NCBI RefSeq assembly: GCF_028622115.1
Contig: NZ_CP097263.1
Coordinates: 248,001-312,000, forward strand
DNA from: Kutzneria chonburiensis
Lineage (GTDB): Bacteria > Actinomycetota > Actinomycetes > Mycobacteriales > Pseudonocardiaceae
Reading direction: 5' to 3'
DNA length: 64,000 nt
The stretch's first letter is position 1, and the number at the start of each line of letters is the position of its first letter. Of this stretch, positions 1-64,000 are shown piece after piece. The notes beneath the pieces were generated by a model. The model ran no database searches. It was given only the letters and a program-made list of their open reading frames with translations, and was not told where the DNA came from. Made by a program: the position numbers and the translations under genes.

Positions 1-224
1 TGTACGGCACCGGCAGCTATGCGGACCGTCGCTACCGGCGCCGACTCGCGGCCCTGGTGGAACCGTTGGTGCGCAAGCACGGACTCGCGCCCAAGGTCGC
101 CAGGGACGCCCCGTCCGGCGTGCCCGGCGCGGACCAGGACGCGACCTGGCCGGCCGGGGCGCTGCCGGTCGACGCGGTGGCCCCTGCCCACCGCGTCGAC
201 CAGGAGCAGCTCACTCTGCTGTAG
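1..224 (+). CDS. C-terminal end of a radical SAM protein (Rv2578c-like), partial
   Basis: The reading frame enters from the left edge and stops at a TAG ending at 224, leaving 73 visible residues. It opens with YGTGSYADRRYRRRLAALVE and continues with a short basic helix and LVRKHGL. That pattern matches, from memory, the extreme C-terminus of the Rv2578c family of radical SAM proteins (spore-photoproduct-lyase-like), where a tyrosine/glycine-rich segment precedes a final helix and a disordered tail. The catalytic CxxxCxxC region lies outside the window, so the enzymatic assignment rests only on this tail. The gene converges on the DUF574 methyltransferase, with three bases between the two stop codons. 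Confidence 0.55.
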   Translation, partial: YGTGSYADRRYRRRLAALVEPLVRKHGLAPKVARDAPSGVPGADQDATWPAGALPVDAVAPAHRVDQEQLTLL

Positions 225-227
225 GAC

Positions 228-1043
228 TTACGGCTTGCGGCCGATGCCGCCGACGATGCAGTACTGCACCGGGTCCATCGGCCGGATCTGCGGGCCGTCC
301 GGCCACCAGCGCACGCACTCGACCACGCCCGGCTCCACCATCTCCAGGCCGGGGAACATGCCCTCGATCTCGGCCCTGGTGCGGAACACGCCGCTGCCCA
401 TCGGGCTGTGCACGAACATGTCCTCCATGCGGCGGGCCAGCTCGTTGTACTCCTCCGACTCGGGGTCGAAGAAGTGGCTGATGCCCACGTACGAGCCCGA
501 CGGCAGCGCGTCAACGTAGGTCTGCATGATCTCGTGCACCCGGTCGCCGGTGTAGTGGTGCAGGGTGCCCATGTGGAACAGGGCCAGCGGCTCGTTGAAG
601 TCGATGTACTTGCGCACCACCTCGTCCTGCAGCACCGACTCCGGGTCGAAGATGTCGGCCGCGCTGAAGTGGGTCTGGTCGTTCTCCTCCAGCAGCGCGC
701 GGCCGTGCGCGATCACCACCGGGTCGTTGTCCACGTAGACGACCTTGGAGTCCGGGCTGAGCCGCTGCGCCACCTGGTGCGTGTTCTCCGCCGTGGGCAG
801 GCCGGATCCGCAGTCGAGGTACTGCGTGATGTTGGTCTGGCTGGCGATGAACCGGGTCGCGCGGATCAGGAAGTTCCGGTTGTCGATGGCGAGCAGCGCG
901 GCCTCGGGCGCGACCGACTTCACCCGCCGGAACACCTCCCGGTCGACCTCGTAGTTGTCCTTCCCGTTCAGGAAGGCGTCGTACACGCGGGCAATGCTGG
1001 CCTTGGTCGTGTCGATGTGCACTGGTGCTTTGGGAGTGGGCAT
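228..1043 (-). CDS. DUF574-type SAM-dependent methyltransferase
   Basis: A 271-residue protein of the actinobacterial Methyltransf_19 (DUF574) family. The N-terminal HIDTTKASIARVYDAFLNGK is the family signature, followed by a SAM-binding glycine motif (YLDCGSGLPT) and an aspartate-bearing strand (VVYVDNDPVV). The substrate is unknown for the family. I chose the ATG at 1043 rather than the longer frame to 1109 because GAGG sits five bases upstream and the family begins close to this point. The gene is divergent from the XRE/DUF5753 regulator at 1263. In actinomycetes these two families often neighbour each other, so control by that regulator is a reasonable inference. Confidence 0.88.
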   Translation of the reverse strand: MPTPKAPVHIDTTKASIARVYDAFLNGKDNYEVDREVFRRVKSVAPEAALLAIDNRNFLIRATRFIASQTNITQYLDCGSGLPTAENTHQVAQRLSPDSKVVYVDNDPVVIAHGRALLEENDQTHFSAADIFDPESVLQDEVVRKYIDFNEPLALFHMGTLHHYTGDRVHEIMQTYVDALPSGSYVGISHFFDPESEEYNELARRMEDMFVHSPMGSGVFRTRAEIEGMFPGLEMVEPGVVECVRWWPDGPQIRPMDPVQYCIVGGIGRKP

Positions 1044-1262
1044 CTCCGCCTCGCAGACCGTCAGGGTGGTTCCGACAACCGAGCGAGTAAGCCTATTGGT
1101 GCCCGACAACTGCGGTAAACGGCGGTGCGCTGTCGGGCTCGGCCTGCCTCGGTGTACGTTGAGTAGTCGGGTTCGCCGGCAAAAGGCCCTGATGGAAGCG
1201 CTTGGGGAGGGGCCGGCGAGCAGGGCGGACCCGGGTGCTGGAGGCGTAAGGGAGGAGCCGGA

Positions 1263-2168
1263 ATGGGCGCGATTGACCCCACCAATTCATCCGAAAGTGG
1301 TAACGGCCGCTCGGTTGATCACGGTGCTGGGCCGACCGCGCGGCGGATCGTGCTCGGTTCACAGCTGCGCCGGCTGCGGGAGGCGGCCGAGATCACCAGG
1401 GCCGACGCCGGCTACGCCATCCGCGGCTCCGAGTCCAAGATCAGCCGGCTCGAGCTGGGGCGGGTCAGCTTCAAGGAGCGCGACGTCGCCGATCTCCTGT
1501 CGCTGTACGGCGTGGACGATCCGGGGGAGCGCGAGGTCTTCCTCGAGATGGTCAAGCGGTCCAACGAGCCCGGGTGGTGGCACCGGTTCACCGACCTGAT
1601 GCCCGACTGGTTCCAGGACTACGTCGGCCTCGAGGAGTCCGCGGCCCGGATCCAGACGTACGAGGCGCAGTTCGTGCCGGGCCTGTTGCAGACCGAGGAC
1701 TACGCGCGGGCCATCGCCACGCGCGGCCGGCCCGAGGCGGCCAGCGACGTCGTCGAGCGGCGGGTGCGGCTGCGGTTGAAGCGGCAGGAGCTGCTGACCA
1801 GGCCCAACGCGCCGCGGCTGTGGGCCGTGCTCGACGAGTCGGTGCTGCACCGGCCCATCGGCGGCAAGGAGGTGATGCGGGCGCAGCTGAAGCGGCTGAT
1901 CGAGTTCACCAAGCGGCCCAACATCACCATTCAGGTGGTTCCGTTCGATCTGAGCGGGTACGCGGCCGAGGGATCCTTCACAATGCTGCGCTTCGCCGAG
2001 CCGGAGCTGCCCAACCTGGTCTACATCGAGCACCTGACCGGGGCGCTGTACCTGGACAAGCGGCAGGAGATCGAGCAGTACAGCCGGGTCGTCGACCGGC
2101 TGATGGTCGACGCCGAGACCCCTGAGCGCAGCCGTCGTTCGCTGGGCGAAGTCATGGACGCCCTTTAG
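1263..2168 (+). CDS. XRE-family regulator with DUF5753 domain
   Basis: A 301-residue protein with an N-terminal helix-turn-helix (about residues 28-85, including LGSQLRRLREAAEITRADAG and SKISRLELGR) followed by the DUF5753 ligand/partner domain (about 100-285, with WFQDYVGLEESAARIQTYEA and QFVPGLLQTEDYARA). This architecture is very abundant in Streptomyces and Pseudonocardiaceae and is usually tied to small DUF397 or DUF574 partners, probably as a DNA-binding transcription factor; specific targets are mostly unknown. A GGGAGGAG ribosome-binding site precedes the ATG. The divergent DUF574 gene is the natural partner candidate. No DUF397 partner is visible downstream. Confidence 0.9.
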   Translation: MGAIDPTNSSESGNGRSVDHGAGPTARRIVLGSQLRRLREAAEITRADAGYAIRGSESKISRLELGRVSFKERDVADLLSLYGVDDPGEREVFLEMVKRSNEPGWWHRFTDLMPDWFQDYVGLEESAARIQTYEAQFVPGLLQTEDYARAIATRGRPEAASDVVERRVRLRLKRQELLTRPNAPRLWAVLDESVLHRPIGGKEVMRAQLKRLIEFTKRPNITIQVVPFDLSGYAAEGSFTMLRFAEPELPNLVYIEHLTGALYLDKRQEIEQYSRVVDRLMVDAETPERSRRSLGEVMDAL

Positions 2169-2213
2169 CTTTCGCGCGGAAGATCACCCCACCGGCCCAA
2201 CTTGCGAGTCGCG

Positions 2214-2269
2214 CAGATGCACGTGCATGTGAGCGTGCTAGTGTGACGCAGCGCTCAGATGCACGTGCA
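2214..2269. promoter_or_regulatory. Paired TGCACGTGCA palindromes (putative operator)
   Basis: The 14-mer CAGATGCACGTGCA occurs at 2214-2227 and again at 2256-2269. Each copy contains the perfect ten-base palindrome TGCACGTGCA. Their centres are 42 bp apart, four helical turns, which suits cooperative binding of a dimeric regulator on one DNA face. The pair lies just upstream of the small coupled genes at 2307 and 2414 and downstream of the XRE regulator, which is one possible binder. I know of no named regulator for this sequence. Confidence 0.5.
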
Positions 2270-2306
2270 GCTGCAAGCCCGAATGCAAGTCTGGAGGGTG
2301 GGGAGC

Positions 2307-2417
2307 ATGGCCGACGTAGCCGGTGCCGGCTCTCCGGGGACCGCTGCCCGGTGCACGAGCGCGCCCAGCTCCCGCTACCAGGGCCGTGATCGCGGCTGCC
2401 CCGGAGGACGGCGATGA
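2307..2417 (+). CDS. Small ORF (36 aa) translationally coupled to the next gene
   Basis: An ATG at 2307 follows a strong purine-rich site (GGAGGGTGGGGAGC) and opens a 36-codon frame beginning MADVAGAGSPGTAARC and ending in GCPGGRR. Its TGA stop overlaps the ATG of the 108-residue gene at 2414 in an ATGA junction. The good ribosome-binding site, position just after the paired palindromes and stop/start overlap suggest a real upstream cistron or a leader peptide that controls translation of the next gene. I recognise no family. It could also be a chance frame within a leader. Confidence 0.4.
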   Translation: MADVAGAGSPGTAARCTSAPSSRYQGRDRGCPGGRR

Positions 2418-2740
2418 CCGCACCCAGCTCCACCGACCTACGCCTGGCCGAACTGGTCAGCCGTGGCTTCCGGTTCATGCATCCCCGCAACCCCGACGGC
2501 CACGTCGTCGCCGTGATCGGCGTGCGGGCCCACCACAACGTCATCGACGTCGTGTGGCTGCGCGGTGAGGACGACGTCATCGCCACCCGGATGCCGGGCG
2601 ACGAGACCAACTTCCTCACGCCGGCCCGCATCATCTGGCGCTCCTCCGGCACCGCCGGCGAGGTACTGGACGAGCTGCTCGGCCTGCCCGACGACCGCAC
2701 CCCCGGCACCGTCCTGCTCCGCCACGCCGTCGCCAGCTGA
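2414..2740 (+). CDS. Conserved-looking hypothetical protein, 108 aa
   Basis: A small soluble protein with alternating hydrophobic strands (HVVAVIGVRAHHNVIDVVWLR) and a second half containing DETNFLTPARIIWR. There is no signal peptide or membrane segment. The frame shows strong GC3 bias and a GGAGGA site seven bases before the ATG, so it is very likely coding. I do not recognise the family. The start overlaps the stop of the 36-residue frame upstream. Nothing in the neighbourhood fixes its role beyond probable shared control by the palindromes at 2214-2269. Confidence 0.6.
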   Translation: MTAPSSTDLRLAELVSRGFRFMHPRNPDGHVVAVIGVRAHHNVIDVVWLRGEDDVIATRMPGDETNFLTPARIIWRSSGTAGEVLDELLGLPDDRTPGTVLLRHAVAS

Positions 2741-2837
2741 GCTGTTCGGAACGGACCATTCCTCGACTCGGAGTTTGGCAACGGCGCTTTCATGGCGCCG
2801 CCCGGCCGCCGCGGCGGGCTCGAACTACCATCGCCCG

Positions 2838-3835
2838 ATGACCGCGGTGCGCCGGATCAAGATCATCGCCACCGGCCTCGCGCTCGTGTTGCTCGCCGTT
2901 GAACTCTGGTACGGGGCGCCCGCTCTCGCCGCCGCGCTCGCCCACCTTCGGACGCCGAACTGGCCGTTGCTCGGTCTTGCCGTGGTCGCCGATCTGGGCT
3001 CGATGGGCCTGTTCGCCCGCATGCAGCGCCGTCTGCTGCGCGCCGCCGGCACGCTCGTGCCGATCCAGCGGGCCGTCGCCCTCGCCTACGCCGCCCATTC
3101 CCTGAGCGTCACTCTTCCAGGTGGTCCCGTCTTCTCGACCGCGTTCAACTTCTCGCAGATGCGGCGATTCGGGGCGACACCCGCCGTCGCGTCCTGGGCT
3201 GTCGCCGTCAGCGGCACGCTGTCCACCGGCACGTTGATCCTCATCGGCGCCGTCGGCGGTGTGCTGGCCCGTGGCGGTCATGGCTGGCTCGCGTTGGCCG
3301 GCGACGTCATCGTGGCCATCGGGCTCGCCGTCTGCCTGCGTACCTTCGTGCAGCACCCCAATTGGCTGCTTTGGTTGTGCGGCAAGGTGTTGACCGGTTT
3401 CGCGCGGATTACCGGTCGGTCTGTCGAGCGTGGCAACCGGTTGGTCAGCGGCGCCGTCGAGCAGCTGTCCGTGATCCGCATGTCCACCCGGGACCTTCGC
3501 ATCGCCATGGCTTTCGCCGCCGGCAACTGGCTGCTCGACGCCGTCTGCTTCGGCCTCTGCTGCGTCGCCGCCGGCGTTCCCGGCCTTTCCGTCGCCCAGA
3601 TCTTCATCGCCTACACCGCCGGCATGGCCGCCGCCAGCTTCCCCCTCGTCCCCGGCGGCCTCGGCGTCGTGGACGGCGCCCTCATCCTCGGCCTCGCCGC
3701 CGGCGGCACCCTCTCGACGACGCCGTCGCCGGCGTCATCCTCTACCGCCTCATCAGCCTCGTCCTGGTGATCGGCGTCGGCTGGGTCCTGTGGGCCGTCC
3801 TCCGTCGCCGCCACGAAGCCCTGATCGCCGACTGA
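2838..3835 (+). pseudogene. Lysylphosphatidylglycerol-synthase-TM (UPF0104) membrane protein, frameshifted
   Basis: From the ATG at 2838 the frame encodes a polytopic membrane protein of the LPG_synthase_TM/UPF0104 family, with SLSVTLPGGPVFSTAFNFSQ and the C-terminal FPLVPGGLGVVDGALILGL signature. After that motif the frame turns into an Ser/Thr/Pro-rich out-of-frame tail ending at 3770. The expected last helix, AVAGVILYRLISLVLVIGVG, is in another frame and ends at 3835. Adding one C to the CCC run at 3709-3711 gives a continuous 332-residue protein reading G-G-T-P-L-D-D through the junction. No further damage is visible, so sequencing error is as likely as a real mutation. The family includes flippase-like and glycolipid-linked proteins; the substrate is unknown. 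Confidence 0.8.
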
Positions 3836-3895
3836 CTTTTTGTCAGGGGTGCCTGGTTGCATGGGCAGCAGCATCGGGTGATCGAAGGAGTGAGC

Positions 3896-4237
3896 GTGGG
3901 GGCATGGGGTGCGGGTCCGTTCGACAACGACGACGCCGCCGACTTCGTCGGCGACATCGGCCGGCTGGGTGAGGCCGACCGGCGAGAGGCGTTGCGTGCC
4001 GCATTGACGGCCGCTGTTGCCGAGGAGGGCTATCTCGACGCCGACATCGGGTCGGTCGCGGTTGCCGCGGCCGCCCTCGTGGCGAGTGGCGAGTACGACT
4101 TGGGCGAACTCGTCGAGCAGGCGTTGGACCGCGTGCTCGAGGACGACTCCGAGTTGGCCCAGTTATGGGCGGAGCACGGGGACGCCAATCCGTGGCCGAC
4201 GGAGATCGCGAGGCTGCGTCAGGCGGTCAGCTCCTGA
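3896..4237 (+). CDS. DUF4259 domain protein
   Basis: The 113-residue product begins [17 protein letters not shown], the hallmark N-terminus of DUF4259 proteins, and continues as an all-helical fold with [18 protein letters not shown] near the end. I chose the GTG at 3896 because GAAGGAG lies five bases upstream and because family members start at exactly this point; the longer frame to 3857 adds unrelated residues. The function is unknown for the family. Its last 19 bases overlap the 3' end of the convergent ECF sigma gene, so the two transcripts are antisense at their tails. Confidence 0.85.
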
Positions 4238-5409
4238 AGTCGCCGCGTCAGGAATGCCTGCTCTGTCGCGTTTTCCGTGAGGCCGATGGCCCGGCGGTAG
4301 GCGTCGGCGGCTTCTGTCGGCCGGTCGAGTCGGCGTAGCAGATCGGCTCGGGCCGCGTGGAAGACGTGATAGGCGGGCAGATCCAGGTCGTCGACGATGG
4401 CCAGAGCTGTTGCCGGGCCGGACACCTCGGCGACGGCGACGGCGCGGTGCAGTGCGACGACGGGCGTGGGGGTGAAGTGCATGAGCTGGTCGTAGAGCTG
4501 CACGATCTGGGCCCAGTCGGTCGGCGGATCGCTGTGCACGGCGTTGATCGCGGCCTGGATCTGGTACGGGCCGGGCCGCCGCCAGCCGAGGCAGCGGCGC
4601 ACGATGGCCTGGCCCTCGGCGACGAGGGCGGCGTCCCAGCGTCCGCGGTCCTGGTCGTTGAGCAGCACAAGGTCGCCGGCGGCGGTGGTACGGGCGTCCC
4701 GGCGGGAGTGCACGAGCAGCATCAGCGCCAGCAGGCCCCACACCTCGGGCTCGTCGGGCATCAGCTCGGCCAGCACGCGGGCCAGCCGGACGGCCTCCGT
4801 GCACAGGTCGTCCCGGACCAGTTCGGCGCCGGAGCTCGCGGTGTGCCCCTCGGTGAAGATCAGGTACAGCACCGCGAGCACCGCCCGCAGCCGGTCCGGC
4901 AGATCGGCGTCGCGCGGCACCCGGTAGGGGATGCCGGCATCGCGGATCTTGGCCTTCGCCCGCACGATCCGTTGCGCCATGGTCTTTTCCGGCACCAGGA
5001 ACGCCTTCGCGATCTCCGGCGTCCCGAGGCCGCCGAGCAGCCGCAGCGTCAGCGCCACCCGTGCCGCCGGGGCCAACGCCGGGTGGCAGCACGTGAAGAT
5101 CAGCCGCAGCCGCTCGTCACGCACGGGTCCCTCCTCAACCGGATCCTCCGCGGCGTGCAGCAGTGCCGCCTGGGCGTGCTTGTCCTGCCTTGACGCCTCT
5201 CGCCGCAGGCGGTCGATCGCCGCGTTGCGGGCCGTCGTGATGATCCAGCCCGCCGGGCTCGGCGGCTCGCCCTGCTCAGGCCACTTGCGGACCGCCGTCG
5301 CGAAGGCTTCCTGCACGGCCTCTTCCGCGATGTCGATGTCACCGAACGTCCTGATGAGCACCGACACCGCCCGCCCGTACTCCGCCGCGAAGACCCGCTC
5401 GATGCTCAC
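4219..5409 (-). CDS. ECF42-type RNA polymerase sigma factor with TPR-like C-terminal extension
   Basis: A 396-residue sigma factor. Region 2 includes [19 protein letters not shown] and [18 protein letters not shown]; region 4 contains the helix-turn-helix [19 protein letters not shown]. After about residue 180 comes the DUF6596/tetratricopeptide-like extension typical of the ECF42 group ([28 protein letters not shown]). ECF42 proteins are known to pair with DGPF (YciI-type) proteins and to need the C-terminal extension for activity in place of a classic anti-sigma factor. Here the GTG start overlaps the stop of the DGPF gene (GTGA), giving translational coupling. Target genes cannot be told from the sequence. 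Confidence 0.93.
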
Positions 5410-5744
5410 TGGAACGGTCGGACCTCGATCGGCAACGTCGTCGCCGCCGCCAACTTGCGTCCCCACACCAGTGCCTCGTCCAGGTCCGCTGCCTGCACGA
5501 TCGTCAAGCCGCCCAGGTGTTCCTTGCCCTCCACGTACGGGCCGTCCGTCATGCCGACCTCGTCGTCCCGCACCCGGATCACGGTGGCCGTGTCCGGCGG
5601 GAACAGGCCGCCGTCGAACACCCACGCCCCCTTCGCCCGCATCTCCTCGTTCAGTGCCGTCAGCGCCGTCATGATCGGCCCCAGCACCTCCGGTCCCGGG
5701 ATCGGGCCGTCCGGCTGGTACACGCTGAGCAGGTACTTCTTCAT
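5406..5744 (-). CDS. DGPF (YCII-related) domain protein, ECF42 partner
   Basis: A 112-residue protein starting [19 protein letters not shown] and containing [18 protein letters not shown], the DGPF/YCII-related signature. An AAGGAGG site sits eight bases before the ATG at 5744. The gene is first in a two-gene operon with the ECF42 sigma factor, its stop codon overlapping the sigma start. In characterised cases DGPF genes are both operon partners and regulatory targets of the ECF42 sigma factor, and their biochemical role is unresolved. Confidence 0.93.
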
Positions 5745-5821
5745 GGTGAGCGCCTCCTTGAGGTGGATTCTCACCCCCTACACGAACGGCCCGCACGCCG
5801 ATCGACACCCGCGTGGGATTT

Positions 5822-6427
5822 CTATCGGCTGAACCGGTCGCTCGTGAGGCGCCCGGCCGGCAGCTTCCGTCCGCACAACACGAGGAGCAGGTCCTGGGCG
5901 CTGCCGTGCAGCGGCTCCCCGTCGCCGTAGGTCCAGTCGAGGTCGTCGGCCACCAGCCGCACCCCGTCGAGGTCCACGCCGAAGAACCCGACCGCCCGGG
6001 CATTGATCCCGTCCATCACGGCCCGCATCCGCTCCCTCGGCACCGGCTTGTCGACACCCAGCGCCACCGTGATGTCCAGGCCGTGGATCACGTCGTGCGA
6101 CAGCGCCCCGACAAAACCGCCGCCCGGCGGCTTCCATGCGTGCTCCGCGTTGTCCCTCATGCTCGCGACAAGGTCGTTCACGGACATGGCTTCCGCATCA
6201 CGCCGCGCCGTCGTGTCCGCCATGCGGTTCACGTCGCCTCGCGCCTTCAGCATCGCCAGCGCGAACCGTGGCATCGACGTGCGAAACGGCATCGTCAGGT
6301 GCGCCACCACCTCGCGTACCCGCCACCCTGCACACAGCGTCGCCGCGTCCCACTCCCGCTCCGACAGCCCCGCCAGCAGTTCCGCCAGCTCACGCCGCTG
6401 ATCCGCGATCATCGTCCTGATGTCCAT
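5822..6427 (-). CDS. Maleylpyruvate isomerase family (mycothiol-dependent type) protein
   Basis: A 201-residue helical protein of the MDMPI/DinB fold. The N-terminal part has [16 protein letters not shown], where the histidine near residue 43 is one of the usual three metal ligands, and [20 protein letters not shown] supplies the others. The family includes mycothiol-dependent maleylpyruvate isomerase and many uncharacterised detoxification or bacillithiol/mycothiol S-transferase relatives. The substrate is not predictable here. It stands alone, 77 bases upstream in sequence from the DGPF gene and reading the same way. Confidence 0.85.
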
Positions 6428-6471
6428 CGGGCTCCGTCCCTCGGTGTCATCAGACGTCGAACGGGATCGAG

Positions 6472-6912
6472 CTACTCGGACGTCCGGAACTCCGCGATGT
6501 CACGAAAGGTGGCGCGAAGCCCGGATGCCGCCGAGCCGAAGAGCTGCTCGTCGAGCGACTGTGCCTGTTCGATGGCATCCCGGGCCACGGCACGGCCCTT
6601 CGGGGTCAGGCTCACGCGGAGCGAACGGGCGTTGGACTCGTTGGCCTGTCGGGTGATCAAGCCCTGGTCCTGGAGGACGCGGATGACGCGGGAGGTCATT
6701 TGACGGTCGGTGCCGGCACCGTCGGCGACCTGCTGCTGGGTGGGCGGGCCGTCGACGTGCTCCAGCCAACCGGCGGTAGCCAGCACCATGAACTGCGTGG
6801 GCGTCAGGCCCAGCGGGCGCAGCCGGGCGTCCAACTCGGCCCGCCAGGTCAACGCGGCGTGGTGCAGCCAGAACCCAGCCGACAGCATCGGGCCCGACTC
6901 CTCACGCGGCAT
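6472..6912 (-). CDS. MarR-family transcriptional regulator
   Basis: A 146-residue winged-helix protein with the MarR layout: dimerisation helices at both ends, LTPTQFMVLATAGWLE leading into the helix-turn-helix (TQQQVADGAGTDRQMTSRVI) and the wing motif GLITRQANESNARSLRVSLT. Its ATG overlaps the end of the SRPBCC gene by 11 bases, so the two form one transcription unit. The twin palindrome at 7342-7382 lies directly upstream of that unit and is the obvious autoregulatory operator. MarR proteins typically release such sites on binding a small aromatic or oxidant. Confidence 0.92.
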   Translation of the reverse strand: MPREESGPMLSAGFWLHHAALTWRAELDARLRPLGLTPTQFMVLATAGWLEHVDGPPTQQQVADGAGTDRQMTSRVIRVLQDQGLITRQANESNARSLRVSLTPKGRAVARDAIEQAQSLDEQLFGSAASGLRATFRDIAEFRTSE

Positions 6913-7330
6913 GGCGTCGGGCCGCCTCTCGCTCCAGCGCGGTGAACGTCTTCAGCATGTCGGCCCGCATGCGCCGGCCGAAGTAGAAGCGAAACAGCGG
7001 CGCGAGCGGCCCGTAGACCCGCACTGTCTTGACGCAGCGGATTTTCCCGTCGCCGCGCGGCTCGAAGGTGTTCGTCCCGGCGATCTTCCCGCCGGGCAGG
7101 CCGCATTCCGACGCCCAACTCCGGAGCGGGACGACGTCGGTGATGGTCCAGTCCGTTGCGGGGCCGCCGTGCGGCTTGGACCAGCCGGTCGTGCCCGCCT
7201 CGAACGGCCCGTCCAGCCGGGCGGCCTGCTCGTGCGGATCCCAGGCCGGCCACCCGTTGACGTCGGCGACCACGGCCCAGGCCGTGGCCGCGTCGGCGGT
7301 GATCTCCGCCTGCGCGCTGAACTCGTACAT
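6902..7330 (-). CDS. SRPBCC-family (START-like) protein
   Basis: A 142-residue protein of the polyketide-cyclase/SRPBCC hydrophobic-pocket fold, starting MYEFSAQAEITADAATAWAV and containing the typical VNGWPAWDPHEQAARLDGPF segment and a final long helix (LKTFTALEREAARRH). I chose the ATG at 7330, which follows GGGAGGACAC, rather than the ATG at 7342 that lies inside the operator. These proteins bind lipids or aromatic ligands; the substrate is unknown. It is translationally coupled to the MarR regulator and sits downstream of the MFS gene. Confidence 0.88.
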   Translation of the reverse strand: MYEFSAQAEITADAATAWAVVADVNGWPAWDPHEQAARLDGPFEAGTTGWSKPHGGPATDWTITDVVPLRSWASECGLPGGKIAGTNTFEPRGDGKIRCVKTVRVYGPLAPLFRFYFGRRMRADMLKTFTALEREAARRHAA

Positions 7331-7341
7331 GTGTCCTCCCA

Positions 7342-7382
7342 TTGGTGTCGCGACACCAACCTACTTGGTGTCGCGACACCAT
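7342..7382. promoter_or_regulatory. Twin 18-bp palindromic operator, probably for the MarR regulator
   Basis: TTGGTGTCGCGACACCAA at 7342-7359 is a perfect 18-base palindrome. A second copy, differing only in its last base, lies at 7365-7382; the two centres are 23 bp apart. They flank the stop codon of the MFS gene and precede the SRPBCC-MarR unit. The second copy is coding: it specifies WCRDTK, the last residues of the MFS protein. Size and symmetry fit a MarR-type dimer site; binding is inferred, not shown. Confidence 0.8.
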
Positions 7383-8482
7383 GCAACGCTCGCGGCGGCG
7401 ACCAGCACCAGTCCGGGCAGGACCAGCAGGCTCAGCCGGAGTCCGACGGCCTGCGCCAGGGCCCCGCTGACCAGCGGACCGACGATCTGGCCGAGGCCGG
7501 CGACCGTGAGGATCTCGCCGAGGGCCTGGTCGGCGGTGCGATGACTGGCGCTGACGTGCAGGGCCGAGGCCAGCGGGAACGTGCCACCGATGCCGATGCC
7601 GGCCACGGCGAGCCCGATCGTCGCGACGGTGGCGTTGGTGGCCGTCAGCAGAATGGGGGAGCCGACCAGCGCGGCGGCCAGGGACAGTTGGAGCACGACC
7701 GCGGTGGACAGCCGGCGCGCCAGCCGGCTGGCCAGCAGTCGGCCGACGAGATTGGCCGCGTACAGGGCGCTGACCAGGGCGACGGACGTGTCCTGGGCGA
7801 TGCCGACGTCGTCGTGCAGGTAGCTGGCGGCCCAGAAGCTGAGGGTGAACTCCAGGGCCACCACGGCGAAGATCGTCAACAGCGAGCGGCCCGGCCGGTG
7901 ACGGTCGGCGGCGGCGCGCGCTGGCGGGCTCGCCGCCGGCAGTTTGATGGACGCCATGGCCGCCGCGGCGGCGACAACCACCACGGCGACCAGCGCGAAG
8001 GAGAACCGCCAGGTCAGCCACGTGGCGGCGCAGGCGCTGACCACCACCGGCGTCAGGATGCCGGCGAGGCTGACCGAGATCTCGCCTTCCGTCATGGCGA
8101 TGACGCGGTGAACGTGGTGCAGGTCCGACAGCAGCGCCCACATCCGGATCAGCGCCGTGGTGGCGAACGCGCTCAGCAGCAGCGCCGCCATGAGCGTTGC
8201 CGCGAACACCTGGCCGTAGCCGAGCAGCAGGGCCGCGGCCGCCGCCCCGATGAGGCCGACGACCGTCGCCAGCCGTCTCGGCACCGTCCAGCGGCTGGCC
8301 AGGACGCCGGCGGTGATGCCGCCGACGGCGAAGGCCACCTGGTGCAGCGCGCCGACGACGTACGAGATCTGCTCGGTTTCGCGCAGGTACGGCAGCGCCG
8401 GTCCGAGCAGCGCGTTGACGGCGCCGAACGCGAACAGTGCGGCGAAGCAGACCCAGGTCGCGGTGTCACGGCGATAGCTCAC
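7361..8482 (-). CDS. MFS transporter
   Basis: A 373-residue membrane protein with about twelve hydrophobic segments in two halves separated by a polar loop (PPARAAADRHRPGRS, near residue 185). The first half carries VLASRWTVPRRLATVVGLIG, the MFS loop 2-3 motif, and the second half LLASRLARRLSTAVVLQL repeats it. The length is slightly short for MFS. It starts with GTG three bases after the amidohydrolase stop. The cargo is unknown; proximity to a MarR regulator suggests efflux of a small organic compound. Its final codons lie inside one of the twin palindromes. Confidence 0.88.
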   Translation of the reverse strand: MSYRRDTATWVCFAALFAFGAVNALLGPALPYLRETEQISYVVGALHQVAFAVGGITAGVLASRWTVPRRLATVVGLIGAAAAALLLGYGQVFAATLMAALLLSAFATTALIRMWALLSDLHHVHRVIAMTEGEISVSLAGILTPVVVSACAATWLTWRFSFALVAVVVVAAAAAMASIKLPAASPPARAAADRHRPGRSLLTIFAVVALEFTLSFWAASYLHDDVGIAQDTSVALVSALYAANLVGRLLASRLARRLSTAVVLQLSLAAALVGSPILLTATNATVATIGLAVAGIGIGGTFPLASALHVSASHRTADQALGEILTVAGLGQIVGPLVSGALAQAVGLRLSLLVLPGLVLVAAASVAWCRDTK

Positions 8483-8485
8483 CGC

Positions 8486-9688
8486 TCAGACCACCCGGAT
8501 CCCGTCCTTCCACACTTCATGGATGTTCGTGGGCAAACTCGGGAAGTCATAGGGATCACCGTTCACCACCACGAGGTCCGCGCGCCAGCCCGGCTCGATG
8601 CGGCCCAGTTGGTCGTCCAGGCCCAGCAGTTTGGCCGACGACGAGGTCGTCGCTGTAACGACGTCAGCCGGCGACATGCCGCAGGCGTGCATCAGGGCCA
8701 GTTCTTCCAGGTTCGTCCCGTGCGGCCCCACGCCGCTGTCCGTGCCCATCGCGATCCGGACGCCCGCTGCGTGCGCCCGGCGGACCGAATCCCGGTGCGC
8801 CACCACGACTTCTCGCGCCTTCGCCACCACCGCCGCCGGCAGATCCACGCCCGCGTCCGCCGCTCGCAGCACGTTCACCGGTGCGACCAGCGTCGGCACC
8901 AGCCAGGTCCCGTTGCCCAGCATCAGTTCGATCGCCTCGTCATCCAGGTAGATGCCGTGCTCGATCGACCGCACACCCGCCCGCACCGCGTTCTTGATCC
9001 CCTCCGCGCCTTGGGCGTGCGCCATCACCGGGCGGCCTTGCATCTTCGCCTCGGTATTCAGGACATCCAGCTCCTCCGGCGTGAACTGCGAGTGCCGCGG
9101 GTCGTCCCTCGGCGACAGCACCCCGCCCGTCGTGCACACCTTCAGCACGTCCGCCCCCGCCCGCAGCAGCGTCCGGGCCACCTTCCGCATCTCGTCCGGT
9201 CCGTCCACCCTGCTGTCCGGCCGCCCCGGATGCGGCGGCATCAGCGGCACGGACAGGCCTGACGGATGCCAGGCATCCCCGTGCCCGCCCGTCGGGCTGA
9301 TCAGTCCCACCGAGATCTGCATCCTCGGCCCCGGAATCAGCCCGTCCTCCACCGCCTGCTTGATCCCCAGATCCGCCCCGGCAGCGTCCCGTACGGTCGT
9401 GATCCCTTGCTTCAGCGTCGCCCGCAGATTCCTCGCCGCCTCGTAGAACTGGTACGAGAACGGCTTCTGCACCCTCGCCAGCAGCCCGATGTCCGAGACC
9501 GTCACGTGCACGTGGCAGTCGAACAACCCCGGCAGCAGCACCTTTCCGGCGCAGTCCACCCCCTCGTCCCCGTCCAGCCCGGTCCCGACATCGACGATCC
9601 GGCCGTCCTCCACCACCACGTCCGCCGGCGCCGGATCCGTGCCCGTCCCGTCGAAGACCGAACCCCCGCTGAACACCGTGCGCGCCAT
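8486..9688 (-). CDS. Metal-dependent amidohydrolase (imidazolonepropionase-like)
   Basis: A 400-residue cytosolic hydrolase of the amidohydrolase superfamily. Metal-site residues are visible in order: HVH in LPGLFDCHVHV, a likely carbamylated lysine in ADVLKVCTTGG, histidines in VMAHAQG and SIEHGIYL, and the catalytic aspartate in IAMGTDSGVG. The N-terminal beta-sandwich (VFSGGSVFDGTGTDP) and C-terminal LGRIEPGWRADLVVVNGDP complete the fold. Relatives hydrolyse dipeptides, organophosphates or cyclic amides. The substrate here is unknown. It heads the minus-strand run into the MFS gene and is divergent from the TetR gene across the palindrome at 9789-9830. Confidence 0.9.
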   Translation of the reverse strand: MARTVFSGGSVFDGTGTDPAPADVVVEDGRIVDVGTGLDGDEGVDCAGKVLLPGLFDCHVHVTVSDIGLLARVQKPFSYQFYEAARNLRATLKQGITTVRDAAGADLGIKQAVEDGLIPGPRMQISVGLISPTGGHGDAWHPSGLSVPLMPPHPGRPDSRVDGPDEMRKVARTLLRAGADVLKVCTTGGVLSPRDDPRHSQFTPEELDVLNTEAKMQGRPVMAHAQGAEGIKNAVRAGVRSIEHGIYLDDEAIELMLGNGTWLVPTLVAPVNVLRAADAGVDLPAAVVAKAREVVVAHRDSVRRAHAAGVRIAMGTDSGVGPHGTNLEELALMHACGMSPADVVTATTSSSAKLLGLDDQLGRIEPGWRADLVVVNGDPYDFPSLPTNIHEVWKDGIRVV

Positions 9689-9788
9689 GCCGTCTCCCTC
9701 CCGATCATCTCCGGCCTACCCGCCGACGCGTCGGCAGGCAACCCGCCGGACGTTTCGCGTATCCGCCGGAGCGCGTCGACCACGCGGA

Positions 9789-9830
9789 CCGCCAACTAAC
9801 AATCAGGCTTGACTGTTTGTTAGTTGGCGG
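9789..9830. promoter_or_regulatory. Large inverted repeat between divergent amidohydrolase and TetR genes
   Basis: CCGCCAACTAACAA at 9789-9802 is repeated exactly in inverted form at 9817-9830, with 14 bases between. A TTGACT element resembling a -35 hexamer lies in the spacer and reads towards the TetR gene. The position and symmetry indicate an operator for the adjacent TetR regulator, controlling the catabolic operon and perhaps the divergent amidohydrolase. Confidence 0.75.
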
Positions 9831-9844
9831 GGAGACTTCCTCTC

Positions 9845-10455
9845 ATGGCACCGGAGCTGACGCGGCAGCGGCAGGCCGACCGCAGCCGGGAGACCAGGCG
9901 GAAGCTGATGGAGGCGACGGTCGACTGCCTGGTGGAGCACGGCTGGTCGGGCACGACGACGACGCTGGTGGCGGAGCGGGCGGGGGTGTCGAGGGGGCGC
10001 AGCTGCACCACTTCCGCACGCGAAACGAACTGGTGACGGCGGCGGTGGAGTACGTGGGCCACGAAAGCGCGGAACAGCTGCTGAGGGAGTCGGAAAGGGT
10101 CACGACGGCGCAGGACCGCACCCGCGCGGTGGTGGAGCTGGTGGTGGACTTCTTCGCCAGCCCGATGTTCACGGCGGCGCTGGAGCTGTGGGTCGCCGCC
10201 CGGACAGACCCGGAGCTGAAGCCGGTGGTGGTGGACCTGGAGGCCCGGCTGGGCCGGGAGTGCCACCGGCTGACGGTGGAGCTGCTGGCGGCGGACGAGA
10301 AGAAGCCGGGAGTGCGGGAAACGGTGCAGGCGACGCTGGACCTGGCCCGAGGGCTGGCGCTGGCCAGCCAGCTGACGGACGACTCGCGACGGCGGGCCCG
10401 GATCGTGCGGCAGTGGTCGGCGATGCTCGACGGCGTGCTGAAGGAGCAGTCATGA
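9845..10455 (+). pseudogene. TetR-family regulator of the catabolic operon, frameshifted
   Basis: The N-terminal DNA-binding domain is clear (RRKLMEATVDCLVEHGWSGT and VAERAGVSRG). The frame then breaks: the expected continuation AQLHHFRTRNELVTAAVEYV and the C-terminal ligand domain are in another frame ending at 10455. One added G in the run at 9993-9997 restores the standard TetR sequence V-S-R-G-A-Q-L-H-H-F and a 203-residue protein. There are no other disruptions, so a base-calling error is likely. The stop overlaps the next gene's ATG (ATGA). By position it should repress the downstream operon from the inverted repeat at 9789-9830. Confidence 0.85.
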
Positions 10456-11309
10456 CGGACATCTCCGCCCTGCTGGCGGATCTGGTCGCGGAGAGCGCGA
10501 GCGCCGACGCGCTGGTGGCGGAGCTGCCGGAAGAGCGGTGGACGACGGCGACGCCGGCGGAAGGCTGGACGATCGCGCACCAAGTGGCGCACCTGGCCTG
10601 GACGGACCGGCAGGCGGCGCTGGCGGCGACCGACGAGGAAGCCTTTGCCGACACGGTGAAGCAGGCGCAGGCCAACCCGACGGGCTTCGTGGACGAGGCG
10701 GCCGAGGCCTGGTCGAAGCGGGACCCGGCGGAGCTGCTGCGCGAGTGGCGGCAGAGTAGAAACGATCTGGCGCAAGCGCTTGCGAACGTCCCGAGTGGAC
10801 AGAAGCTGCCGTGGTTCGGGCCGCCGATGGCCCCGGCGTCGATGGCGACGGCGCGGATCATGGAGACCTGGGCCCACGGCCAGGACATCGCCGACGCGCT
10901 GAAGGTCCGCCGCGAGCCGACGGCCCGACTGCGGCACGTGGCCCACATCGGCGTGCGGGCCATGGGTTTCGCCTTCCAGATCCACGGCCTGCCCAAGCCG
11001 ACCGAGCCGGTACGGGTCGAGCTGACCGGACCGGGCGGCGAGGTCTGGACCTGGAACGACGACGCGGCCGAGAACCGGATCACCGCGCCGGCACTGGACT
11101 TCTGCTTCCTTGTCACGCAACGACGGCACCTCGACGACCTGGACATCACCGCCGCCGGCCCGGTCGCCACGGAGTTCGTTCAGGTGGCGCAAGCGTTTGC
11201 CGGCCTGCCGGGTGCCGGCCGGAAGCCGGGGAGTTCGCGTGACCTACCGCATTGGCAATGCATCGGGCTTCTACGGCGATCGTTTCGACGCGGTCCGCGA
11301 GATGCTTGA
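10452..11309 (+). CDS. TIGR03084-type metal-binding protein (maleylpyruvate isomerase-like)
   Basis: A helical DinB/MDMPI-fold protein with the metal-ligand motif GWTIAHQVAHLAWTDRQA (residues about 38-55) and a matching histidine in METWAHGQDIADAL. This subfamily regularly neighbours AtuA and acyl-CoA carboxylase genes. As sequenced it runs to 11309 and overlaps the AtuA gene by 71 bases with an atypical tail. One extra G in the run at 11228-11231 would instead end it as GRKPGEFA with a TGA at 11240-11242, making the usual GTGA overlap with AtuA and a 263-residue protein. I consider that the true end. The enzymatic role is unknown. Confidence 0.8.
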   Translation: MTDISALLADLVAESASADALVAELPEERWTTATPAEGWTIAHQVAHLAWTDRQAALAATDEEAFADTVKQAQANPTGFVDEAAEAWSKRDPAELLREWRQSRNDLAQALANVPSGQKLPWFGPPMAPASMATARIMETWAHGQDIADALKVRREPTARLRHVAHIGVRAMGFAFQIHGLPKPTEPVRVELTGPGGEVWTWNDDAAENRITAPALDFCFLVTQRRHLDDLDITAAGPVATEFVQVAQAFAGLPGAGRKPGSSRDLPHWQCIGLLRRSFRRGPRDA

Positions 11310-12885
11310 AGGCGGCCCGCTTGATGTGCTCACGGGCGACTACCTGGCCGAGCTGACCATGCTCATCCTGGGTCGGGACCTGATGAAGGACCCGACCAAG
11401 GGTTACGCGAAAACCTTTCTGCGCCAACTGGAAGGCTCGCTGGGCACGGCCGTCGACCGTGGCGTGAAGATCGTGGCCAACGCCGGCGGACTGAACCCGG
11501 CCGGTCTGGCGACGGCGATCCGTGAATTGGCCGACCGTCTTGGGATCGCGGTGAAGGTCGCGCACGTCGAAGGCGACGACGTGCGGTCCAAGTTCGACGG
11601 ATTCCTTACGGCCAATGCCTATCTGGGCTGCTGGGGCATCGTCGAGGCGCTGAACCAGGGCGCCGACATCGTCGTCACGGGCCGCGTGACCGACGCGTCG
11701 CTGATCGTCGGTCCGGCGGCGGCGCACTACGGCTGGGCTCGCGACGACTGGGACGCGCTGGCCGGGGCCACCGTGGCCGGGCACGTGATCGAGTGCGGCG
11801 CCCAGGCCACCGGCGGCAACTTCGCGTTCTTCACCGAGATCCCGGACCTGCTGCACGCCGGCTTCCCGATCGCCGAGATCGAGGCCGACGGCTCGGCGGT
11901 GATCACCAAGCACGCCGGCACCGGCGGCGCGGTCACCACGGAAACCGTGACGGCCCAACTGCTCTACGAGATCGGTGGCCCGGACTATCTCGGCCCGGAT
12001 GTGGTCAGCCGCTTCGACACGATCAACCTTGCCCAAGCCGGCCCGGATCGGGTCGGCATCACCGGTGTCAAGGGCACTCCGCCGCCGCCGGATGTCAAGG
12101 TGTGCCTGAACAAGCTCGGCGGCTTCCGCAACGCGATGACCTTCGTCCTGTGTGGACTTGACGTGGAAGCCAAGGCAGACCTGGTCAAACGCCAGCTGAC
12201 CGAGCGCATCGGGTCGGACGGCGTCACCTGGAGCCTGGGTACGGTTGCGCATGATGAGCCGGCGACCGAGGAATCGGCCAGTGCGCTGCTGCACGTGACT
12301 ATCAAGGACGCTGACGGTAAGCGATCGGGACGAGCGTTCTCGCAGGCTGCGGTCGAGCTGGCGCTGGCCTCCTACCCGGGCTTTCACGCCACCACGCCAC
12401 CGGGCGACGCGACGCCGTTCGGGGTGTTCTCGGCGGCTTTCCTGCCGCAGCAAGCGATTGCCCACACGGTCGTGTTGCCCGACGGTCGGCGTGTCGAGGT
12501 GACACCGCCCGCCCAGACAGCCCCGGCGGCCGAGGCGAAAAGCGTCGAGCCTGACGGCGAACCTGGTGCCACACCAAAGTTCCGCATCGGGGAACGGTTC
12601 GGGGCGCGCTCCGGCGACAAGGGCGGCGACGCCAACCTCGGTGTCTGGGCCCGTACCGACGAGGACTACGAGTGGCTGACCCAGACCCTGAGCTCCGCCC
12701 GCCTCAAGGAGTTGCTGCCGGAGCTGAAGGACCTGTTTGTCGAGCGCTACCCGCTGCCCAACCTGCGGGCGGTCAACTTCGTGGTCCGCGGCCTGCTCGG
12801 TGACGGCGTCGCGGCCAGCACCCGGTTCGACCCCCAGGCAAAGGCGCTGGGGGAGTGGCTCCGATCGGTCGAGGTGAGCGTGTGA
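11239..12885 (+). CDS. AtuA family protein (acyclic terpene utilisation)
   Basis: A 548-residue DUF1446/AtuA protein. The GTG start at 11239 follows GGGGAG and gives the family N-terminus with IGNASGFYGDRFDA. The core includes VKIVANAGGLNPAGLATAI and VVTGRVTDASLIVGPAAAHY. From about residue 445 comes the AtuA-like ferredoxin-fold domain (FGARSGDKGGDANLGVWAR). AtuA is required for citronellol/geraniol catabolism in Pseudomonas but its reaction is undefined. Here it is coupled on both sides (GTGA into the acyl-CoA dehydrogenase) to acyl-CoA genes, consistent with a branched or terpenoid acyl-CoA pathway. Confidence 0.9.
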   Translation: MTYRIGNASGFYGDRFDAVREMLEGGPLDVLTGDYLAELTMLILGRDLMKDPTKGYAKTFLRQLEGSLGTAVDRGVKIVANAGGLNPAGLATAIRELADRLGIAVKVAHVEGDDVRSKFDGFLTANAYLGCWGIVEALNQGADIVVTGRVTDASLIVGPAAAHYGWARDDWDALAGATVAGHVIECGAQATGGNFAFFTEIPDLLHAGFPIAEIEADGSAVITKHAGTGGAVTTETVTAQLLYEIGGPDYLGPDVVSRFDTINLAQAGPDRVGITGVKGTPPPPDVKVCLNKLGGFRNAMTFVLCGLDVEAKADLVKRQLTERIGSDGVTWSLGTVAHDEPATEESASALLHVTIKDADGKRSGRAFSQAAVELALASYPGFHATTPPGDATPFGVFSAAFLPQQAIAHTVVLPDGRRVEVTPPAQTAPAAEAKSVEPDGEPGATPKFRIGERFGARSGDKGGDANLGVWARTDEDYEWLTQTLSSARLKELLPELKDLFVERYPLPNLRAVNFVVRGLLGDGVAASTRFDPQAKALGEWLRSVEVSV

Positions 12886-14023
12886 GTCCCTGGGAGACTC
12901 CGGAACGACGACAGCTGCGCGACACCGTGCGCGCCTTTGTCGAGCGCGAGGTCCGTCCCAATATCGACCAGTGGGAGCGTGACGGCGAGCTGCCGAGATC
13001 GTTGCACCGCAAGGCAGCCGAGCTCGGGCTGCTCGGCGTCGGTTTCGACGAGAAGGTCGGCGGCAGTGGCGGCGACCTGCTCGACACCGTTGTGGTGACG
13101 GAGGAACTGATCCAGGCCGGCGGCTCGTCCGGGCTGATCGCGGGCCTCATGACGCACGGCATCGCCATCCCGCACATCGTCGCTGCCGGCGACCCCGACC
13201 ACATCGAGCGCTTCGTCAAGCCGGCGCTGGCCGGCGAGAAGATCGGCTCCTTGGCCGTCACCGAGCCGGACGGCGGCTCGGACGTGGCCTCGCTGCGCAC
13301 CAGGGCCGTTCGCGATGGCGATCACTACATCGTCAACGGCGCCAAGATGTTCATCACCTCGGGCACCCGCGCCGACTTCGTCACCACCGCGGTGCGCACC
13401 GGCGAGGCCGGCTACCAGGGCGTGAGCCTGCTGGTGATCGAACGCGGCACGCCCGGCTTCACGGCAAGCCGCAAGCTGGAGAAGATGGGCTGGCACTGCT
13501 CCGACACCGCCGAACTGTCCTTTTCGGACGCTCGCGTGCCGGCGGCCAATCTGGTGGGCCCGGAGAACGGCGGCTTTCCCCAGCTGATGCAACAGTTCCA
13601 GGTGGAGCGGCTGTCGCTGGCCGTGCAGGCCTACGCCACCGCGCAGCGTGCGCTCGACCTGACCGTGGACTACGTCCGCAATCGCGTCACCTTCGACCGG
13701 CCGCTGATCAGCCGCCAGGTGGTGCGGCACAAGCTGGTCGAGATGACCCAGCGCACCGCGCTGGCCCGCACCTACACCCGCGAGGTCGCGACCAAGGTGG
13801 CGGCCGGGCAGGAGGTCATCGCCGAGGTGTCGATGGCCAAGAACGCCAGCACCGACGCCTGCGACTTCGTGGTGAACGAGGCCGTGCAGCTGCACGGCGG
13901 CGCGGGCTACCTGCGGGAGTCCGAAGTGGAACGACACTACCGGGACGCGCGCATCCTCAGCATCGGCGGCGGCGCCCGCGAGGTGATGGCCGAGCTGGCC
14001 GCGCGCAGGATGGGATTCGCCTG

Positions 14024-14024
<1 letters not shown>
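12882..14024 (+). CDS. Acyl-CoA dehydrogenase (citronellyl/isovaleryl-CoA type)
   Basis: A 380-residue FAD-dependent acyl-CoA dehydrogenase. Visible motifs are AVTEPDGGSDVASLRTRAVR (FAD/substrate loop), QLMQQFQVERLSLAV and the C-terminal LHGGAGYLRESEVERHYRDA signature. Start and stop overlap its neighbours (GTGA with AtuA, TGATG with the carboxyltransferase). Position immediately upstream of a carboxylase that acts on an alpha,beta-unsaturated acyl-CoA suggests it creates that double bond, as AtuD does for citronellyl-CoA or isovaleryl-CoA dehydrogenase does for leucine. The exact chain specificity is not readable. Confidence 0.92.
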
Positions 14025-15622
<1,598 letters not shown>

Positions 15623-15627
15623 GGGCC

Positions 15628-17538
15628 ATGATCACCCGACTGCTGGTGGCCAACCGGGGCGAGATCGCCCGCCGCGTCTTCCGGTCGTGCCGGCTGGCCG
15701 GCATCTCGCCGGTGGCCGTGTTCTCCGACCCGGACGCCGACGCCCCATTCGTCGCCGAAGCCGACCACGCCGTGCGGCTGCCCGGCGCCGCGCCGGCGGA
15801 GACGTACCTCCGGATCGACGCGCTGATCGCCGCGGCCAAGGCGACCGGGGCCGATGCCGTGCATCCCGGATACGGCTTCCTGTCGGAGAATGCCGGCTTC
15901 GCCCGTGCCGTGCTCGACGCGGGCCTGACCTGGGTCGGGCCGTCGCCGGAGTCCATCGAGGCCATGGGATCCAAGGTGGCGGCGAAGAAGCGCGTGGCCG
16001 CTGACGGCGTGCCCGTGCTGCGTGAGCTCGACCCGGAGACCGTGACCGAGGACGACCTGCCGGTGCTGATCAAGGCGTCGGCCGGCGGCGGCGGTCGCGG
16101 TATGCGGATCGTGCGCGAATTGTCCACGCTGCGTGAGGAAGTCGCCGCGGCCCGTCGCGAAGCCGAGTCGGCGTTCGGCGACGGCACCGTGTTCTGCGAG
16201 CCGCTGCTGGAGGGCGCGCGGCACGTCGAGGTGCAGATTCTGGCCGACTCGCACGGCACGGTGTGGGCGTTGGGGGAGCGGGAATGCTCCATTCAGCGGC
16301 GGCACCAGAAGATCGTCGAGGAGACGCCGTCGCCGGCCGTGACGCCGGAGATCCGGACGAAGCTGTTCGACGCCGCGGTCGCCGCGGCCCGGTCGATCAG
16401 CTACGTCGGTGCCGGCACCGTCGAGTTCCTGCTGTCGGCCAAGGGGACCATCCACTTCCTCGAGGTCAACACCCGCCTCCAGGTGGAACACCCGGTGACC
16501 GAGTGCGTGTACGGTATCGACCTGGTTCGCTGGCAACTGGCCATCGCTGAGGGTGGCCAGTTGCCGGCGGACCGCCCATCGCCGCGCGGGCACGCCATCG
16601 AGGTCCGGCTCTACGCCGAGGACCCGGCCCTGGACTGGCGGCCGCAGAGCGGGGTGTTGCACCGGTTCGCACTGTCCGATGTGGACGCCGAGTTCGCCGT
16701 GCCGCGGGATTTCGGGCTGCGGCTGGACAGTGGCGTCGAGGACGGGTCGGTCGTCGGCGTGCACTACGACCCGATGCTGGCCAAGGTCATCGCCTGGGGC
16801 CCGGATCGCGCCGCCGCCGCGCGTCGGCTGTCCGCCGCGCTGGCGTCGGCCAAGATCCATGGCGTGCTGACCAACCGTGATCTGCTGGTGAACGTGTTGC
16901 GCAGCAGGGAGTTCCTGGCTGGCGACACCGATACCGGGTTCTTGGACCGGGTCGGCCTCGACGGTCTGGCGAAGCCGCTGGTGTCCAATGTGGACCGTCA
17001 TGCGCTGGCGGCGGCGATCGCCCTCGCTCAGGAGCGCAAGACGCGCTTCCCGCTGGGCTGGCGGAACATTCCGTCACAGCCGCAGCGGACCGAGTTCGAG
17101 CAGGCCGAGGTGACGTATCGTTTCGACCGCAACGGAAAGCTCGTCGAACCGGCCGGCGTCGAGCTGATCAAGGCATCGGCCGACGAGGTCGTGCTGGACG
17201 CCGACGGTGTGCGGCAGCGGTACGAGATCGCCCGCCACGGCGACACCGTGTACGTCGGTCCGGTGGCATTGACGCTGGTCCCGCGCTTCCCGGACCCGAC
17301 CGACAAGGTCGCCGAGGGCGCGACGGTGGCCCCGATGCCCGGCACGGTCGTGCGGGTGTCCGTGGCCGCGGGCGAAACTGTCGAAGCCGGCGCGGAACTG
17401 CTCGTGCTGGAGGCGATGAAGATGGAGCACCGGGTGGTGGCCGCCGCCGGCGGGACCGTGGCCGAGGTGCTCGTGCAGGCAGGTCAGCAGGTCGAGGCGG
17501 GCGCCGTGCTCGCGGTCGTGGAGGGTGAGCAGGCATGA
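15628..17538 (+). CDS. Acyl-CoA carboxylase, alpha subunit (biotin carboxylase + biotin carrier)
   Basis: A 636-residue protein with a biotin carboxylase domain (about 1-445: LLVANRGEIARRVFRS, IKASAGGGGRGMRIVRE, HFLEVNTRLQVEHPVTE) and a C-terminal biotinyl domain with the lysine at about residue 598 in EAMKMEH. The ATG at 15628 is just after the beta-subunit stop and gives the canonical N-terminus. It carboxylates biotin with ATP and bicarbonate for transfer by the upstream beta subunit. Its stop overlaps the next acyl-CoA dehydrogenase (ATGA). Confidence 0.95.
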   Translation: MITRLLVANRGEIARRVFRSCRLAGISPVAVFSDPDADAPFVAEADHAVRLPGAAPAETYLRIDALIAAAKATGADAVHPGYGFLSENAGFARAVLDAGLTWVGPSPESIEAMGSKVAAKKRVAADGVPVLRELDPETVTEDDLPVLIKASAGGGGRGMRIVRELSTLREEVAAARREAESAFGDGTVFCEPLLEGARHVEVQILADSHGTVWALGERECSIQRRHQKIVEETPSPAVTPEIRTKLFDAAVAAARSISYVGAGTVEFLLSAKGTIHFLEVNTRLQVEHPVTECVYGIDLVRWQLAIAEGGQLPADRPSPRGHAIEVRLYAEDPALDWRPQSGVLHRFALSDVDAEFAVPRDFGLRLDSGVEDGSVVGVHYDPMLAKVIAWGPDRAAAARRLSAALASAKIHGVLTNRDLLVNVLRSREFLAGDTDTGFLDRVGLDGLAKPLVSNVDRHALAAAIALAQERKTRFPLGWRNIPSQPQRTEFEQAEVTYRFDRNGKLVEPAGVELIKASADEVVLDADGVRQRYEIARHGDTVYVGPVALTLVPRFPDPTDKVAEGATVAPMPGTVVRVSVAAGETVEAGAELLVLEAMKMEHRVVAAAGGTVAEVLVQAGQQVEAGAVLAVVEGEQA

Positions 17539-18692
17539 GCTTTGTCGAGAGCGAGGAGCGGCAGGCGCTGCGCAAGGCCGTCTTCGAGTTCGGGTCGCAG
17601 TACGGCGCCGAGTACTTCACCGCGAAGGCCCGGGCCGGCGAGAAGACCACCGAGCTGTGGTCGGAGGCCGGCAAGCTCGGCTATCTCGGCGTCGCCGTGC
17701 CCGAGGAGTTCGGCGGCGGTGGCGGCGGCATCGGCGATCTCGCCGCCGTGTGCGAGGAGTTGGCCGCTGCCGGCAGTCCGCTGCTGATGATGGTCGTGTC
17801 GCCGGCCATCTGCGCCACCATCATCGCCCGCTTCGGCACCGAGGCGCAGAAGCAGCAGTGGCTGCCCGGCTTCGCCGACGGCACGACCAAGATGGCCTTC
17901 GCGATCACCGAGCCCGACGCCGGCTCCAACTCGCACAGGCTGTCCACGTCCATCCGCCGCGAGGGCGACGAGTGGGTGCTCAACGGCCGCAAGACGTTCA
18001 TCTCCGGGGTCGACGAGGCCGACGCCGTGCTCGTCGTCGCCCGGCACGTCGATTCGAAGGGCCAGCGCCTGCTGCCGTCCTTGATGATCGTGCCCACCGA
18101 CGCGCCCGGCTTCGAGTGGCAGCCCATCGAGATGGACATCGTGTCGCCCGAGAAGCAGTTCACCCTGTTCCTCGACGAGGTCCGCTTGCCCGCCGACGCT
18201 CTCGTCGGCGCGCCCGACGCCGGCATCGGGCAGCTGTTCGCCGGCCTCAACCCCGAGCGCATCATGGCCGCTTCGTTCTCCACCGGCCTCGCCCGCAACG
18301 CGCTGGCCCGGGCCACCGAGTACGTCAAGACGCGCAAGGTGTGGGAGGTGCCCATCGGCGCCCACCAGGGGCTTTCCCACCCCTTGGCCCAGTGCGCCGT
18401 CCAGATCGAGCTGGCCCGCCTCATGACCCAGAAGGCCGCCGCGCTCTACGACGCCGGCGACGACAAGGGCGCCGGCGAGGCCGCCAACATGGCCAAGTAC
18501 TCCGCCGCCGAGGCCGCCACCGCCACCGTCGACCAGGCCATCCAGTCCCACGGCGGCAACGGCCTGGCCACCGAGTACGGCCTCGGCGCGCTGCTCGGCG
18601 CCTCCCGCCTTGGCCGGATCGCCCCGGTCAGCCGGGAGATGATCCTCAACTACGTCGCCCAGCACACCTTGGGCCTGCCCAAGTCCTACTGA
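17535..18692 (+). CDS. Acyl-CoA dehydrogenase
   Basis: A 385-residue second acyl-CoA dehydrogenase, divergent from the one at 12882. It has AVPEEFGGGGGGIGDLAAVC, AITEPDAGSNSHRLSTSIRR and IQSHGGNGLATEYGLGALLG; the tail (LNYVAQHTLGLPKSY) is typical of FadE12-like enzymes. It is the last gene of the seven-gene operon, translationally coupled to the carboxylase alpha subunit and followed nine bases later by a strong terminator hairpin. It probably oxidises a different intermediate from the first dehydrogenase. Confidence 0.92.
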   Translation: MSFVESEERQALRKAVFEFGSQYGAEYFTAKARAGEKTTELWSEAGKLGYLGVAVPEEFGGGGGGIGDLAAVCEELAAAGSPLLMMVVSPAICATIIARFGTEAQKQQWLPGFADGTTKMAFAITEPDAGSNSHRLSTSIRREGDEWVLNGRKTFISGVDEADAVLVVARHVDSKGQRLLPSLMIVPTDAPGFEWQPIEMDIVSPEKQFTLFLDEVRLPADALVGAPDAGIGQLFAGLNPERIMAASFSTGLARNALARATEYVKTRKVWEVPIGAHQGLSHPLAQCAVQIELARLMTQKAAALYDAGDDKGAGEAANMAKYSAAEAATATVDQAIQSHGGNGLATEYGLGALLGASRLGRIAPVSREMILNYVAQHTLGLPKSY

Positions 18693-18700
18693 GTCGAGCG

Positions 18701-18736
18701 GGGCATCCGGGTCGAGCACGGTCGACCCGGATGCCC
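18701..18736. terminator. Bidirectional terminator hairpin
   Basis: GGGCATCCGGGTCGA at 18701-18715 pairs perfectly with 18722-18736 around a six-base loop. It lies between the end of the catabolic operon (plus strand, ends 18692) and the end of the SUKH-like gene (minus strand, ends 18747), so it can serve both. There is no long U tract, as is usual in actinobacteria. Confidence 0.85.
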
Positions 18737-18746
18737 GGCTTCGAGG

Positions 18747-20155
18747 TCACCAACTCGGCCCCATCTGCCGGGTCCGCTGGTCCGTGGCCGGAATGAAGCC
18801 GGGTGGACAGTGCGCGGTGTGGTGGGCCGAGGCGCGCTCGCCGGCCGCGCCGGTGAAGTACCGCACCAGGAACTCGGCTGTGGTGTACGGGGTCGGCGAC
18901 CAGTCGTCCCACTCGTGGTTGCCCACCAGCACCGTCCAGTCGTCCGGATCGGACGCGCTGGTGTCCCACCAGAACTCGCACTCGCCGCCGGCGACCGCCG
19001 CCCAGTGCAGCAGCCCGCCCTTGTCCGGGAACCAGGTGAAGCCGGGATACGAGCCGTCCGCCTCGTGAACCTCACGGTAGACGTCGACGAGTTCCTCGTG
19101 CTGGGCGACAAGATCGGTCGGGAAGTCGCCGGACGGCCAGTGCACCTGGAAGTCGTCGGCGAAGCAGCCATGGCCGTAGCGTTCGGCGATCCACTTGTAG
19201 GCCGCGGGCAAGGCTGTGCCCAGCGTTTCCTCCGCCCGGGTCCAGTCGATCTCCATCGGCGGCAGCGGCGGACCCACTATCGACGCGAGGTGGTCAGCGT
19301 CGGCTCGGGCACCGAGTACGGGCAGGTCGATCCGACCCGCCCGCCACTGGTCGATGAACTCACTGGCCGTGCACGAAAGTCGTTGCCAGCCAACACCTTC
19401 GGCATCGAGTACGACCACGGGCCAGCCGTTGGGGTCCACCACGACGGCGACCACCAGCACGTCTCACCGCTGTCGAAGACGCCCCATGGCACCGCCGGGC
19501 TCGGGCCCGCCAACGCCTTCGGCAGCGGCCCGGGTCGCTCGCTGCCGGGCGGGAGCAGTCGCAGAACGCCGCCCACGGGCCCCGTGCCGTGCTCGGCGAG
19601 GAGTCGGTCGAAGTCGTCCGGGATGCTGCCGCGGGCCGGTAACGCTTGGGGCAGCGGCGCTTCGAGCCAGGCCACATCGTCCGGCGGGCTCAACTGGTGC
19701 ACGGTCGCGTCGGCCGCCGCGTGGTCCAGGATGATGTCGGTGGCTCGGCGGTCCACCTCGCGCACCTCACTGCCGTGCCTGGGCACCATGACGATCGGCC
19801 ACTTTGCGGGATCGGCGTCCGCCCGTCGCCAGTAGTAGCGGTACGCGTCGTCCGCCGCCCACGGGATCAGACCGCCGGCCTCAGGGAACAGCGGATGATC
19901 GGCTTCGGGTAAGCCGGCCGGCTCCAACTGCCGCCACAGCCGCGTGCGTTCGTAATCCCACGTGATTCCGGCCTGGAAACCGCCTCGACCGAGTCGTACG
20001 GTCGACAGCCTGCCCACCGAGCAGGGGCCGTAGATGTCCATGAACGCCACGAAGTCCGGTGGCAGCGGTCCGCCGACTTGCGCCCGCACGGCGTCCCATC
20101 CGATGTCGAAAGCCCGCGACTCCGATGGCCCCAACAGCGCGCGCAACTGCTCCAT
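18747..20155 (-). pseudogene. Two-domain SMI1/KNR4 (SUKH)-like protein, frameshifted
   Basis: The first frame, starting MEQLRALLGPSESRAFDIGW, has a SUKH-like domain (GPLPPDFVAFMDIYGPCSVG, GGLIPWAADDAYRYYW) and most of a linker. It breaks after AVPWGVFDSGE. The continuation (VLVVAVVVDPNGWPVVVLDA) and a second SUKH-like domain (GTALPAAYKWIAERYGHGCF, LLHWAAVAGGECEFWWDT) are in another frame ending at 18747. Duplicating the G at 19461 joins them into a 469-residue protein reading D-S-G-E-T-V-L-V-V. The SUKH superfamily contains immunity proteins of polymorphic toxins, but no toxin gene is adjacent. Confidence 0.75.
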
Positions 20156-20215
20156 GTCCCGCCCTCCCCTTCGGCAACGGCCACAGCCTGCCAGCACCCC
20201 CTGACAATTCCGGTC

Positions 20216-20800
20216 TCAGCGCAGGTCGTTGACCTCGACCGACAACTGTGGCGACCACAGCAGCTCGTCCACCTTCACCGTGCCCATCGCGCGCACCGCC
20301 TCAGCTGGACGGAACTGGACCGTCGTTCCGGTAGTCCCGTCTGCCTCGATCGGCACGAGATCGGTGATCGGCAGCGCATGTTCGTAGCGCTGGGTCCAGG
20401 AACCGTTGTCCCGTCGGTTGGTGTGCACCAGCCATTCGCTCAGCGCGGCCACCACCGAGATGCCTCGGCGCGGGTGGCCGTCCGCCAGACACGGCGCGTC
20501 GGGCGCGTCGAAGAACCGCAGATCCCTCGACACCATGACCGGCTTCTTGACGACCTGTCCCTGCCGGTCCACCACGGTGGCGGTCCCCCTCCCGTTGTCC
20601 GACACCGTCACCGACCCGTCGGCGTGCAGCGTGATCGAACACCGTCCGCCGCCGTTGGCCGCGGCTTCCTCCTCGGCGTAGGCGACGACCTCGAGGATCA
20701 GATGTCCCACCCCGCCCGGGGCGAACAGCGCCGGGGCTCGGCGGATGCGCTCGAGGTGCTCGACGTCGACCTGGCTCGCCCAGTCATGTGTCTGGCCCAT
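20216..20800 (-). CDS. Standalone GyrB-like GHKL ATPase-domain protein
   Basis: A 194-residue protein resembling only the N-terminal ATPase domain of DNA gyrase subunit B. It contains VGHLILEVVAYAEEEAAANG (with the catalytic-type glutamate), SVTVSDNGRGTATVVDRQG (the N and G1 boxes) and HPRRGISVVAALSEWLVHTN. It lacks the transducer, TOPRIM and tail domains. Similar short proteins occur in streptomycetes; their role is unknown. The ATG at 20800 matches the family start and is closely followed by HLERIRRAPALFAPGGVGHL. The gene is upstream of and co-oriented with the SUKH gene, 60 bases apart. Confidence 0.82.
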   Translation of the reverse strand: MGQTHDWASQVDVEHLERIRRAPALFAPGGVGHLILEVVAYAEEEAAANGGGRCSITLHADGSVTVSDNGRGTATVVDRQGQVVKKPVMVSRDLRFFDAPDAPCLADGHPRRGISVVAALSEWLVHTNRRDNGSWTQRYEHALPITDLVPIEADGTTGTTVQFRPAEAVRAMGTVKVDELLWSPQLSVEVNDLR

Positions 20801-20963
20801 CAGCCGAGCATTCCAGGACGTCTGGCGATGAGCAGCCATTTTGCCGTGCCCGCGACAGGGCATCGGAAGACTTCTCGGCGCGAGGTGTCGATCGCGGCGG
20901 CGTCCGCTCGACGCAGTCATGACGGCACGGCCGCCGCCGACCGGCAGTGAAAGGGGATTGACG

Positions 20964-21554
20964 ATGAGCAGGACACCACTGCGGCTGTACATGTCCATGT
21001 CGGTTGACGGATACGTCACCGGGCCGGACGACCGGCCGGGCCAGGAACTCGGCCGTGACGGCTGGCGGCTGTTCGACTGGCTCGACGACCGGATGTCCGA
21101 GGGCGTCAACGGGCAGGTGTACGCCGAGGCCGGCGCGACCGGTGCGGTGATATCCGGACGCCGCACGTTCGAGCTGGCCAAGCGATGGAACGGCGACCAC
21201 CACGACGGCGTGCCGATCCACGTGCTCACCCATCACATCGACCCGGCCGACGAACCGCCGGGCAGTGCGAGGTTCTTCACCGACGTCAACGCGTGTGCCG
21301 ACGAAGCCCGAGCAGCGGCGGGAGATCGAGCCGTGCTGGTCCACGGCGCCGGTGCGGCCCAGGCTCTGCTGGCGGCCGGTCAACTCGACGAGCTCGAACT
21401 GCACCTCATCCCGGTGCTACTGGGTGCCGGCCGACGGCTGTTCGAGCCGACCGGACTCGGCCACGTCGAGTTGGAGCCCGTCCGCCGCCTTGAAGGCCGT
21501 GACGTCACACATCTGCGCTACCGCATAGTCCGTCCAGAAGGGAAACCGGCCTGA
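20964..21554 (+). CDS. Dihydrofolate reductase-like (RibD C-terminal) protein
   Basis: A 196-residue protein of the RibD C-terminal/DHFR-like family. Typical pieces are LYMSMSVDGYVTGPDDRPG at the start, AVISGRRTFELAKRWNG, and the C-terminal LVHGAGAAQALLAAGQLDEL with LHLIPVLLGAGRRLF. AAAGGGGA precedes the ATG at 20964. These stand-alone domains bind NADPH, but the substrate is generally unknown. It is a single-gene unit, divergent from the GyrB-like ATPase. Confidence 0.9.
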   Translation: MSRTPLRLYMSMSVDGYVTGPDDRPGQELGRDGWRLFDWLDDRMSEGVNGQVYAEAGATGAVISGRRTFELAKRWNGDHHDGVPIHVLTHHIDPADEPPGSARFFTDVNACADEARAAAGDRAVLVHGAGAAQALLAAGQLDELELHLIPVLLGAGRRLFEPTGLGHVELEPVRRLEGRDVTHLRYRIVRPEGKPA

Positions 21555-21661
21555 CCGCCGTTCCCCCGCACACCCGGATCTGCCCGTTCGGCCAGCTCGG
21601 GAATGGATTGAGCAACCGTTGAGGTTGTGTTCGATAAAGGTCGTACAAGGGAGGGTGGGCC

Positions 21662-22312
21662 ATGGGCACGACGGCGCAGCTGGGCACGGGATGGCGGCTG
21701 GGCGAGCTGGCGGCACGGCCGGGGACGCCCTCCGGGGAACGACTGGCGGCAGGGCGGCACGAGTTCGGGGACGGGCTGCTCCAGGTGCCGGCCGGCGACG
21801 GTCCGGTGCCGCTGGTGGTGCTGTTCCATGGGGCGGGCTCGAACCCGGAGAGAGTGCTGGCGGTGATGAAGGACCGGCCGGCCCTGGTGTACGCGCCGAA
21901 GTCGGGGGCCAGGACGTGGGATGCGATCCACGGGAACTTCGGGCCGGACGTGGAGGCGCTGGACCGGAGCCTGGCGGAGCTGTTCGAACACTTCGAGGTG
22001 AGCAGGGCGGCGATCGCGGGGTTCTCGGACGGGGCCTCGTACGCGCTGTCGCTGGGACTGGTGAACGGGACGCTGTTCGAGCACGTGGTGGCGTTCTCGC
22101 CAGGCTTTGTGGTGCCGGGAGCCAGGGCGGGCAAGCCGGAGGTGTTCGTGTCGCACGGACGCCAGGACGGGGTGCTGCCGATCGAGGCGACGAGCCGCCG
22201 GATCGTGCCGGCGCTGCGGATCGTGGGCTACCGGGTCGACTACCGCGAGTTCACGGGCGGACACGAGGTGCCGCCGAGCGTGGCCGACGCCGCCTTCCGG
22301 CGAATCGTCTGA
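21662..22312 (+). CDS. Alpha/beta hydrolase (phospholipase/carboxylesterase-like)
   Basis: A 216-residue cytosolic alpha/beta hydrolase. PLVVLFHGAGSNPERVL is the oxyanion-loop strand, AAIAGFSDGASYALSLGL contains the nucleophile serine in GFSDG, EVFVSHGRQDGVLPIE carries the acid aspartate and FTGGHEVPPSVA the catalytic histidine. This is the short esterase/phospholipase subgroup. The substrate is unknown. The gene stands alone, with a GGGAGGG site before the ATG. Confidence 0.88.
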   Translation: MGTTAQLGTGWRLGELAARPGTPSGERLAAGRHEFGDGLLQVPAGDGPVPLVVLFHGAGSNPERVLAVMKDRPALVYAPKSGARTWDAIHGNFGPDVEALDRSLAELFEHFEVSRAAIAGFSDGASYALSLGLVNGTLFEHVVAFSPGFVVPGARAGKPEVFVSHGRQDGVLPIEATSRRIVPALRIVGYRVDYREFTGGHEVPPSVADAAFRRIV

Positions 22313-22425
22313 GGAAAAAAACCGTTATCCGCTGGTGAACGGGCCAGTGGAGTTGAACACATGGAAGCTTCCGGGGCGTAAGTGCGAGAGTGCGGACGAA
22401 TCCGCATCGCGTCCGGGAGTGTGTG

Positions 22426-24165
22426 GTGAGCGACGACTGGGACCTGGTGATCGCGGCGCGGAAGGGCCGCGCGGATGCCATCGACGAACTGGTGGCGGCG
22501 TACCTGCCGCTGGTCTACAACATCGTGGGCCGCGCGATGGCCGGCCACCCGGACATGGACGACGCGGTCCAGGACACGATGCTGGCGGCCCTGGACGGCC
22601 TGCCGGACCTCAAGGACCCGGCGAACTTCCGCTCCTGGCTGGTGGTCATCGCGATGCGCGAGGTCCGCAACCGCCGGCGCACGGGCGACGGTTTCCCGGC
22701 GGTGCAACCCGATGACGTGGCGGACCCGGGCGCGGACTTCGTTGATCTGACGATCGACCGCCTGCATCTCGTCGACCAGCGCAAGGACCTGGTGGAGGCG
22801 ACGCGCTGGCTGGAGGACGACGAGCGCGAGCTGCTGTCGCTGTGGTGGCTGGAGGCGGCGGGCCGGCTGACCCGGTCGGAAGTGGCGGCGGGCCTGGGCC
22901 TGACGCCGCAGCACACGGCGGTACGCGTGCAGCGGATGCGGGCCAAGCTGGACGCGGCCCGCATGGTGGTACGGGCGTTGCGGCAGCGCTGCCCGGACCT
23001 GTCTTTCCTCACGGCGGAGTGGGACGGCCGGCCGAGTCCGTTGTGGCGCAAGCGAATGGCCCGGCACGTGCGGGACTGCGCCCGGTGCCGGCGGGACGAC
23101 CTGATGCCGGCGGAGCGCCTGCTGCTGGCCATTCCGCTGGTGCCGATCCCGGCGGACTTCGGGGCGACGGTCCCGACAGCAAAGGCCCCGACACCGGTCA
23201 AACACTGGTGGCAGCACGCCGCGACAAAGCCGTTGGTGGCCGCAGCCGCAGCGATCGCGGTTGTCGTGGCAGTGCTGATCCCGAAGCACGCCACGCCCGA
23301 ACCGGTCGCGGTGGCAGCGCCGATCACCACCACGACCGTCGCGACCACCACAACAACAACTACGACCGTCCCGCCGACCACAACGACGACCAAGCCGGCG
23401 CTGAGCACGAAGGCCGTGCCACAACAACAAGCCCGGAAGTCGACGAGGAAAGGCGTCAGCACCTGGGCCTTCGGCGCGGCCACGGCCTCGCTCAAGGATG
23501 TCGGCGCGAGCTGGTTCTACAACTGGGACGCCAACCACAACTCGATCCCGGCCCCGGCCGGCGTCGAGTACGTGCCGATGATCTGGGGCCAGAAGTCGGT
23601 CACCGTGGACACGTTGGCCCAGGCCAAGAAGCAGGGCACCGAGCTGCTCGGCTTCAACGAGCCGGACCTGGCCGCGCAGTCCAACATGACGCCGGCCCAG
23701 GCGCTGGACCTGTGGCCGCAGCTCCAGGCGACGGGGATGCGCCTGGGCAGCCCGGCCGTGGCCTTCGGCGGCGACCGGGCCGGCGGCTGGCTCGACCAGT
23801 TCATGTCCGGCGCGGCGAGCAAGGGCTACCGGGTCGACTTCATCACCCTGCACTGGTACGGCAGCGACTTCAGCGCCGCCGCCGTCAACCAGCTCAAGGG
23901 ATACCTCCAGGCGGTATCCAACCGCTACCACAAACCCGTCTGGCTCACCGAGTTCGCGCTGATCAACTTCTCTGGCGCGCCCAAGTTCCCGACCCAGGCC
24001 CAGCAGTCGGCGTTCGTCACCAACGGGACGGCGATGCTGGACTCGCTGCCGTTCCTGGAGCGCTACGCCTGGTTCTCGCTGCCGTCCCAGGGCGAGGACA
24101 CCGGCCTGTACAACGGATCCGGCCAGCCGACGCAGGTCGGGCTGGCCTACAAGGCCGCGTCCTAG
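22426..24165 (+). CDS. ECF sigma factor - zinc-finger - TM - glycoside hydrolase fusion
   Basis: A single 579-residue chain with four parts. Residues about 10-180 are an ECF sigma factor: region 2 around DDAVQDTMLAALDGLPDL and region 4 around RSEVAAGLGLTPQHTAVRVQ. H214, C218 and C221 form an HxxxCxxC zinc site like that of ZAS anti-sigma factors. One transmembrane helix follows (about 268-286, PLVAAAAAIAVVVAVLIP), then a Thr/Pro linker (about 298-322). The C-terminal part resembles Glyco_hydro_cc/GH128 beta-1,3-glucanases, with candidate catalytic E412 (GFNEPD) and E509 (WLTEFA). The hydrolase would lie outside the cell and the sigma part inside. The GTG at 22426 follows GGGAG; an upstream GTG at 22390 is possible. 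Confidence 0.9.
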   Translation: MSDDWDLVIAARKGRADAIDELVAAYLPLVYNIVGRAMAGHPDMDDAVQDTMLAALDGLPDLKDPANFRSWLVVIAMREVRNRRRTGDGFPAVQPDDVADPGADFVDLTIDRLHLVDQRKDLVEATRWLEDDERELLSLWWLEAAGRLTRSEVAAGLGLTPQHTAVRVQRMRAKLDAARMVVRALRQRCPDLSFLTAEWDGRPSPLWRKRMARHVRDCARCRRDDLMPAERLLLAIPLVPIPADFGATVPTAKAPTPVKHWWQHAATKPLVAAAAAIAVVVAVLIPKHATPEPVAVAAPITTTTVATTTTTTTTVPPTTTTTKPALSTKAVPQQQARKSTRKGVSTWAFGAATASLKDVGASWFYNWDANHNSIPAPAGVEYVPMIWGQKSVTVDTLAQAKKQGTELLGFNEPDLAAQSNMTPAQALDLWPQLQATGMRLGSPAVAFGGDRAGGWLDQFMSGAASKGYRVDFITLHWYGSDFSAAAVNQLKGYLQAVSNRYHKPVWLTEFALINFSGAPKFPTQAQQSAFVTNGTAMLDSLPFLERYAWFSLPSQGEDTGLYNGSGQPTQVGLAYKAAS

Positions 24166-24671
24166 CCGCACGCCTCGTCGATCATCCCCTCGAACTGCGG
24201 GAATCGCTGACGGGCCAAGGAGATCACCTCGGCCGCCGACTTGCGGGCGGCCGGGGCGTGCCGCTCGGCGATCGCGGTCAGCTCCGGGTGGGGCCGCGAC
24301 GGCCGCTCCGGGTCCTCCACGGCCTCGTAAGGTCCGGAACCGTCGGCCAGCAGCCACAGGAAATCGGCCAGGTCGCTCGCGATCACACCGTGCTCGCCCT
24401 CGGACCCCATGAACACCACCGGCTGCTCGATGACCGGCACATCCTCGCGGGCCAGCCAGATGACCGCGTAGCCGCCGCTGCCGTCCTGGCCGAACACGAG
24501 GAAGTCCCTGGGGTTCAACAGGTCCGTGCCGGTCCACAGCGGCAGCCAGTAGGCGGTGTCCTCGTCCGGCCGAAACTCCTGGTACGGCTCGAAGTCGATG
24601 TCGTCGTCGCTGTCGTACGGGAACTCGACCAGGGCGACCTCGGCCAGCGCGGCCGGGAACTCGGTGCTCAC
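24162..24671 (-). CDS. SMI1/KNR4 (SUKH)-like hypothetical protein
   Basis: A 169-residue acidic protein. The segment LNPRDFLVFGQDGSGGYAVI, followed by PVVFMGSEGEHGVIASDLAD and FLWLLADG, is the pattern of SUKH/SMI1-KNR4 proteins, in which a substrate-like groove is used for toxin neutralisation or scaffolding. There is no signal peptide. The gene is convergent with the sigma/hydrolase fusion, and the two stop codons share the four bases CTAG. No toxin gene is adjacent, so an immunity role is only a family-based possibility. Confidence 0.7.
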   Translation of the reverse strand: MSTEFPAALAEVALVEFPYDSDDDIDFEPYQEFRPDEDTAYWLPLWTGTDLLNPRDFLVFGQDGSGGYAVIWLAREDVPVIEQPVVFMGSEGEHGVIASDLADFLWLLADGSGPYEAVEDPERPSRPHPELTAIAERHAPAARKSAAEVISLARQRFPQFEGMIDEACG

Positions 24672-24692
24672 CCGCGCACTCTAATGGGCCAA

Positions 24693-24712
24693 CGCTGCCC
24701 GATGGGGCAGCG
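24693..24712. promoter_or_regulatory. Small inverted repeat between divergent genes
   Basis: CGCTGCCC and GGGCAGCG form an eight-base inverted repeat with a four-base centre. It lies 22 bases upstream of the SUKH-like start and 79 upstream of the StyA-like start, so it could be an operator serving either. No regulator gene is adjacent. Confidence 0.35.
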
Positions 24713-24790
24713 GTCGAGCCCGCAAAGGCGTCACGCCCGCGCCGAATTCGGCCTACGCTGGCCCGAACTGGGGCGGTGGAGGGGTTCTTC

Positions 24791-26026
24791 GTGCGGCACA
24801 TCGTGATCGTCGGCGCTGGTCAGGCCGGTTCGCTGCTGGCGCTGGGGCTGCTGGGCGCGGGCTACCGGGTGACCATGATCTCGGAGCGGACCGCCGACCA
24901 GATCAGGGACGGACGCATCCTGTCCAACCAGTGCGTCTTCGAGCCGGCGCTGCGGCACGAGCGGGCGCTGGGCCTCAACCACTGGGACGGCGAGGTGCCG
25001 CCGGTGATCGGCATCGCCTTCGACGCCGGCATGCCGGGCGCCGCCGATCCGTTCATATCCTGGGTGTCGCCGCTGGACCAGCCGGCCCAGTCGGTCGACC
25101 AGCGGCTGAAGATGTCCTTCTGGCTGACCGAGTTCGTGGCCCGCGGCGGCGAGCTCCGCACCGAGAAGGCCACCCCGGAGCGGCTGTCCGACTACGCCCG
25201 CGAGGCCGATCTGGTGCTGGTCGCCGCCGGTCGTGGGCCGCAGTTCGACAGCGTTTTCCCGCGTGACGCCGCGCGTTCGCCGTATTCGGAGCCGCAGCGC
25301 GGCATCACCCTGCACCTGGTCAAGCACTCCGGCGACTTCTACCAGGGCGTCACGTTCGGCCTGGTGCCCGGCGTCGGCGAGTTCTTCGTGCTGCCGGTGC
25401 TCACCGCCGGTGGACCCAAGATGGGCCTGTACTTCTCCGGCATTCCCGGCGGGCCGATGGACGTCTTCGACGGCGTCACCGACGCCGGGCAGCACCTGGA
25501 GCTGTGCCGGGAGCAGCTGCGCCGGTTCTTCCCGTGGTCGGCCGGCGCGGCCGAGGACACCGAGTCCGGTGGGCCGCTGGAGTTCCTGACCGGCCGGATC
25601 ACGCCGGTCGTCCGGCACGGTGTCGGCACGCTGGCCACCGGCCAACACGTGTTGGCCATGGGCGACACCGCCATCACCAACGACCCGATCGCCGGCCAGG
25701 GCGCCAACAACGCCGTGCACTGCGCGCGGATCTACCAGCAGCTCATCGTCGAGCAGGGCGACCGCCCGTTCGACGCCGAGTTCATGACCACGTGTTTCGA
25801 CCGGTACTGGGACTACGCCCGGCATTCCACCCGGTTCAACAACGACCTGCTCGCGCCGCCGCCCGCGCACATCCTGGAGACGCTCCAGGCCGCGCAGGAG
25901 TATCCCGAGGTGGCGCACCGGTTCGCGCACCTGTTCAACGACCCCACCGACTACGAGCCGTGGCTCGGCGACGAGCAGGTGGCGCGGGACTACCTCAAGG
26001 AAGTGGCCGCCCGGGTCGGCCCTTGA
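24791..26026 (+). CDS. StyA-type FAD-dependent monooxygenase (styrene/indole monooxygenase family)
   Basis: A 411-residue flavoprotein. The start has the Rossmann motif IVIVGAGQAGSLLALGLLG. The middle holds the styrene-monooxygenase substrate domain (FFVLPVLTAGGPKMGLYFSG), and ALAMGD-type FAD binding appears as VLAMGDTAITNDPIAGQGAN. GTG at 24791 is preceded by GGAGGGG. Family members are two-component: the oxygenase uses FADH2 delivered by a separate StyB reductase to epoxidise styrenes or indoles. No StyB-like gene is nearby, so a reductase must act in trans. The physiological substrate is unknown. Confidence 0.88.
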   Translation: MRHIVIVGAGQAGSLLALGLLGAGYRVTMISERTADQIRDGRILSNQCVFEPALRHERALGLNHWDGEVPPVIGIAFDAGMPGAADPFISWVSPLDQPAQSVDQRLKMSFWLTEFVARGGELRTEKATPERLSDYAREADLVLVAAGRGPQFDSVFPRDAARSPYSEPQRGITLHLVKHSGDFYQGVTFGLVPGVGEFFVLPVLTAGGPKMGLYFSGIPGGPMDVFDGVTDAGQHLELCREQLRRFFPWSAGAAEDTESGGPLEFLTGRITPVVRHGVGTLATGQHVLAMGDTAITNDPIAGQGANNAVHCARIYQQLIVEQGDRPFDAEFMTTCFDRYWDYARHSTRFNNDLLAPPPAHILETLQAAQEYPEVAHRFAHLFNDPTDYEPWLGDEQVARDYLKEVAARVGP

Positions 26027-26086
26027 CCGATCGCACGGTCACGCGGGACCGTGCCCCGCGCGGGACGCGCGGCTATCGTGCACTGA

Positions 26087-27823
26087 ATGACAACCACGTT
26101 GCACTGGGGCCGCGTGGTGATTGTGGCTACCCTGCTGGCCCTGCTGAGCCCGACACCTTCTGCCGTCGCCGCCCCGCCCGGCGGCGGGCACGACGTGATC
26201 GCGAACCTGTTCGAGTGGCCGTGGACCTCGGTCGGCTCCGAGTGCACGACTGTGCTGGGGCCCAAGGGATACGGCGGTGTCCAGGTGTCGCCGCCGGAGG
26301 AGTCGGTGACGGTGGCCGGCCATCCGTGGTGGGAGGTGTACCAGCCGGTCAGCTATCAGCTGACCAGCCGGATGGGCAACCGCCAGCAGTTCGCCGCGAT
26401 GGTCAGCTCCTGCCACGCGGCCGGTGTGAAGGTCTACGCCGACGCGGTGATCAACCACATGACCGGCCAGGGCAACACGGGGTACGGCGGCACGACTTTC
26501 CCGGACAAGTACGACTATCCGGGCCGGTACTCGTCGGCCGACTTCCATCACTACCCGAATCCCTGCCCGGAGTCGGACGGCCAGATCCACAACTACGGGG
26601 TGCAGGCCGACGTTCAAGAGTGCGAGCTGGTCGGGCTGGCTGATCTCTACACCGAGCACGACAACGTCCGCACCTCCATTGCCGGCTACCTGAACGACCT
26701 GCTTTCCCTTGGCGTGGACGGGTTCCGGGTCGACGCGGCCAAGCACATCAACCCGGCCGACATCGCCGGCATCGAGGCCAAGCTGACCAAACCGGCCTAC
26801 CTGTACCAAGAGGTGATCTACGGTGCCGGCGAGGCGGTGCAGCCGCAGCAGTACGAAGGCACCGGCGATCTGCTGGAATTCCGCTACGGCACCAATCTCA
26901 AGGCCAAGTTCAACGGCGGCAACATCGCCGATCTGGCGACCTTCGGCCAGTCGTGGGGCATGGAGCCGAGCGCCAAGGCGGTCGTGTTCGTGGACAACCA
27001 TGACACGCAACGCAACGGCAGCACACTGTCCTACAAGGACGGTGCGGTCTACCGGCTGGCCACGGTGTTCGGCCTGGCCTGGAACTACGGCACGCCGAAC
27101 GTCATGTCCAGCTTCGACTTCGCCAACAACGACCAGTCGCCGCCGAGCGCCGCCAACGGCATGGTCTCGGCGGTCAGCTGTGGCAGCGGCTGGGAATGCG
27201 AGCACCGACAACGGTATGCGGCGAACATGGTCGGCTTCCACAATGCGGTCGCCGGCACGGGAGTCGGCAACTGGTGGTCGGACGGCAGCAACCAGATCGC
27301 GTTCAGCCGGGGCGGCAACGGCTTCGTGGCGATCAACAAGGAAGGCGGCACCCTCGCCCGGACGTTCGTGACCGGCCTGCCCGCCGGCAACTACTGCGAC
27401 GTGCTGCACGGCGATGTCGCCAACGGGACCTGCACCGGCCCGGTAATCACAGTTGACGGCAACGGAAACGCGGCGATCACGGTCGGCGGCATGGACGCCG
27501 TGGCCATTCATGCCGGCTCCAAGGTCACCGGCAGCCACGTCCAGGTGACGTTCACCGAAAACGCCACCACGAGCTGGGGCCAGAACGTCTATGTGGTCGG
27601 CTCCATCCCGGCGCTGGGCCGCTGGAACACGGCCAACGCCATCGCCCTGTCCTCGGCCGGTTACCCGGCCTGGACCGCGACGACCTCGCTGCCGGTGAAC
27701 ACGGCCTTCCAGTACAAGTACGTCAAGAAGAACTCCGACGGAACGGTCACGTGGGAAAGCGATCCGAACCGGTCGGCGTCGACCGGAACGGGACCGTTGA
27801 ACCTCTCTGACAGTTGGCGTTGA
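26087..27823 (+). CDS. Secreted alpha-amylase (GH13) with CBM20 starch-binding domain
   Basis: A 578-residue extracellular amylase. A signal peptide occupies about residues 1-28 (VVIVATLLALLSPTPSAVAA). The GH13 barrel shows DAVINHM, GFRVDAAKH (nucleophile D216), YQEVIYG (acid/base E242) and VDNHDTQR (D306). The C-terminal domain from about residue 485 (VQVTFTENATTSWGQNVYVV, then GRWNTANAIAL) is a CBM20 starch-binding module. It hydrolyses internal alpha-1,4 bonds of starch outside the cell. It is monocistronic; I see no clear MalR operator in the 60-base upstream gap. Confidence 0.96.
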   Translation: MTTTLHWGRVVIVATLLALLSPTPSAVAAPPGGGHDVIANLFEWPWTSVGSECTTVLGPKGYGGVQVSPPEESVTVAGHPWWEVYQPVSYQLTSRMGNRQQFAAMVSSCHAAGVKVYADAVINHMTGQGNTGYGGTTFPDKYDYPGRYSSADFHHYPNPCPESDGQIHNYGVQADVQECELVGLADLYTEHDNVRTSIAGYLNDLLSLGVDGFRVDAAKHINPADIAGIEAKLTKPAYLYQEVIYGAGEAVQPQQYEGTGDLLEFRYGTNLKAKFNGGNIADLATFGQSWGMEPSAKAVVFVDNHDTQRNGSTLSYKDGAVYRLATVFGLAWNYGTPNVMSSFDFANNDQSPPSAANGMVSAVSCGSGWECEHRQRYAANMVGFHNAVAGTGVGNWWSDGSNQIAFSRGGNGFVAINKEGGTLARTFVTGLPAGNYCDVLHGDVANGTCTGPVITVDGNGNAAITVGGMDAVAIHAGSKVTGSHVQVTFTENATTSWGQNVYVVGSIPALGRWNTANAIALSSAGYPAWTATTSLPVNTAFQYKYVKKNSDGTVTWESDPNRSASTGTGPLNLSDSWR

Positions 27824-27946
27824 GGCACTTGAGCACCTACGTGACAACTACTCGACACCGCGGATGAACTGACTCACACGGCGCCGCCGACCGGCCCGGA
27901 AGCTGGCTACGGTCCGGGAATTCCCCGTTGCGAGAGAGGAATTCCC

Positions 27947-28597
27947 ATGGGTCGTCACAGTGTGGTCCGGCGGTCGGCGTTCGGCGCCGCCGTCGGTGGT
28001 GGGGTGGTCGCGGCGATGATGCTGCTGCCGTTGGCCGGTTCGGCCAGCGCTAGCACGGTCAACGCCGAGCCGACCGACTTCACCGATGCCGGCATCACCG
28101 CCGGCGAGCAGCTCGGCTCCGGTATCGGCGGCTTCGCCGGCGGCACGGTCGGCGCGGTGGCCGACGGCATCTTCGGCGTGAAGGACGGTTCCGGGCAGAA
28201 GGCCGGTGAGCAGTTCGGCCAGCAGACCGGTTCCGTGCTGGGGTCTACCGCCGGCGGCGGGCTGGGTGGCGCGGTGGACGGCGGCATCGGCGGCGTCACC
28301 GGCACCGCAACCGGTACCGCCAAGCCGGGCAGCGACATCGGCAAGGCCGTCGGCGGCGCGGTCGGCGGTGCGGCGGGCGGCGCGATCGGCGGTGCCATCG
28401 GCGGCGCGATCGCTCCGCCGGCAGCCCCGATCGGTACGGCCATCGGCACCGCGATCGGCACGGCCGGCGGTCAGCTCGCCGGCGCGGCGGCCGGTGGCGC
28501 CGCGGGCGGCGCTTTCGACGGCGCGATCAAGGGCTACGAGGACGCGACCGGCCAGCAGCCGCCGTTCCTCCCGGGACAGCTGGTGCCGCTTACCTGA
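27947..28597 (+). CDS. Secreted glycine-rich (glycine-zipper) protein
   Basis: A 216-residue protein with a probable signal peptide (SAFGAAVGGGVVAAMMLLPL, cleavage near SASA). The body is made of G/A-rich repeats such as GGAVGGAAGGAIGGAIGGAI and GTAIGTAIGTAGGQLAG, a glycine-zipper pattern compatible with helix packing or membrane association. The C-terminus is YEDATGQQPPFLPGQLVPLT. GAGAGGAATTCCC precedes the ATG. I recognise no named family. It is followed immediately by a hairpin whose stem begins with its own stop codon. Confidence 0.75.
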   Translation: MGRHSVVRRSAFGAAVGGGVVAAMMLLPLAGSASASTVNAEPTDFTDAGITAGEQLGSGIGGFAGGTVGAVADGIFGVKDGSGQKAGEQFGQQTGSVLGSTAGGGLGGAVDGGIGGVTGTATGTAKPGSDIGKAVGGAVGGAAGGAIGGAIGGAIAPPAAPIGTAIGTAIGTAGGQLAGAAAGGAAGGAFDGAIKGYEDATGQQPPFLPGQLVPLT

Positions 28598-28624
28598 TCA
28601 GCTGAAGGGCCACTCAGCTGATCA
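28595..28624. terminator. Inverted repeat at the end of the glycine-rich gene
   Basis: TGATCAGCTG at 28595-28604 pairs perfectly with CAGCTGATCA at 28615-28624 around a ten-base loop. The TGA of the stem is the stop codon of the glycine-rich gene. It lies between convergent genes and probably terminates transcription, at least of the plus-strand gene. Confidence 0.55.
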
Positions 28625-28703
28625 AGGCGCGGAAGTCCGCTCGGCCCCGCCCCTGCTTCGCCCGGTTGCCGGATTTTTCGAGGTCCGCCACCCACGCGGC
28701 CCA

Positions 28704-29432
28704 CTACCGAGCCGATGCGGGCCTCGGAAAATTCGGCAAGGGCGAGGCAGGGGTCACGAGGGGCCGAGCCGCGACGCCGGAGGCGGCGCCATCCAACACG
28801 TCCCGGCGGATCTCGTCTCGCAGGAAGCCGGAGAACCGGCCGGCTCCCTGCGATGAGAAGGACGTGCTGCTCAGCACAGCCGGGGCGACGTAGTCGGCGA
28901 GATAGTCGTGGTCCGACACCAGCGGCACCCGGGTGTCCAGCGACAGCACGGTTGTCGTGGCGTCCAACAAGTCGAAGTACGACACGCGGCGCAGACCGCC
29001 GCGAACGCGGAACCGGCCGTTGTCGGAGGCCAACGCGCGACCGGGCACGTTGAGCAGCGTGGCGGCATCGCGGTGCAGGCCCCAATATGCCGACGCTGCC
29101 GCCTTGCGCAGCGCGATGCCGCACGGCAGGCCGACGTTGTGCAGCGCCTGACCGGAGCTGAACCGCACGGTCGCCTCGGACAGGTGCAGCTCCTCGGCGA
29201 TCATCCGGCTGGCCGCGGCCTGCGCGACGGCGTCGAAGGCGATGTCCCTGCTGTACAACAGGATCTCGCCCGGCCGCAGGATCAGCCACGCGTCCGGCGC
29301 CGGCTGGGGAGCGGCGTCGCGCTGGAAGGTGAAGCCGACGGCCAGCGCGCCGGTGGTGCGGGCCCGGCCGAGCCGCGGCTTCCGGCCGCTCGGGGCCAGA
29401 GCGGTACGGCAGGCATTGGTGCTGGATTGCAT
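28704..29432 (-). CDS. Hypothetical protein, 242 aa
   Basis: A protein I do not recognise. It has an Arg/Gly-rich N-terminus, no signal peptide or transmembrane helix, and a central region with IAEELHLSEATVRFSSGQAL, then FRVRGGLRRVSYFDLLDATT and FSGFLRDEIRRDVLDGAASG. The ELHLSEATVR stretch resembles a LuxR-like helix-turn-helix recognition helix, but the rest does not fit that family, so I do not assign it. I chose the ATG at 29432 because GAGG lies six bases upstream; a longer start at 29468 lacks a site. GC3 bias supports coding. Confidence 0.5.
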   Translation of the reverse strand: MQSSTNACRTALAPSGRKPRLGRARTTGALAVGFTFQRDAAPQPAPDAWLILRPGEILLYSRDIAFDAVAQAAASRMIAEELHLSEATVRFSSGQALHNVGLPCGIALRKAAASAYWGLHRDAATLLNVPGRALASDNGRFRVRGGLRRVSYFDLLDATTTVLSLDTRVPLVSDHDYLADYVAPAVLSSTSFSSQGAGRFSGFLRDEIRRDVLDGAASGVAARPLVTPASPLPNFPRPASAR

Positions 29433-29652
29433 GGGGGCCTCGCAAGAACTGTGCGCGCGATCACACATATTGGTCGTCTTGCTGAGGAATCTACGCCGCC
29501 GGAAGCCGGCGGTCGGCCAATTCCGGCCTATCGGTCGGTGATGACTGCCTCATAGTCGATTCGTGTATCTCGCGGGAATTTCCAGGCACCTGTAGAGGTT
29601 GCACGCTGGACTCGGCCGTCAGGCCGATGGTGGCCTGTTCTACGCTGGCCGG

Positions 29653-30129
29653 GTGGTGAACCTGCGCTTGCTCGTCGTGCCCGCCGCCGCACTGCTCCTG
29701 GTCACCGCCGGGTGCAGCCGGGAGGCCGGTCCGAGCGGGCCGCCGGTGGCCAAGTACGGGCCGTCCGTCGCCGACCTGAGCGTGAAGGTCGACGCACTCG
29801 AGGCCGACCAGTGCCAGACCGTCGATCCGGCCAAGGTCTATCCGGAATGCGAGCGGTACGCGACGCAGGTCGTCAACTTCGGTAACAGCGTGGTCTCGGA
29901 GACCGCCGGCAGCAAGCAGGCCGACGCCATCAAGGCCGTCGTGGACAAGTTGCAGGCCGCGGTGGCCGACTACGAGAAGCGCACGTGCGGCGTCGGTACC
30001 CAGAATCCGGGCGTGAACAATGCCGATCCCAGCACCGCGGGCCCGAACGCCGCGCCCTGTGCCGCCGCTCTGACAACTGTCAGGGAACAGATCGACGCGA
30101 TCGGCAGGCTGCTCAAGCAGGTCGGCTAA
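29653..30129 (+). CDS. Small secreted lipoprotein
   Basis: A 158-residue protein with an N-terminal hydrophobic segment and the lipobox LVTAGC (cysteine near residue 22), followed by SREAGPSGPPVAKYG. The mature part is helical and has four more cysteines, two in CQTVDPAKVYPEC and two in the C-terminal third, consistent with two disulfides. It would be anchored to the outer face of the membrane. GTG at 29653 or 29656 starts it; no strong ribosome-binding site is visible. The function is unknown. Confidence 0.72.
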   Translation: MVNLRLLVVPAAALLLVTAGCSREAGPSGPPVAKYGPSVADLSVKVDALEADQCQTVDPAKVYPECERYATQVVNFGNSVVSETAGSKQADAIKAVVDKLQAAVADYEKRTCGVGTQNPGVNNADPSTAGPNAAPCAAALTTVREQIDAIGRLLKQVG

Positions 30130-30277
30130 AACCCGAATTTATTTCACGGAAATCCCCGGCGGTGTCCGTTGGGGCAGCAAGGGCGGGACGATATGCTCCC
30201 GCTGTTCTGCCCGGCGATCACCTGGTGCGATTGTGGACGGGTAGCGGTGTTTTCGCAGGCCGGAGGGGGTCCTGCCG

Positions 30278-31308
30278 GTGATGTCGAGCGGTTCGGTGAC
30301 AGCTGGTCCGGTGCATCCCGAGGGGGTGCCGGGTGACCGGCTGCTCGACGACGGCATCGTCCAGCTGCTCGATCGGATGAATCCCCGTAAACACAGTGCC
30401 TCGGCATTGGGCGCTTTGGTGGCAGCCCTGCCGCGCAACGGCCGCCTGCCCGCTGTGGTGCGTACGGCGGCAAAGCACACCGCCAAGCGATGTGAGCGGG
30501 AGTCGATGGTCCTGCCGGGACTGCACTTCGGTCAGTCGGGGGCGGTGTGGGCGCTGCTGGACGCGGCGCGGGCGCTCGACGACCAGAAGCTGATGGCCCG
30601 TGCGACCAAGCTGGCCACCGAGATCCCCGTGATGAGCACGAATCCGGACGTCTGCGACGGCTCGGCCGGCGCCGGTCTGACGCTGCTGCACGCGTGGCGG
30701 GTCACCGGGGACGGGCAGTTCCTGGCCCGGGCCGCGGAATGCGCGCGGCACCAGGACACCGGGCAGGGCAAGTACGGCTTCGGCCACGGCATCGCCGGCA
30801 TCGCGGCCTTCCTGCTGGACTACGCCCTGGTCACCGGGGACAAACTCGGCCGGATCAAGGCGATCCGGCTGGCCGACGCGCTGTGCGACGGGGCGATGTG
30901 GGACCGGACGGCCGCGCGGTGGCCGTCGGGGCCGGGGAGAGCGTGCCGCTGGGCGGCTGGTGCGGCGACGCCGCCGGTGTCGGCAGCTTCCTGGTCCGAG
31001 CCTGGCTCGCCACCGGCGACGAGCGTTACCGCAAGGTCGCCGACGCCGCCGCGGCGGCGGTGCGGGCCGACCAGTGGACCATGGCCACCGCTTCCTGCCA
31101 CGGCGTGGTGGAGAACGTCGAGTTTCTCCTCGACATGGCCGAAGCCACCGGGGATGCCCGGCACCGCGACTGGGCGTTCAAGACGATCGGCCGGCTGGCC
31201 TGGCCGGACGACGCCGCCCTGCCGGTGTTGGTGGCGGCCTTGGTACGCATGGTCGTGCCGGGCGCCGAGCGGCTGTGGATGCCGCCGCTGCGCCCGGCCG
31301 ACCTCTGA
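30278..31308 (+). pseudogene. Orphan LanC-like cyclase domain protein, frameshifted
   Basis: The frame shows the repeated GxxG-type helical-hairpin motifs of the LanC barrel: LHFGQSGAVWALLD, CDGSAGAGLTLLHAW, YGFGHGIAGIAAFLLDYAL. It breaks after CDGAMWDR; the continuation, with VPLGGWCGDAAGVGSFLVRA and ASCHGVVENVEFLLD, is in another frame ending at 31308. One extra G at 30906-30907 restores D-R-D-G-R-A-V-A-V-G and a 343-residue protein. The zinc ligands of lanthionine cyclases would be C229, C274 and H275. No LanM/LanB/LanL enzyme or clear precursor is next to it, so it may be a LanC-like protein of unknown role. Confidence 0.78.
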
Positions 31309-31309
31309 T

Positions 31310-32458
31310 CTACACGAAGGCGCTCAGGCCGGTGATCGCCCGGCCGGTGACCAGCGAGTTGATCTCCCGCGTGCCCTCGTACGAGTACACCGCCTCGGCG
31401 TCGGCGACGAACCGGCCGACGTGGTAGTCGAGCACGATCCCGTTGCCGCCCAGGATCTCCCGGGCCCAGCCGACCGCCTCGCGCATCCGTGACGTGCAGA
31501 ACGCCTTGGCCAGCGAGGAGTGCTCGTCCCGGTAGACGCCCTCGTCCTGGAGCTGGGCCAGCCGGACGACCATGCCCAGCGACGCCGTGACGTTGCCCAG
31601 CATCTTGACCAGCAGGTCCTGCACGAGCTGGAAGCCGGCGATGGGCTTGCCGAACTGCTTGCGCTCCTTGGCATAGGCCAGCGCGAGATCGTAGGCGCCC
31701 ATCATCACGCCGACCGACTGCCAGGCCACGCCGCCGCGGGTCTGCCGCAGAATGTCCGCGGTGTCCCGGAAACCGTGCGCGTTCTGGAGGCGATTCGCTT
31801 CCGGCACACGGCAATCGGTCAGGGTGATGTCGGCATTCTGCACGGTCCGCAGGGCCATCTTGTGCTCGATCTTGGTGGCGGTGAATCCGGGCGTGCCCTT
31901 CTCCACCACAAAACCCTTGACCTTGTTGTCGGCCTCGTCGCGGGCCCACACGATCACCAGGTCGGCGAAGGTGGCGTTGCCGATCCAGCGCTTGGCCCCG
32001 TTGAGGATCCAGTCGTCACCGTCGCGCCGGGCCGTGGTCTGCAGGCCGCCGGCCACGTCCGAGCCGCCGTTGGGCTCGGTCAGCGCGAAGGCGCCGATCT
32101 TCTCCATCCGGGCCATCGCCGGTAGCCAGCGCTGCTTCTGCTCGTCGGAGCCGCAGCGGTTGATGCTGCCCATGGCCAGTCCACTGTGGACGCCGAAGAA
32201 GGTGGCGATGGACGGGTCGACCCGGTTCATCTCCAGCGCCAGGAAACCGGTGAGCAGGCTGCGGGCGCCGCGGTAGGCCAGGCCGGCGATGTCCAGCTCG
32301 GCGAAGCCCTTCACGATCTGGTGCGGGAACTCGGCGTCGGCCCAGGACTCGTTGGCGATCGGCGCGACCTCGGTGCGCAGGAACTCCCGCGTCTTCTCGA
32401 CGATCGCCTTCTCCTCGTCGGTGAGCAGGCCCTGGAAGTCGTAGAAGTCACCGGACAT
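31310..32458 (-). CDS. Acyl-CoA dehydrogenase, glutaryl-CoA dehydrogenase-like
   Basis: A 382-residue FAD enzyme. It shows ALTEPNGGSDVAGGLQTTAR, MALRTVQNADITLTDCRVPE and the C-terminal YSYEGTREINSLVTGRAITG in which the catalytic glutamate sits, the arrangement of the glutaryl-CoA dehydrogenase branch. The ATG at 32458, with AAGGAG ten bases upstream, is preferred over the GTG at 32467. It overlaps the end of the hydroxyacyl-CoA dehydrogenase gene by 11 bases and is the last gene of a four-gene minus-strand operon. Whether it decarboxylates glutaryl-CoA or only dehydrogenates is not certain from sequence alone. Confidence 0.9.
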   Translation of the reverse strand: MSGDFYDFQGLLTDEEKAIVEKTREFLRTEVAPIANESWADAEFPHQIVKGFAELDIAGLAYRGARSLLTGFLALEMNRVDPSIATFFGVHSGLAMGSINRCGSDEQKQRWLPAMARMEKIGAFALTEPNGGSDVAGGLQTTARRDGDDWILNGAKRWIGNATFADLVIVWARDEADNKVKGFVVEKGTPGFTATKIEHKMALRTVQNADITLTDCRVPEANRLQNAHGFRDTADILRQTRGGVAWQSVGVMMGAYDLALAYAKERKQFGKPIAGFQLVQDLLVKMLGNVTASLGMVVRLAQLQDEGVYRDEHSSLAKAFCTSRMREAVGWAREILGGNGIVLDYHVGRFVADAEAVYSYEGTREINSLVTGRAITGLSAFV

Positions 32459-33329
32459 CGTCGTCACGCTCCTTCAGTGCAATGATCTCGAGCTGTTGGC
32501 GGTCGCGCTCGGCGGCGCGCTTCTCGTTGTCCGCCAACGGATAAACGGTTTCGGCCTGGTCGGCCAGCCGGGCCTGGACGTCGACCGGGATGTAGGGCAT
32601 CAGGTGGGACATCATGTGTCGCAGCCCGCCCGGGCCGCCGCCGAGGTGGAACGCCAGGAACGGGCCTACCGTGGCCCACCGGACACCGACCGAGTTGGTG
32701 ACGATGTCGTCCAGCTCGGTCATCGACACCACGCCCTGCTCGACCAGGTTCACGCACTCCTCGAACAGCACGCGCTGCAAGCGATTCGCGACGTGGCCGC
32801 GCACCTCCTGGTGCACCACCACCGGAACCTTGCCCAGCGAGAGGTAGAACTCCTTGGCACGAGCCACTTCGTCCGCCGAGGCCCCGACCAGTTCCACCAA
32901 CGGGATCAGGTGCGGCGGGTTGAACGGGTGGCCGACCACCAATCGTGCCGGGTCGGCCATCTTCGACGACATCGAGGACGGCGTCAGGCCCGAGGTCGAT
33001 GACAGGATCAGCGCGTCGGCCGGCGCGGCCTTCTCAATGGTGGCAAAGAGATCCTGCTTGAACTCCAGGCGCTCCGGCCCGTTCTCCTGCACCGCCTGGA
33101 CACCGTCGACGGCTTGCTCGACCGAGCCGACGATCTCCACCCGGGACAGGAGTTCCTCGACGTCACCGGTGAAACCCGGGACGGTCGGGGCGAATTCGCG
33201 CACCGCGTCGCGTACGGCCTGCGCCAGATCGGGACGGGGGTCCGTGACCCGCACGGTGTGTCCCTTGGCCAGCATCAGGGTCGTCCACGACAGGCCGATG
33301 GTGCCGGCGCCGACAACTGCCACAGTCAT
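32448..33329 (-). CDS. 3-hydroxyacyl-CoA dehydrogenase family protein
   Basis: A 293-residue NAD-dependent dehydrogenase. It starts MTVAVVGAGTIGLSWTTLML (Rossmann glycine motif) and carries VVGHPFNPPHLIPLVELVG, the catalytic histidine strand of the 3-hydroxyacyl-CoA dehydrogenase/lambda-crystallin family, and VANRLQRVLFEECVNLVEQG in the C-terminal domain. Single-domain relatives include 3-hydroxybutyryl-CoA, carnitine and L-gulonate dehydrogenases. AAGGAG precedes the ATG at 33329. It lies between the acetoacetate decarboxylase and the acyl-CoA dehydrogenase genes with almost no spacing. Confidence 0.9.
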   Translation of the reverse strand: MTVAVVGAGTIGLSWTTLMLAKGHTVRVTDPRPDLAQAVRDAVREFAPTVPGFTGDVEELLSRVEIVGSVEQAVDGVQAVQENGPERLEFKQDLFATIEKAAPADALILSSTSGLTPSSMSSKMADPARLVVGHPFNPPHLIPLVELVGASADEVARAKEFYLSLGKVPVVVHQEVRGHVANRLQRVLFEECVNLVEQGVVSMTELDDIVTNSVGVRWATVGPFLAFHLGGGPGGLRHMMSHLMPYIPVDVQARLADQAETVYPLADNEKRAAERDRQQLEIIALKERDDDVR

Positions 33330-33331
33330 GG

Positions 33332-34072
33332 TCAGCGCTCCTTGAGGTAGTCGAACACCGGGGTGACGCCGGACAGCGTCAGGTCGGTGATGATGTGGCT
33401 GGCCGAGACGACCTCCAGCACCGGCAGGTCGGCCAGCGGGGCCAGCACGTGCTGGAACAGTTGCAGCCGGGCCGGTCCGGTCCACGCCGCCTTCACCGTG
33501 ATGTCGGTGATCTGCGTGCGGACCAGCTCGCACACCCGCGGCGCCCGCTCGTAGCCCGGCACGATCTTGACCATGTACGTGGGCAGGGTCAGCTCGGCCT
33601 TGGCCTCGTCCAGGTCCATCGGGTAGTGCTTGTAGCCCATGGTCGCGGTGGCCACCCGCTGCGAGCCGTAGTCCAGTGTGCCCACCAGGGCGCCGGCCTC
33701 GGCGAACAGCTGCGGCGAGCCGGTCGACTTCGGGTACGCGCTGATCTCCCGGCCGGCCACCGTCGCGGCCACGTTGTCCAGGTACATCGCGTGCAGGTAC
33801 TCGCCGCGCTCCTCGCCGAAGCGGACCGGGATCACCTGCCCGGACTCGGTGTACGGGCCGAAGCTGGTGCTGTCGCCCATCTTCATGACCTCGAAGCGCA
33901 CCAGCGGCTCGTCGAACTCCAGCGGCTCGGGAACCGCGGCCCGCAGCGCCTCGGGATCGGTGCGGTAGACGATGTTCAGGTACTCGCGGTCGGTGAACCG
34001 CGACCGGACCGGGGCCCACGCGGGCGCGGTCAGCGGGGTCGCGAGCCGACGGGCGACTTCCGATGCCTTCAC
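33332..34072 (-). CDS. Acetoacetate decarboxylase family protein
   Basis: A 246-residue protein of the ADC family. Conserved stretches include MYLDNVAATVAGREISAYPK and TATMGYKHYPMDLDEAKAEL; a lysine in this region is the expected Schiff-base residue, but which lysine I cannot fix without alignment. Family members decarboxylate acetoacetate or act as aldolase/dehydratases on related 2-oxo acids. The GTG start lies three bases after the CoA-transferase stop and has AGGAGG inside the end of that gene. In this operon it would act on a 3-oxo acid or its relative. Confidence 0.85.
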   Translation of the reverse strand: MKASEVARRLATPLTAPAWAPVRSRFTDREYLNIVYRTDPEALRAAVPEPLEFDEPLVRFEVMKMGDSTSFGPYTESGQVIPVRFGEERGEYLHAMYLDNVAATVAGREISAYPKSTGSPQLFAEAGALVGTLDYGSQRVATATMGYKHYPMDLDEAKAELTLPTYMVKIVPGYERAPRVCELVRTQITDITVKAAWTGPARLQLFQHVLAPLADLPVLEVVSASHIITDLTLSGVTPVFDYLKER

Positions 34073-34075
34073 TGG

Positions 34076-35266
34076 TTACCTCCTCACCGTGACGCCGGCC
34101 TCGGCCAGCTCACGACGGTCGTCCTCGGAGTACCCGAGCTCGCTCAGCACCTCGTCGTTGTCCTGCCCCAATCGCGGCGCGTGCCTGCGCACACTCGCAG
34201 GCGTGGCCGAGAACCGCACGGGGGAACCGATCACCCGATAGGTGCCCTCGGTCGGGTGTTCCGCGCATTCCAGCAGGCCCATGGCCTTGACGTAGGGGTC
34301 CTCGGTCACGTCGTCCAGGTCCAGCACCGGCGCGAACGGGATGCTCAGCCGGGCGCAGGTCGCCTCCCATTCGGCGGTCGTCCGCTGCGCCGCGTACGTC
34401 TCGATCAGGTCGTAGAAGGCGTCGAAGTTGGCCGCCAGACTGGCCGAATCGGCGAAACGCGGGTCCTCGAGGTGTTCGGGGTGGCCGACCTCGGCGAAGA
34501 AGTCGTCGATGTTGCGGCGGCTGTACGGGAGGATGCAGGCCCAGCCGTCCTTCGTGCGGACCGCGCGGTGGCCTGGGGACAGGCTGCGGGAGAAGCCCAT
34601 CAGGCCGGCGGCCGGTTCGAACGTGCGGCCGGCGAGGTGCTCGACCAGGTTGAACGCCAGCATGGTGTCGGTCATCGGCACCTCGACGCGCTGGCCTTCG
34701 CCGGTGCGCTGCTTGTGCACCAGTGCCGCCAGAACACTGTAGACAATAGTCAGTCCACTGACCTTGTCGCCGAGAATCGTCGGCATGTACGTCGGCGTGC
34801 CGGTGGCGCGGCGCATCAGATCGGCCGTGCCGGACGCGGCCTGCACGATCTCGTCGTAGGCGGCGCGGTCGGCCAGCGTCGAGTCGCTGCGGAAACCCTG
34901 GGCGTTGCAGTAGATCAGGCCCGGATTCACCTCGGCCAGCTGCTCGTAGTCCAGGCCCAGCCGGTGCAGCGCGCCGGGGCGCATGTTGGTCACCAGCACG
35001 TCGGCCGTCTTCACCAGGTCGAGGAAGACCTGCTTGCCGCGCGGGTTCTTCAGGTCGACGGCGACCGCCCGCTTGTTGCGGTTGACGTTGAGGGCCAGCG
35101 AGCCCATGCCCTCGTTGCGGTACGGGGCGGTCAGCCGGCTCATGTCGCCGGCCGGCGGCTCCACCTTGATCACGTCGGCGCCCAGGTCGCCGAGGATCTG
35201 CGTGGCGTACGGGCCCATGACCACCGTCGCGAGGTCGATCACCCTGATGCCGTCCAGAGCCCCCAT
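34076..35266 (-). CDS. CaiB/BaiF family III CoA-transferase
   Basis: A 396-residue family III CoA-transferase. Typical elements: LDGIRVIDLATVVMGPYATQ, LGDLGADVIKVEPPAGD, VAVDLKNPRGKQVFLDLVKT and YDEIVQAASGTADLM, where the aspartate forms the covalent CoA-thioester intermediate. The C-terminal domain has AHRL-type ending VRRHAPRLGQDNDEVLSELG. It moves CoA from a donor such as succinyl-CoA to an organic acid and heads the operon with ADC, hydroxyacyl-CoA dehydrogenase and acyl-CoA dehydrogenase. It is divergent from the IclR regulator at 35373. Confidence 0.93.
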   Translation of the reverse strand: MGALDGIRVIDLATVVMGPYATQILGDLGADVIKVEPPAGDMSRLTAPYRNEGMGSLALNVNRNKRAVAVDLKNPRGKQVFLDLVKTADVLVTNMRPGALHRLGLDYEQLAEVNPGLIYCNAQGFRSDSTLADRAAYDEIVQAASGTADLMRRATGTPTYMPTILGDKVSGLTIVYSVLAALVHKQRTGEGQRVEVPMTDTMLAFNLVEHLAGRTFEPAAGLMGFSRSLSPGHRAVRTKDGWACILPYSRRNIDDFFAEVGHPEHLEDPRFADSASLAANFDAFYDLIETYAAQRTTAEWEATCARLSIPFAPVLDLDDVTEDPYVKAMGLLECAEHPTEGTYRVIGSPVRFSATPASVRRHAPRLGQDNDEVLSELGYSEDDRRELAEAGVTVRR

Positions 35267-35372
35267 GCTCTCCGCCTCCTTCAGTTGTTTGCCTTACATC
35301 AACTACCTTGCTCCTCTCGGACGGCTTACGCAATGTGATACCGTTCTACCCATATAGGTAAGGAGGACACTG

Positions 35373-36110
35373 GTGGCCGAGCTCCGTCCGCACCACCGGG
35401 CCGTGGACCGGATCGCCGAGATCCTCGAGGCCGTCGTCACCGAGCCGTCCGGTCTCACCCTCACCCAGCTCGCGTTGCGTCTCGAAGCCCCCGTGTCTTC
35501 CGTGCAGAAGCTCGTCAACGGCCTCGTCGCCGTCGGCTACCTCGAGGAGGACGACAAACGCTTCCGCCTCGGCGCCGCGCCCTACCTCTTGGCCATGCGC
35601 TCCGGCCAGCGGCTCGTCTCCACCGTCGGGCACTCCGATCTTGTCGACCTACACACTCGCAGCGGTCTCAGCGCCGTGCTCGCCGTGCGTACCGGCGACA
35701 CCTCCGTCTACGCCGATTGGGCCGGCACCGACGATCCCTTCAACTACCTCACCGTTCAACAGCTCCGCACCCCGTTGCCCGAGACCGCCGTCGGTCGCAT
35801 CCTGTTGGCCTTCACGCCCGACCGTGAACGCCACTCCCTCGTCTCCGCCCGCTATCCTTCCGACCCCTCCGCCGCTTTGGCGTTGTTGACCGAGCTCAGC
35901 TCCATCCGCGAGGCCGGCTACACCATGGGCGACAGCGGCCCCATGCTCCGTGGCATCGCCTCCGTGGCCGCCCCGGTGTGGGAGCAGGGTTTGGTGGTCG
36001 GGGCCGTCGCTTTGGCCGGCCCCCACGACAAAGCCGTCGACCGCCTCCCCGAGCTCGTCAACCTCCTCCTCGACGCCCTGCACAAGTTCAGCCGGCGGCG
36101 GGTGAACTGA
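35373..36110 (+). CDS. IclR-family transcriptional regulator
   Basis: A 245-residue IclR protein: winged helix-turn-helix at the N-terminus (GLTLTQLALRLEAPVSSVQK, LVNGLVAVGYLEEDDKRFRL) and an effector domain (LPETAVGRILLAFTPDRERH, GIASVAAPVWEQGLVVGAVA). GTG at 35373 has AAGGAGG ten bases upstream. It is divergent from the CoA-transferase operon and almost certainly controls it. The 106-base gap holds TACC...GGTA and the near-palindrome ACCCATATAGGT (35349-35360), a possible operator. The effector is probably an acid substrate of the operon. Confidence 0.92.
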   Translation: MAELRPHHRAVDRIAEILEAVVTEPSGLTLTQLALRLEAPVSSVQKLVNGLVAVGYLEEDDKRFRLGAAPYLLAMRSGQRLVSTVGHSDLVDLHTRSGLSAVLAVRTGDTSVYADWAGTDDPFNYLTVQQLRTPLPETAVGRILLAFTPDRERHSLVSARYPSDPSAALALLTELSSIREAGYTMGDSGPMLRGIASVAAPVWEQGLVVGAVALAGPHDKAVDRLPELVNLLLDALHKFSRRRVN

Positions 36111-37176
36111 CCCAGGCCGCGATGTCGTCGATCACCTGCTGGTCGACGTGGGAACCGTTGTCCTGGAAGAACATGTGGTCCAGGTCCGGGTAGATCCGGG
36201 CCTCGGCGCGGGGGACGCGACGCCAGCCGGGGAGGTCGTCCTCGACGGTGACCTGGTAGTCGCGGCCGCCCTGGAGGGCGAGGACGGGGCGGTCGATCTC
36301 GATGGCGGTGGCGACCTGGTCGTACTCGCGGAGCTGGAGCCAGTAGGTCGCGGGGAGGCCGAAGGGGAGGTCGCCGGCGGGGGTGGTGGGGGAGAGGTCG
36401 GGGCTGGCGGCGCGGGCGGCGAGGCGGGTCATGGTGTCGACCTCGAGGCCGAAGTGGCGGGCGACGCGCACGACGGCGGCGGGCATGGGGGAGGTGTCGG
36501 CGGCGAGCAGGATGAGGCCGGCGACGGTCGGGGCCCACTGGGCGACATTGGGGGCGATCTTGCCGCCGGCGCTGTGGCCGGCGACGTACACGCGGTCGAC
36601 GTGCTGGCGGAGCAGGTCGACGCCGGCGACGGCGGCGGGGACGTACTCCTCGATGAGGGTCGGCGTGTCGGTGGGCTTGTCGAAACGGACAGAGGCGACG
36701 CCGAGGGAAGCCAGGCCCCAGGCGAGGTCCTTGAGCATCTTCATCGGGCCGGCGGTCTCGTCGCGGTCGAACGCGCCGGCGCCGCTGAGCAGCACGATGC
36801 CGGCGCCGTTTCCGTTGTGGGGCAACACCAACGCTCCAGGTTGATGGCCGACGAGCACCTCCTGCTCGGTGAAGCGGTCGGGCTGCACGTACGACGGCGG
36901 CTGCCACTGGGCGTCCGGAGCGGTCAGTCGAAGACCGTTGACCCGGCCGAGGGAGTCCATCGACATCCGCAGTTCGACGTCTCCGTTCAACAGAACGCTG
37001 AACCGGTTGTCGCCCAACGGGATCGGCTCGCCCACGTGGCGCACCGCGCCGACCTCCTTGGCCCAGGCGATCCGCATGATGTCAGCCGACACCGCGGCCC
37101 GCAGCTCCGGCGCGAACAGTTCGGTCAGCTCGTCGAAGCGGCCGGCGGCGGCCAGCTCCACTAACGTTCTCAACAT
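36088..37176 (-). CDS. Alpha/beta hydrolase with N-terminal DUF3887-like domain
   Basis: A 362-residue protein. The N-terminal ~100 residues (LVELAAAGRFDELTELFAPE, SVLLNGDVELRMSMDSLGRV) resemble the DUF3887 fold that precedes some hydrolases. The C-terminal hydrolase domain has the nucleophile in VYVAGHSAGGKIAPNVAQWA, the acid in LALQGGRDYQVTVEDD and the histidine in PDLDHMFFQ. The ATG at 37176 is within the regulatory gap shared with the divergent ArsR-type gene. Its 3' end overlaps the convergent IclR gene by 23 bases. The substrate is unknown; control by the ArsR-type regulator is likely. Confidence 0.87.
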   Translation of the reverse strand: MLRTLVELAAAGRFDELTELFAPELRAAVSADIMRIAWAKEVGAVRHVGEPIPLGDNRFSVLLNGDVELRMSMDSLGRVNGLRLTAPDAQWQPPSYVQPDRFTEQEVLVGHQPGALVLPHNGNGAGIVLLSGAGAFDRDETAGPMKMLKDLAWGLASLGVASVRFDKPTDTPTLIEEYVPAAVAGVDLLRQHVDRVYVAGHSAGGKIAPNVAQWAPTVAGLILLAADTSPMPAAVVRVARHFGLEVDTMTRLAARAASPDLSPTTPAGDLPFGLPATYWLQLREYDQVATAIEIDRPVLALQGGRDYQVTVEDDLPGWRRVPRAEARIYPDLDHMFFQDNGSHVDQQVIDDIAAWVSSPAAG

Positions 37177-37203
37177 ATGCGAACGGTAGCACGATGTGAG
37201 AAC
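37166..37203. promoter_or_regulatory. Inverted GTTCTCA half-sites between hydrolase and ArsR-type genes
   Basis: GTTCTCA at 37166-37172 and TGAGAAC at 37197-37203 are inverted seven-base half-sites; both are followed by similar sequence (ACAT in one, CACAT in the other). They flank the divergent start region of the hydrolase and the winged-helix regulator, so an operator for that regulator is the simplest reading. Confidence 0.55.
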
Positions 37204-37211
37204 ATAGGGGT

Positions 37212-37721
37212 GTGACTGCCAAGGAGCTGCTGGCCCACCCGGTGCGGATGCGGATCGTGCATGCGTTGCGGGGCCGCGAGTTGACCACGGGGCGGCTGTG
37301 CGAGCTGCTGCCGGACGTGTCGAAGGCGATGGTGTACCGGCACGTCGAGGCACTGGCCGCCGGCGGCGTCATCGAGGTGGCCGAGGAGCGGCGGGTTCGC
37401 GGCGCGGTGGAGCGGACCTACCGGCTGCGCCAGGCGACCATCGACACCGAGGACCTGACACCGGACGACTACCGCCGCGGCTTCGACCTCGCCCTGGCCA
37501 CGCTACTGGCGGAGTTCACGGCTTACATGGATCGCGACGGGGTCGACCCGACGGCTGATCTGGTCGGCTTCCGGCAGCATGCGGTGTGGTTGAGCCGGGA
37601 GGAGCTTGAGGAGCTGATCGCCGAGCTGCGCAACGTGATCGTGCCACGGCTGGGGCATGAGCCGAGTGCGGAGCGGACCCGCTACCTGTTGAGCCCCATC
37701 CTGTTTCCGGCTGCGGAATGA
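37212..37721 (+). CDS. ArsR-like winged-helix regulator
   Basis: A 169-residue regulator with an ArsR/HTH_20-type DNA-binding domain: ELLAHPVRMRIVHALRGREL, then the recognition helix in VSKAMVYRHVEALAAGGVIE and a wing in VRGAVERTYRLR. The C-terminal ~90 residues (FDLALATLLAEFTAYMDRDG, LSREELEELIAELRNVIVPR) are helical and probably dimerisation or ligand-binding. It is divergent from the hydrolase with the inverted half-sites between them. It ends at a strong convergent terminator. Confidence 0.88.
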   Translation: MTAKELLAHPVRMRIVHALRGRELTTGRLCELLPDVSKAMVYRHVEALAAGGVIEVAEERRVRGAVERTYRLRQATIDTEDLTPDDYRRGFDLALATLLAEFTAYMDRDGVDPTADLVGFRQHAVWLSREELEELIAELRNVIVPRLGHEPSAERTRYLLSPILFPAAE

Positions 37722-37724
37722 GCA

Positions 37725-37756
37725 CTGCCCCGGACGCGCGAACGCGTCCGGGGCAG
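37725..37756. terminator. Terminator hairpin between convergent genes
   Basis: CTGCCCCGGACGCG at 37725-37738 pairs exactly with 37743-37756 around a CGAA tetraloop, a 14-bp stem. It is four bases after the ArsR-type stop and 15 before the chitinase stop, and can serve both strands. Confidence 0.88.
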
Positions 37757-37770
37757 CATGACGTGAAAAC

Positions 37771-38988
<1,218 letters not shown>

Positions 38989-39094
38989 GCGTTTCTCCCT
39001 GAATCCGCAGGAGGGATCCCGGCACGGGGCGGCGGCGGAGGGCCCGTGCGAGGGACCGGTAAAAGGGACAAAGCGTGTGCTGCGCATCACGGTA

Positions 39095-39110
39095 GGTGGT
39101 CTGGACCACT
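39095..39110. promoter_or_regulatory. DasR-responsive element (dre) upstream of the chitinase
   Basis: GGTGGTCTGGACCACT matches the streptomycete dre consensus AGTGGTCTAGACCACT at 14 of 16 positions, with the symmetrical TGGTC/GACCA core intact. It is 107 bases upstream of the chitinase start, and 106 upstream of aspS on the other side. DasR is a GntR-family regulator of chitin and N-acetylglucosamine use and controls chitinase genes in Streptomyces. DasR itself is not in this window. Confidence 0.85.
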
Positions 39111-39215
39111 TCGTCAACGGCACCGCCGCGAATGGCGTCGCGCGAGGTTGGCTAACCTGTGACTCGGCAGTATTGACAAAGCCATGACCCGATTCAATCG
39201 AGGAGTGCTGTACCC

Positions 39216-41003
39216 GTGATGCGCACGCACGAGGCCGGGACGCTCCGGGCCGAGCAGGCCGGGCAGTCCGTCACCCTGACCGGGTGGGTGGCGCGCCGGC
39301 GCGATCACGGCGGCGTCATCTTCATCGACCTGCGGGACGCCTCCGGCGTGGCCCAGGTCGTGTTCCGCGAGGGCGAGATGGCCGAGCGCGCCCACCGGCT
39401 GCGCGCCGAGTACTGCCTCAAGGTCACCGGCGAGGTCGTGCGCCGCCCCGAGGGCAACGACAACCCGGACATCGCCACCGGCCAGATCGAGGTCACGGTC
39501 ACCGAGTTCGACGTCCTCTCCGAGGCCGCGCCGCTGCCGTTCCAGCTCGACGACAACCTGGAGGTCGGCGAGGAGGCGCGGCTGCGCCACCGCTACCTCG
39601 ACCTGCGCCGCAGCGGCCCGGCCAAGGCCATCCGGATGCGCAGCCACGCCAGCCGGATCGCCCGCCGCGTGCTGGACGACCGCGACTTCGTCGAGATCGA
39701 GACGCCCACGCTCACCCGCTCCACCCCCGAGGGCGCGCGCGACTTCCTGGTGCCGGCCCGCCTGGCCCCCGGCTCCTGGTACGCCCTGCCGCAGTCGCCC
39801 CAGCTGTTCAAGCAGCTGCTGATGGTCGCCGGCATGGAGCGCTACTACCAGATCGCCCGCTGCTACCGGGACGAGGACTTCCGGGCCGACCGCCAGCCCG
39901 AGTTCACGCAGCTCGACATCGAGATGAGCTTCGTCGAGCAGGACGACGTCATCGAGCTCGGCGAGGCCGTGGTCAAGGCGCTGTGGAGCGAGCTGGCCGG
40001 CCACACCATCGAGGGCCCGATCGCCCGCATGTCCTACGCCGACGCGATGGCCCGCTACGGCACCGACAAGCCGGACCTGCGCTTCGACCTCCAGCTCACC
40101 GAGCTCACCGACTACTTCAAGGACACCCCGTTCCGGGTGTTCAAGGCCCCGTACGTCGGCGCGGTGGTCATGCCCGGCGGCGCCGACCAGCCCCGCCGCA
40201 CCCTGGACGCCTGGCAGGACTGGGCCAAGCAGCGCGGCGCCAGGGGCCTGGCCTACGTGCTCGTCGCCGAGGACGGCACGCTCGGCGGCCCGGTGGCCAA
40301 GAACCTGTCCGACGCCGAGCGCGAGGGCCTGGCCAAGGCCGTCGGCGCCAACGCGGGCGACTGCATCTTCTTCGCCGCCGGCGACCCGTCCGACGCCCGT
40401 GCCCTGCTCGGCGCGGCGCGGCTGGAGATCGGCCGCCGCGTCGGCCTGATCGACGAGTCGGCCTGGTCGTTCGTCTGGGTCGTCGACGCCCCGTTGTTCG
40501 AGTCGGTCGACAAGATCGGCGACGACGTGGCCGTCGGCAGCGGCAAGTGGACCGCGGTGCACCACGCCTTCACCTCGCCGACGCCGGAGTGGATCGACCG
40601 GTTCGAGGAGGACCCGGGCAAGGCCCTGGCCTACGCCTACGACATCGTCTGCAACGGCAACGAGATCGGTGGCGGGTCCATCCGTATCCACCGCCCGGAC
40701 GTGCAGAAGCGGGTGTTCGCGATCATGGGCCTCGGCGAGGCCGAGGCCGAGGAGAAGTTCGGCTTCCTGCTCGAGGCGTTCAAGTACGGCGCCCCGCCGC
40801 ACGGCGGCATCGCCTTCGGCTGGGACCGCATCGTCATGCTGCTGTCCGGCGCGGACTCGATCCGCGAGGTGATCGCCTTCCCGAAGTCCGGCGGCGGCTA
40901 CGACCCCCTGACCGCCGCGCCCGCGCCGATCACCGCGCAGCAGCGCAAGGAGGCCGGGGTAGACGCCAAGCCGGCCGTGAAGGGCGAGCAGGCCAAGGGC
41001 TGA
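39216..41003 (+). CDS. aspS: Aspartyl-tRNA synthetase
   Basis: A 595-residue bacterial-type AspRS. The N-terminal OB-fold ([20 protein letters not shown]) binds the anticodon. Class II motifs follow: motif 2 in [20 protein letters not shown] and motif 3 in [19 protein letters not shown]; the bacterial GAD insertion lies between. The Lys/Ala-rich tail is longer than usual. It charges tRNA-Asp; many actinobacteria also use it for tRNA-Asn when an amidotransferase is present, which cannot be judged here. GAGGAG lies 15 bases upstream of the GTG-ATG start pair. It is divergent from the chitinase and is the best housekeeping landmark. Confidence 0.97.
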
Positions 41004-41180
41004 GCGCCACTCCGTGCCGGGGGTACCCGATCAGGTGTCCCCCGGCCGCACCAACCCGTTACCAAGCCGTATTCCAGCGCGGTGATGCTCGAACATGACG
41101 GGCGCAGCGACTGCTCCGGGTAGCCGATTGTGCCGATCGTGTAGACGTGCTGTGCACTCGAAGGAGTAGGGTCGGAAGGG

Positions 41181-42386
41181 ATGAGCGTGGAGACCACCGC
41201 CGGCCCCGCCAACGCCGCCGGGGCAGCGGACAACGAGGTCCTGGCAGCCGTTGCGGCCGCCGAAGCAGTGCTCACCAGGCGTTTCGGGGCGTCGATCAGA
41301 CTGGCGGATCCGGAGGATCTGCGGGGCAGCGGCAAGTCGACCGTACTTCGGGTACGGGTGGCGTCGACGCCGTTCTCGCTGCCGCGCACCCTGGTGGTGA
41401 AGAGCTATCTCGAGCCGCCGGTCGGCGACCTGGTCGACCCGTTCCCCCATGAGGCGGTGAGCTACCAGCTGTTCACCGCATTGGGGCAGGACGACCGCAT
41501 CTGCCCCGAGCTGATCGCGCACGACGGCGCCAAGCGGGTCATCGTGTTGGAAGATCTCGGGCGGGCTCCCACGCTCGCCGACAAGCTGCTCGACCACGAC
41601 GCCCGCGGCGCCGAGCGGGCGCTGCTGGCCTGGGCGCGGGCGCTGGGCCGGCTGCACGCCACGACGGCCGGCCGTGAGGCCGACTTCGACGCGCTGACCC
41701 GACGCCTGGGCGGCAGTCCGGGCCAGGATCCGCTGGCGCGCAAGGCCAAGGTGGCGCTGGCCGAGCTGCCTGACCTGCTGCACGACGTGCTCGGCGTGAC
41801 CGTCGGCGCCGATGCGCTCGGCCACGCCCGCGAGGGAGGCCGGCTGCTCACCAGCAGCAGGCACCGGGCGTTCAGTCCCTCGGACGCGTGCGCCGATAAC
41901 AACCTCATCACCGGCAAGGGCCTGCGGGTGCTGGACTTCGAGGGCGGCTGCGTGCGCGACGTCGCACTGGACGCTGCCGCGCTGCGCATCCCGTTCCCGC
42001 TCTGCGGCTGCTCGTTCCGGCTGCCCAACGGCATGACCGAGGCGATGGTGGCGGCGTGGCGGGCCGAGGTCAGCCCGGTCTTCCCCGACCTGGACGACGA
42101 CGAGGTGCTGATGCCCAAGCTGCTGCACGGGCAGCTGCTGTGGGTGTGGCTGTCGACCTGGATGTACCTGCCGCGGCCGGGTGTGCCCGACGGCCCGATC
42201 ACCACGCGGCTGGCTTCGCCCCGGCGCAGCAGCGCGCTGCACGCCCGGTGGCAGCGGCTGCGTGACGACGCCGCCCGGCTCAAGGTGCCGGCCGTCGCCG
42301 AGCACGCCGAGCAGGTGGCGTCGGCGATCGCCGCGCAGCACGGCGCCGAGGCCGTTCACCTGCCGTTGTTCCCCGCATTCAGCTGA
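41181..42386 (+). CDS. Aminoglycoside-phosphotransferase-like kinase (APH fold)
   Basis: A 401-residue kinase-like protein. It has a glycine-rich/lysine N-lobe (TLVVKSYLEPP), the hinge VIVLEDLGRAPTLADKLL, a catalytic loop variant FSPSDACADNNLI in which H is replaced by S but the Asp-x4-Asn spacing remains, and the metal-binding VLDFEGGCVRDVALDAAALR. The fold phosphorylates small molecules such as aminoglycosides, choline or homoserine. A resistance role should not be assumed. It lies 177 bases after aspS in the same direction; no obvious promoter is visible. Confidence 0.8.
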   Translation: MSVETTAGPANAAGAADNEVLAAVAAAEAVLTRRFGASIRLADPEDLRGSGKSTVLRVRVASTPFSLPRTLVVKSYLEPPVGDLVDPFPHEAVSYQLFTALGQDDRICPELIAHDGAKRVIVLEDLGRAPTLADKLLDHDARGAERALLAWARALGRLHATTAGREADFDALTRRLGGSPGQDPLARKAKVALAELPDLLHDVLGVTVGADALGHAREGGRLLTSSRHRAFSPSDACADNNLITGKGLRVLDFEGGCVRDVALDAAALRIPFPLCGCSFRLPNGMTEAMVAAWRAEVSPVFPDLDDDEVLMPKLLHGQLLWVWLSTWMYLPRPGVPDGPITTRLASPRRSSALHARWQRLRDDAARLKVPAVAEHAEQVASAIAAQHGAEAVHLPLFPAFS

Positions 42387-42465
42387 TCCAACTATTCTCC
42401 GAGCCGTCCCCGTCACGCCACCCGGCCATCACCAGGAGTGATTCTCCGCGGGTGATCGTGGACGG

Positions 42466-43317
42466 GTGACGGTTCAGGCGATGTCGGAGAGCGTGCCCGC
42501 CCGCCGCGCGGTCGGACGGCTCGTGGTGCTGGGGGACTCGACCAGCGTCGGTCTCGGTGATCCGCTGCCCGGCGGCGGCTGGCGCGGCTTCGGTCCGCTG
42601 CTGGCCGACGCGCTCGGCGGCTGCGACCTGACGAACCTGTCCCGCACCGGGGCCCGCATCGGCACCGTGCGGCACGAGCAGCTGCCGATGGCGGCGGCGC
42701 TGCGCCCGGACGCCGTGGTCGTGGTCGCCGGCATGAACGACACCATGCGCTCGGACTTCGATCCGGCCCGATTGCGAGCGGACCTCGACCACGTGGTCGG
42801 CAAGCTGCTCGACGTGGGCGCGGTGGTGGTGCTGGCCAGTTATCACGACCACGCAAGGGTGTTCCGGCTGCCGGCCCCGCTTCGGCGGGCGCTGCGCCGG
42901 CGGGTGGACGAGCTCAACGCGGTGATCCGCTCGGTGGTGCTGGCCCGCGGCATCGGCTGCGTCGACCTGGACACGCTGCCCGGCGCCTACGACCTCGCGG
43001 CCTGGAGCGTTGACCGGCTGCACCCGTCCGAGCTGGGGCACCGCATGCTGGCCCAGGGCTTCTCCCAGGAGCTGGAGCTGGCCGGCTGCCAGATCGAGGC
43101 GCCGGTCAGCCTGGAGTGCGCCGGCGGCCGGGTGGTGGCCGCGTGGCAGCATGTCGCGTGGCTGGTGCTCAAGGGCATTCCGTGGGTGTGGCGACGGGGT
43201 TCGGATCTGGTTCCTTATGCGTTCACTGTCTTGTTCAGGACAGCCGTAGGCGATTCGCGCCATTCGTCGTGGGCCACCTGGACGAATTATTCACAAGAGA
43301 ATTCCGTGAATAGTTGA
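42466..43317 (+). CDS. SGNH/GDSL hydrolase
   Basis: A 283-residue esterase-type protein. Block I is LVVLGDSTSVGLGDPLPGGG with the nucleophile serine, block III is VVAGMNDTMRSDF, and block V is DRLHPSELGHRMLAQGF with the Asp-His pair. There is no signal peptide, so it is probably cytosolic. After the hydrolase domain comes a ~70-residue tail with a hydrophobic, Trp-rich stretch (VVAAWQHVAWLVLKGIPWVW) and ending in Asn/Ser-rich sequence. The substrate is unknown. Confidence 0.88.
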   Translation: MTVQAMSESVPARRAVGRLVVLGDSTSVGLGDPLPGGGWRGFGPLLADALGGCDLTNLSRTGARIGTVRHEQLPMAAALRPDAVVVVAGMNDTMRSDFDPARLRADLDHVVGKLLDVGAVVVLASYHDHARVFRLPAPLRRALRRRVDELNAVIRSVVLARGIGCVDLDTLPGAYDLAAWSVDRLHPSELGHRMLAQGFSQELELAGCQIEAPVSLECAGGRVVAAWQHVAWLVLKGIPWVWRRGSDLVPYAFTVLFRTAVGDSRHSSWATWTNYSQENSVNS

Positions 43318-43388
43318 CGTAGGCTCGGTCCGTAATTGCGTGGGTACGCTCCCGATGTTGGACGAGTTCTTCCATTTCAGGAGGACAG

Positions 43389-44728
43389 GTGTCGGGAACG
43401 TTCGTCAGATCAACCCTGCTCGGCGTGAGCGCGGTGGCCGTCGCCGCGCTCACCGCTTTTGCCCCGGTCGCCCAGGCCGCCGGTGATCCGCACGTCGTCA
43501 CGCCGCAGGTCCAGTCGCTGCGGGCCCAGGTCCACAACGGGACGCTGCTGCGGTCGCACGGCACGCTCGCGCCCTGCGCGTTCTGCCAGTCCAAGCTCGT
43601 CACCGCCGCGCCCGGGTCGAAGACACCCTGTCGACCACGGTCCCGGTCGGGTACGGCGCGGGCGACCTGGCCGCCGCGTACCACCTGCCCGACGCTGCCA
43701 CCGGGGCCAAGGGCACGATCGCGATCATCGACGCCGGCGCGTACCCGAACCTCGAGGCCGACATCAACGCCTACCGGTCCCAGTACGGCCTCCCGGCCTG
43801 CACCACGGCCGGCGGCTGCCTGAAGATCGCCGGCTTCGACGGCGGCGCCACGCAGCCGCCGGCCACGTCCTTCCCGAACACCTACTACGAGGAGCAGGTC
43901 GGCGTCGAGACCGCGCTGGACGTGGACATGGCCTCGGCGGCCTGCCCCTCGTGCAACATCATCGAGCTCCAGCTGCCGATCACCGACGCGCTCACCGGCA
44001 CCAAGCAGCACATGGACGCGGCCATGGCCGACTTCGGCACGGCCGTCAACACCGCGGCCAAGTTGGGCGCGTCCGCGGTCAGCATGAGCTACCAGTACCC
44101 CAGTGACACCGACGTCGAGTTCGGACAGGCCGGCCGCGACCTGTTCCACCCGGGCATGGCCGTGCTGGCCTCGTCGGGCGACTCCGGCTACGAGGGCAAC
44201 GTGCACACCGGCTGGCCGCAGAACCTGCCGTGGGTCGTGTCGGTCGGCGGCACCTCGCTGTTCCAGAACGGCGACGCCTACACCGACGTGGCCTGGTCCG
44301 GCGCCGGCAGCGGCTGCGAGACCGACCTGCCGGCCGCGATCGGCGCCCCGACCTCGGTCAGCGCCAACTGCGGCGGCCACCGCGCCGCGTCCGACGTGTC
44401 CGCGGTCGCCGACCCCAACACCGGTGTGGCGGTGTTCGACACCTACTCGCCGTTCAGCGGTTCGCCGTACAACTGGATCCTCGTCGGCGGCACCAGCGCG
44501 TCGTCGCCGTTCGTGGCCGGCCTGTACGCCCGTGGCGGCCACACGTCGCAGGTGATGGGGCCGAACACGCTGTACACCGCGCCGGCCGGCGCGTTCACCG
44601 ACGTGACGCTGGGCCAGAACGCCAAGCCGCACCAGTGCCCGACCGCCACGCCGGCGCTGTGCGCGGCGCAGAAGGGCTGGGATGCGCCGACCGGCGTCGG
44701 CGTGCCGAATGGACTGGCCGGGTTCTGA
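43389..44728 (+). pseudogene. Secreted S53-like (sedolisin) peptidase A, frameshifted
   Basis: GTG at 43389 after AGGAGGACAG starts a signal peptide (LLGVSAVAVAALTAFAPVAQ) and a short cysteine-bearing region (LAPCAFCQSKLVT). The frame then shifts at the CCC run 43626-43628. With one added C it reads T-P-L-S-T-T-V-P-V-G-Y-G and runs on through GTIAIIDAGAYPNLEADINA, VETALDVDMASAACPSCNII (sedolisin Glu and Asp), SSGDSGYEGNVHTGWPQNLP and GGTSASSPFVAGLYARGG (catalytic Ser) to 44728, 446 residues. Everything else is intact. It is one of three paralogues in this region and lacks the large S53 propeptide. Confidence 0.85.
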
Positions 44729-44740
44729 TTCATTGATGAA

Positions 44741-44775
44741 TTGTGGCGGGCGGTTTCGGTCACCGCCCGCCACAA
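44741..44775 (+). terminator. Terminator after peptidase A
   Basis: TTGTGGCGGGCGG at 44741-44753 pairs exactly with 44763-44775 around a nine-base loop and is followed by TTTCG. It separates peptidase A from the tandem paralogue B. Confidence 0.88.
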
Positions 44776-44930
44776 TTTCGTTCCGGTCCGAATAGATGGT
44801 CCGATTCACTCCGTTCGTTGTGGTCTCGTCGGCGCAATGTGTTCACAGTGGCGTCCGCGTGAATGGATTCCCGTATTTGTGTTGGTAGCCTCGCGCTGTT
44901 GGTCCCGGTAATTACTTTCCTGGAGGACCC

Positions 44931-46261
44931 GTGTTCGCGAGAAATTCCCTGTTCACCCTCGGTGCGGCCGTTGTCGCCGCGGTCACCGTGCTGGCCCCGG
45001 TCGCCAAGGCGGCCGGCAATGATCCGCATGCCGTCACCCCGCAGGTCCAGTCGCTGCGCGCCCAGGTGCACGCCGGCACGTTGATGAAGACGCACGGCAC
45101 CAAGAAAGCCTGTGACGCCTGTCAGGCGCAGATCGTCACCACCGGATCCGGGTCGAAAACACCCTGTCGACCCCGGCCCCGGCCGGCTACGGCGCCGACG
45201 AGCTCGCCGCCGCCTACAACCTGTCCGGCGGCGCCGCCGGCACGATCGCGATCATCGACGCCGGCGCGTACCCGCCGGCCAACCTCGAAGCCGACGTCAA
45301 CGCCTACCGGGCCCAGTACGGTCTGCCGGCCTGCACCGTGGAAAGCGGTTGCCTGAAGGTCGCCGGCTTCGACGGCGGCGCACCACAGGCGCCCTCCACC
45401 GACCCGAACCTCAAGCTGGGCGATGAAGAAGTCGCCGTGGAGACCGCGCTCGACATGGACATGGCCTCGGCGGCCTGCCCCGGGTGCAAGCTGGTCGAGC
45501 TCCAGCTGCCCATCCTCGACGCCTTCTTCGGCGACCAGGCCCACCTGGACGCGGCCATGGCCGACTTCGGCACGGCCGTCAACACGGCGGCCAAGCTGGG
45601 CGCGTCGTCGGTGAGCATGAGCTACCAGTACCCGAGCGACAAGACCGTGGAGTTCGGGCAGGCCGGGCGGGACCTGTTCCACCCCGGCATGGCCGTGCTG
45701 GCCTCGTCCGGCGACGGCGGCTACGAGGGCGACCAGCACGGCGGCTGGCCGTCGAACCTGCCGTGGGTCGTGTCGGTCGGCGGCACCTCGCTGTTCCAGA
45801 CCGCTGACGGCTACACCAACACCGTGTGGTCCGGCGCCGGCAGCGGCTGCGAGACCGACCTGCCCGGCGCGATCGGCGCGCCCGCCTCGGTCAGCGCCGT
45901 CTGCGGTGGGCACCGCGCGTCGTCCGACGTGTCGGCCGTCGCCGACCCGGCCACCGGCGTCGCCGTGTACGACACGTACGCGCCGTTCACCGGTCAGCCG
46001 CTGAACTGGATCACCGTCGGCGGCACCAGCGCGTCGTCGCCGTTCATCGCCGGCCTGTACGCGCGGGGCGGCCACCTCTCGCAGGTGATGGGGCCCAACA
46101 CCATGTACACCGCCCCGGCCGGCGCGTTCACCGACGTGACGTTCGGCCAGAACGCCCCGATCCGCTCCTGCACGCCGGCCGAGATCGCGCTGTGCAACGC
46201 CCGTGCGGGCTGGGACGGCCCGACCGGCGTCGGCGTGCCCAACGGGCTCGCCGGCTTCTGA
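44931..46261 (+). pseudogene. Secreted S53-like (sedolisin) peptidase B, frameshifted
   Basis: A tandem paralogue of peptidase A with its own promoter region and GGAGGACCC before the GTG at 44931. The signal peptide is FTLGAAVVAAVTVLAPVAKA, followed by KKACDACQAQIVTTGSGSKT. The frame breaks at the CCC run 45162-45164, exactly homologous to the lesion in A; one extra C restores T-P-L-S-T-P-A-P-A-G-Y-G. The rest carries VETALDMDMASAACPGCKLV, LASSGDGGYEGDQHGGWPSN and GGTSASSPFIAGLYARGGHL, ending at 46261 (443 residues when repaired). Predicted to be an exported acid-type serine peptidase. Confidence 0.85.
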
Positions 46262-46267
46262 CCGATA

Positions 46268-46294
46268 GCGGGCGGTCTCGACGAGACCGCCCGC
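46268..46294. terminator. Terminator between convergent peptidase B and flavoprotein genes
   Basis: GCGGGCGGTCTC at 46268-46279 pairs with GAGACCGCCCGC at 46283-46294 around a three-base loop. It is seven bases after the peptidase stop and nine before the end of the minus-strand flavoprotein gene. Confidence 0.85.
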
Positions 46295-46302
46295 TTCGCT
46301 TG

Positions 46303-47967
46303 TCAGCTCAGGGTTTTCCCCAGTGCCCGGCCGGCCGCCCGGCCGGAGAAGATGCAGCCGCCGAGGAACGTGCCCTCCAGCGCGTTGTAGCCGTGCACGC
46401 CGCCGCCGCCGAAGCCGGCGACCTCGCCGGCCGCGTACAGGCCCGGGAACGCCTCGCCGTCCGACCGGATCACCTGGGAGTCCAGGTTGGTCTGCACGCC
46501 GCCCAACGTCTTGCGGGTCAGGATGTTCAGCCGGACTGCGATCAGCGGGCCGTGCGCCGGGTCCAGGATGCGGTGCGGCTTGGCCGTGCGGGCCAGCTTG
46601 TCGCCCAGGTAGTGCCGGGCGTTGGCGATGGCCATCAGCTGGAGGTCCTTGGTGTAGCTGTTGCGCAGCTCCTGGTCGCGGGCCCGGATCTGGCGCAGCA
46701 TGTCCTCATAGGACAGTTGCGGGCCCCGGGACAGCTTGTTCATGCCGGCCACCAGGTCCTGGAGGTTGTCCGAGACGACGAAGTCGACGCCGTGCTCCTT
46801 GAACGCCTCCACCGGGCCGGGCGCGCCCTTGCCCAGCCGGCCGGTCAGCGTGAGCTTGAGGTCCTTGCCGGTGATGTCCGGGTTCTGCTCGGAGCCCGAC
46901 AGCGCGAACTCCTTCTCGATGATCGACTGCGTCAGCACGAACCACGAGTAGTCATGGCCGGTGGACAGGATCGCCTTCATCGTGCCGTTGGTGTCGAAGC
47001 CCGGGAAGTTGGGGGAGGGCAGCCGCTTTCCGGTGGCGTCGAACCACATCGACGACGGGCCCGGGATGATCCGGATGGCGTGGTCGGGCCAGATCGGGTC
47101 CCAGTTGTTGATGCCCTCGGTGTAGTTCCACATCCGGTCGCGGTTGACGATGGTCGCGCCGGCCGCCTCCGAGATCGCGATCATGCGCCCGTCCACGTGT
47201 GCCGGCACGCCCGAGATCATCGTCTTCGGAGCCGGCCCCATCCGCTCGGTCGGCCAGTTCTTGCGGATCAGGTCGTGGTTGTGGCCGATGCCGCCGGACG
47301 ACACGATGACCGCCTTGGCCCGCAGCTCGAACTCGCCGACCTTGGTCCGCGAGGAGGCAACGCCCCGCTCCAGGTCGGTCGGCTCCAGCACGGTGCCGCG
47401 GACGCCGACCGCGCGGCCGTCCTCGACGATGATGTCGTCGACCTGGTGCCGGAACGCGAACTCGACCAGACCGCGCTTTTCCCCTTCCAGCACGGGTTCC
47501 AGGAACACCCGGACCACCTCGGGGCCGGTGCCCCAGGTCAGGTGGAAGCGGGGGACCGAGTTGCCGTGCCCGTCGGCCAGGCCGCCGCCGCGCTCGGCCC
47601 AGCCGACCAGCGGCGTGATCCGCAGGCCCAGCGCGGCCAGATAGTCGCGCTTCTCGGTGGCCGCGAACTTCACGTAGGCGCGGGCCCACTGCCGGCCCCA
47701 GAGGTCCTCGTCGTCACGGTCGAAGCCGGCCGAGCCCTGCCAGTCCTGCCAGGCCAGCTCCTCGGAGTCCTTCACGCCCATCCGGCGCTGCTCCGGGCTG
47801 TCCACCAGGAACAGGCCGCCCAGCGACCAGAAGGCCTGGCCGCCCAGGTTGTTGCGGTTCTCCTGGTCCAGCACCAGGACCTTGCGACCCGCCTTGACCA
47901 GCTCGTGCGTGGCGACCAGACCGGCCAGGCCGGCCCCGACCACGATGACGTCCGGCTCGATTGTCAT
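46303..47967 (-). CDS. FAD-binding dehydrogenase (fumarate reductase/ketosteroid dehydrogenase-like)
   Basis: A 554-residue flavoprotein. N-terminal FAD motif DVIVVGAGLAGLVATHELVK, then GGQAFWSLGGLFLVDSPEQR, IVSSGGIGHNHDLIRKNWP in the centre and the C-terminal LYAAGEVAGFGGGGVHGYNA plus GTFLGGCIFSGRAAGRAL. This is the FAD_binding_2 family that includes KstD-type 3-ketosteroid dehydrogenases and flavocytochrome-like reductases; this branch is annotated simply as FAD-binding dehydrogenase and its substrate is not known. Its ATG overlaps the TetR stop (ATGA), so it is controlled from the TetR promoter. Confidence 0.9.
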   Translation of the reverse strand: MTIEPDVIVVGAGLAGLVATHELVKAGRKVLVLDQENRNNLGGQAFWSLGGLFLVDSPEQRRMGVKDSEELAWQDWQGSAGFDRDDEDLWGRQWARAYVKFAATEKRDYLAALGLRITPLVGWAERGGGLADGHGNSVPRFHLTWGTGPEVVRVFLEPVLEGEKRGLVEFAFRHQVDDIIVEDGRAVGVRGTVLEPTDLERGVASSRTKVGEFELRAKAVIVSSGGIGHNHDLIRKNWPTERMGPAPKTMISGVPAHVDGRMIAISEAAGATIVNRDRMWNYTEGINNWDPIWPDHAIRIIPGPSSMWFDATGKRLPSPNFPGFDTNGTMKAILSTGHDYSWFVLTQSIIEKEFALSGSEQNPDITGKDLKLTLTGRLGKGAPGPVEAFKEHGVDFVVSDNLQDLVAGMNKLSRGPQLSYEDMLRQIRARDQELRNSYTKDLQLMAIANARHYLGDKLARTAKPHRILDPAHGPLIAVRLNILTRKTLGGVQTNLDSQVIRSDGEAFPGLYAAGEVAGFGGGGVHGYNALEGTFLGGCIFSGRAAGRALGKTLS

Positions 47968-48593
47968 GACCGTCCTCCGGTTTCGATGCTGTAGGCCGTC
48001 AGGACCCGTTCGAACAGGTCGGTGCGGCGCCGCCACACGGCGGGATTGTCCGGTTCCAGCAGGCACTGCACCGCCGTGCCGTCGTGCACGGCCACCAGCG
48101 CCTGACCCAGCGCCACCTGATCGGGTGTTTCTCGGCCGATTTCCGCCAGCAGTGCCGCCACCACGGGCGTGATCGCCCCGCCGATGGCCTCTTCCCTGGT
48201 CTTCATCACCCGGCCGAGGCCCGGGTTGCGCAGCGCGTGCGCGGTGAACTCGGCCGTGATGCGATACCAGCTGTCGTCCACCGGCACCGCCGGCGTGACC
48301 AGCTCGACCACGCCCCTGACGTCGGTCACCTTGGTCTTGTCCATGTGGTGCAGGGCTTCTCTCAGCCCGTCGATCAGCTCCGTCGAGCGCTGCTCCCACA
48401 TGGCCAGGAACAGGTCGTCCAGCGAGGCGAAGTTCGAGTAGAACGCGCCTCTCGTGTAGCCGGCGCGCTCACACACCTGCTCCACCGTCGAGCGGCCGAA
48501 GCCCTGCTCGGCGAACACGTGCAGGGCGGCGTCGAGCAGCCGCTGGCGGGTCTCGCCGCGGCGTTTGGTCACTCGTTTCGGGGTCGTCTCCAT
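47964..48593 (-). CDS. TetR-family regulator
   Basis: A 209-residue TetR protein. The DNA-binding domain is RQRLLDAALHVFAEQGFGRS with TVEQVCERAGYTRGAFYSNF; the C-terminal domain (ELIDGLREALHHMDKTKVTD, ALRNPGLGRVMKTREEAIGG) would bind a ligand. I chose the ATG at 48593, which gives a usual length; the longer frame reads through the operator. It is coupled to the flavoprotein gene and has three alternating half-sites immediately upstream, so autoregulation is expected. Confidence 0.9.
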   Translation of the reverse strand: METTPKRVTKRRGETRQRLLDAALHVFAEQGFGRSTVEQVCERAGYTRGAFYSNFASLDDLFLAMWEQRSTELIDGLREALHHMDKTKVTDVRGVVELVTPAVPVDDSWYRITAEFTAHALRNPGLGRVMKTREEAIGGAITPVVAALLAEIGRETPDQVALGQALVAVHDGTAVQCLLEPDNPAVWRRRTDLFERVLTAYSIETGGRS

Positions 48594-48595
48594 CT

Positions 48596-48618
48596 GATAC
48601 AGAAATGTATCGGATACA
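48596..48618. promoter_or_regulatory. TetR operator: three alternating half-sites
   Basis: GATACA (48596-48601), TGTATC (48606-48611) and GATACA (48613-48618) form two overlapping inverted repeats sharing the middle half-site, with spacings of four and one bases. The array ends three bases before the TetR start and lies in the gap shared with peptidase C, so one protein could control both directions. Confidence 0.7.
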
Positions 48619-48692
48619 TGAGTGGATTGGAAGCGCGAAGTCGGGTAGTTGTCCACACACTGAGGTCACGCAGAGTGTCCGGAGGTCACCGA

Positions 48693-49946
48693 ATGTTTGC
48701 TGCCTTGGCCGCAGTCCTGCTGGCGTCGTCGTCGCTCGTCTCCGTCTACCCCGACACCACCGCCCTGCACCACCAGGTGCAGTCCGGGACGCTGCTGCAG
48801 AACCACGGCGTCATCGCCACCTGCGACGTCTGCGACTCCGAGGTCGTCACCGTCGCCCAGGGCTCGGCGACGCCGCTCACGACGCCCGTGCCCATCGGCT
48901 ACAGCGCCGCCGAGCTGGCCGCCGCCTATCACCTGCCGGCATCCGGCGGCGCGACCGGCACCGTCGCCATCGTCGATGGCGGCGGCTATCCCTCTTTCGA
49001 GGACGATCTGGCCAAGTACCGGTCGCAGTTCGCCCTGCCGCCGTGCACCTCCGCGTCCGGGTGTCTGAAGGTCGTCGACTACACCGGCGGGCCGCCGCTG
49101 CACCCGGACGGCACCGACGAGGAGAAAGAGCTGTCCCTGGAGACGGCCCTGGACGCGCAGATGGTCTCCGCCGCCTGTCCGGCGTGCAAGATCCTTCTGG
49201 TGCAGGCGCCGACGCGCGACTTCTACCTGTCGTCCCTGCACACCGCCACCGAGGCCGTGCCGTCCATCGTCAAGGGCGTGTCGACGGCCATCGCCGCCGG
49301 GGCGTCCGCCGTCAGCATGAGCTTCGGCTATCCGTCCACAAAGGACATCAACACCGGCCCGCTGTCGGCCGTGTTCTCCCATCCCGGCATCGCTTTCGTC
49401 GCCTCCTCGGGCGACAGCGGCTATCACGGCAACGTGCACGGCTACTGGCCGCAGAACCTGCCGACCGTCATCTCGGCCGGCGGCACCGCCCTGTACGAGA
49501 CCTCTGACGGCTTCCTGTCCAACGCCTGGAACGAGGCCGGCAGCGCCTGTGAGACGGACCTCCCGCCGGCGCACGGGCAGCCCGCCGCCGTCGCTGCTTT
49601 CTGCGGCGGCCATCGCGCCTCGTCCGACCTTTCCGCCGTCTCCGACCCGTCCACCGGTGTCGCCATCTACAACTCCTATGCCCTCGACGGCTGGCTCACC
49701 GCCGGCGGCACCAGTGCGGCCGCACCCTTCATTGCCGCGCTGTACGTCCGCGCCGGTCATCTGTCCCGTGTGGACGGTCCCAACACCGTTTATGCCGCCC
49801 CGGCCGGCGCTTTCACCGATGTCGCCCTCGGTCAGAACGCCGCCGCCCACTCCTGTCAGACCAAGTTCCCGCAGCTGTGCGTCTCCGGTGCCGGCTGGGA
49901 CGGGCCCACCGGCGTCGGCACCCCGAACGGCCTGGCCGGCTTCTAG
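48693..49946 (+). CDS. Secreted S53-like (sedolisin) peptidase C
   Basis: The intact third paralogue, 417 residues. A short hydrophobic N-terminus (MFAALAAVLLASSSLVSVYP) acts as signal peptide. The segment corresponding to the lesion in A and B reads GSATPLTTPVPIGYSAAELA without a break. The catalytic pattern is LSLETALDAQMVSAACPACK (Glu, Asp), ASSGDSGYHGNVHGYWPQNL (oxyanion Asp) and TAGGTSAAAPFIAALYVRAG (Ser). GGAGG is seven bases upstream of the ATG at 48693; a GTG at 48675 is an alternative. Like its relatives it has no canonical S53 propeptide, so maturation is unclear. Confidence 0.87.
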   Translation: MFAALAAVLLASSSLVSVYPDTTALHHQVQSGTLLQNHGVIATCDVCDSEVVTVAQGSATPLTTPVPIGYSAAELAAAYHLPASGGATGTVAIVDGGGYPSFEDDLAKYRSQFALPPCTSASGCLKVVDYTGGPPLHPDGTDEEKELSLETALDAQMVSAACPACKILLVQAPTRDFYLSSLHTATEAVPSIVKGVSTAIAAGASAVSMSFGYPSTKDINTGPLSAVFSHPGIAFVASSGDSGYHGNVHGYWPQNLPTVISAGGTALYETSDGFLSNAWNEAGSACETDLPPAHGQPAAVAAFCGGHRASSDLSAVSDPSTGVAIYNSYALDGWLTAGGTSAAAPFIAALYVRAGHLSRVDGPNTVYAAPAGAFTDVALGQNAAAHSCQTKFPQLCVSGAGWDGPTGVGTPNGLAGF

Positions 49947-49964
49947 GTGGTGCTAGCACCACCT
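49945..49964 (+). terminator. Perfect 20-bp palindrome at the end of peptidase C
   Basis: AGGTGGTGCTAGCACCACCT is a perfect palindrome that folds into an eight-base stem with a CTAG loop. It starts within the stop codon and is followed by a short pyrimidine-rich tract (ACTTTCC), so it is a likely terminator. Confidence 0.7.
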
Positions 49965-50043
49965 ACTTTCCTGGTCCTGGTGCCCGCTGATTTCGGGTAC
50001 TGATGCCAGTGCATTCCTTGCCGCCGGCGGCAAAGCTGATCCC

Positions 50044-51588
50044 ATGCCATCTCTGCTCAGACGCGTCACCGCCGGCCTGGCCGCCGTGGCGCTGGCCGCC
50101 GCACTGATACCCGCCGCGCCGGCCTCGGCCGCGCCGCCGCTGTCCTGGGGAGCGTGCCCGGCCGACGCGTCCGTGCCGGCCGGGGCGCTGCCGCTCGACC
50201 ACTACCAGTGCGCGACACTGGCCGTGCCACTGTCCTATCGGGACGTTCATGGGCCGTCGATCTCCATCGCGGTCGGCCGCTTACCGGCGGCCGACCAGGC
50301 CCACAAGCTCGGCACGCTGTTCTACAACCCGGGCGGCCCGGGCCAGTCCGGGCGGATCCCGCCGGTGCTGACGCCCGAACTGCACCGGCGCTTCGACCTC
50401 GTCGGCTTCGACCCGCGCGGCATCGGCGCGAGCACCACCGCGCACTGCTTCACCTCGCTCGACCAGGTGGCCGTGCTCCAGCGGGTCGCCGCCCAGTTCC
50501 CGACGACGCCCGAGGAGACCAAGCAGGAGATCGCCGACGCGCTCACGGTCGACGATCTGTGCGCACGCAACGCGGGGCCGCTGTACAGCCACCTGTCCAC
50601 CGCGAACGTCGCCCGCGACCTCGACCGACTCCGGGCCGCGGTCGGCTCGCCGACCCTGTCGTACTACGGCCTGTCGTACGGCACGGTGATCGGCGAGACC
50701 TACGCGAACCTGTTCCCGGACCGGATCCGCGCCGCCGTGCTCGACGCCGTCGACGATCCGGTGAACTGGACCACCGGCTACCGTCCGGCCGACGCGAACG
50801 TGCCGTTCAGCGTGCGCCTCGGGGCCGACCTCGGCGCGCAGCAGACGCTGCGGTCCTTCCTCGCCGCCTGCGCCGCTGACACGCGCTGCGCCTTCCGGCA
50901 GCCCGGAACCGACCTTCTGGCCAAGTACAACCATGTTCTGGACCGGCTTGCCGCCGGGCCGGTCACGTTCATCGACCCTGCTACCGGAAAGCCGGCCACG
51001 ATCCGGTACCCGGACGCGGTCTCACGGATCATCGAGTACCTCACCGACGCCGCCAACTCGCCGGAGCTCGCCCGTTTCCTCCAAGCACTGTCGACGCCGA
51101 CCGCGGCCGGTGCCGTCGCTGGGCCGGCCCCCATTCCGACCGAGTTCGACAGCCTGCTCGCCGGCGCGGCGACCTACTGCGCCGACTCCGTCAACCCGAC
51201 CGATCCCGCTGTCTGGCCTCGGTTCGGCGCCGCCACCGATCTCCGTGCCCGCGGTTTCGGGCCGCACTACACGTATCTCTCGTTGCCGTGCGTGCGATTC
51301 CCGTCCGCCGACGCCGATCACTACGCCGGGCCGTGGAACCGGCCCACCGCGCATCCCGTGCTGCTGGTGGGGAACAGCCAGGGCGATCCCGCCACCCCGT
51401 ACGACGGCGCGCAGCGCACCGCCGGCCTGCTCGGCAATGCCCGGCTGCTCACCCTCGACACGTTCGGGCACGGCTCGTTGGGCCACAGCCAGTGCGTCGA
51501 CGATGCCGTGGACAGCTACTTCCTCCGGCTCCGCCTGCCGGCGGTCGGCACCGTGTGCGCGCCGAACCACGGGCCGTTCGAGCCGTGA
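50044..51588 (+). CDS. Secreted alpha/beta hydrolase, tripeptidyl aminopeptidase (Tap/SlpD)-like
   Basis: A 514-residue exported hydrolase. The signal peptide is RRVTAGLAAVALAAALIPAA. The hydrolase domain shows LGTLFYNPGGPGQSGRIPPV (oxyanion loop), FDLVGFDPRGIGAS, the nucleophile in LSYYGLSYGTVIGETYANLF and the C-terminal PVLLVGNSQGDPATPYDGAQ (acid) with LLTLDTFGHGSLGHSQCVDD (histidine). Family members such as Streptomyces Tap, SlpD and SlpE release tripeptides or process secreted peptides. Standing 97 bases after the S53 paralogues, it could act in the same extracellular protein digestion. Confidence 0.92.
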   Translation: MPSLLRRVTAGLAAVALAAALIPAAPASAAPPLSWGACPADASVPAGALPLDHYQCATLAVPLSYRDVHGPSISIAVGRLPAADQAHKLGTLFYNPGGPGQSGRIPPVLTPELHRRFDLVGFDPRGIGASTTAHCFTSLDQVAVLQRVAAQFPTTPEETKQEIADALTVDDLCARNAGPLYSHLSTANVARDLDRLRAAVGSPTLSYYGLSYGTVIGETYANLFPDRIRAAVLDAVDDPVNWTTGYRPADANVPFSVRLGADLGAQQTLRSFLAACAADTRCAFRQPGTDLLAKYNHVLDRLAAGPVTFIDPATGKPATIRYPDAVSRIIEYLTDAANSPELARFLQALSTPTAAGAVAGPAPIPTEFDSLLAGAATYCADSVNPTDPAVWPRFGAATDLRARGFGPHYTYLSLPCVRFPSADADHYAGPWNRPTAHPVLLVGNSQGDPATPYDGAQRTAGLLGNARLLTLDTFGHGSLGHSQCVDDAVDSYFLRLRLPAVGTVCAPNHGPFEP

Positions 51589-51672
51589 CCGATGGGTGTT
51601 TCGTGCACACGCGCAGTCGTCGGCGGACATGACCGATTGCCAAGTCGTTGCCACGGTGCGAAAGTCACGCCC

Positions 51673-53190
51673 ATGACTGCACAGGCGCGGCTGCTTCCGG
51701 GACTGGTCGAGCACTGGGCGGAGGCGAAGCCCGACGCCGAGGCGATCAGCTACGAGGGGCAGAGCTACACGTGGGCGCAGTGGTGGGACCGCATCCAGCG
51801 GGTCGCCGGCGCGCTGCGGGCCGCCGGCATCGGGCGCGGCGACCGGGTCGCCTACCTGGACAAGAACAACCTGTCGTGCCTTGAGGTCGCGCTGGCCGCC
51901 GGTGCGCTCGGCGCGTCGACGGCCATCCTCAACTGGCGGCTCGCCGCCGACGAGCTCGACTACGTCGTACGCGACTCCGGGGCCCGGCTGCTGTTCGTGG
52001 CCGACGAGCTGCTGCCCGGCGTCGATGGGATCGTCGACCGGCCGGCGACCGTGCTGCTCAGCTCGTACGAGGAGCTGATCGCCGCGGCGTCGCCGGTCGG
52101 CATCGATCCCGAGGCGCAGGCCGAGGAGCCCGTGCTGGTCATGTACAGCTCCGGCACCACCGGTCGGCCCAAGGGCGTGTTGCTCAGCCACGCCAACGTG
52201 CTGGCCCATGCCCGCAACACGGGCGACGCCATGCCGGTGACCTCCGACTCCCGGAGCCTGGTGGCCATGCCGCTGTTCCACGTCGGTGGCTCCTGCTACG
52301 CGATGTCCGGCTTCCGCGAGGGCATTCCGTCCACGCTGTTGCGGGAGCCGACCGGGCCCGGGCTGCTCGGGGCCATCGCCCAGGGTTGCACCCACGCCTT
52401 CCTGGTGCCGGCCGTCGTCGCCGGCATCATGGCCGCCGGGCAGCCCGCCATCAGTGCGTTCGGGCGGCTCCGGCGCCTGGTCTACGGCGCGTCGCCGATG
52501 CCGCTTCCGTTGCTGCGCGCCGCGTTGACCGCGTGGCCGGACATGGAGTTCGTGCAGGTGTACGGCATGACCGAGATGGCCGGCGCGATCACCGTGCTCA
52601 GTCCTGCCGACCACCGCGACACCGACCACCCCGAACGGCTCACCTCCGCCGGGCGGCCGATCGGCGAGGCCGAGATGCGCGTCGTCGATCCGGCCACCTT
52701 CGAGGACTCGGACACCGGCGAGCTCTGGTTCCGTACGCCGCAGACCATGCTCGGCTACCACGGCCAGCCCGCCGCCACCGCCGACACCGTCACCGCCGAG
52801 GGCTGGCTCCGCACCGGCGACGTCGGCCGCCTCGACTCCGGCGGCTACGTGTACATCGTCGACCGGGTCAAGGACATGATCATCACCGGTGGTGAGAACG
52901 TCTACTCGCCCGAGGTCGAGCGCGTGCTGGCCGAGCACCCCGCCGTGGCCGACGTCGCCGTCATCGGCGTGCCCGACGACCGCTGGGGCGAGTCCGTCAA
53001 GGCCGTCGTCCAGGCCGCCGACGGCCAGTCCCTCGACCCCGACGAGCTCGTCGCCTACGCCCGCGCGCACCTCGCCGGCTACAAGGTCCCCCGCAGCATC
53101 GACGTCGTCGCCGAGATGCCCCGCAACGCCACCGGCAAGATCCTCAAGAAGGTCCTCCGCCGCCCCTACTGGCCCGACCGCGCCATCTAG
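51673..53190 (+). CDS. Acyl-CoA synthetase (AMP-forming)
   Basis: A 505-residue member of the ANL superfamily. The P-loop LVMYSSGTTGRPKGVLLSHA, the A5 motif VQVYGMTEMAG, the hinge YIVDRVKDMIITGGENVYSP and the A10 lysine in PRNATGKILKKVLRRPYW are all present. It activates a carboxylic acid as acyl-AMP then acyl-CoA; the chain type is not evident, though similar enzymes are medium- or long-chain. The ATG at 51673 gives the usual N-terminus. It is monocistronic, so it may supply any of the acyl-CoA pathways in the window. Confidence 0.93.
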   Translation: MTAQARLLPGLVEHWAEAKPDAEAISYEGQSYTWAQWWDRIQRVAGALRAAGIGRGDRVAYLDKNNLSCLEVALAAGALGASTAILNWRLAADELDYVVRDSGARLLFVADELLPGVDGIVDRPATVLLSSYEELIAAASPVGIDPEAQAEEPVLVMYSSGTTGRPKGVLLSHANVLAHARNTGDAMPVTSDSRSLVAMPLFHVGGSCYAMSGFREGIPSTLLREPTGPGLLGAIAQGCTHAFLVPAVVAGIMAAGQPAISAFGRLRRLVYGASPMPLPLLRAALTAWPDMEFVQVYGMTEMAGAITVLSPADHRDTDHPERLTSAGRPIGEAEMRVVDPATFEDSDTGELWFRTPQTMLGYHGQPAATADTVTAEGWLRTGDVGRLDSGGYVYIVDRVKDMIITGGENVYSPEVERVLAEHPAVADVAVIGVPDDRWGESVKAVVQAADGQSLDPDELVAYARAHLAGYKVPRSIDVVAEMPRNATGKILKKVLRRPYWPDRAI

Positions 53191-53371
53191 TCCCGTATTT
53201 TCGGGATTCTCGTGAACACCGATTATTCGCCCGCCGAATATCGATCACTCCACCCGGCGGATTGACCCTCGTCCCGATTACTGCGGCCGGGGGTCAAATC
53301 CGCCGGACAAAGTGCGCATCGGCTACATCTTGTCCCTGCGTGCCGGTCGTGGGCGGAGGGAGGTCGCGGCG

Positions 53372-54259
53372 GTGCTCAAAGGGTTCTTTTCCTGGTTCGA
53401 GAGCTATCTGTCCAGGTCCGGTGTGGTGGGTCTGGCCGAAGGGGTGCTCGGTGTGCTGGCGTTCGGCGGGGCATTGTCGGCGGTGCTCGGCGATTCCTCG
53501 GCAAAGCTGGCCGCGGTCGTCGCGGTGCTGCTGGCGACCCTTGGTCTGATTGTGTTGCTGGCCGCGAGTCGGGCGGAGTGGCAGCGCCGCAGCGAACTCT
53601 ACGATCATCTTGTCACCCGGTACTGCACCGCTTTCACCGATGACAACGTCTCGTCCTGGCAGCTGAAACAGTGGATCGAGAGCCATCGCATCGATGCCGA
53701 CGGCGATGCGACCGTGCTGATCACCGTGCATGCCGTGGTCACGTGCAGTGTGCTGCGGCTCTACCGCTTTCGCGTCGGCGCCGGCTGGAACCAGCCCGAG
53801 AAGATGCGCCAGCGGGTCGATGTCCAGGTCAGGAGCCTGGTGTTCGACGGCATCGGCGGCGCCCGGTGTGATCTGACCAAGCACTGGCTCGACGACGGCC
53901 GGCTCGAGGTGCTCGTGCACTTTCCGTCACCGGTGCGGCAGGGCAGCGAGTTTCGGGTGCTCATCGAGAGCCGGTGGCCGGCCCGTTCGAAAATGCTGGT
54001 CAAGGATCGGCTGCCGGAGGATTTCTGCGTGCAGGTGAAGAGCCCTCTCGACCTGCTCGAGTACACCGTCGTGCTGCCGGCGGGTGAGGAGGCGTTCGTC
54101 GACCCGATCGGATTCCGGCCCGACGACCAGCGTTTCCTGCTCGTGTCGTCCGGTTCGGACGGAACCGGCCGGCAGGAGATCCGCCTTGTCGGCCGGGGAA
54201 TCGGCGACACCGGCCGGACCGGAATCCGTCTCGATCTCAAGCGCAAAGCGCTCCTGTGA
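53372..54259 (+). CDS. Hypothetical membrane protein, 295 aa
   Basis: An unrecognised protein. GTG at 53372 has GGAGGGAGG eight bases upstream and is preferred to the frame start at 53312. The N-terminal 60 residues contain two hydrophobic segments (GLAEGVLGVLAFGGALSAVL and KLAAVVAVLLATLGLIVLLA), followed by a long soluble domain rich in beta-strand pattern (VDVQVRSLVFDGIGGARCDL, RLEVLVHFPSPVRQGSEFRV, LLEYTVVLPAGEEAFVDPIG). This suggests a membrane-anchored beta-sandwich. The neighbourhood gives no functional clue. Confidence 0.65.
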   Translation: MLKGFFSWFESYLSRSGVVGLAEGVLGVLAFGGALSAVLGDSSAKLAAVVAVLLATLGLIVLLAASRAEWQRRSELYDHLVTRYCTAFTDDNVSSWQLKQWIESHRIDADGDATVLITVHAVVTCSVLRLYRFRVGAGWNQPEKMRQRVDVQVRSLVFDGIGGARCDLTKHWLDDGRLEVLVHFPSPVRQGSEFRVLIESRWPARSKMLVKDRLPEDFCVQVKSPLDLLEYTVVLPAGEEAFVDPIGFRPDDQRFLLVSSGSDGTGRQEIRLVGRGIGDTGRTGIRLDLKRKALL

Positions 54260-54276
54260 CCTGCTGGAAGCGCTTT
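54245..54276 (+). terminator. Possible terminator at the end of the hypothetical membrane protein
   Basis: AAAGCGCT at 54245-54252 and AGCGCTTT at 54269-54276 are inverted arms around the stop codon. The longer pairing has a one-base bulge. A modest hairpin, probably the end of the upstream transcript. Confidence 0.4.
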
Positions 54277-54628
54277 CCGACAGTGCTACTTGTCATTTCC
54301 GTCCGACTCGCCACCGGGCGCGCTGTCGGGGAGCGGGTAGATCATGAGCGTTCCTCGCGTATTATCGGGATGGTGCGGAAGACGGCGAGTGGGGGCCGTC
54401 TGGTAGCGGCGGTCCCGCTTCTTCCCTGGTTGCGGTAGGAAGATCGTACTGAACCGAACGGTCCACCTTCGGGGTGGCCCCCTCCTTGCCAACACAAGCA
54501 CGACTTTCGCCGGCCATCGCCGGAACATAACGGGCCGGTCCGCCCGTCACCCTTTTGTGTGACACCGGGATCGGCGTGACCTGGAGAAACCGCTGCGCCC
54601 GCGTCCCCCGGTCGAGTAGAACCGTGCC
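54277..54628. other. Gene-poor gap with possible small ORFs
   Basis: No convincing gene fills this stretch. On the minus strand a 51-codon frame (54362-54517, starting MAGESRACVGKEGATPKVDR) is preceded at seven bases by TATGTT, a possible -10 for leaderless translation, but its third-position GC is low. Downstream on the same strand GAGGAA sits five bases before an ATG at 54345 that opens MIYPLPDSAPGGESDGNDK. A hairpin (CCACC-TTCG-GGGTGG) lies near 54461-54477. The region also holds the promoter of the RidA gene. I cannot decide between a small-protein locus, an RNA or plain promoter DNA. Confidence 0.3.
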
Positions 54629-55030
54629 ATGGCCACGCATCGCATCGCCCCCGGACTGTTCCCGCCGCCCACCTATTCGCACAGCGTCGTCGTCGAGCCC
54701 GGTGAGCAGTTGGTGTTCACCGCCGGCGGTGTTCCGCTGGACTCCGACGGCAACCTGGTCGGCCCCGGCGACCGGGTCCGGCAGGCCGAGCAGGTGCTGG
54801 CCAACCTGGGGGAGCAGCTGGCGCAGGCCGGCACCGACCTGGAGCACGTCGTCAACACCACCGTCTACGTCGTCGCCGAGCAGCCGTCGGATCTCGTCGC
54901 CGTCTGGGATGTGGTGACGGCCTCCGGGCTGGCCAAGGGGCCGCACAGCTCCACCCTGCTCGGCGTCAGCATGCTCGGCTACGGCGGCCAGCTGGTGGAG
55001 ATCACCGCCGTCGCCGTCATCCCGTCCTAG
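54629..55030 (+). CDS. RidA/YjgF-family protein
   Basis: A 133-residue trimeric-type RidA protein: SHSVVVEPGEQLVFTAGGVP, then QAEQVLANLGEQLAQAGTDL, HVVNTTVYVVAEQPSDLVAV and LLGVSMLGYGGQLVEITAVA. Classic RidA hydrolyses reactive enamine/imine intermediates of amino-acid metabolism. The usual catalytic arginine in the last strand is not obvious here (LGVSMLGYGG), so it may belong to one of the subgroups without imine deaminase activity. Its stop codon shares CTAG with the stop of the convergent HAD gene. Confidence 0.88.
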   Translation: MATHRIAPGLFPPPTYSHSVVVEPGEQLVFTAGGVPLDSDGNLVGPGDRVRQAEQVLANLGEQLAQAGTDLEHVVNTTVYVVAEQPSDLVAVWDVVTASGLAKGPHSSTLLGVSMLGYGGQLVEITAVAVIPS

Positions 55031-55740
55031 CAGCGGCAGAAGGCCGGTACGCCCGCGAAGTCCACGCTGTGACGGCCGGGTTCCGCGCACGGGACGTCGC
55101 CGCAGATGTGGACGGCGGGCCAGCCACCGGCCGCGGCCAGCGCCAGGTCGGTGCTGCTGTCGCCGGCCAGCAGGCACACCTCGCGGCCGTCCAGTGCCTT
55201 GATCAGTGCCTCGGCGAACTCCGGGCTGCCCTTGGGACGACCGACCTCACCCGACACGAAGATCCGCTCGAACCGGTCGTCGAAGCCGGAGCGTCGCAGC
55301 TTTTCTCGTTGCAGCGAACGGCAACCGTCGGTGGCCAGCCACAGGCTGTGCCCCTCCGCCAGTCGATCCAATGCCGCTACCGCACCGACGAACGGCACCA
55401 CCAGCTGGCTTCGCTGCCTTACGTAGGCCCTGTTCAGGGCTTCGGCGTCGGCACCAGGGCAGGCCGCCCGCCACACCGTTACGGCATGGCCGCTCAGCGC
55501 TTCGGCGATTTCCGGCAGCACCGTGAAGTCCGCCCACAGCGCCTCCCACGAGCTGACCCGCTCGACCTCGCGATGCCCCCGATACGCATTGGCCCGCCAC
55601 GTCTCACGGGCCGCGGCCAGCACCGCGTCGACGTCCTCGTGAAGGGAAAACTCCTGCAACACAAGGGAAATCGCCGCACGCGCGGCGGAGACGTCCGGGA
55701 TCAGCGTGTCGTCGAGATCGACGAGGACAACCGGCCGCAT
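55027..55740 (-). CDS. HAD-family hydrolase
   Basis: A 237-residue haloacid-dehalogenase-like phosphatase. Motif I is VVLVDLDDTLIPD (nucleophile Asp), motif II is SLWLATDGC, motif III lies in SGEVGRPKGSPEFAEALIK and motif IV is VCLLAGDSSTDLALAAAGGW. A helical cap is between motifs I and II. It probably dephosphorylates a small metabolite. Its ATG overlaps the kinase stop (TGATG), so kinase and phosphatase are made together. It converges on RidA. Confidence 0.9.
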   Translation of the reverse strand: MRPVVLVDLDDTLIPDVSAARAAISLVLQEFSLHEDVDAVLAAARETWRANAYRGHREVERVSSWEALWADFTVLPEIAEALSGHAVTVWRAACPGADAEALNRAYVRQRSQLVVPFVGAVAALDRLAEGHSLWLATDGCRSLQREKLRRSGFDDRFERIFVSGEVGRPKGSPEFAEALIKALDGREVCLLAGDSSTDLALAAAGGWPAVHICGDVPCAEPGRHSVDFAGVPAFCRC

Positions 55741-56375
55741 CAGGCGGCCGAGGCCGTCTCGGTGGTCCAGGCGGCCAGTTCGGCGGCGGCGCGGTCGGGG
55801 GTGGTGCGGCGCATGCCGGCGTTCAGGCAGCGGCGTACGACCGCCGGCTGCTCGCGCCACAGCCGCAGGCCGCGGCGGATCAGCACGTGCAGCGGTTTGC
55901 GGGCCTCGGTGACGTCGCGGACGAAGCGGCGCACGAAGGTCTTCGCCGCCGACGGGGCCAGCACGATGGCGTCGGCCAGCACACCGGCGTCGCGGCAGCC
56001 CTGGACCAGCCGATCGGCGAACAGGCCTTCGGCCAGGAACACCGGGGAGTCACCCAGCGCGATGTCGTGGCAGCCGGTGCGGCGGTCCTCGCCGAAGGAG
56101 TAGACCGGCGCGGACACCTGGCCCGTCGAGGCCAGCTCGACGATCGCGGCCAGCGCGGCGTCGGCATGCCAGGAGTTCTCGTGGTCCCAGTCGACCCGGC
56201 CGGCATCGTCGCGCGGGAGCAGCGGATCCGTGCCTTCACGGTAGAAGTCGTCCAGACGCAGCACGGGCCAGCCCAGGTGGGCGGCGAGGGTGGACTTGCC
56301 CGAGCCCGAGGGCCCGGCCAGCAGCACGACGCGCGGATGAACGGAAGCTGACGGCACGGGTAACGAGTATCTCAC
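55740..56375 (-). CDS. Uridine kinase-like P-loop protein
   Basis: A 211-residue P-loop kinase. Walker A is [37 protein letters not shown] is the uridine-kinase/phosphoribulokinase-type substrate loop; [20 protein letters not shown] is the Walker B region and [20 protein letters not shown] the lid arginines. The substrate could be a nucleoside or another small alcohol. Start is uncertain: GTG at 56375 or at 56357, neither with a good ribosome-binding site. It is first in a two-gene operon with the HAD phosphatase and divergent from rarA. Confidence 0.85.
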
Positions 56376-56402
56376 ACGCGCGGGCGTTGTAACGTCGAAC
56401 TT

Positions 56403-57758
56403 ATGAGCGACCAGTTGTACGACGGCGGGCTGTTCGGGGCCGACGTCGAGGAGCGGAGCAAGGCCCAGGTGGCGGCCAACGCCCCGCTGGCGGTGCGGAT
56501 GCGTCCCCGGTCGCTGGACGAGGTCGTCGGCCAGGGGCACCTGCTCGGTGCCGGCGCGCCGCTGCGCCGGCTGGTCGAGGGCGCCGCGCCCGCCTCCGTG
56601 ATGCTGTACGGCCCGCCCGGCACCGGCAAGACCACCCTGGCCACCCTCGTCTCGCAGGCCACCGGCCGCCGGTTCGTCGCCCTGTCCGCGCTGTCCGCGG
56701 GCGTCAAGGAGGTGCGCGAGGTCATCAACGAGGCGCGCCGCCGGCTCGGCCGGACCGGCGAGGCCACGGTGCTGTTCATCGACGAAGTCCACCGTTTCTC
56801 CAAGACCCAGCAGGACGCCCTGTTGGGGGCCGTCGAGGACCGGATCGTGCTGCTGGTCGCCGCCACCACCGAGAACCCGTTCTTCTCGGTCGTGTCGCCG
56901 CTGCTGTCGCGTTCCCTTGTGCTGCAACTGAAATCCCTCACCGACGACGACGTCCGCGAGGTCGTCCGCCGGGCCGTCACCGACGAGCGAGGCCTCGGCG
57001 GCTCGCCCACCTTGTCGCCCGAGGCCGAGGACCACCTCGTCCGCCTCGCCGGCGGCGACGCCCGCCGTGCGCTGACCGCGTTGGAGGCCGCCGCCGAGTC
57101 GGCTTCTTCTACCGGCGCCGCCGTCATCGACCTGGCCACGCTCGAGGCCACCGTCGACAAGGCCGCCGTGCGCTACGACCGTGACGGCGACCAGCACTAC
57201 GACGTGATCAGCGCCTTCATCAAGTCCATCCGCGGTTCCGATGTCGACGCCACCCTGCACTACCTGGCCCGCATGATCGAGGCCGGCGAGGACCCTCGCT
57301 TCATCGCCCGTCGGCTCGTCGTGCATGCCAGCGAGGACGTCGGCATGGCCGACCCCACCGCCATCCAGGTCTGCGTCGCCGCCGCGCAGGCCGTGCAGCT
57401 CATCGGCATGCCCGAGGCTCGGATCAACCTTGCCCAGGCCGCCATCCACCTCGCCACTGCCCCCAAGTCCAACTCCGTCGTCGTCGCCATCGACGCCGCC
57501 CTCTCCGACGTTCGCCGTGGGTCCGCCGGCACAGTTCCCCCTCATCTCCGCGACGGCCACTACGCCGGCGCCAAGAAGCTCGGCAACGCCCAGGGCTACC
57601 GCTATCCCCACGACGTTCCCGAGGGCGTCGTCACGCAGCAGTACCCGCCCGACGATCTGGTGGGGACGGACTACTACAACCCGACTTCCCGGGGGAACGA
57701 GCGAGCCTTGTCCGAGCGCGTTCCCAAGCTGCGCAAGGTGATCCGCGGCCAGGAGTGA
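56403..57758 (+). CDS. rarA: Replication-associated recombination protein A (MgsA/RarA ATPase)
   Basis: A 451-residue AAA+ ATPase closely matching Rar[21 protein letters not shown] precedes Walker A in [20 protein letters not shown]; Walker B is [20 protein letters not shown]; sensor 1 is [20 protein letters not shown]. The C-terminal helical tetramerisation part has [20 protein letters not shown] and ends with [20 protein letters not shown]. RarA acts at stalled replication forks with the beta clamp and single-strand DNA-binding protein. It is a single-gene unit. Confidence 0.96.
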
Positions 57759-57810
57759 AGTCGGCGGCCTCGACGCAGGATTGTCGGTGCCCGCACCTAC
57801 GATGCGAAGC

Positions 57811-58530
57811 ATGCCCCGATATGTCGACGAGGACCTCAACGGTGCCGAGTTTCGAGAGTGCGACCTGACCGGAGCCCGGCTGATCGGCGTCGTCATGCAG
57901 GATGCCGTGATCGACGGATTCGTCACCAACCTCGTGGTGAACGGGGTCGAGGTCACCGAGTACGTCGAGGCGGAGCTTGACCGGCGGCATCCGGTGCGGG
58001 GGCTGCTCCGCGCCGAGGAGCCGGCCGATCTGCGCGAGGCGTCGCGTCAGCTCCATGCCGGCTGGGCGGACACGATTGAACGAATCCGCCGTGCGCCGGG
58101 CATCGAGCGCCGAAGCGTGAACGACGAGTGGTCGGCGGTGCAGACGCTGCGCCACCTGGTGTTCGTCCACGACTCGTGGTTCCGCCGCTGCTGCCTGGGC
58201 TCGACGGCAGGGTTCACGCCGATGGGCATCGGGCCGAGCGTCGAGCCCTACCGTGAGGCGCACGGGCTTGACCGTTCGCTCGATCCCGACCTCGACGAGA
58301 TCGTGAGCGTGCGTGACGCGCAGACCGCCGAGCTGGAGGCCTGGCTGGACGAGGTCACGGCCGCGCAGCTGGCAGCGCGAGCGCCGGTGCCGGACGACGA
58401 TGTCTGGCCGCCGTACGCCCGGGGCCGCTCGGTGCGGCAGTGCCTCGGCACGGTGCTCAACGAAACGTTCGAGCACCACGGCTTCTGCGTCCGCGACCTC
58501 GACCTGATCGAGGCACAGAACGCCGAATAG
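57811..58530 (+). CDS. DinB-superfamily protein with short pentapeptide-repeat N-terminus
   Basis: A 239-residue protein. The first 45 residues (DLNGAEFRECDLTGARLIGV) form two or three pentapeptide-repeat turns, followed by a DinB_2 four-helix bundle. Metal ligands are likely the histidine in WSAVQTLRHLVFVHDSWFRR and the pair in LNETFEHHGFCVRDLDLIEA. Proteins with this combination occur in actinobacteria and their role is unknown. ATG at 57811 or 57802 is possible; neither has a strong site. Its stop directly abuts the stop of the convergent esterase. Confidence 0.85.
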   Translation: MPRYVDEDLNGAEFRECDLTGARLIGVVMQDAVIDGFVTNLVVNGVEVTEYVEAELDRRHPVRGLLRAEEPADLREASRQLHAGWADTIERIRRAPGIERRSVNDEWSAVQTLRHLVFVHDSWFRRCCLGSTAGFTPMGIGPSVEPYREAHGLDRSLDPDLDEIVSVRDAQTAELEAWLDEVTAAQLAARAPVPDDDVWPPYARGRSVRQCLGTVLNETFEHHGFCVRDLDLIEAQNAE

Positions 58531-59526
58531 TCAGGCGTTGGTGTCGGCCCAGGCGTTCAACGCGTCTTCGTACACGGCCGCATCCGGTTCGAAGTTGAGG
58601 TCGTGCCCGGCGTCGGGCAGCACGGCGGCGGTGAAACGAAGCGAATGCGCAAAGTAAGGCCGTTCCTCGGAGGCCAATGCAGCGGCGGAGGAACAGGAGC
58701 CGCCGAGCAAGCCTCCGCAGAACAAGGCGTCCAACTCGCCGTCGACCAGGTACACGGGCCGGGTGATGCCCAACGACGTGGGCAGGGCGAAACCGAGGGC
58801 GATCGCGTCGGCCATCTCGGTGGCGGACACGACGCCCTTGGTGGCCTCGTCGTAGGCCAACATCGCGGGATCGGGATGGGGCCCGTAGAACAAAGCGGCG
58901 CGACGACCGGGCACGGTGGTGAGATAGCCGGGGTCGTACCGAGATGCCAGCGGCCCGGGGTCCACAGTGACCGGACGGACGTCGAAGGCCAACGCCGAAG
59001 CCAAACCCTCCGGTGACACGCGATGCGTCAGGGCGGTCAACGCCACGGCGGAAGCGTCGTTGTACAGGGAGGTCTCGATCAACGCCACAGCGCTGCCGAC
59101 GGAGTGCCCGACCAGCAACACGGTCCGGAAAGAGGTCCGCAGCCACGAAACGACCTGGTGCACGGTCAGGGCCTGGGTCAAAGCGGTCAGCAGCACGCTG
59201 GGCTCACGCGTGCTCGCCCCGTAGCCGACGCGGTCGATGGCCAACGTCGCCCAACGGTCGCCAAGCGCCCGCCGCACGTACGAGAACCGGCCGCCGCCAA
59301 TGGGCTCGTCCCAGTATCGGCCGTCGTAGGTCGCCCCGTGCACCAACAGCTGCACGCGGTCGGCCCCGCCCGGCGGCAGGCACAGCCGGCCGTGCACGGA
59401 GGCCGGCAACAGCACGTCGAGCTGCACGGGCACGGTGACGTCCGAGCACGAAGGAGCAGCGGCAGCGGGCGCGGCCAGACCGACGATCAGCGCCACGGCG
59501 AGGACCACCGCCTGCCAGCGCACCAC
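58531..59526 (-). CDS. Secreted alpha/beta hydrolase
   Basis: A 331-residue exported hydrolase. The signal peptide is AVVLAVALIVGLAAPAAAAP. The domain carries VQLLVHGATYDGRYWDEPIG (oxyanion strand), the nucleophile in VLLVGHSVGSAVALIETSLY, the acid in VYLVDGELDALFCGG and the histidine in AAVLPDAGHDLNFEPDAA. Two or more cysteine pairs fit an extracellular protein. It is probably an esterase or lipase; the substrate is unknown. A hairpin separates it from the upstream EI24 gene. Confidence 0.88.
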   Translation of the reverse strand: MVRWQAVVLAVALIVGLAAPAAAAPSCSDVTVPVQLDVLLPASVHGRLCLPPGGADRVQLLVHGATYDGRYWDEPIGGGRFSYVRRALGDRWATLAIDRVGYGASTREPSVLLTALTQALTVHQVVSWLRTSFRTVLLVGHSVGSAVALIETSLYNDASAVALTALTHRVSPEGLASALAFDVRPVTVDPGPLASRYDPGYLTTVPGRRAALFYGPHPDPAMLAYDEATKGVVSATEMADAIALGFALPTSLGITRPVYLVDGELDALFCGGLLGGSCSSAAALASEERPYFAHSLRFTAAVLPDAGHDLNFEPDAAVYEDALNAWADTNA

Positions 59527-59528
59527 GG

Positions 59529-59552
59529 CCTCCCGAAGATCGACTCGGGAGG
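59529..59552 (-). terminator. Terminator after the EI24 gene
   Basis: CCTCCCGA at 59529-59536 pairs with TCGGGAGG at 59545-59552 around an eight-base loop, between the EI24 stop and the start of the secreted hydrolase on the same strand. Confidence 0.6.
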
Positions 59553-59562
59553 GAGGGTAGAC

Positions 59563-60330
59563 CTAGAAAGGCTTTTCCGCGCCTGGCCGGCCCAACCGAA
59601 TGTGGTCCGTAAGGAGTCGCTGGGCCAACAGGGTGCCCCCGGCGGTCGCCGCCGGCATCACGATGATCGCCAGCAGCGGCACCAGACACAGCAGGTACGC
59701 CGGCAGCGCGAAGCCGAAAGCCATCGCCCGCCGCTGCCCGAGCACATGCCGCCGTGCGGCCAGCGGCAGCCCCCGCCGCGAGAACGGCACGACGCTGAGC
59801 TCCAGCCCGAACATCCAGGCGGCCACGCAGACGCCGATCACCGGCCCGACGGTCTCGCCGACGACCGGCACGAGGTCGATCAGGAACAGCGGGATGGACA
59901 GCAGCGCCGACGCCCCGACCACCTTGGCGTTGTCCACGGTGTCGGTCCACCACGACGTGTCGTGCTCGGTCGGCACGCCGCCGAAACGGTCCTCGACCCG
60001 CCGCGCGATCGACTCGTAGAACGGCGCGCCGATGGCCAGCGTGGCCGCGGCGAACACCAGCAGCCCCAGGTAGAGCAGCCCGACCACGAGCGCAACGGCG
60101 ACAAGGTCCCGGAAGACCTCCTGGTAGGCGTGGTCCCAGCCGTCGGCGAACGGCGTGGCCAGCGCGACCAGGTTCGGCGCGAACACGGCGAGCGTGATCA
60201 CCAGCCCCAGCAGCAGGCCGCCGGTGAGCACCGCCGGCAGCGCCCCGAGCAGCAGCAGCCGGGGCGTCCGGAAGACGATTCCGAAGCCCCGCAGCAGCAG
60301 GCCCACGCCCGCGAAGAAGTCCCTGATCAT
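59563..60330 (-). CDS. EI24/CysZ-like membrane protein
   Basis: A 255-residue membrane protein of the EI24 domain family. It starts MIRDFFAGVGLLLRGFGIVF, has about four to five hydrophobic segments (ALPAVLTGGLLLGLVITLAV, LVAVALVVGLLYLGLLVFAA, IGVCVAAWMFGLELSVVPFS) and the conserved RRGLPLAARRHVLGQRRAMA. The bacterial relative CysZ mediates sulfate uptake, but most actinobacterial homologues are uncharacterised. No sulfur genes are nearby, so I keep the family name. Confidence 0.9.
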   Translation of the reverse strand: MIRDFFAGVGLLLRGFGIVFRTPRLLLLGALPAVLTGGLLLGLVITLAVFAPNLVALATPFADGWDHAYQEVFRDLVAVALVVGLLYLGLLVFAAATLAIGAPFYESIARRVEDRFGGVPTEHDTSWWTDTVDNAKVVGASALLSIPLFLIDLVPVVGETVGPVIGVCVAAWMFGLELSVVPFSRRGLPLAARRHVLGQRRAMAFGFALPAYLLCLVPLLAIIVMPAATAGGTLLAQRLLTDHIRLGRPGAEKPF

Positions 60331-60454
60331 GAGGCCAGCAGGATAGCCGGTGGAAACGCCCGTAAAACCCGATTGCCCCTCGGGGCGACGACATCGACAC
60401 CGAGGCGCGACAAATGCCGGGACACCCGCCCGACCACGGAGCTAGCGTGCCGCC

Positions 60455-61300
60455 ATGACCTCACGCCGCGAGCTGATCGACGCCTCGATCCCGCTGATCA
60501 CCGCCAACTACGTCTTCCCGGACATCGCCGAGAAGGTGGTGGAGGTGTTGCGGCGCAACGACTACGAGCACCTCGCGAACATCGACGAGTTCGCCGCGGC
60601 GGTCACCGCCGATCTCCAGTCGGTCAACGGGGACAAGCATCTGCGCCTGCTGCACGAGGAACCCAGGCCCCGCGCGGCGACCGAGCACCACGGCTTCGAC
60701 AAGGTGGAGGTCCTCGACGGCAACATCGGCTACGTCGAGAACACTTGGCTACGGGAGGCCGGCCGGTTCGGCGACTTCGCCGTCGCCGCGATGACGCTGG
60801 TCGCCGGCACGGACGCGCTGATCATCGACCTGCGCCGGTGCCGCGGCGGCGACCCGGGCATGGTCTCGCTGATCTGCGCCTACCTGTTCGACGAGTCCAA
60901 GCACGTCAACGACATCTACAGCCGCCCGGACGACCTCACCATCCAGTTCTGGACCCCGCCCTACGTGCCGGGCCGGCGCTTCGGCGGCACGAAGCCGGTC
61001 TGGGTGCTGACCAGCTCGTTCACCTTCTCCGGCGGCGAGGAGCTGGCCTACGACCTCCAGCAGACCGGCCGGGCGACCCTCGTCGGCGAGACCACCCGCG
61101 GCGGCGCGCACCCGACCGACTGGCACGAGCTGGCCGAACACCTCTATCTCACGGTGCCCGAGGCGCGGGCGATCAACCCGAGGTCCGGCACCAACTGGGA
61201 GGGTGTCGGCGTCGTGCCGGACATCGCCGTTCCCGCTGATCAAGCCATGGACCACGCCGTCGAACTGGCTCGAAAATTCCTGGCCGACCCGGGCAACTGA
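60455..61300 (+). CDS. S41-family (C-terminal processing/IRBP-like) peptidase
   Basis: A 281-residue protein. The N-terminal helical region (ASIPLITANYVFPDIAEKVV) and IDLRRCRGGDPGMVSLICAY lead to the catalytic serine in VWVLTSSFTFSGGEELAYDL and TLVGETTRGGAHPTDWHELA. It lacks a PDZ domain and signal peptide, as in the tricorn-core/interphotoreceptor-retinoid-binding-like group, where it would act in the cytosol. The target is unknown. It is monocistronic, divergent from EI24. Confidence 0.9.
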   Translation: MTSRRELIDASIPLITANYVFPDIAEKVVEVLRRNDYEHLANIDEFAAAVTADLQSVNGDKHLRLLHEEPRPRAATEHHGFDKVEVLDGNIGYVENTWLREAGRFGDFAVAAMTLVAGTDALIIDLRRCRGGDPGMVSLICAYLFDESKHVNDIYSRPDDLTIQFWTPPYVPGRRFGGTKPVWVLTSSFTFSGGEELAYDLQQTGRATLVGETTRGGAHPTDWHELAEHLYLTVPEARAINPRSGTNWEGVGVVPDIAVPADQAMDHAVELARKFLADPGN

Positions 61301-61356
61301 CGGCCCTGCCGCCGCGTCCTCGATGTGACGTATCACACCTTTTGTCGGGAGAGGTC

Positions 61357-61836
61357 ATGAACAGAACCAAGTCGCTGGCCGCCCTGGTCATCGCCCTGCT
61401 GGCGATGCTCGCGCTCGTGCCGTCGGCCGGCGCCGCGCCCAGCGACACCACCGCGTACCTGACCAACATCCGCGTCGGCGCGCACCCCACGTACGACCGG
61501 GTCGTGCTCGACGTGACGAACCTGCCCAGCAGCTTCGCCTACACGCCGCAGGACAAGCTCTACTACGACCCGAGCGGCCTGCCGGTGAACATCCCCGGCT
61601 GCACCTTCGGCCGGCTGGCCATGCAGGGCGCCACCGAGCACACCGACAGCGGCCAGCTCACCTACACCGGCCCGCAGACCTTCACCACGCCGCAGCTGAC
61701 CAACGTCCGTGCGGTCGCGGTCATCGGCGACTTCGAGAAGGTGCTGAGCATCGGCCTCGGCCTGCGGCACGCCGCCGCCGTGCACGTCTTCACCCTCACC
61801 GCGCCCAACCGTGTGGTCATCGACGTCAACCACTGA
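61357..61836 (+). CDS. Secreted AMIN-like domain protein A
   Basis: A 159-residue exported protein. The signal peptide is SLAALVIALLAMLALVPSAG. The mature part is a beta-sandwich beginning TAYLTNIRVGAHPTYDRVVL and ending LTAPNRVVIDVNH, matching the AMIN-like domain of actinobacteria (related to the peptidoglycan/LysM-linked AMIN fold). ATG at 61357 is preceded by GGGAGAGG. The function is unknown, perhaps cell-wall or polysaccharide binding. It is a tandem paralogue of the next gene. Confidence 0.82.
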   Translation: MNRTKSLAALVIALLAMLALVPSAGAAPSDTTAYLTNIRVGAHPTYDRVVLDVTNLPSSFAYTPQDKLYYDPSGLPVNIPGCTFGRLAMQGATEHTDSGQLTYTGPQTFTTPQLTNVRAVAVIGDFEKVLSIGLGLRHAAAVHVFTLTAPNRVVIDVNH

Positions 61837-61933
61837 AGCTGCCGCACGGTTTTCTTGCCGGTGAAGGCAACGCGCTCGACGATCTTGGCGTTGACGAGGC
61901 GTACAGCCAACACCGCAGGGGGGAACACAACCC

Positions 61934-62398
61934 ATGATCAAGACGAAGGCGCTGGCCGCCGTGCTGGCCACCGCCCTGGCGATGGTCGTCGCCGCACCGC
62001 TGGCCGGTGCGGCGACGCAGGGTGTCGACGGCCCGCAGCTGACCGACATCAAGGTGCAGGCGAACGCCACGTTCGACCGGGTCGAGCTGGACTTCGACTC
62101 GCTGCCGGTCGCCAGCTGGGAGCAGGTCGACGAGCTGGTGGCCGACCCGAGCGGCAAGCCCTACAGCCTGCCCGGCAACACCTACATCTCGCTGGTGGCC
62201 CAGAACTCGAGCAGCTTCGGCACCTACTCCGGCTCCCGGAAGTTCACCACCCCGACGCTGAGCAACGTCCGCGCGGTCGGCATCACCGGCGACTTCGAGC
62301 GGGTGCTCAGCGTCGGCATCGGCCTCGATCACTCCGCCGCCATCCACGTTTCGCCCCTCACGGGACCGAATCGCCTGGTAATCGACGTGGACCACTGA
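61934..62398 (+). CDS. Secreted AMIN-like domain protein B
   Basis: A 154-residue paralogue of the upstream protein. Signal peptide LAAVLATALAMVVAAPLAGA, then GPQLTDIKVQANATFDRVEL, RKFTTPTLSNVRAVGITGDF and the matching end LTGPNRLVIDVDH. Both copies share the FDRVxLD and RAVxxxGDFExVLSxGxGL patterns, so they arose by duplication. The two are 97 bases apart and each has its own ribosome-binding site. The function is unknown. Confidence 0.82.
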   Translation: MIKTKALAAVLATALAMVVAAPLAGAATQGVDGPQLTDIKVQANATFDRVELDFDSLPVASWEQVDELVADPSGKPYSLPGNTYISLVAQNSSSFGTYSGSRKFTTPTLSNVRAVGITGDFERVLSVGIGLDHSAAIHVSPLTGPNRLVIDVDH

Positions 62399-62500
62399 TC
62401 GCTGGCAGTGATCGCCGCACCACTCCTTTGACCGATGACCCCGCCGCCGCCAGCCCGTAAGTTGGGGCGGGTCAGGGTCCCCTAACTGGGAGGTTTGTCG

Positions 62501-62599
62501 ATGGAGAGCGGCCTGCTGATCAGCGTCGAGTCCCTGGACGCCGCGGTCGACCGCGGCAAGGCCAACGGCGCCGTTGCCGACAACGACGGCAACGACTGA
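62501..62599 (+). CDS. 32-residue peptide, putative precursor substrate of the JmjC oxygenase
   Basis: ATG at 62501 has GGGAGG eight bases upstream and opens a 32-codon frame. The N-terminal half is MESGLLISVESLDAAVDRG, amphipathic and leader-like. The C-terminal half, GKANGAVADNDGND, is Asn/Asp-rich. Its TGA is followed at once by the GTG of the JmjC/cupin gene, so translation is tightly coupled. Gene order and size fit a RiPP precursor plus tailoring enzyme, with Asn/Asp side chains as candidate hydroxylation sites. I do not recognise the peptide family; it could instead be a regulatory leader peptide. Confidence 0.6.
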   Translation: MESGLLISVESLDAAVDRGKANGAVADNDGND

Positions 62600-63790
62600 G
62601 TGACCGGCATTCCTCAACTGGCTGACCTCGTCGCACCGATCGAGGTCAGCCAGTTCTTTGCCACGGTGCAGGGCCGGACGCACCGGCGGTTCGCCGGACA
62701 GGCCGGCCGGTTCGCCCGGCTGCTGCCGTGGGCGGACCTCAACCGCGCGCTGCGCCAGCACCGGCTGGACTTCCCGCGGCTGCGGCTGGCGCTGGACGGC
62801 GCGGTCGTGCCGGTGCACACGTACACCGAGATGGTCGACACCCGCCGCAACGGGCAGGTGCCGCGCCTGCTCAACGCGCCGCTGTCCGAGCAGCTGCGGG
62901 CCGGCGCCACCCTGGTGCTCGACTCCGTGCAGGAGATGTTCGAGCCGGTCGGCGACCTGGCCGCCGGGCTCGAGCACGACCTGCGGGAGAAGATCCAGGT
63001 CAACCTGTACGCCGGCTGGGGCACCACGCACGGCTTCGACGTGCACTGGGACGACCACGACGCGTTCATCATCCAGATCGCCGGCCGCAAGCGCTGGCGC
63101 ATCCACGGCGTCAGCCGCCCGTTCCCGCTGATGCGCGACACCGAGCTGCCGCAGCGCCCCGAGGGCGAGCCGATCGACGACTTCATGATGGAAGACGGCG
63201 ACGTGCTCTACCTGCCCCGCGGGCACTGGCACGACGTGTCGGCGGTGGGGGAGCAGTCGCTGCACCTGACCATCGGCTTCAACCGGGCGACCGGCGTGGA
63301 CCTGGTGTCGTGGCTGGCCGACCAGCTGCGGGTGGAGCAGGTGTTCCGCGAGGACCTGCCGCGGTTCGGGTCGACCGAGGAGCGTCAGCAGCGGGCCAAG
63401 GAGATCCGCGAGCAGCTGGTCGCGCGGCTCACCGACGACGTCGTGGACCGGTTCCTGACCGATCGCGACGCCCAGGCGCCCGCGCACAGCCGGCTCGGCC
63501 TGCCGTTCACCGCGACCCCGGGCCTGCTGCCCGAGGGTGACGAGGCCGAGGTGCTGCTGGTCGTGCCGCGTGCGGTCGTGGAGCACGGGAACGGCACGGT
63601 CGCGCTCGCCGCGGCCGGAAAACGCCTGGTCTTCGCCGCTGCCGCGGCGCCGGTGCTGGAGGCTTTGCTTCCCGCGCAACCGTTGTCCGTCAAGACCTTG
63701 GTCGAGCTGGCGGCCCCGACACTCGATCGGCGTACCGTCCGGGCCTTGTTGGGCGAGTTGGTCACACACGGGGTGCTGTCGCCACGGTGA
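62600..63790 (+). CDS. JmjC/cupin-4 family 2-oxoglutarate- and Fe(II)-dependent oxygenase
   Basis: A 396-residue protein of the bacterial ribosomal-oxygenase (YcfD/NO66-like) family. The double-stranded beta-helix has the iron triad H149, D151 (DVHWDDHDAF) and H211 (LPRGHWHDVSAV). KRWRIHG and LHLTIGFNRATGVDLVSWLA flank the helix and dimerisation parts. A winged-helix-like C-terminus (PLSVKTLVELAAPTLDRRTV) completes the family architecture. YcfD hydroxylates an arginine on ribosomal protein uL16; here direct coupling to a 32-residue peptide gene suggests that peptide as substrate. GTG at 62600 is fixed by the adjacency. Confidence 0.88.
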   Translation: MTGIPQLADLVAPIEVSQFFATVQGRTHRRFAGQAGRFARLLPWADLNRALRQHRLDFPRLRLALDGAVVPVHTYTEMVDTRRNGQVPRLLNAPLSEQLRAGATLVLDSVQEMFEPVGDLAAGLEHDLREKIQVNLYAGWGTTHGFDVHWDDHDAFIIQIAGRKRWRIHGVSRPFPLMRDTELPQRPEGEPIDDFMMEDGDVLYLPRGHWHDVSAVGEQSLHLTIGFNRATGVDLVSWLADQLRVEQVFREDLPRFGSTEERQQRAKEIREQLVARLTDDVVDRFLTDRDAQAPAHSRLGLPFTATPGLLPEGDEAEVLLVVPRAVVEHGNGTVALAAAGKRLVFAAAAAPVLEALLPAQPLSVKTLVELAAPTLDRRTVRALLGELVTHGVLSPR

Positions 63791-63800
63791 CTGTGTAAGA

Positions 63801-63819
63801 TTAGGTATGCCTAAGGTAA
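63801..63819 (+). promoter_or_regulatory. Iron box (IdeR/DtxR-type operator) overlapping a start codon
   Basis: TTAGGTATGCCTAAGGTAA agrees with the actinobacterial iron-box consensus TTAGGTTAGSCTAACCTAA at 15 of 19 positions. TAAGAT at 63796-63801 looks like a -10 hexamer placed five bases before the ATG at 63807, which implies a leaderless transcript. The iron box would then cover the transcription start and first codons, so iron-loaded regulator would block initiation directly. Confidence 0.75.
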
Positions 63820-64000
63820 CTTCCGAGGATGCTGCACGAGGCTGTGCCTTCGTGACCAGGCTGCTCGGTGGCAACCCGGCCGGGACCGCGGCCCTGATGA
63901 CCTCGTGGCTGCTCATCGAGCAGCCCGGGCCGTGGCCGGCCGACGCGCTGGAGAACGTGCTGACCGAGGCGTTCCCGGACGGGCGGATGGAGCAGCTGCG
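63807..64000 (+). CDS. Sucrase/ferredoxin-like (Suc_Fer) protein, N-terminal part
   Basis: The frame from ATG 63807 runs off the right edge; 64 residues are visible. CAFVTRLLGGNPAGTAALMT followed by SWLLIEQPGPWPADALENVL matches the start of the Suc_Fer-like family, which have a thioredoxin-fold [2Fe-2S]-type domain further on (not in the window). No ribosome-binding site is evident, in line with leaderless expression from TAAGAT. The overlapping iron box predicts induction under iron limitation. It follows the iron-dependent JmjC gene by 16 bases but appears to have its own promoter. Confidence 0.75.
   Translation, partial: MPKVTSEDAARGCAFVTRLLGGNPAGTAALMTSWLLIEQPGPWPADALENVLTEAFPDGRMEQL

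Follow-up and report, generated by a model that had tools for sequence, protein, structure and literature searches.

At one end of the 64,000-nucleotide stretch of the Kutzneria chonburiensis genome analysed here (the window), an oxygenase gene directly follows a gene of only 32 codons, and the question is what such an enzyme acts on. An earlier note on this DNA had proposed a RiPP-like operon in which the short peptide is the substrate of the oxygenase and an iron-regulated Suc_Fer protein links the group to iron status. The peptide gene (62501..62599, forward strand; ATG at 62501, TGA at 62597-62599) encodes 32 amino acids and has a ribosome-binding site (GGGAGG, 62488..62493, forward strand). 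A candidate promoter, assigned with low confidence from the sequence only, lies further upstream (62427..62465, forward strand) and consists of a TTTGACCGATGACC element and a -10-like GTAAGT; the TGACCGATGACC-like element of this putative promoter (62427-62440) is seen by eye in several relatives as well. The peptide falls into a leader-like half, MESGLLISVESLDAAV, and a core-like half, DRGKANGAVADNDGND. The oxygenase gene (62600..63790, forward strand, 396 amino acids) starts with a GTG at 62600, with zero spacing after the TGA, and its translation is probably coupled to that of the peptide gene, because a ribosome site of its own is not evident. Coordinates and a match to PF08007 (E 9.4e-29) agree with the earlier description of a JmjC/cupin-4 enzyme. 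The 5' part of a gene for a Suc_Fer-like protein follows (63807..64000, forward strand; PF06999, E 5e-16), which continues past the window and ends at a position equivalent to 64742 (locus L005).

No ribosomal gene was recognised among the open reading frames (ORFs) around the locus, as had been stated before. Past Suc_Fer, where a protease or transporter had been suggested as worth looking for, neither of these nor a leader peptidase was recognised among the ORFs read; the genes there are presumably housekeeping-like (DUF948-like, alaS, ruvX, mltG and aroE, named from the ORFs without family search). Upstream of the peptide gene (60455-62398), a gene for an S41-type peptidase and two tandem AMIN-like genes (PF24837) are located.

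The oxygenase carries, in addition to the PF08007 domain, the HxD...H metal triad of JmjC_2 enzymes (H149, D151, H211), conserved together with K164. The AlphaFold model (pLDDT 93.7) predicts a JmjC fold with a C-terminal winged domain (residues 306-396; 63515..63787, forward strand; pLDDT 94.0), the architecture of ribosomal oxygenases; NO66 and MINA53, both of this group, are its nearest kin among solved structures. The model of residues 306-396 matches MINA53, NO66 and many RRE-bearing enzymes, and also some unrelated winged domains; as predicted, this domain folds like the wings of ribosomal oxygenases and like RiPP recognition elements. NO66, MINA53 and YcfD are named for their ribosomal-protein substrates, whereas the window enzyme has a precursor-like peptide encoded alongside. 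The enzyme is the only JmjC_2 protein of its genome (10.4 Mb, one contig), and its closest named relative, from Kutzneria sp. 744, shares 94% identity. In the oxygenase of Catenulispora pinistramenti (L043) a Tyr replaces the first metal-binding His, which is retained in the sister locus L044.

Genomes of 84,980 species were scanned with a pattern-based approach suited to close relatives only, which yielded 40 oxygenase homologues. In 37 of these (L006-L042; Kutzneria, Amycolatopsis, Saccharothrix, Kibdelosporangium and kin, with one record labelled Rhodococcus), the oxygenase is preceded by a peptide ending in DR[GN]K[AV]NGA[VAL][ATD]D[NT]DGND(G), and in all 37 a Suc_Fer gene follows on the same strand. 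The S41 gene is found at only four of these loci, all Kutzneria, and AMIN genes at three of those four; alaS/DUF948 genes occur only at Kutzneria and Saccharothrix loci, on opposite strands there (flanks of 5 kb were compared in nearly all loci). The conserved unit is hence peptide, oxygenase and Suc_Fer. The codon pattern of DNDGND occurs a single time in the 10.4 Mb of Kutzneria chonburiensis, which, together with the 37/37 close relatives, argues against a chance pairing of peptide and oxygenase. The three Asp of this motif are invariant in 38/38 peptides of this type (type A, see below), and two Asn of these type A tails are as invariant as the Asp.

Selection on the peptide was compared using ten representatives (45 pairs). 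The pN/pS ratio was 0.17 for the core DRGKANGAVADNDGND (16 codons), 0.58 for the leader (13 codons) and 0.47 for the oxygenase gene, so that at the protein level constraint is strongest on the core, exceeding even that on the enzyme itself. Among the close relatives, codons of the peptide gene for Arg, Gly, Ala and Val vary synonymously. Conservation at the nucleotide level only, which according to the earlier note would have spoken against its reading, is thus not what is observed. These values also bear on the idea that the short ORF acts as a leader peptide, with control of oxygenase translation by attenuation or coupling as its only role. The zero spacing and the lack of an evident ribosome site before the oxygenase would fit such a role; however, protein-level selection with synonymous change disfavours it, as does the spacing, which is not constant across the family (about 78 bases in L054, taking the first in-frame start), and we consider it extremely unlikely.

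To cover the wider family, 394 genomes of the class were searched (E 1e-20), and 127 places in 114 genomes were obtained, including the window's own; the enzyme homologues are spread over 53 of the 138 genera of the class. The 126 other places (77 + 49) and the 40 close homologues made up a set of 166 loci. Upstream ORFs that had a ribosome site and a length of 25-250 codons were scored on their last 22 residues, requiring three or more Asp, ten or more D/N/G/S/T and no more than three R/K. Such an Asp-rich short ORF was found upstream of the oxygenase in 151/166 loci compared to 20/848 control genes of the same loci (an earlier form of the rule, applied to 117 loci, gave 94/117 versus 3/690). 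A short precursor-like gene adjoining a modifying-type enzyme, the arrangement expected of a RiPP system, is kept together in all 37 close relatives and in these 151 loci, in line with what the proposed search for short ORFs before homologues was to reveal. Cys is absent from the last 22 residues of all 151 peptides, a feature not demanded by the rule, while the minimum of three Asp was. An acidic peptide is clear by eye in four more loci (L111, L149, L174, L177). Among the remaining eleven, L158 is cut off by the edge of its contig, the acidic ORFs of L176 and L187 are of a different make, and nothing was recognised in L045, L090, L092, L197 and L199. Two JmjC homologues are located near genes of the YcaO type (L091, YcaO-like and below the curated cut-off; L200, YcaO-domain and above it), and a third (L155) near a Cys-containing short ORF without NCBIfam match and an MsbA/type-I-like ABC transporter; these three are possible members of further RiPP groups. 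Neither the window peptide (without its Met) nor further precursor peptides (eight searched in NCBIfam, eight in Pfam) matched any model of the respective collection; for the window peptide both Pfam and NCBIfam were used.

According to marker genes, the 166 loci were divided into types A (37), B (14), C (22), D (18), E (56) and other (19). Type A has the order peptide, oxygenase, Suc_Fer. In type B, the peptide (..GLLVAVEDI..RSRGEQPSDGGGTGRSDTND.. or similar) and oxygenase genes are followed by those of an aldo/keto reductase and an APH-like kinase. Type C starts with an S9 peptidase gene (21/22), followed by the peptide (..EVEVEDLAEVTSRDITAGGDNDGTDSSSDFI), in which the Asp of DxDGxD are invariant (21/21 peptides), and the oxygenase; 20/22 also have a FhuF-like gene (in L082, FhuF_C with E 2.2e-6), directly or past inserted genes, which in L118 encode a TetR regulator and an ABC-2 exporter. 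In type D, the peptide (..DLVVAVERLSEVQDRHDAEHSDSDGSDG or similar) and oxygenase are accompanied by an aldo/keto reductase (15/18) and, on the opposite strand, by a gene for either Suc_Fer or a kinase-like protein. One kinase-like gene (L076:8624-9496) had no Pfam match at 0.01, while its relative in L077 matched APH (2.9e-6). In type E, oxygenase and Suc_Fer follow peptides that are mostly repetitive (e.g. MALDDDDITTSGGGGEGPADGGSNPEGHDGGADGTA... in tandem), many of them being tandem arrays that differ in length. Strongly repetitive Asp/Gly peptides (DGGADG, DGDASDSDGTDGD), which frequently have DDD in their start, are encoded for example in L104, L107, L108, L110, L113, L163 and L202, and such peptides precede JmjC-Suc_Fer pairs in several families. 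A DDD-like start is found in 41/61 peptides of type E and the 'other' group, and a hydrophobic-acidic motif in 62/69 peptides of types A, B and D. A quick tree built from 94 enzymes places each of the types A, C, D2 and D3 on one side of a branch, while B and D1 need 2 changes each, E 4 and the unassigned loci 8. The window pair seems to represent one branch of a family of peptide-modifying systems that is widespread in actinobacteria.

These arrangements help to judge whether the peptide might be a small subunit that regulates or activates the oxygenase, the true substrate being a ribosomal or other protein. The kinship with NO66 and MINA53, the single JmjC_2 protein in the genome and the tighter constraint on the peptide core than on the enzyme are compatible with such a subunit. 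Tandem repeats of varied length, as in many type E peptides, are instead what multi-core precursors would look like, and the peptidase of type C and the possible RiPP settings of some relatives point in the same direction. A ribosomal substrate is disfavoured, and a subunit role of the peptide appears quite unlikely.

We consider it probable, with good though not full confidence, that the peptide of 32 residues serves as a ribosomal precursor, with the adjoining JmjC_2 enzyme dedicated to its modification. On the simplest and most likely account, judged from the sequences, the two form a RiPP-type pair, and the tail of the peptide is where the oxygenase would hydroxylate Asp (or Asn). The N-terminal half (SGLLISVExL) would serve as recognition part, bound by the RRE-like C-terminal domain of the enzyme, and the acidic tail (ADNDGND) as the part to be modified, while coupled translation would lead to joint production of enzyme and substrate. 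Enzymes related to this type place the hydroxyl group on the β carbon of a His, Arg or Asn residue. Because of this and since Asp is common to the tails, β-hydroxy-Asp is the best guess for the product, with hydroxylation of Asn being possible. The account builds on gene order, protein-level conservation, the metal triad, the predicted fold and the family-wide association with Asp-rich peptides, from which we infer peptide binding, hydroxylation and its site. What the earlier note observed is confirmed and extends further than described there, and its overall interpretation is supported in part: gene order, motifs and the association throughout the family (151/166 loci) stand.

At the Suc_Fer start codon of the window, an iron-box-like operator (63801..63819, forward strand) agrees with 15 of the 19 positions of an actinobacterial iron-box consensus, compared to at best 12 among 50 shuffles of the same region, in keeping with the iron box described before; the ATG (63807) falls within the palindrome TTAGGTATGCCTAA (63801-63814). 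A 14-base palindrome, T[TA]AGG[CT]ATGCCTAA, is located 10-410 bases past the oxygenase stop in 37/37 relatives and the window. The ATG within it serves as the Suc_Fer start in the window and 19/37 relatives, whereas the remaining 18 have the palindrome ahead of Suc_Fer. A looser form of the pattern gave four more matches elsewhere in the close-relative loci. A second iron-box-like palindrome (TTAGGCTAACCTAA or TTAGGCTACCCTAA) is found about 2.5 kb before the oxygenase end in L015, L016, L024 and L040. Boxes with at least 14/19 positions were present at 20/20 FhuF genes of type C, 8/9 Suc_Fer genes of type D (5/6 and 3/3) and 16/37 of type A (37/37 by the 14-base core), with zero such boxes in one shuffle per region. 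None of this quality was found at the 56 Suc_Fer genes of type E, nor by a consensus scan of the stretch, up to 900 bases long, that precedes the oxygenase match at each of the 166 loci. In types A, C and D the box is hence carried by the reductase-like gene and not by peptide or oxygenase. Suc_Fer genes are encoded in 214/394 sampled genomes, thus frequently without such a peptide-oxygenase neighbour; nevertheless, the repeated adjacency, the two orientations and the different iron-sulphur protein in type C suggest that Suc_Fer/FhuF and the peptide-oxygenase pair are linked.

With three Asp in DxDGxD and iron-box genes next to the pair, it is attractive to assume that the modified peptide binds Fe(III), although types B and E give no support. 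An iron-binding role is plausible from the sequences. It may be, at somewhat less than even confidence, that the product binds Fe(III) and that the neighbouring iron-box gene (Suc_Fer, or FhuF-like elsewhere) encodes a reductase releasing iron in shortage, an assignment only weakly inferred. β-Hydroxy-Asp is a ligand in non-ribosomal siderophores, and three such residues in DxDGxD could provide a hexadentate Fe(III) ligand in a secreted ribosomal siderophore, which would be cut, exported, re-imported and reduced by the iron-sulphur protein. The invariant Asp in types A (38/38) and C (21/21), the S9 peptidase and iron-box FhuF of type C and the ABC-2 exporter in one checked locus (L118) are in favour of this. 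However, none of the genes read around the window's type A pair was recognised as an exporter, receptor or leader peptidase, although these functions may be encoded at other sites, the consensus scan revealed no iron box before the peptide, type B has no recognised iron gene and some tails are devoid of DxDGxD, which renders a siderophore rather doubtful. Alternatively, the modified peptide might be an intracellular reserve or buffer, storing Fe(III) in times of plenty, from which the iron-box protein frees iron in shortage, as the bacterioferritin-associated ferredoxin does from bacterioferritin. The position of the box at the reductase-like gene in types A, C and D and the near-invariant core, fitting a conserved internal role, agree with a reserve; the peptidase in type C and the absence of iron boxes from types B and E do not, and this role, too, is rather unlikely. 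A calcium-binding DxDG motif is known from lipopeptide antibiotics, and a corresponding reading of the tail was considered.

JmjC hydroxylases in RiPP clusters are already known, and BipG/PbsQ, together with fusions of RRE and JmjC domains, are the nearest prior art found in the accessible parts of the papers cited. BipG and PbsQ, JmjC enzymes of biphenomycin-type clusters, hydroxylate ornithine (PMC12707348, PMC12257519). As with BipG, PbsQ and BpmG, a JmjC-family (cupin-like) oxygenase is encoded beside a ribosomal precursor, the substrate role being predicted in the present case. According to the accessible text, those enzymes are one of several (MNIO, arginase, B12-rSAM) acting on an aromatic/Arg core, whereas the window oxygenase is the sole modifying enzyme recognised and the tail is Asp-rich, a distinction drawn by description and not by sequence; no MNIO, B12-rSAM or arginase was recognised among the ORFs around the window gene, few of which were library-scanned. 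β3-α3 RRE-like folds fused to JmjC (PF08007) are described in fish and algae, with the closest bacterial JmjC homologues turning up in RiPP-like contexts (PMC12710340); in contrast to the window system, no precursor family, Asp-rich peptide or iron partner is named in the accessible part of that paper. Side-chain hydroxylation in a RiPP core, as proposed here, is described for PflC and PosC (α-KG HExxH) and the MNIO domain of PflD, on Gln (Asn in a variant) and Asp (PMC12636437, in its accessible part), albeit by other enzyme families and on other cores. The chemistry of Xia 2025 (JACS), a Cys-Tyr link according to the accessible part of PMC12636437, was set aside, the tails here being Cys-free. 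In the openly licensed literature, with most subscription journals outside this scope, no description of Asp-rich precursors or iron-partner arrangements was found, and a text search for six peptide motifs returned 0 papers.

Nearly all homologues examined have an acidic peptide gene before the enzyme gene, the peptides tested match no Pfam or NCBIfam model, and some branches of the family adjoin iron-regulated genes for iron-sulphur proteins (Suc_Fer, FhuF-like). As a tentative proposal, which we hold to be possible and not yet probable, Actinobacteria may have a class of ribosomal iron-binding peptides, either siderophore or internal reserve, built by JmjC_2 β-hydroxylation of Asp in DxDGxD or tandem DGGADG-like repeats, from which iron would be released by a Suc_Fer/FhuF-like protein induced upon iron starvation. 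If true, a sizeable group of natural products or iron-handling peptides would have been overlooked. The system also bears on the kinship of ribosomal-type oxygenases and RRE-guided peptide enzymes, the wing of the former resembling the recognition domain of the latter.
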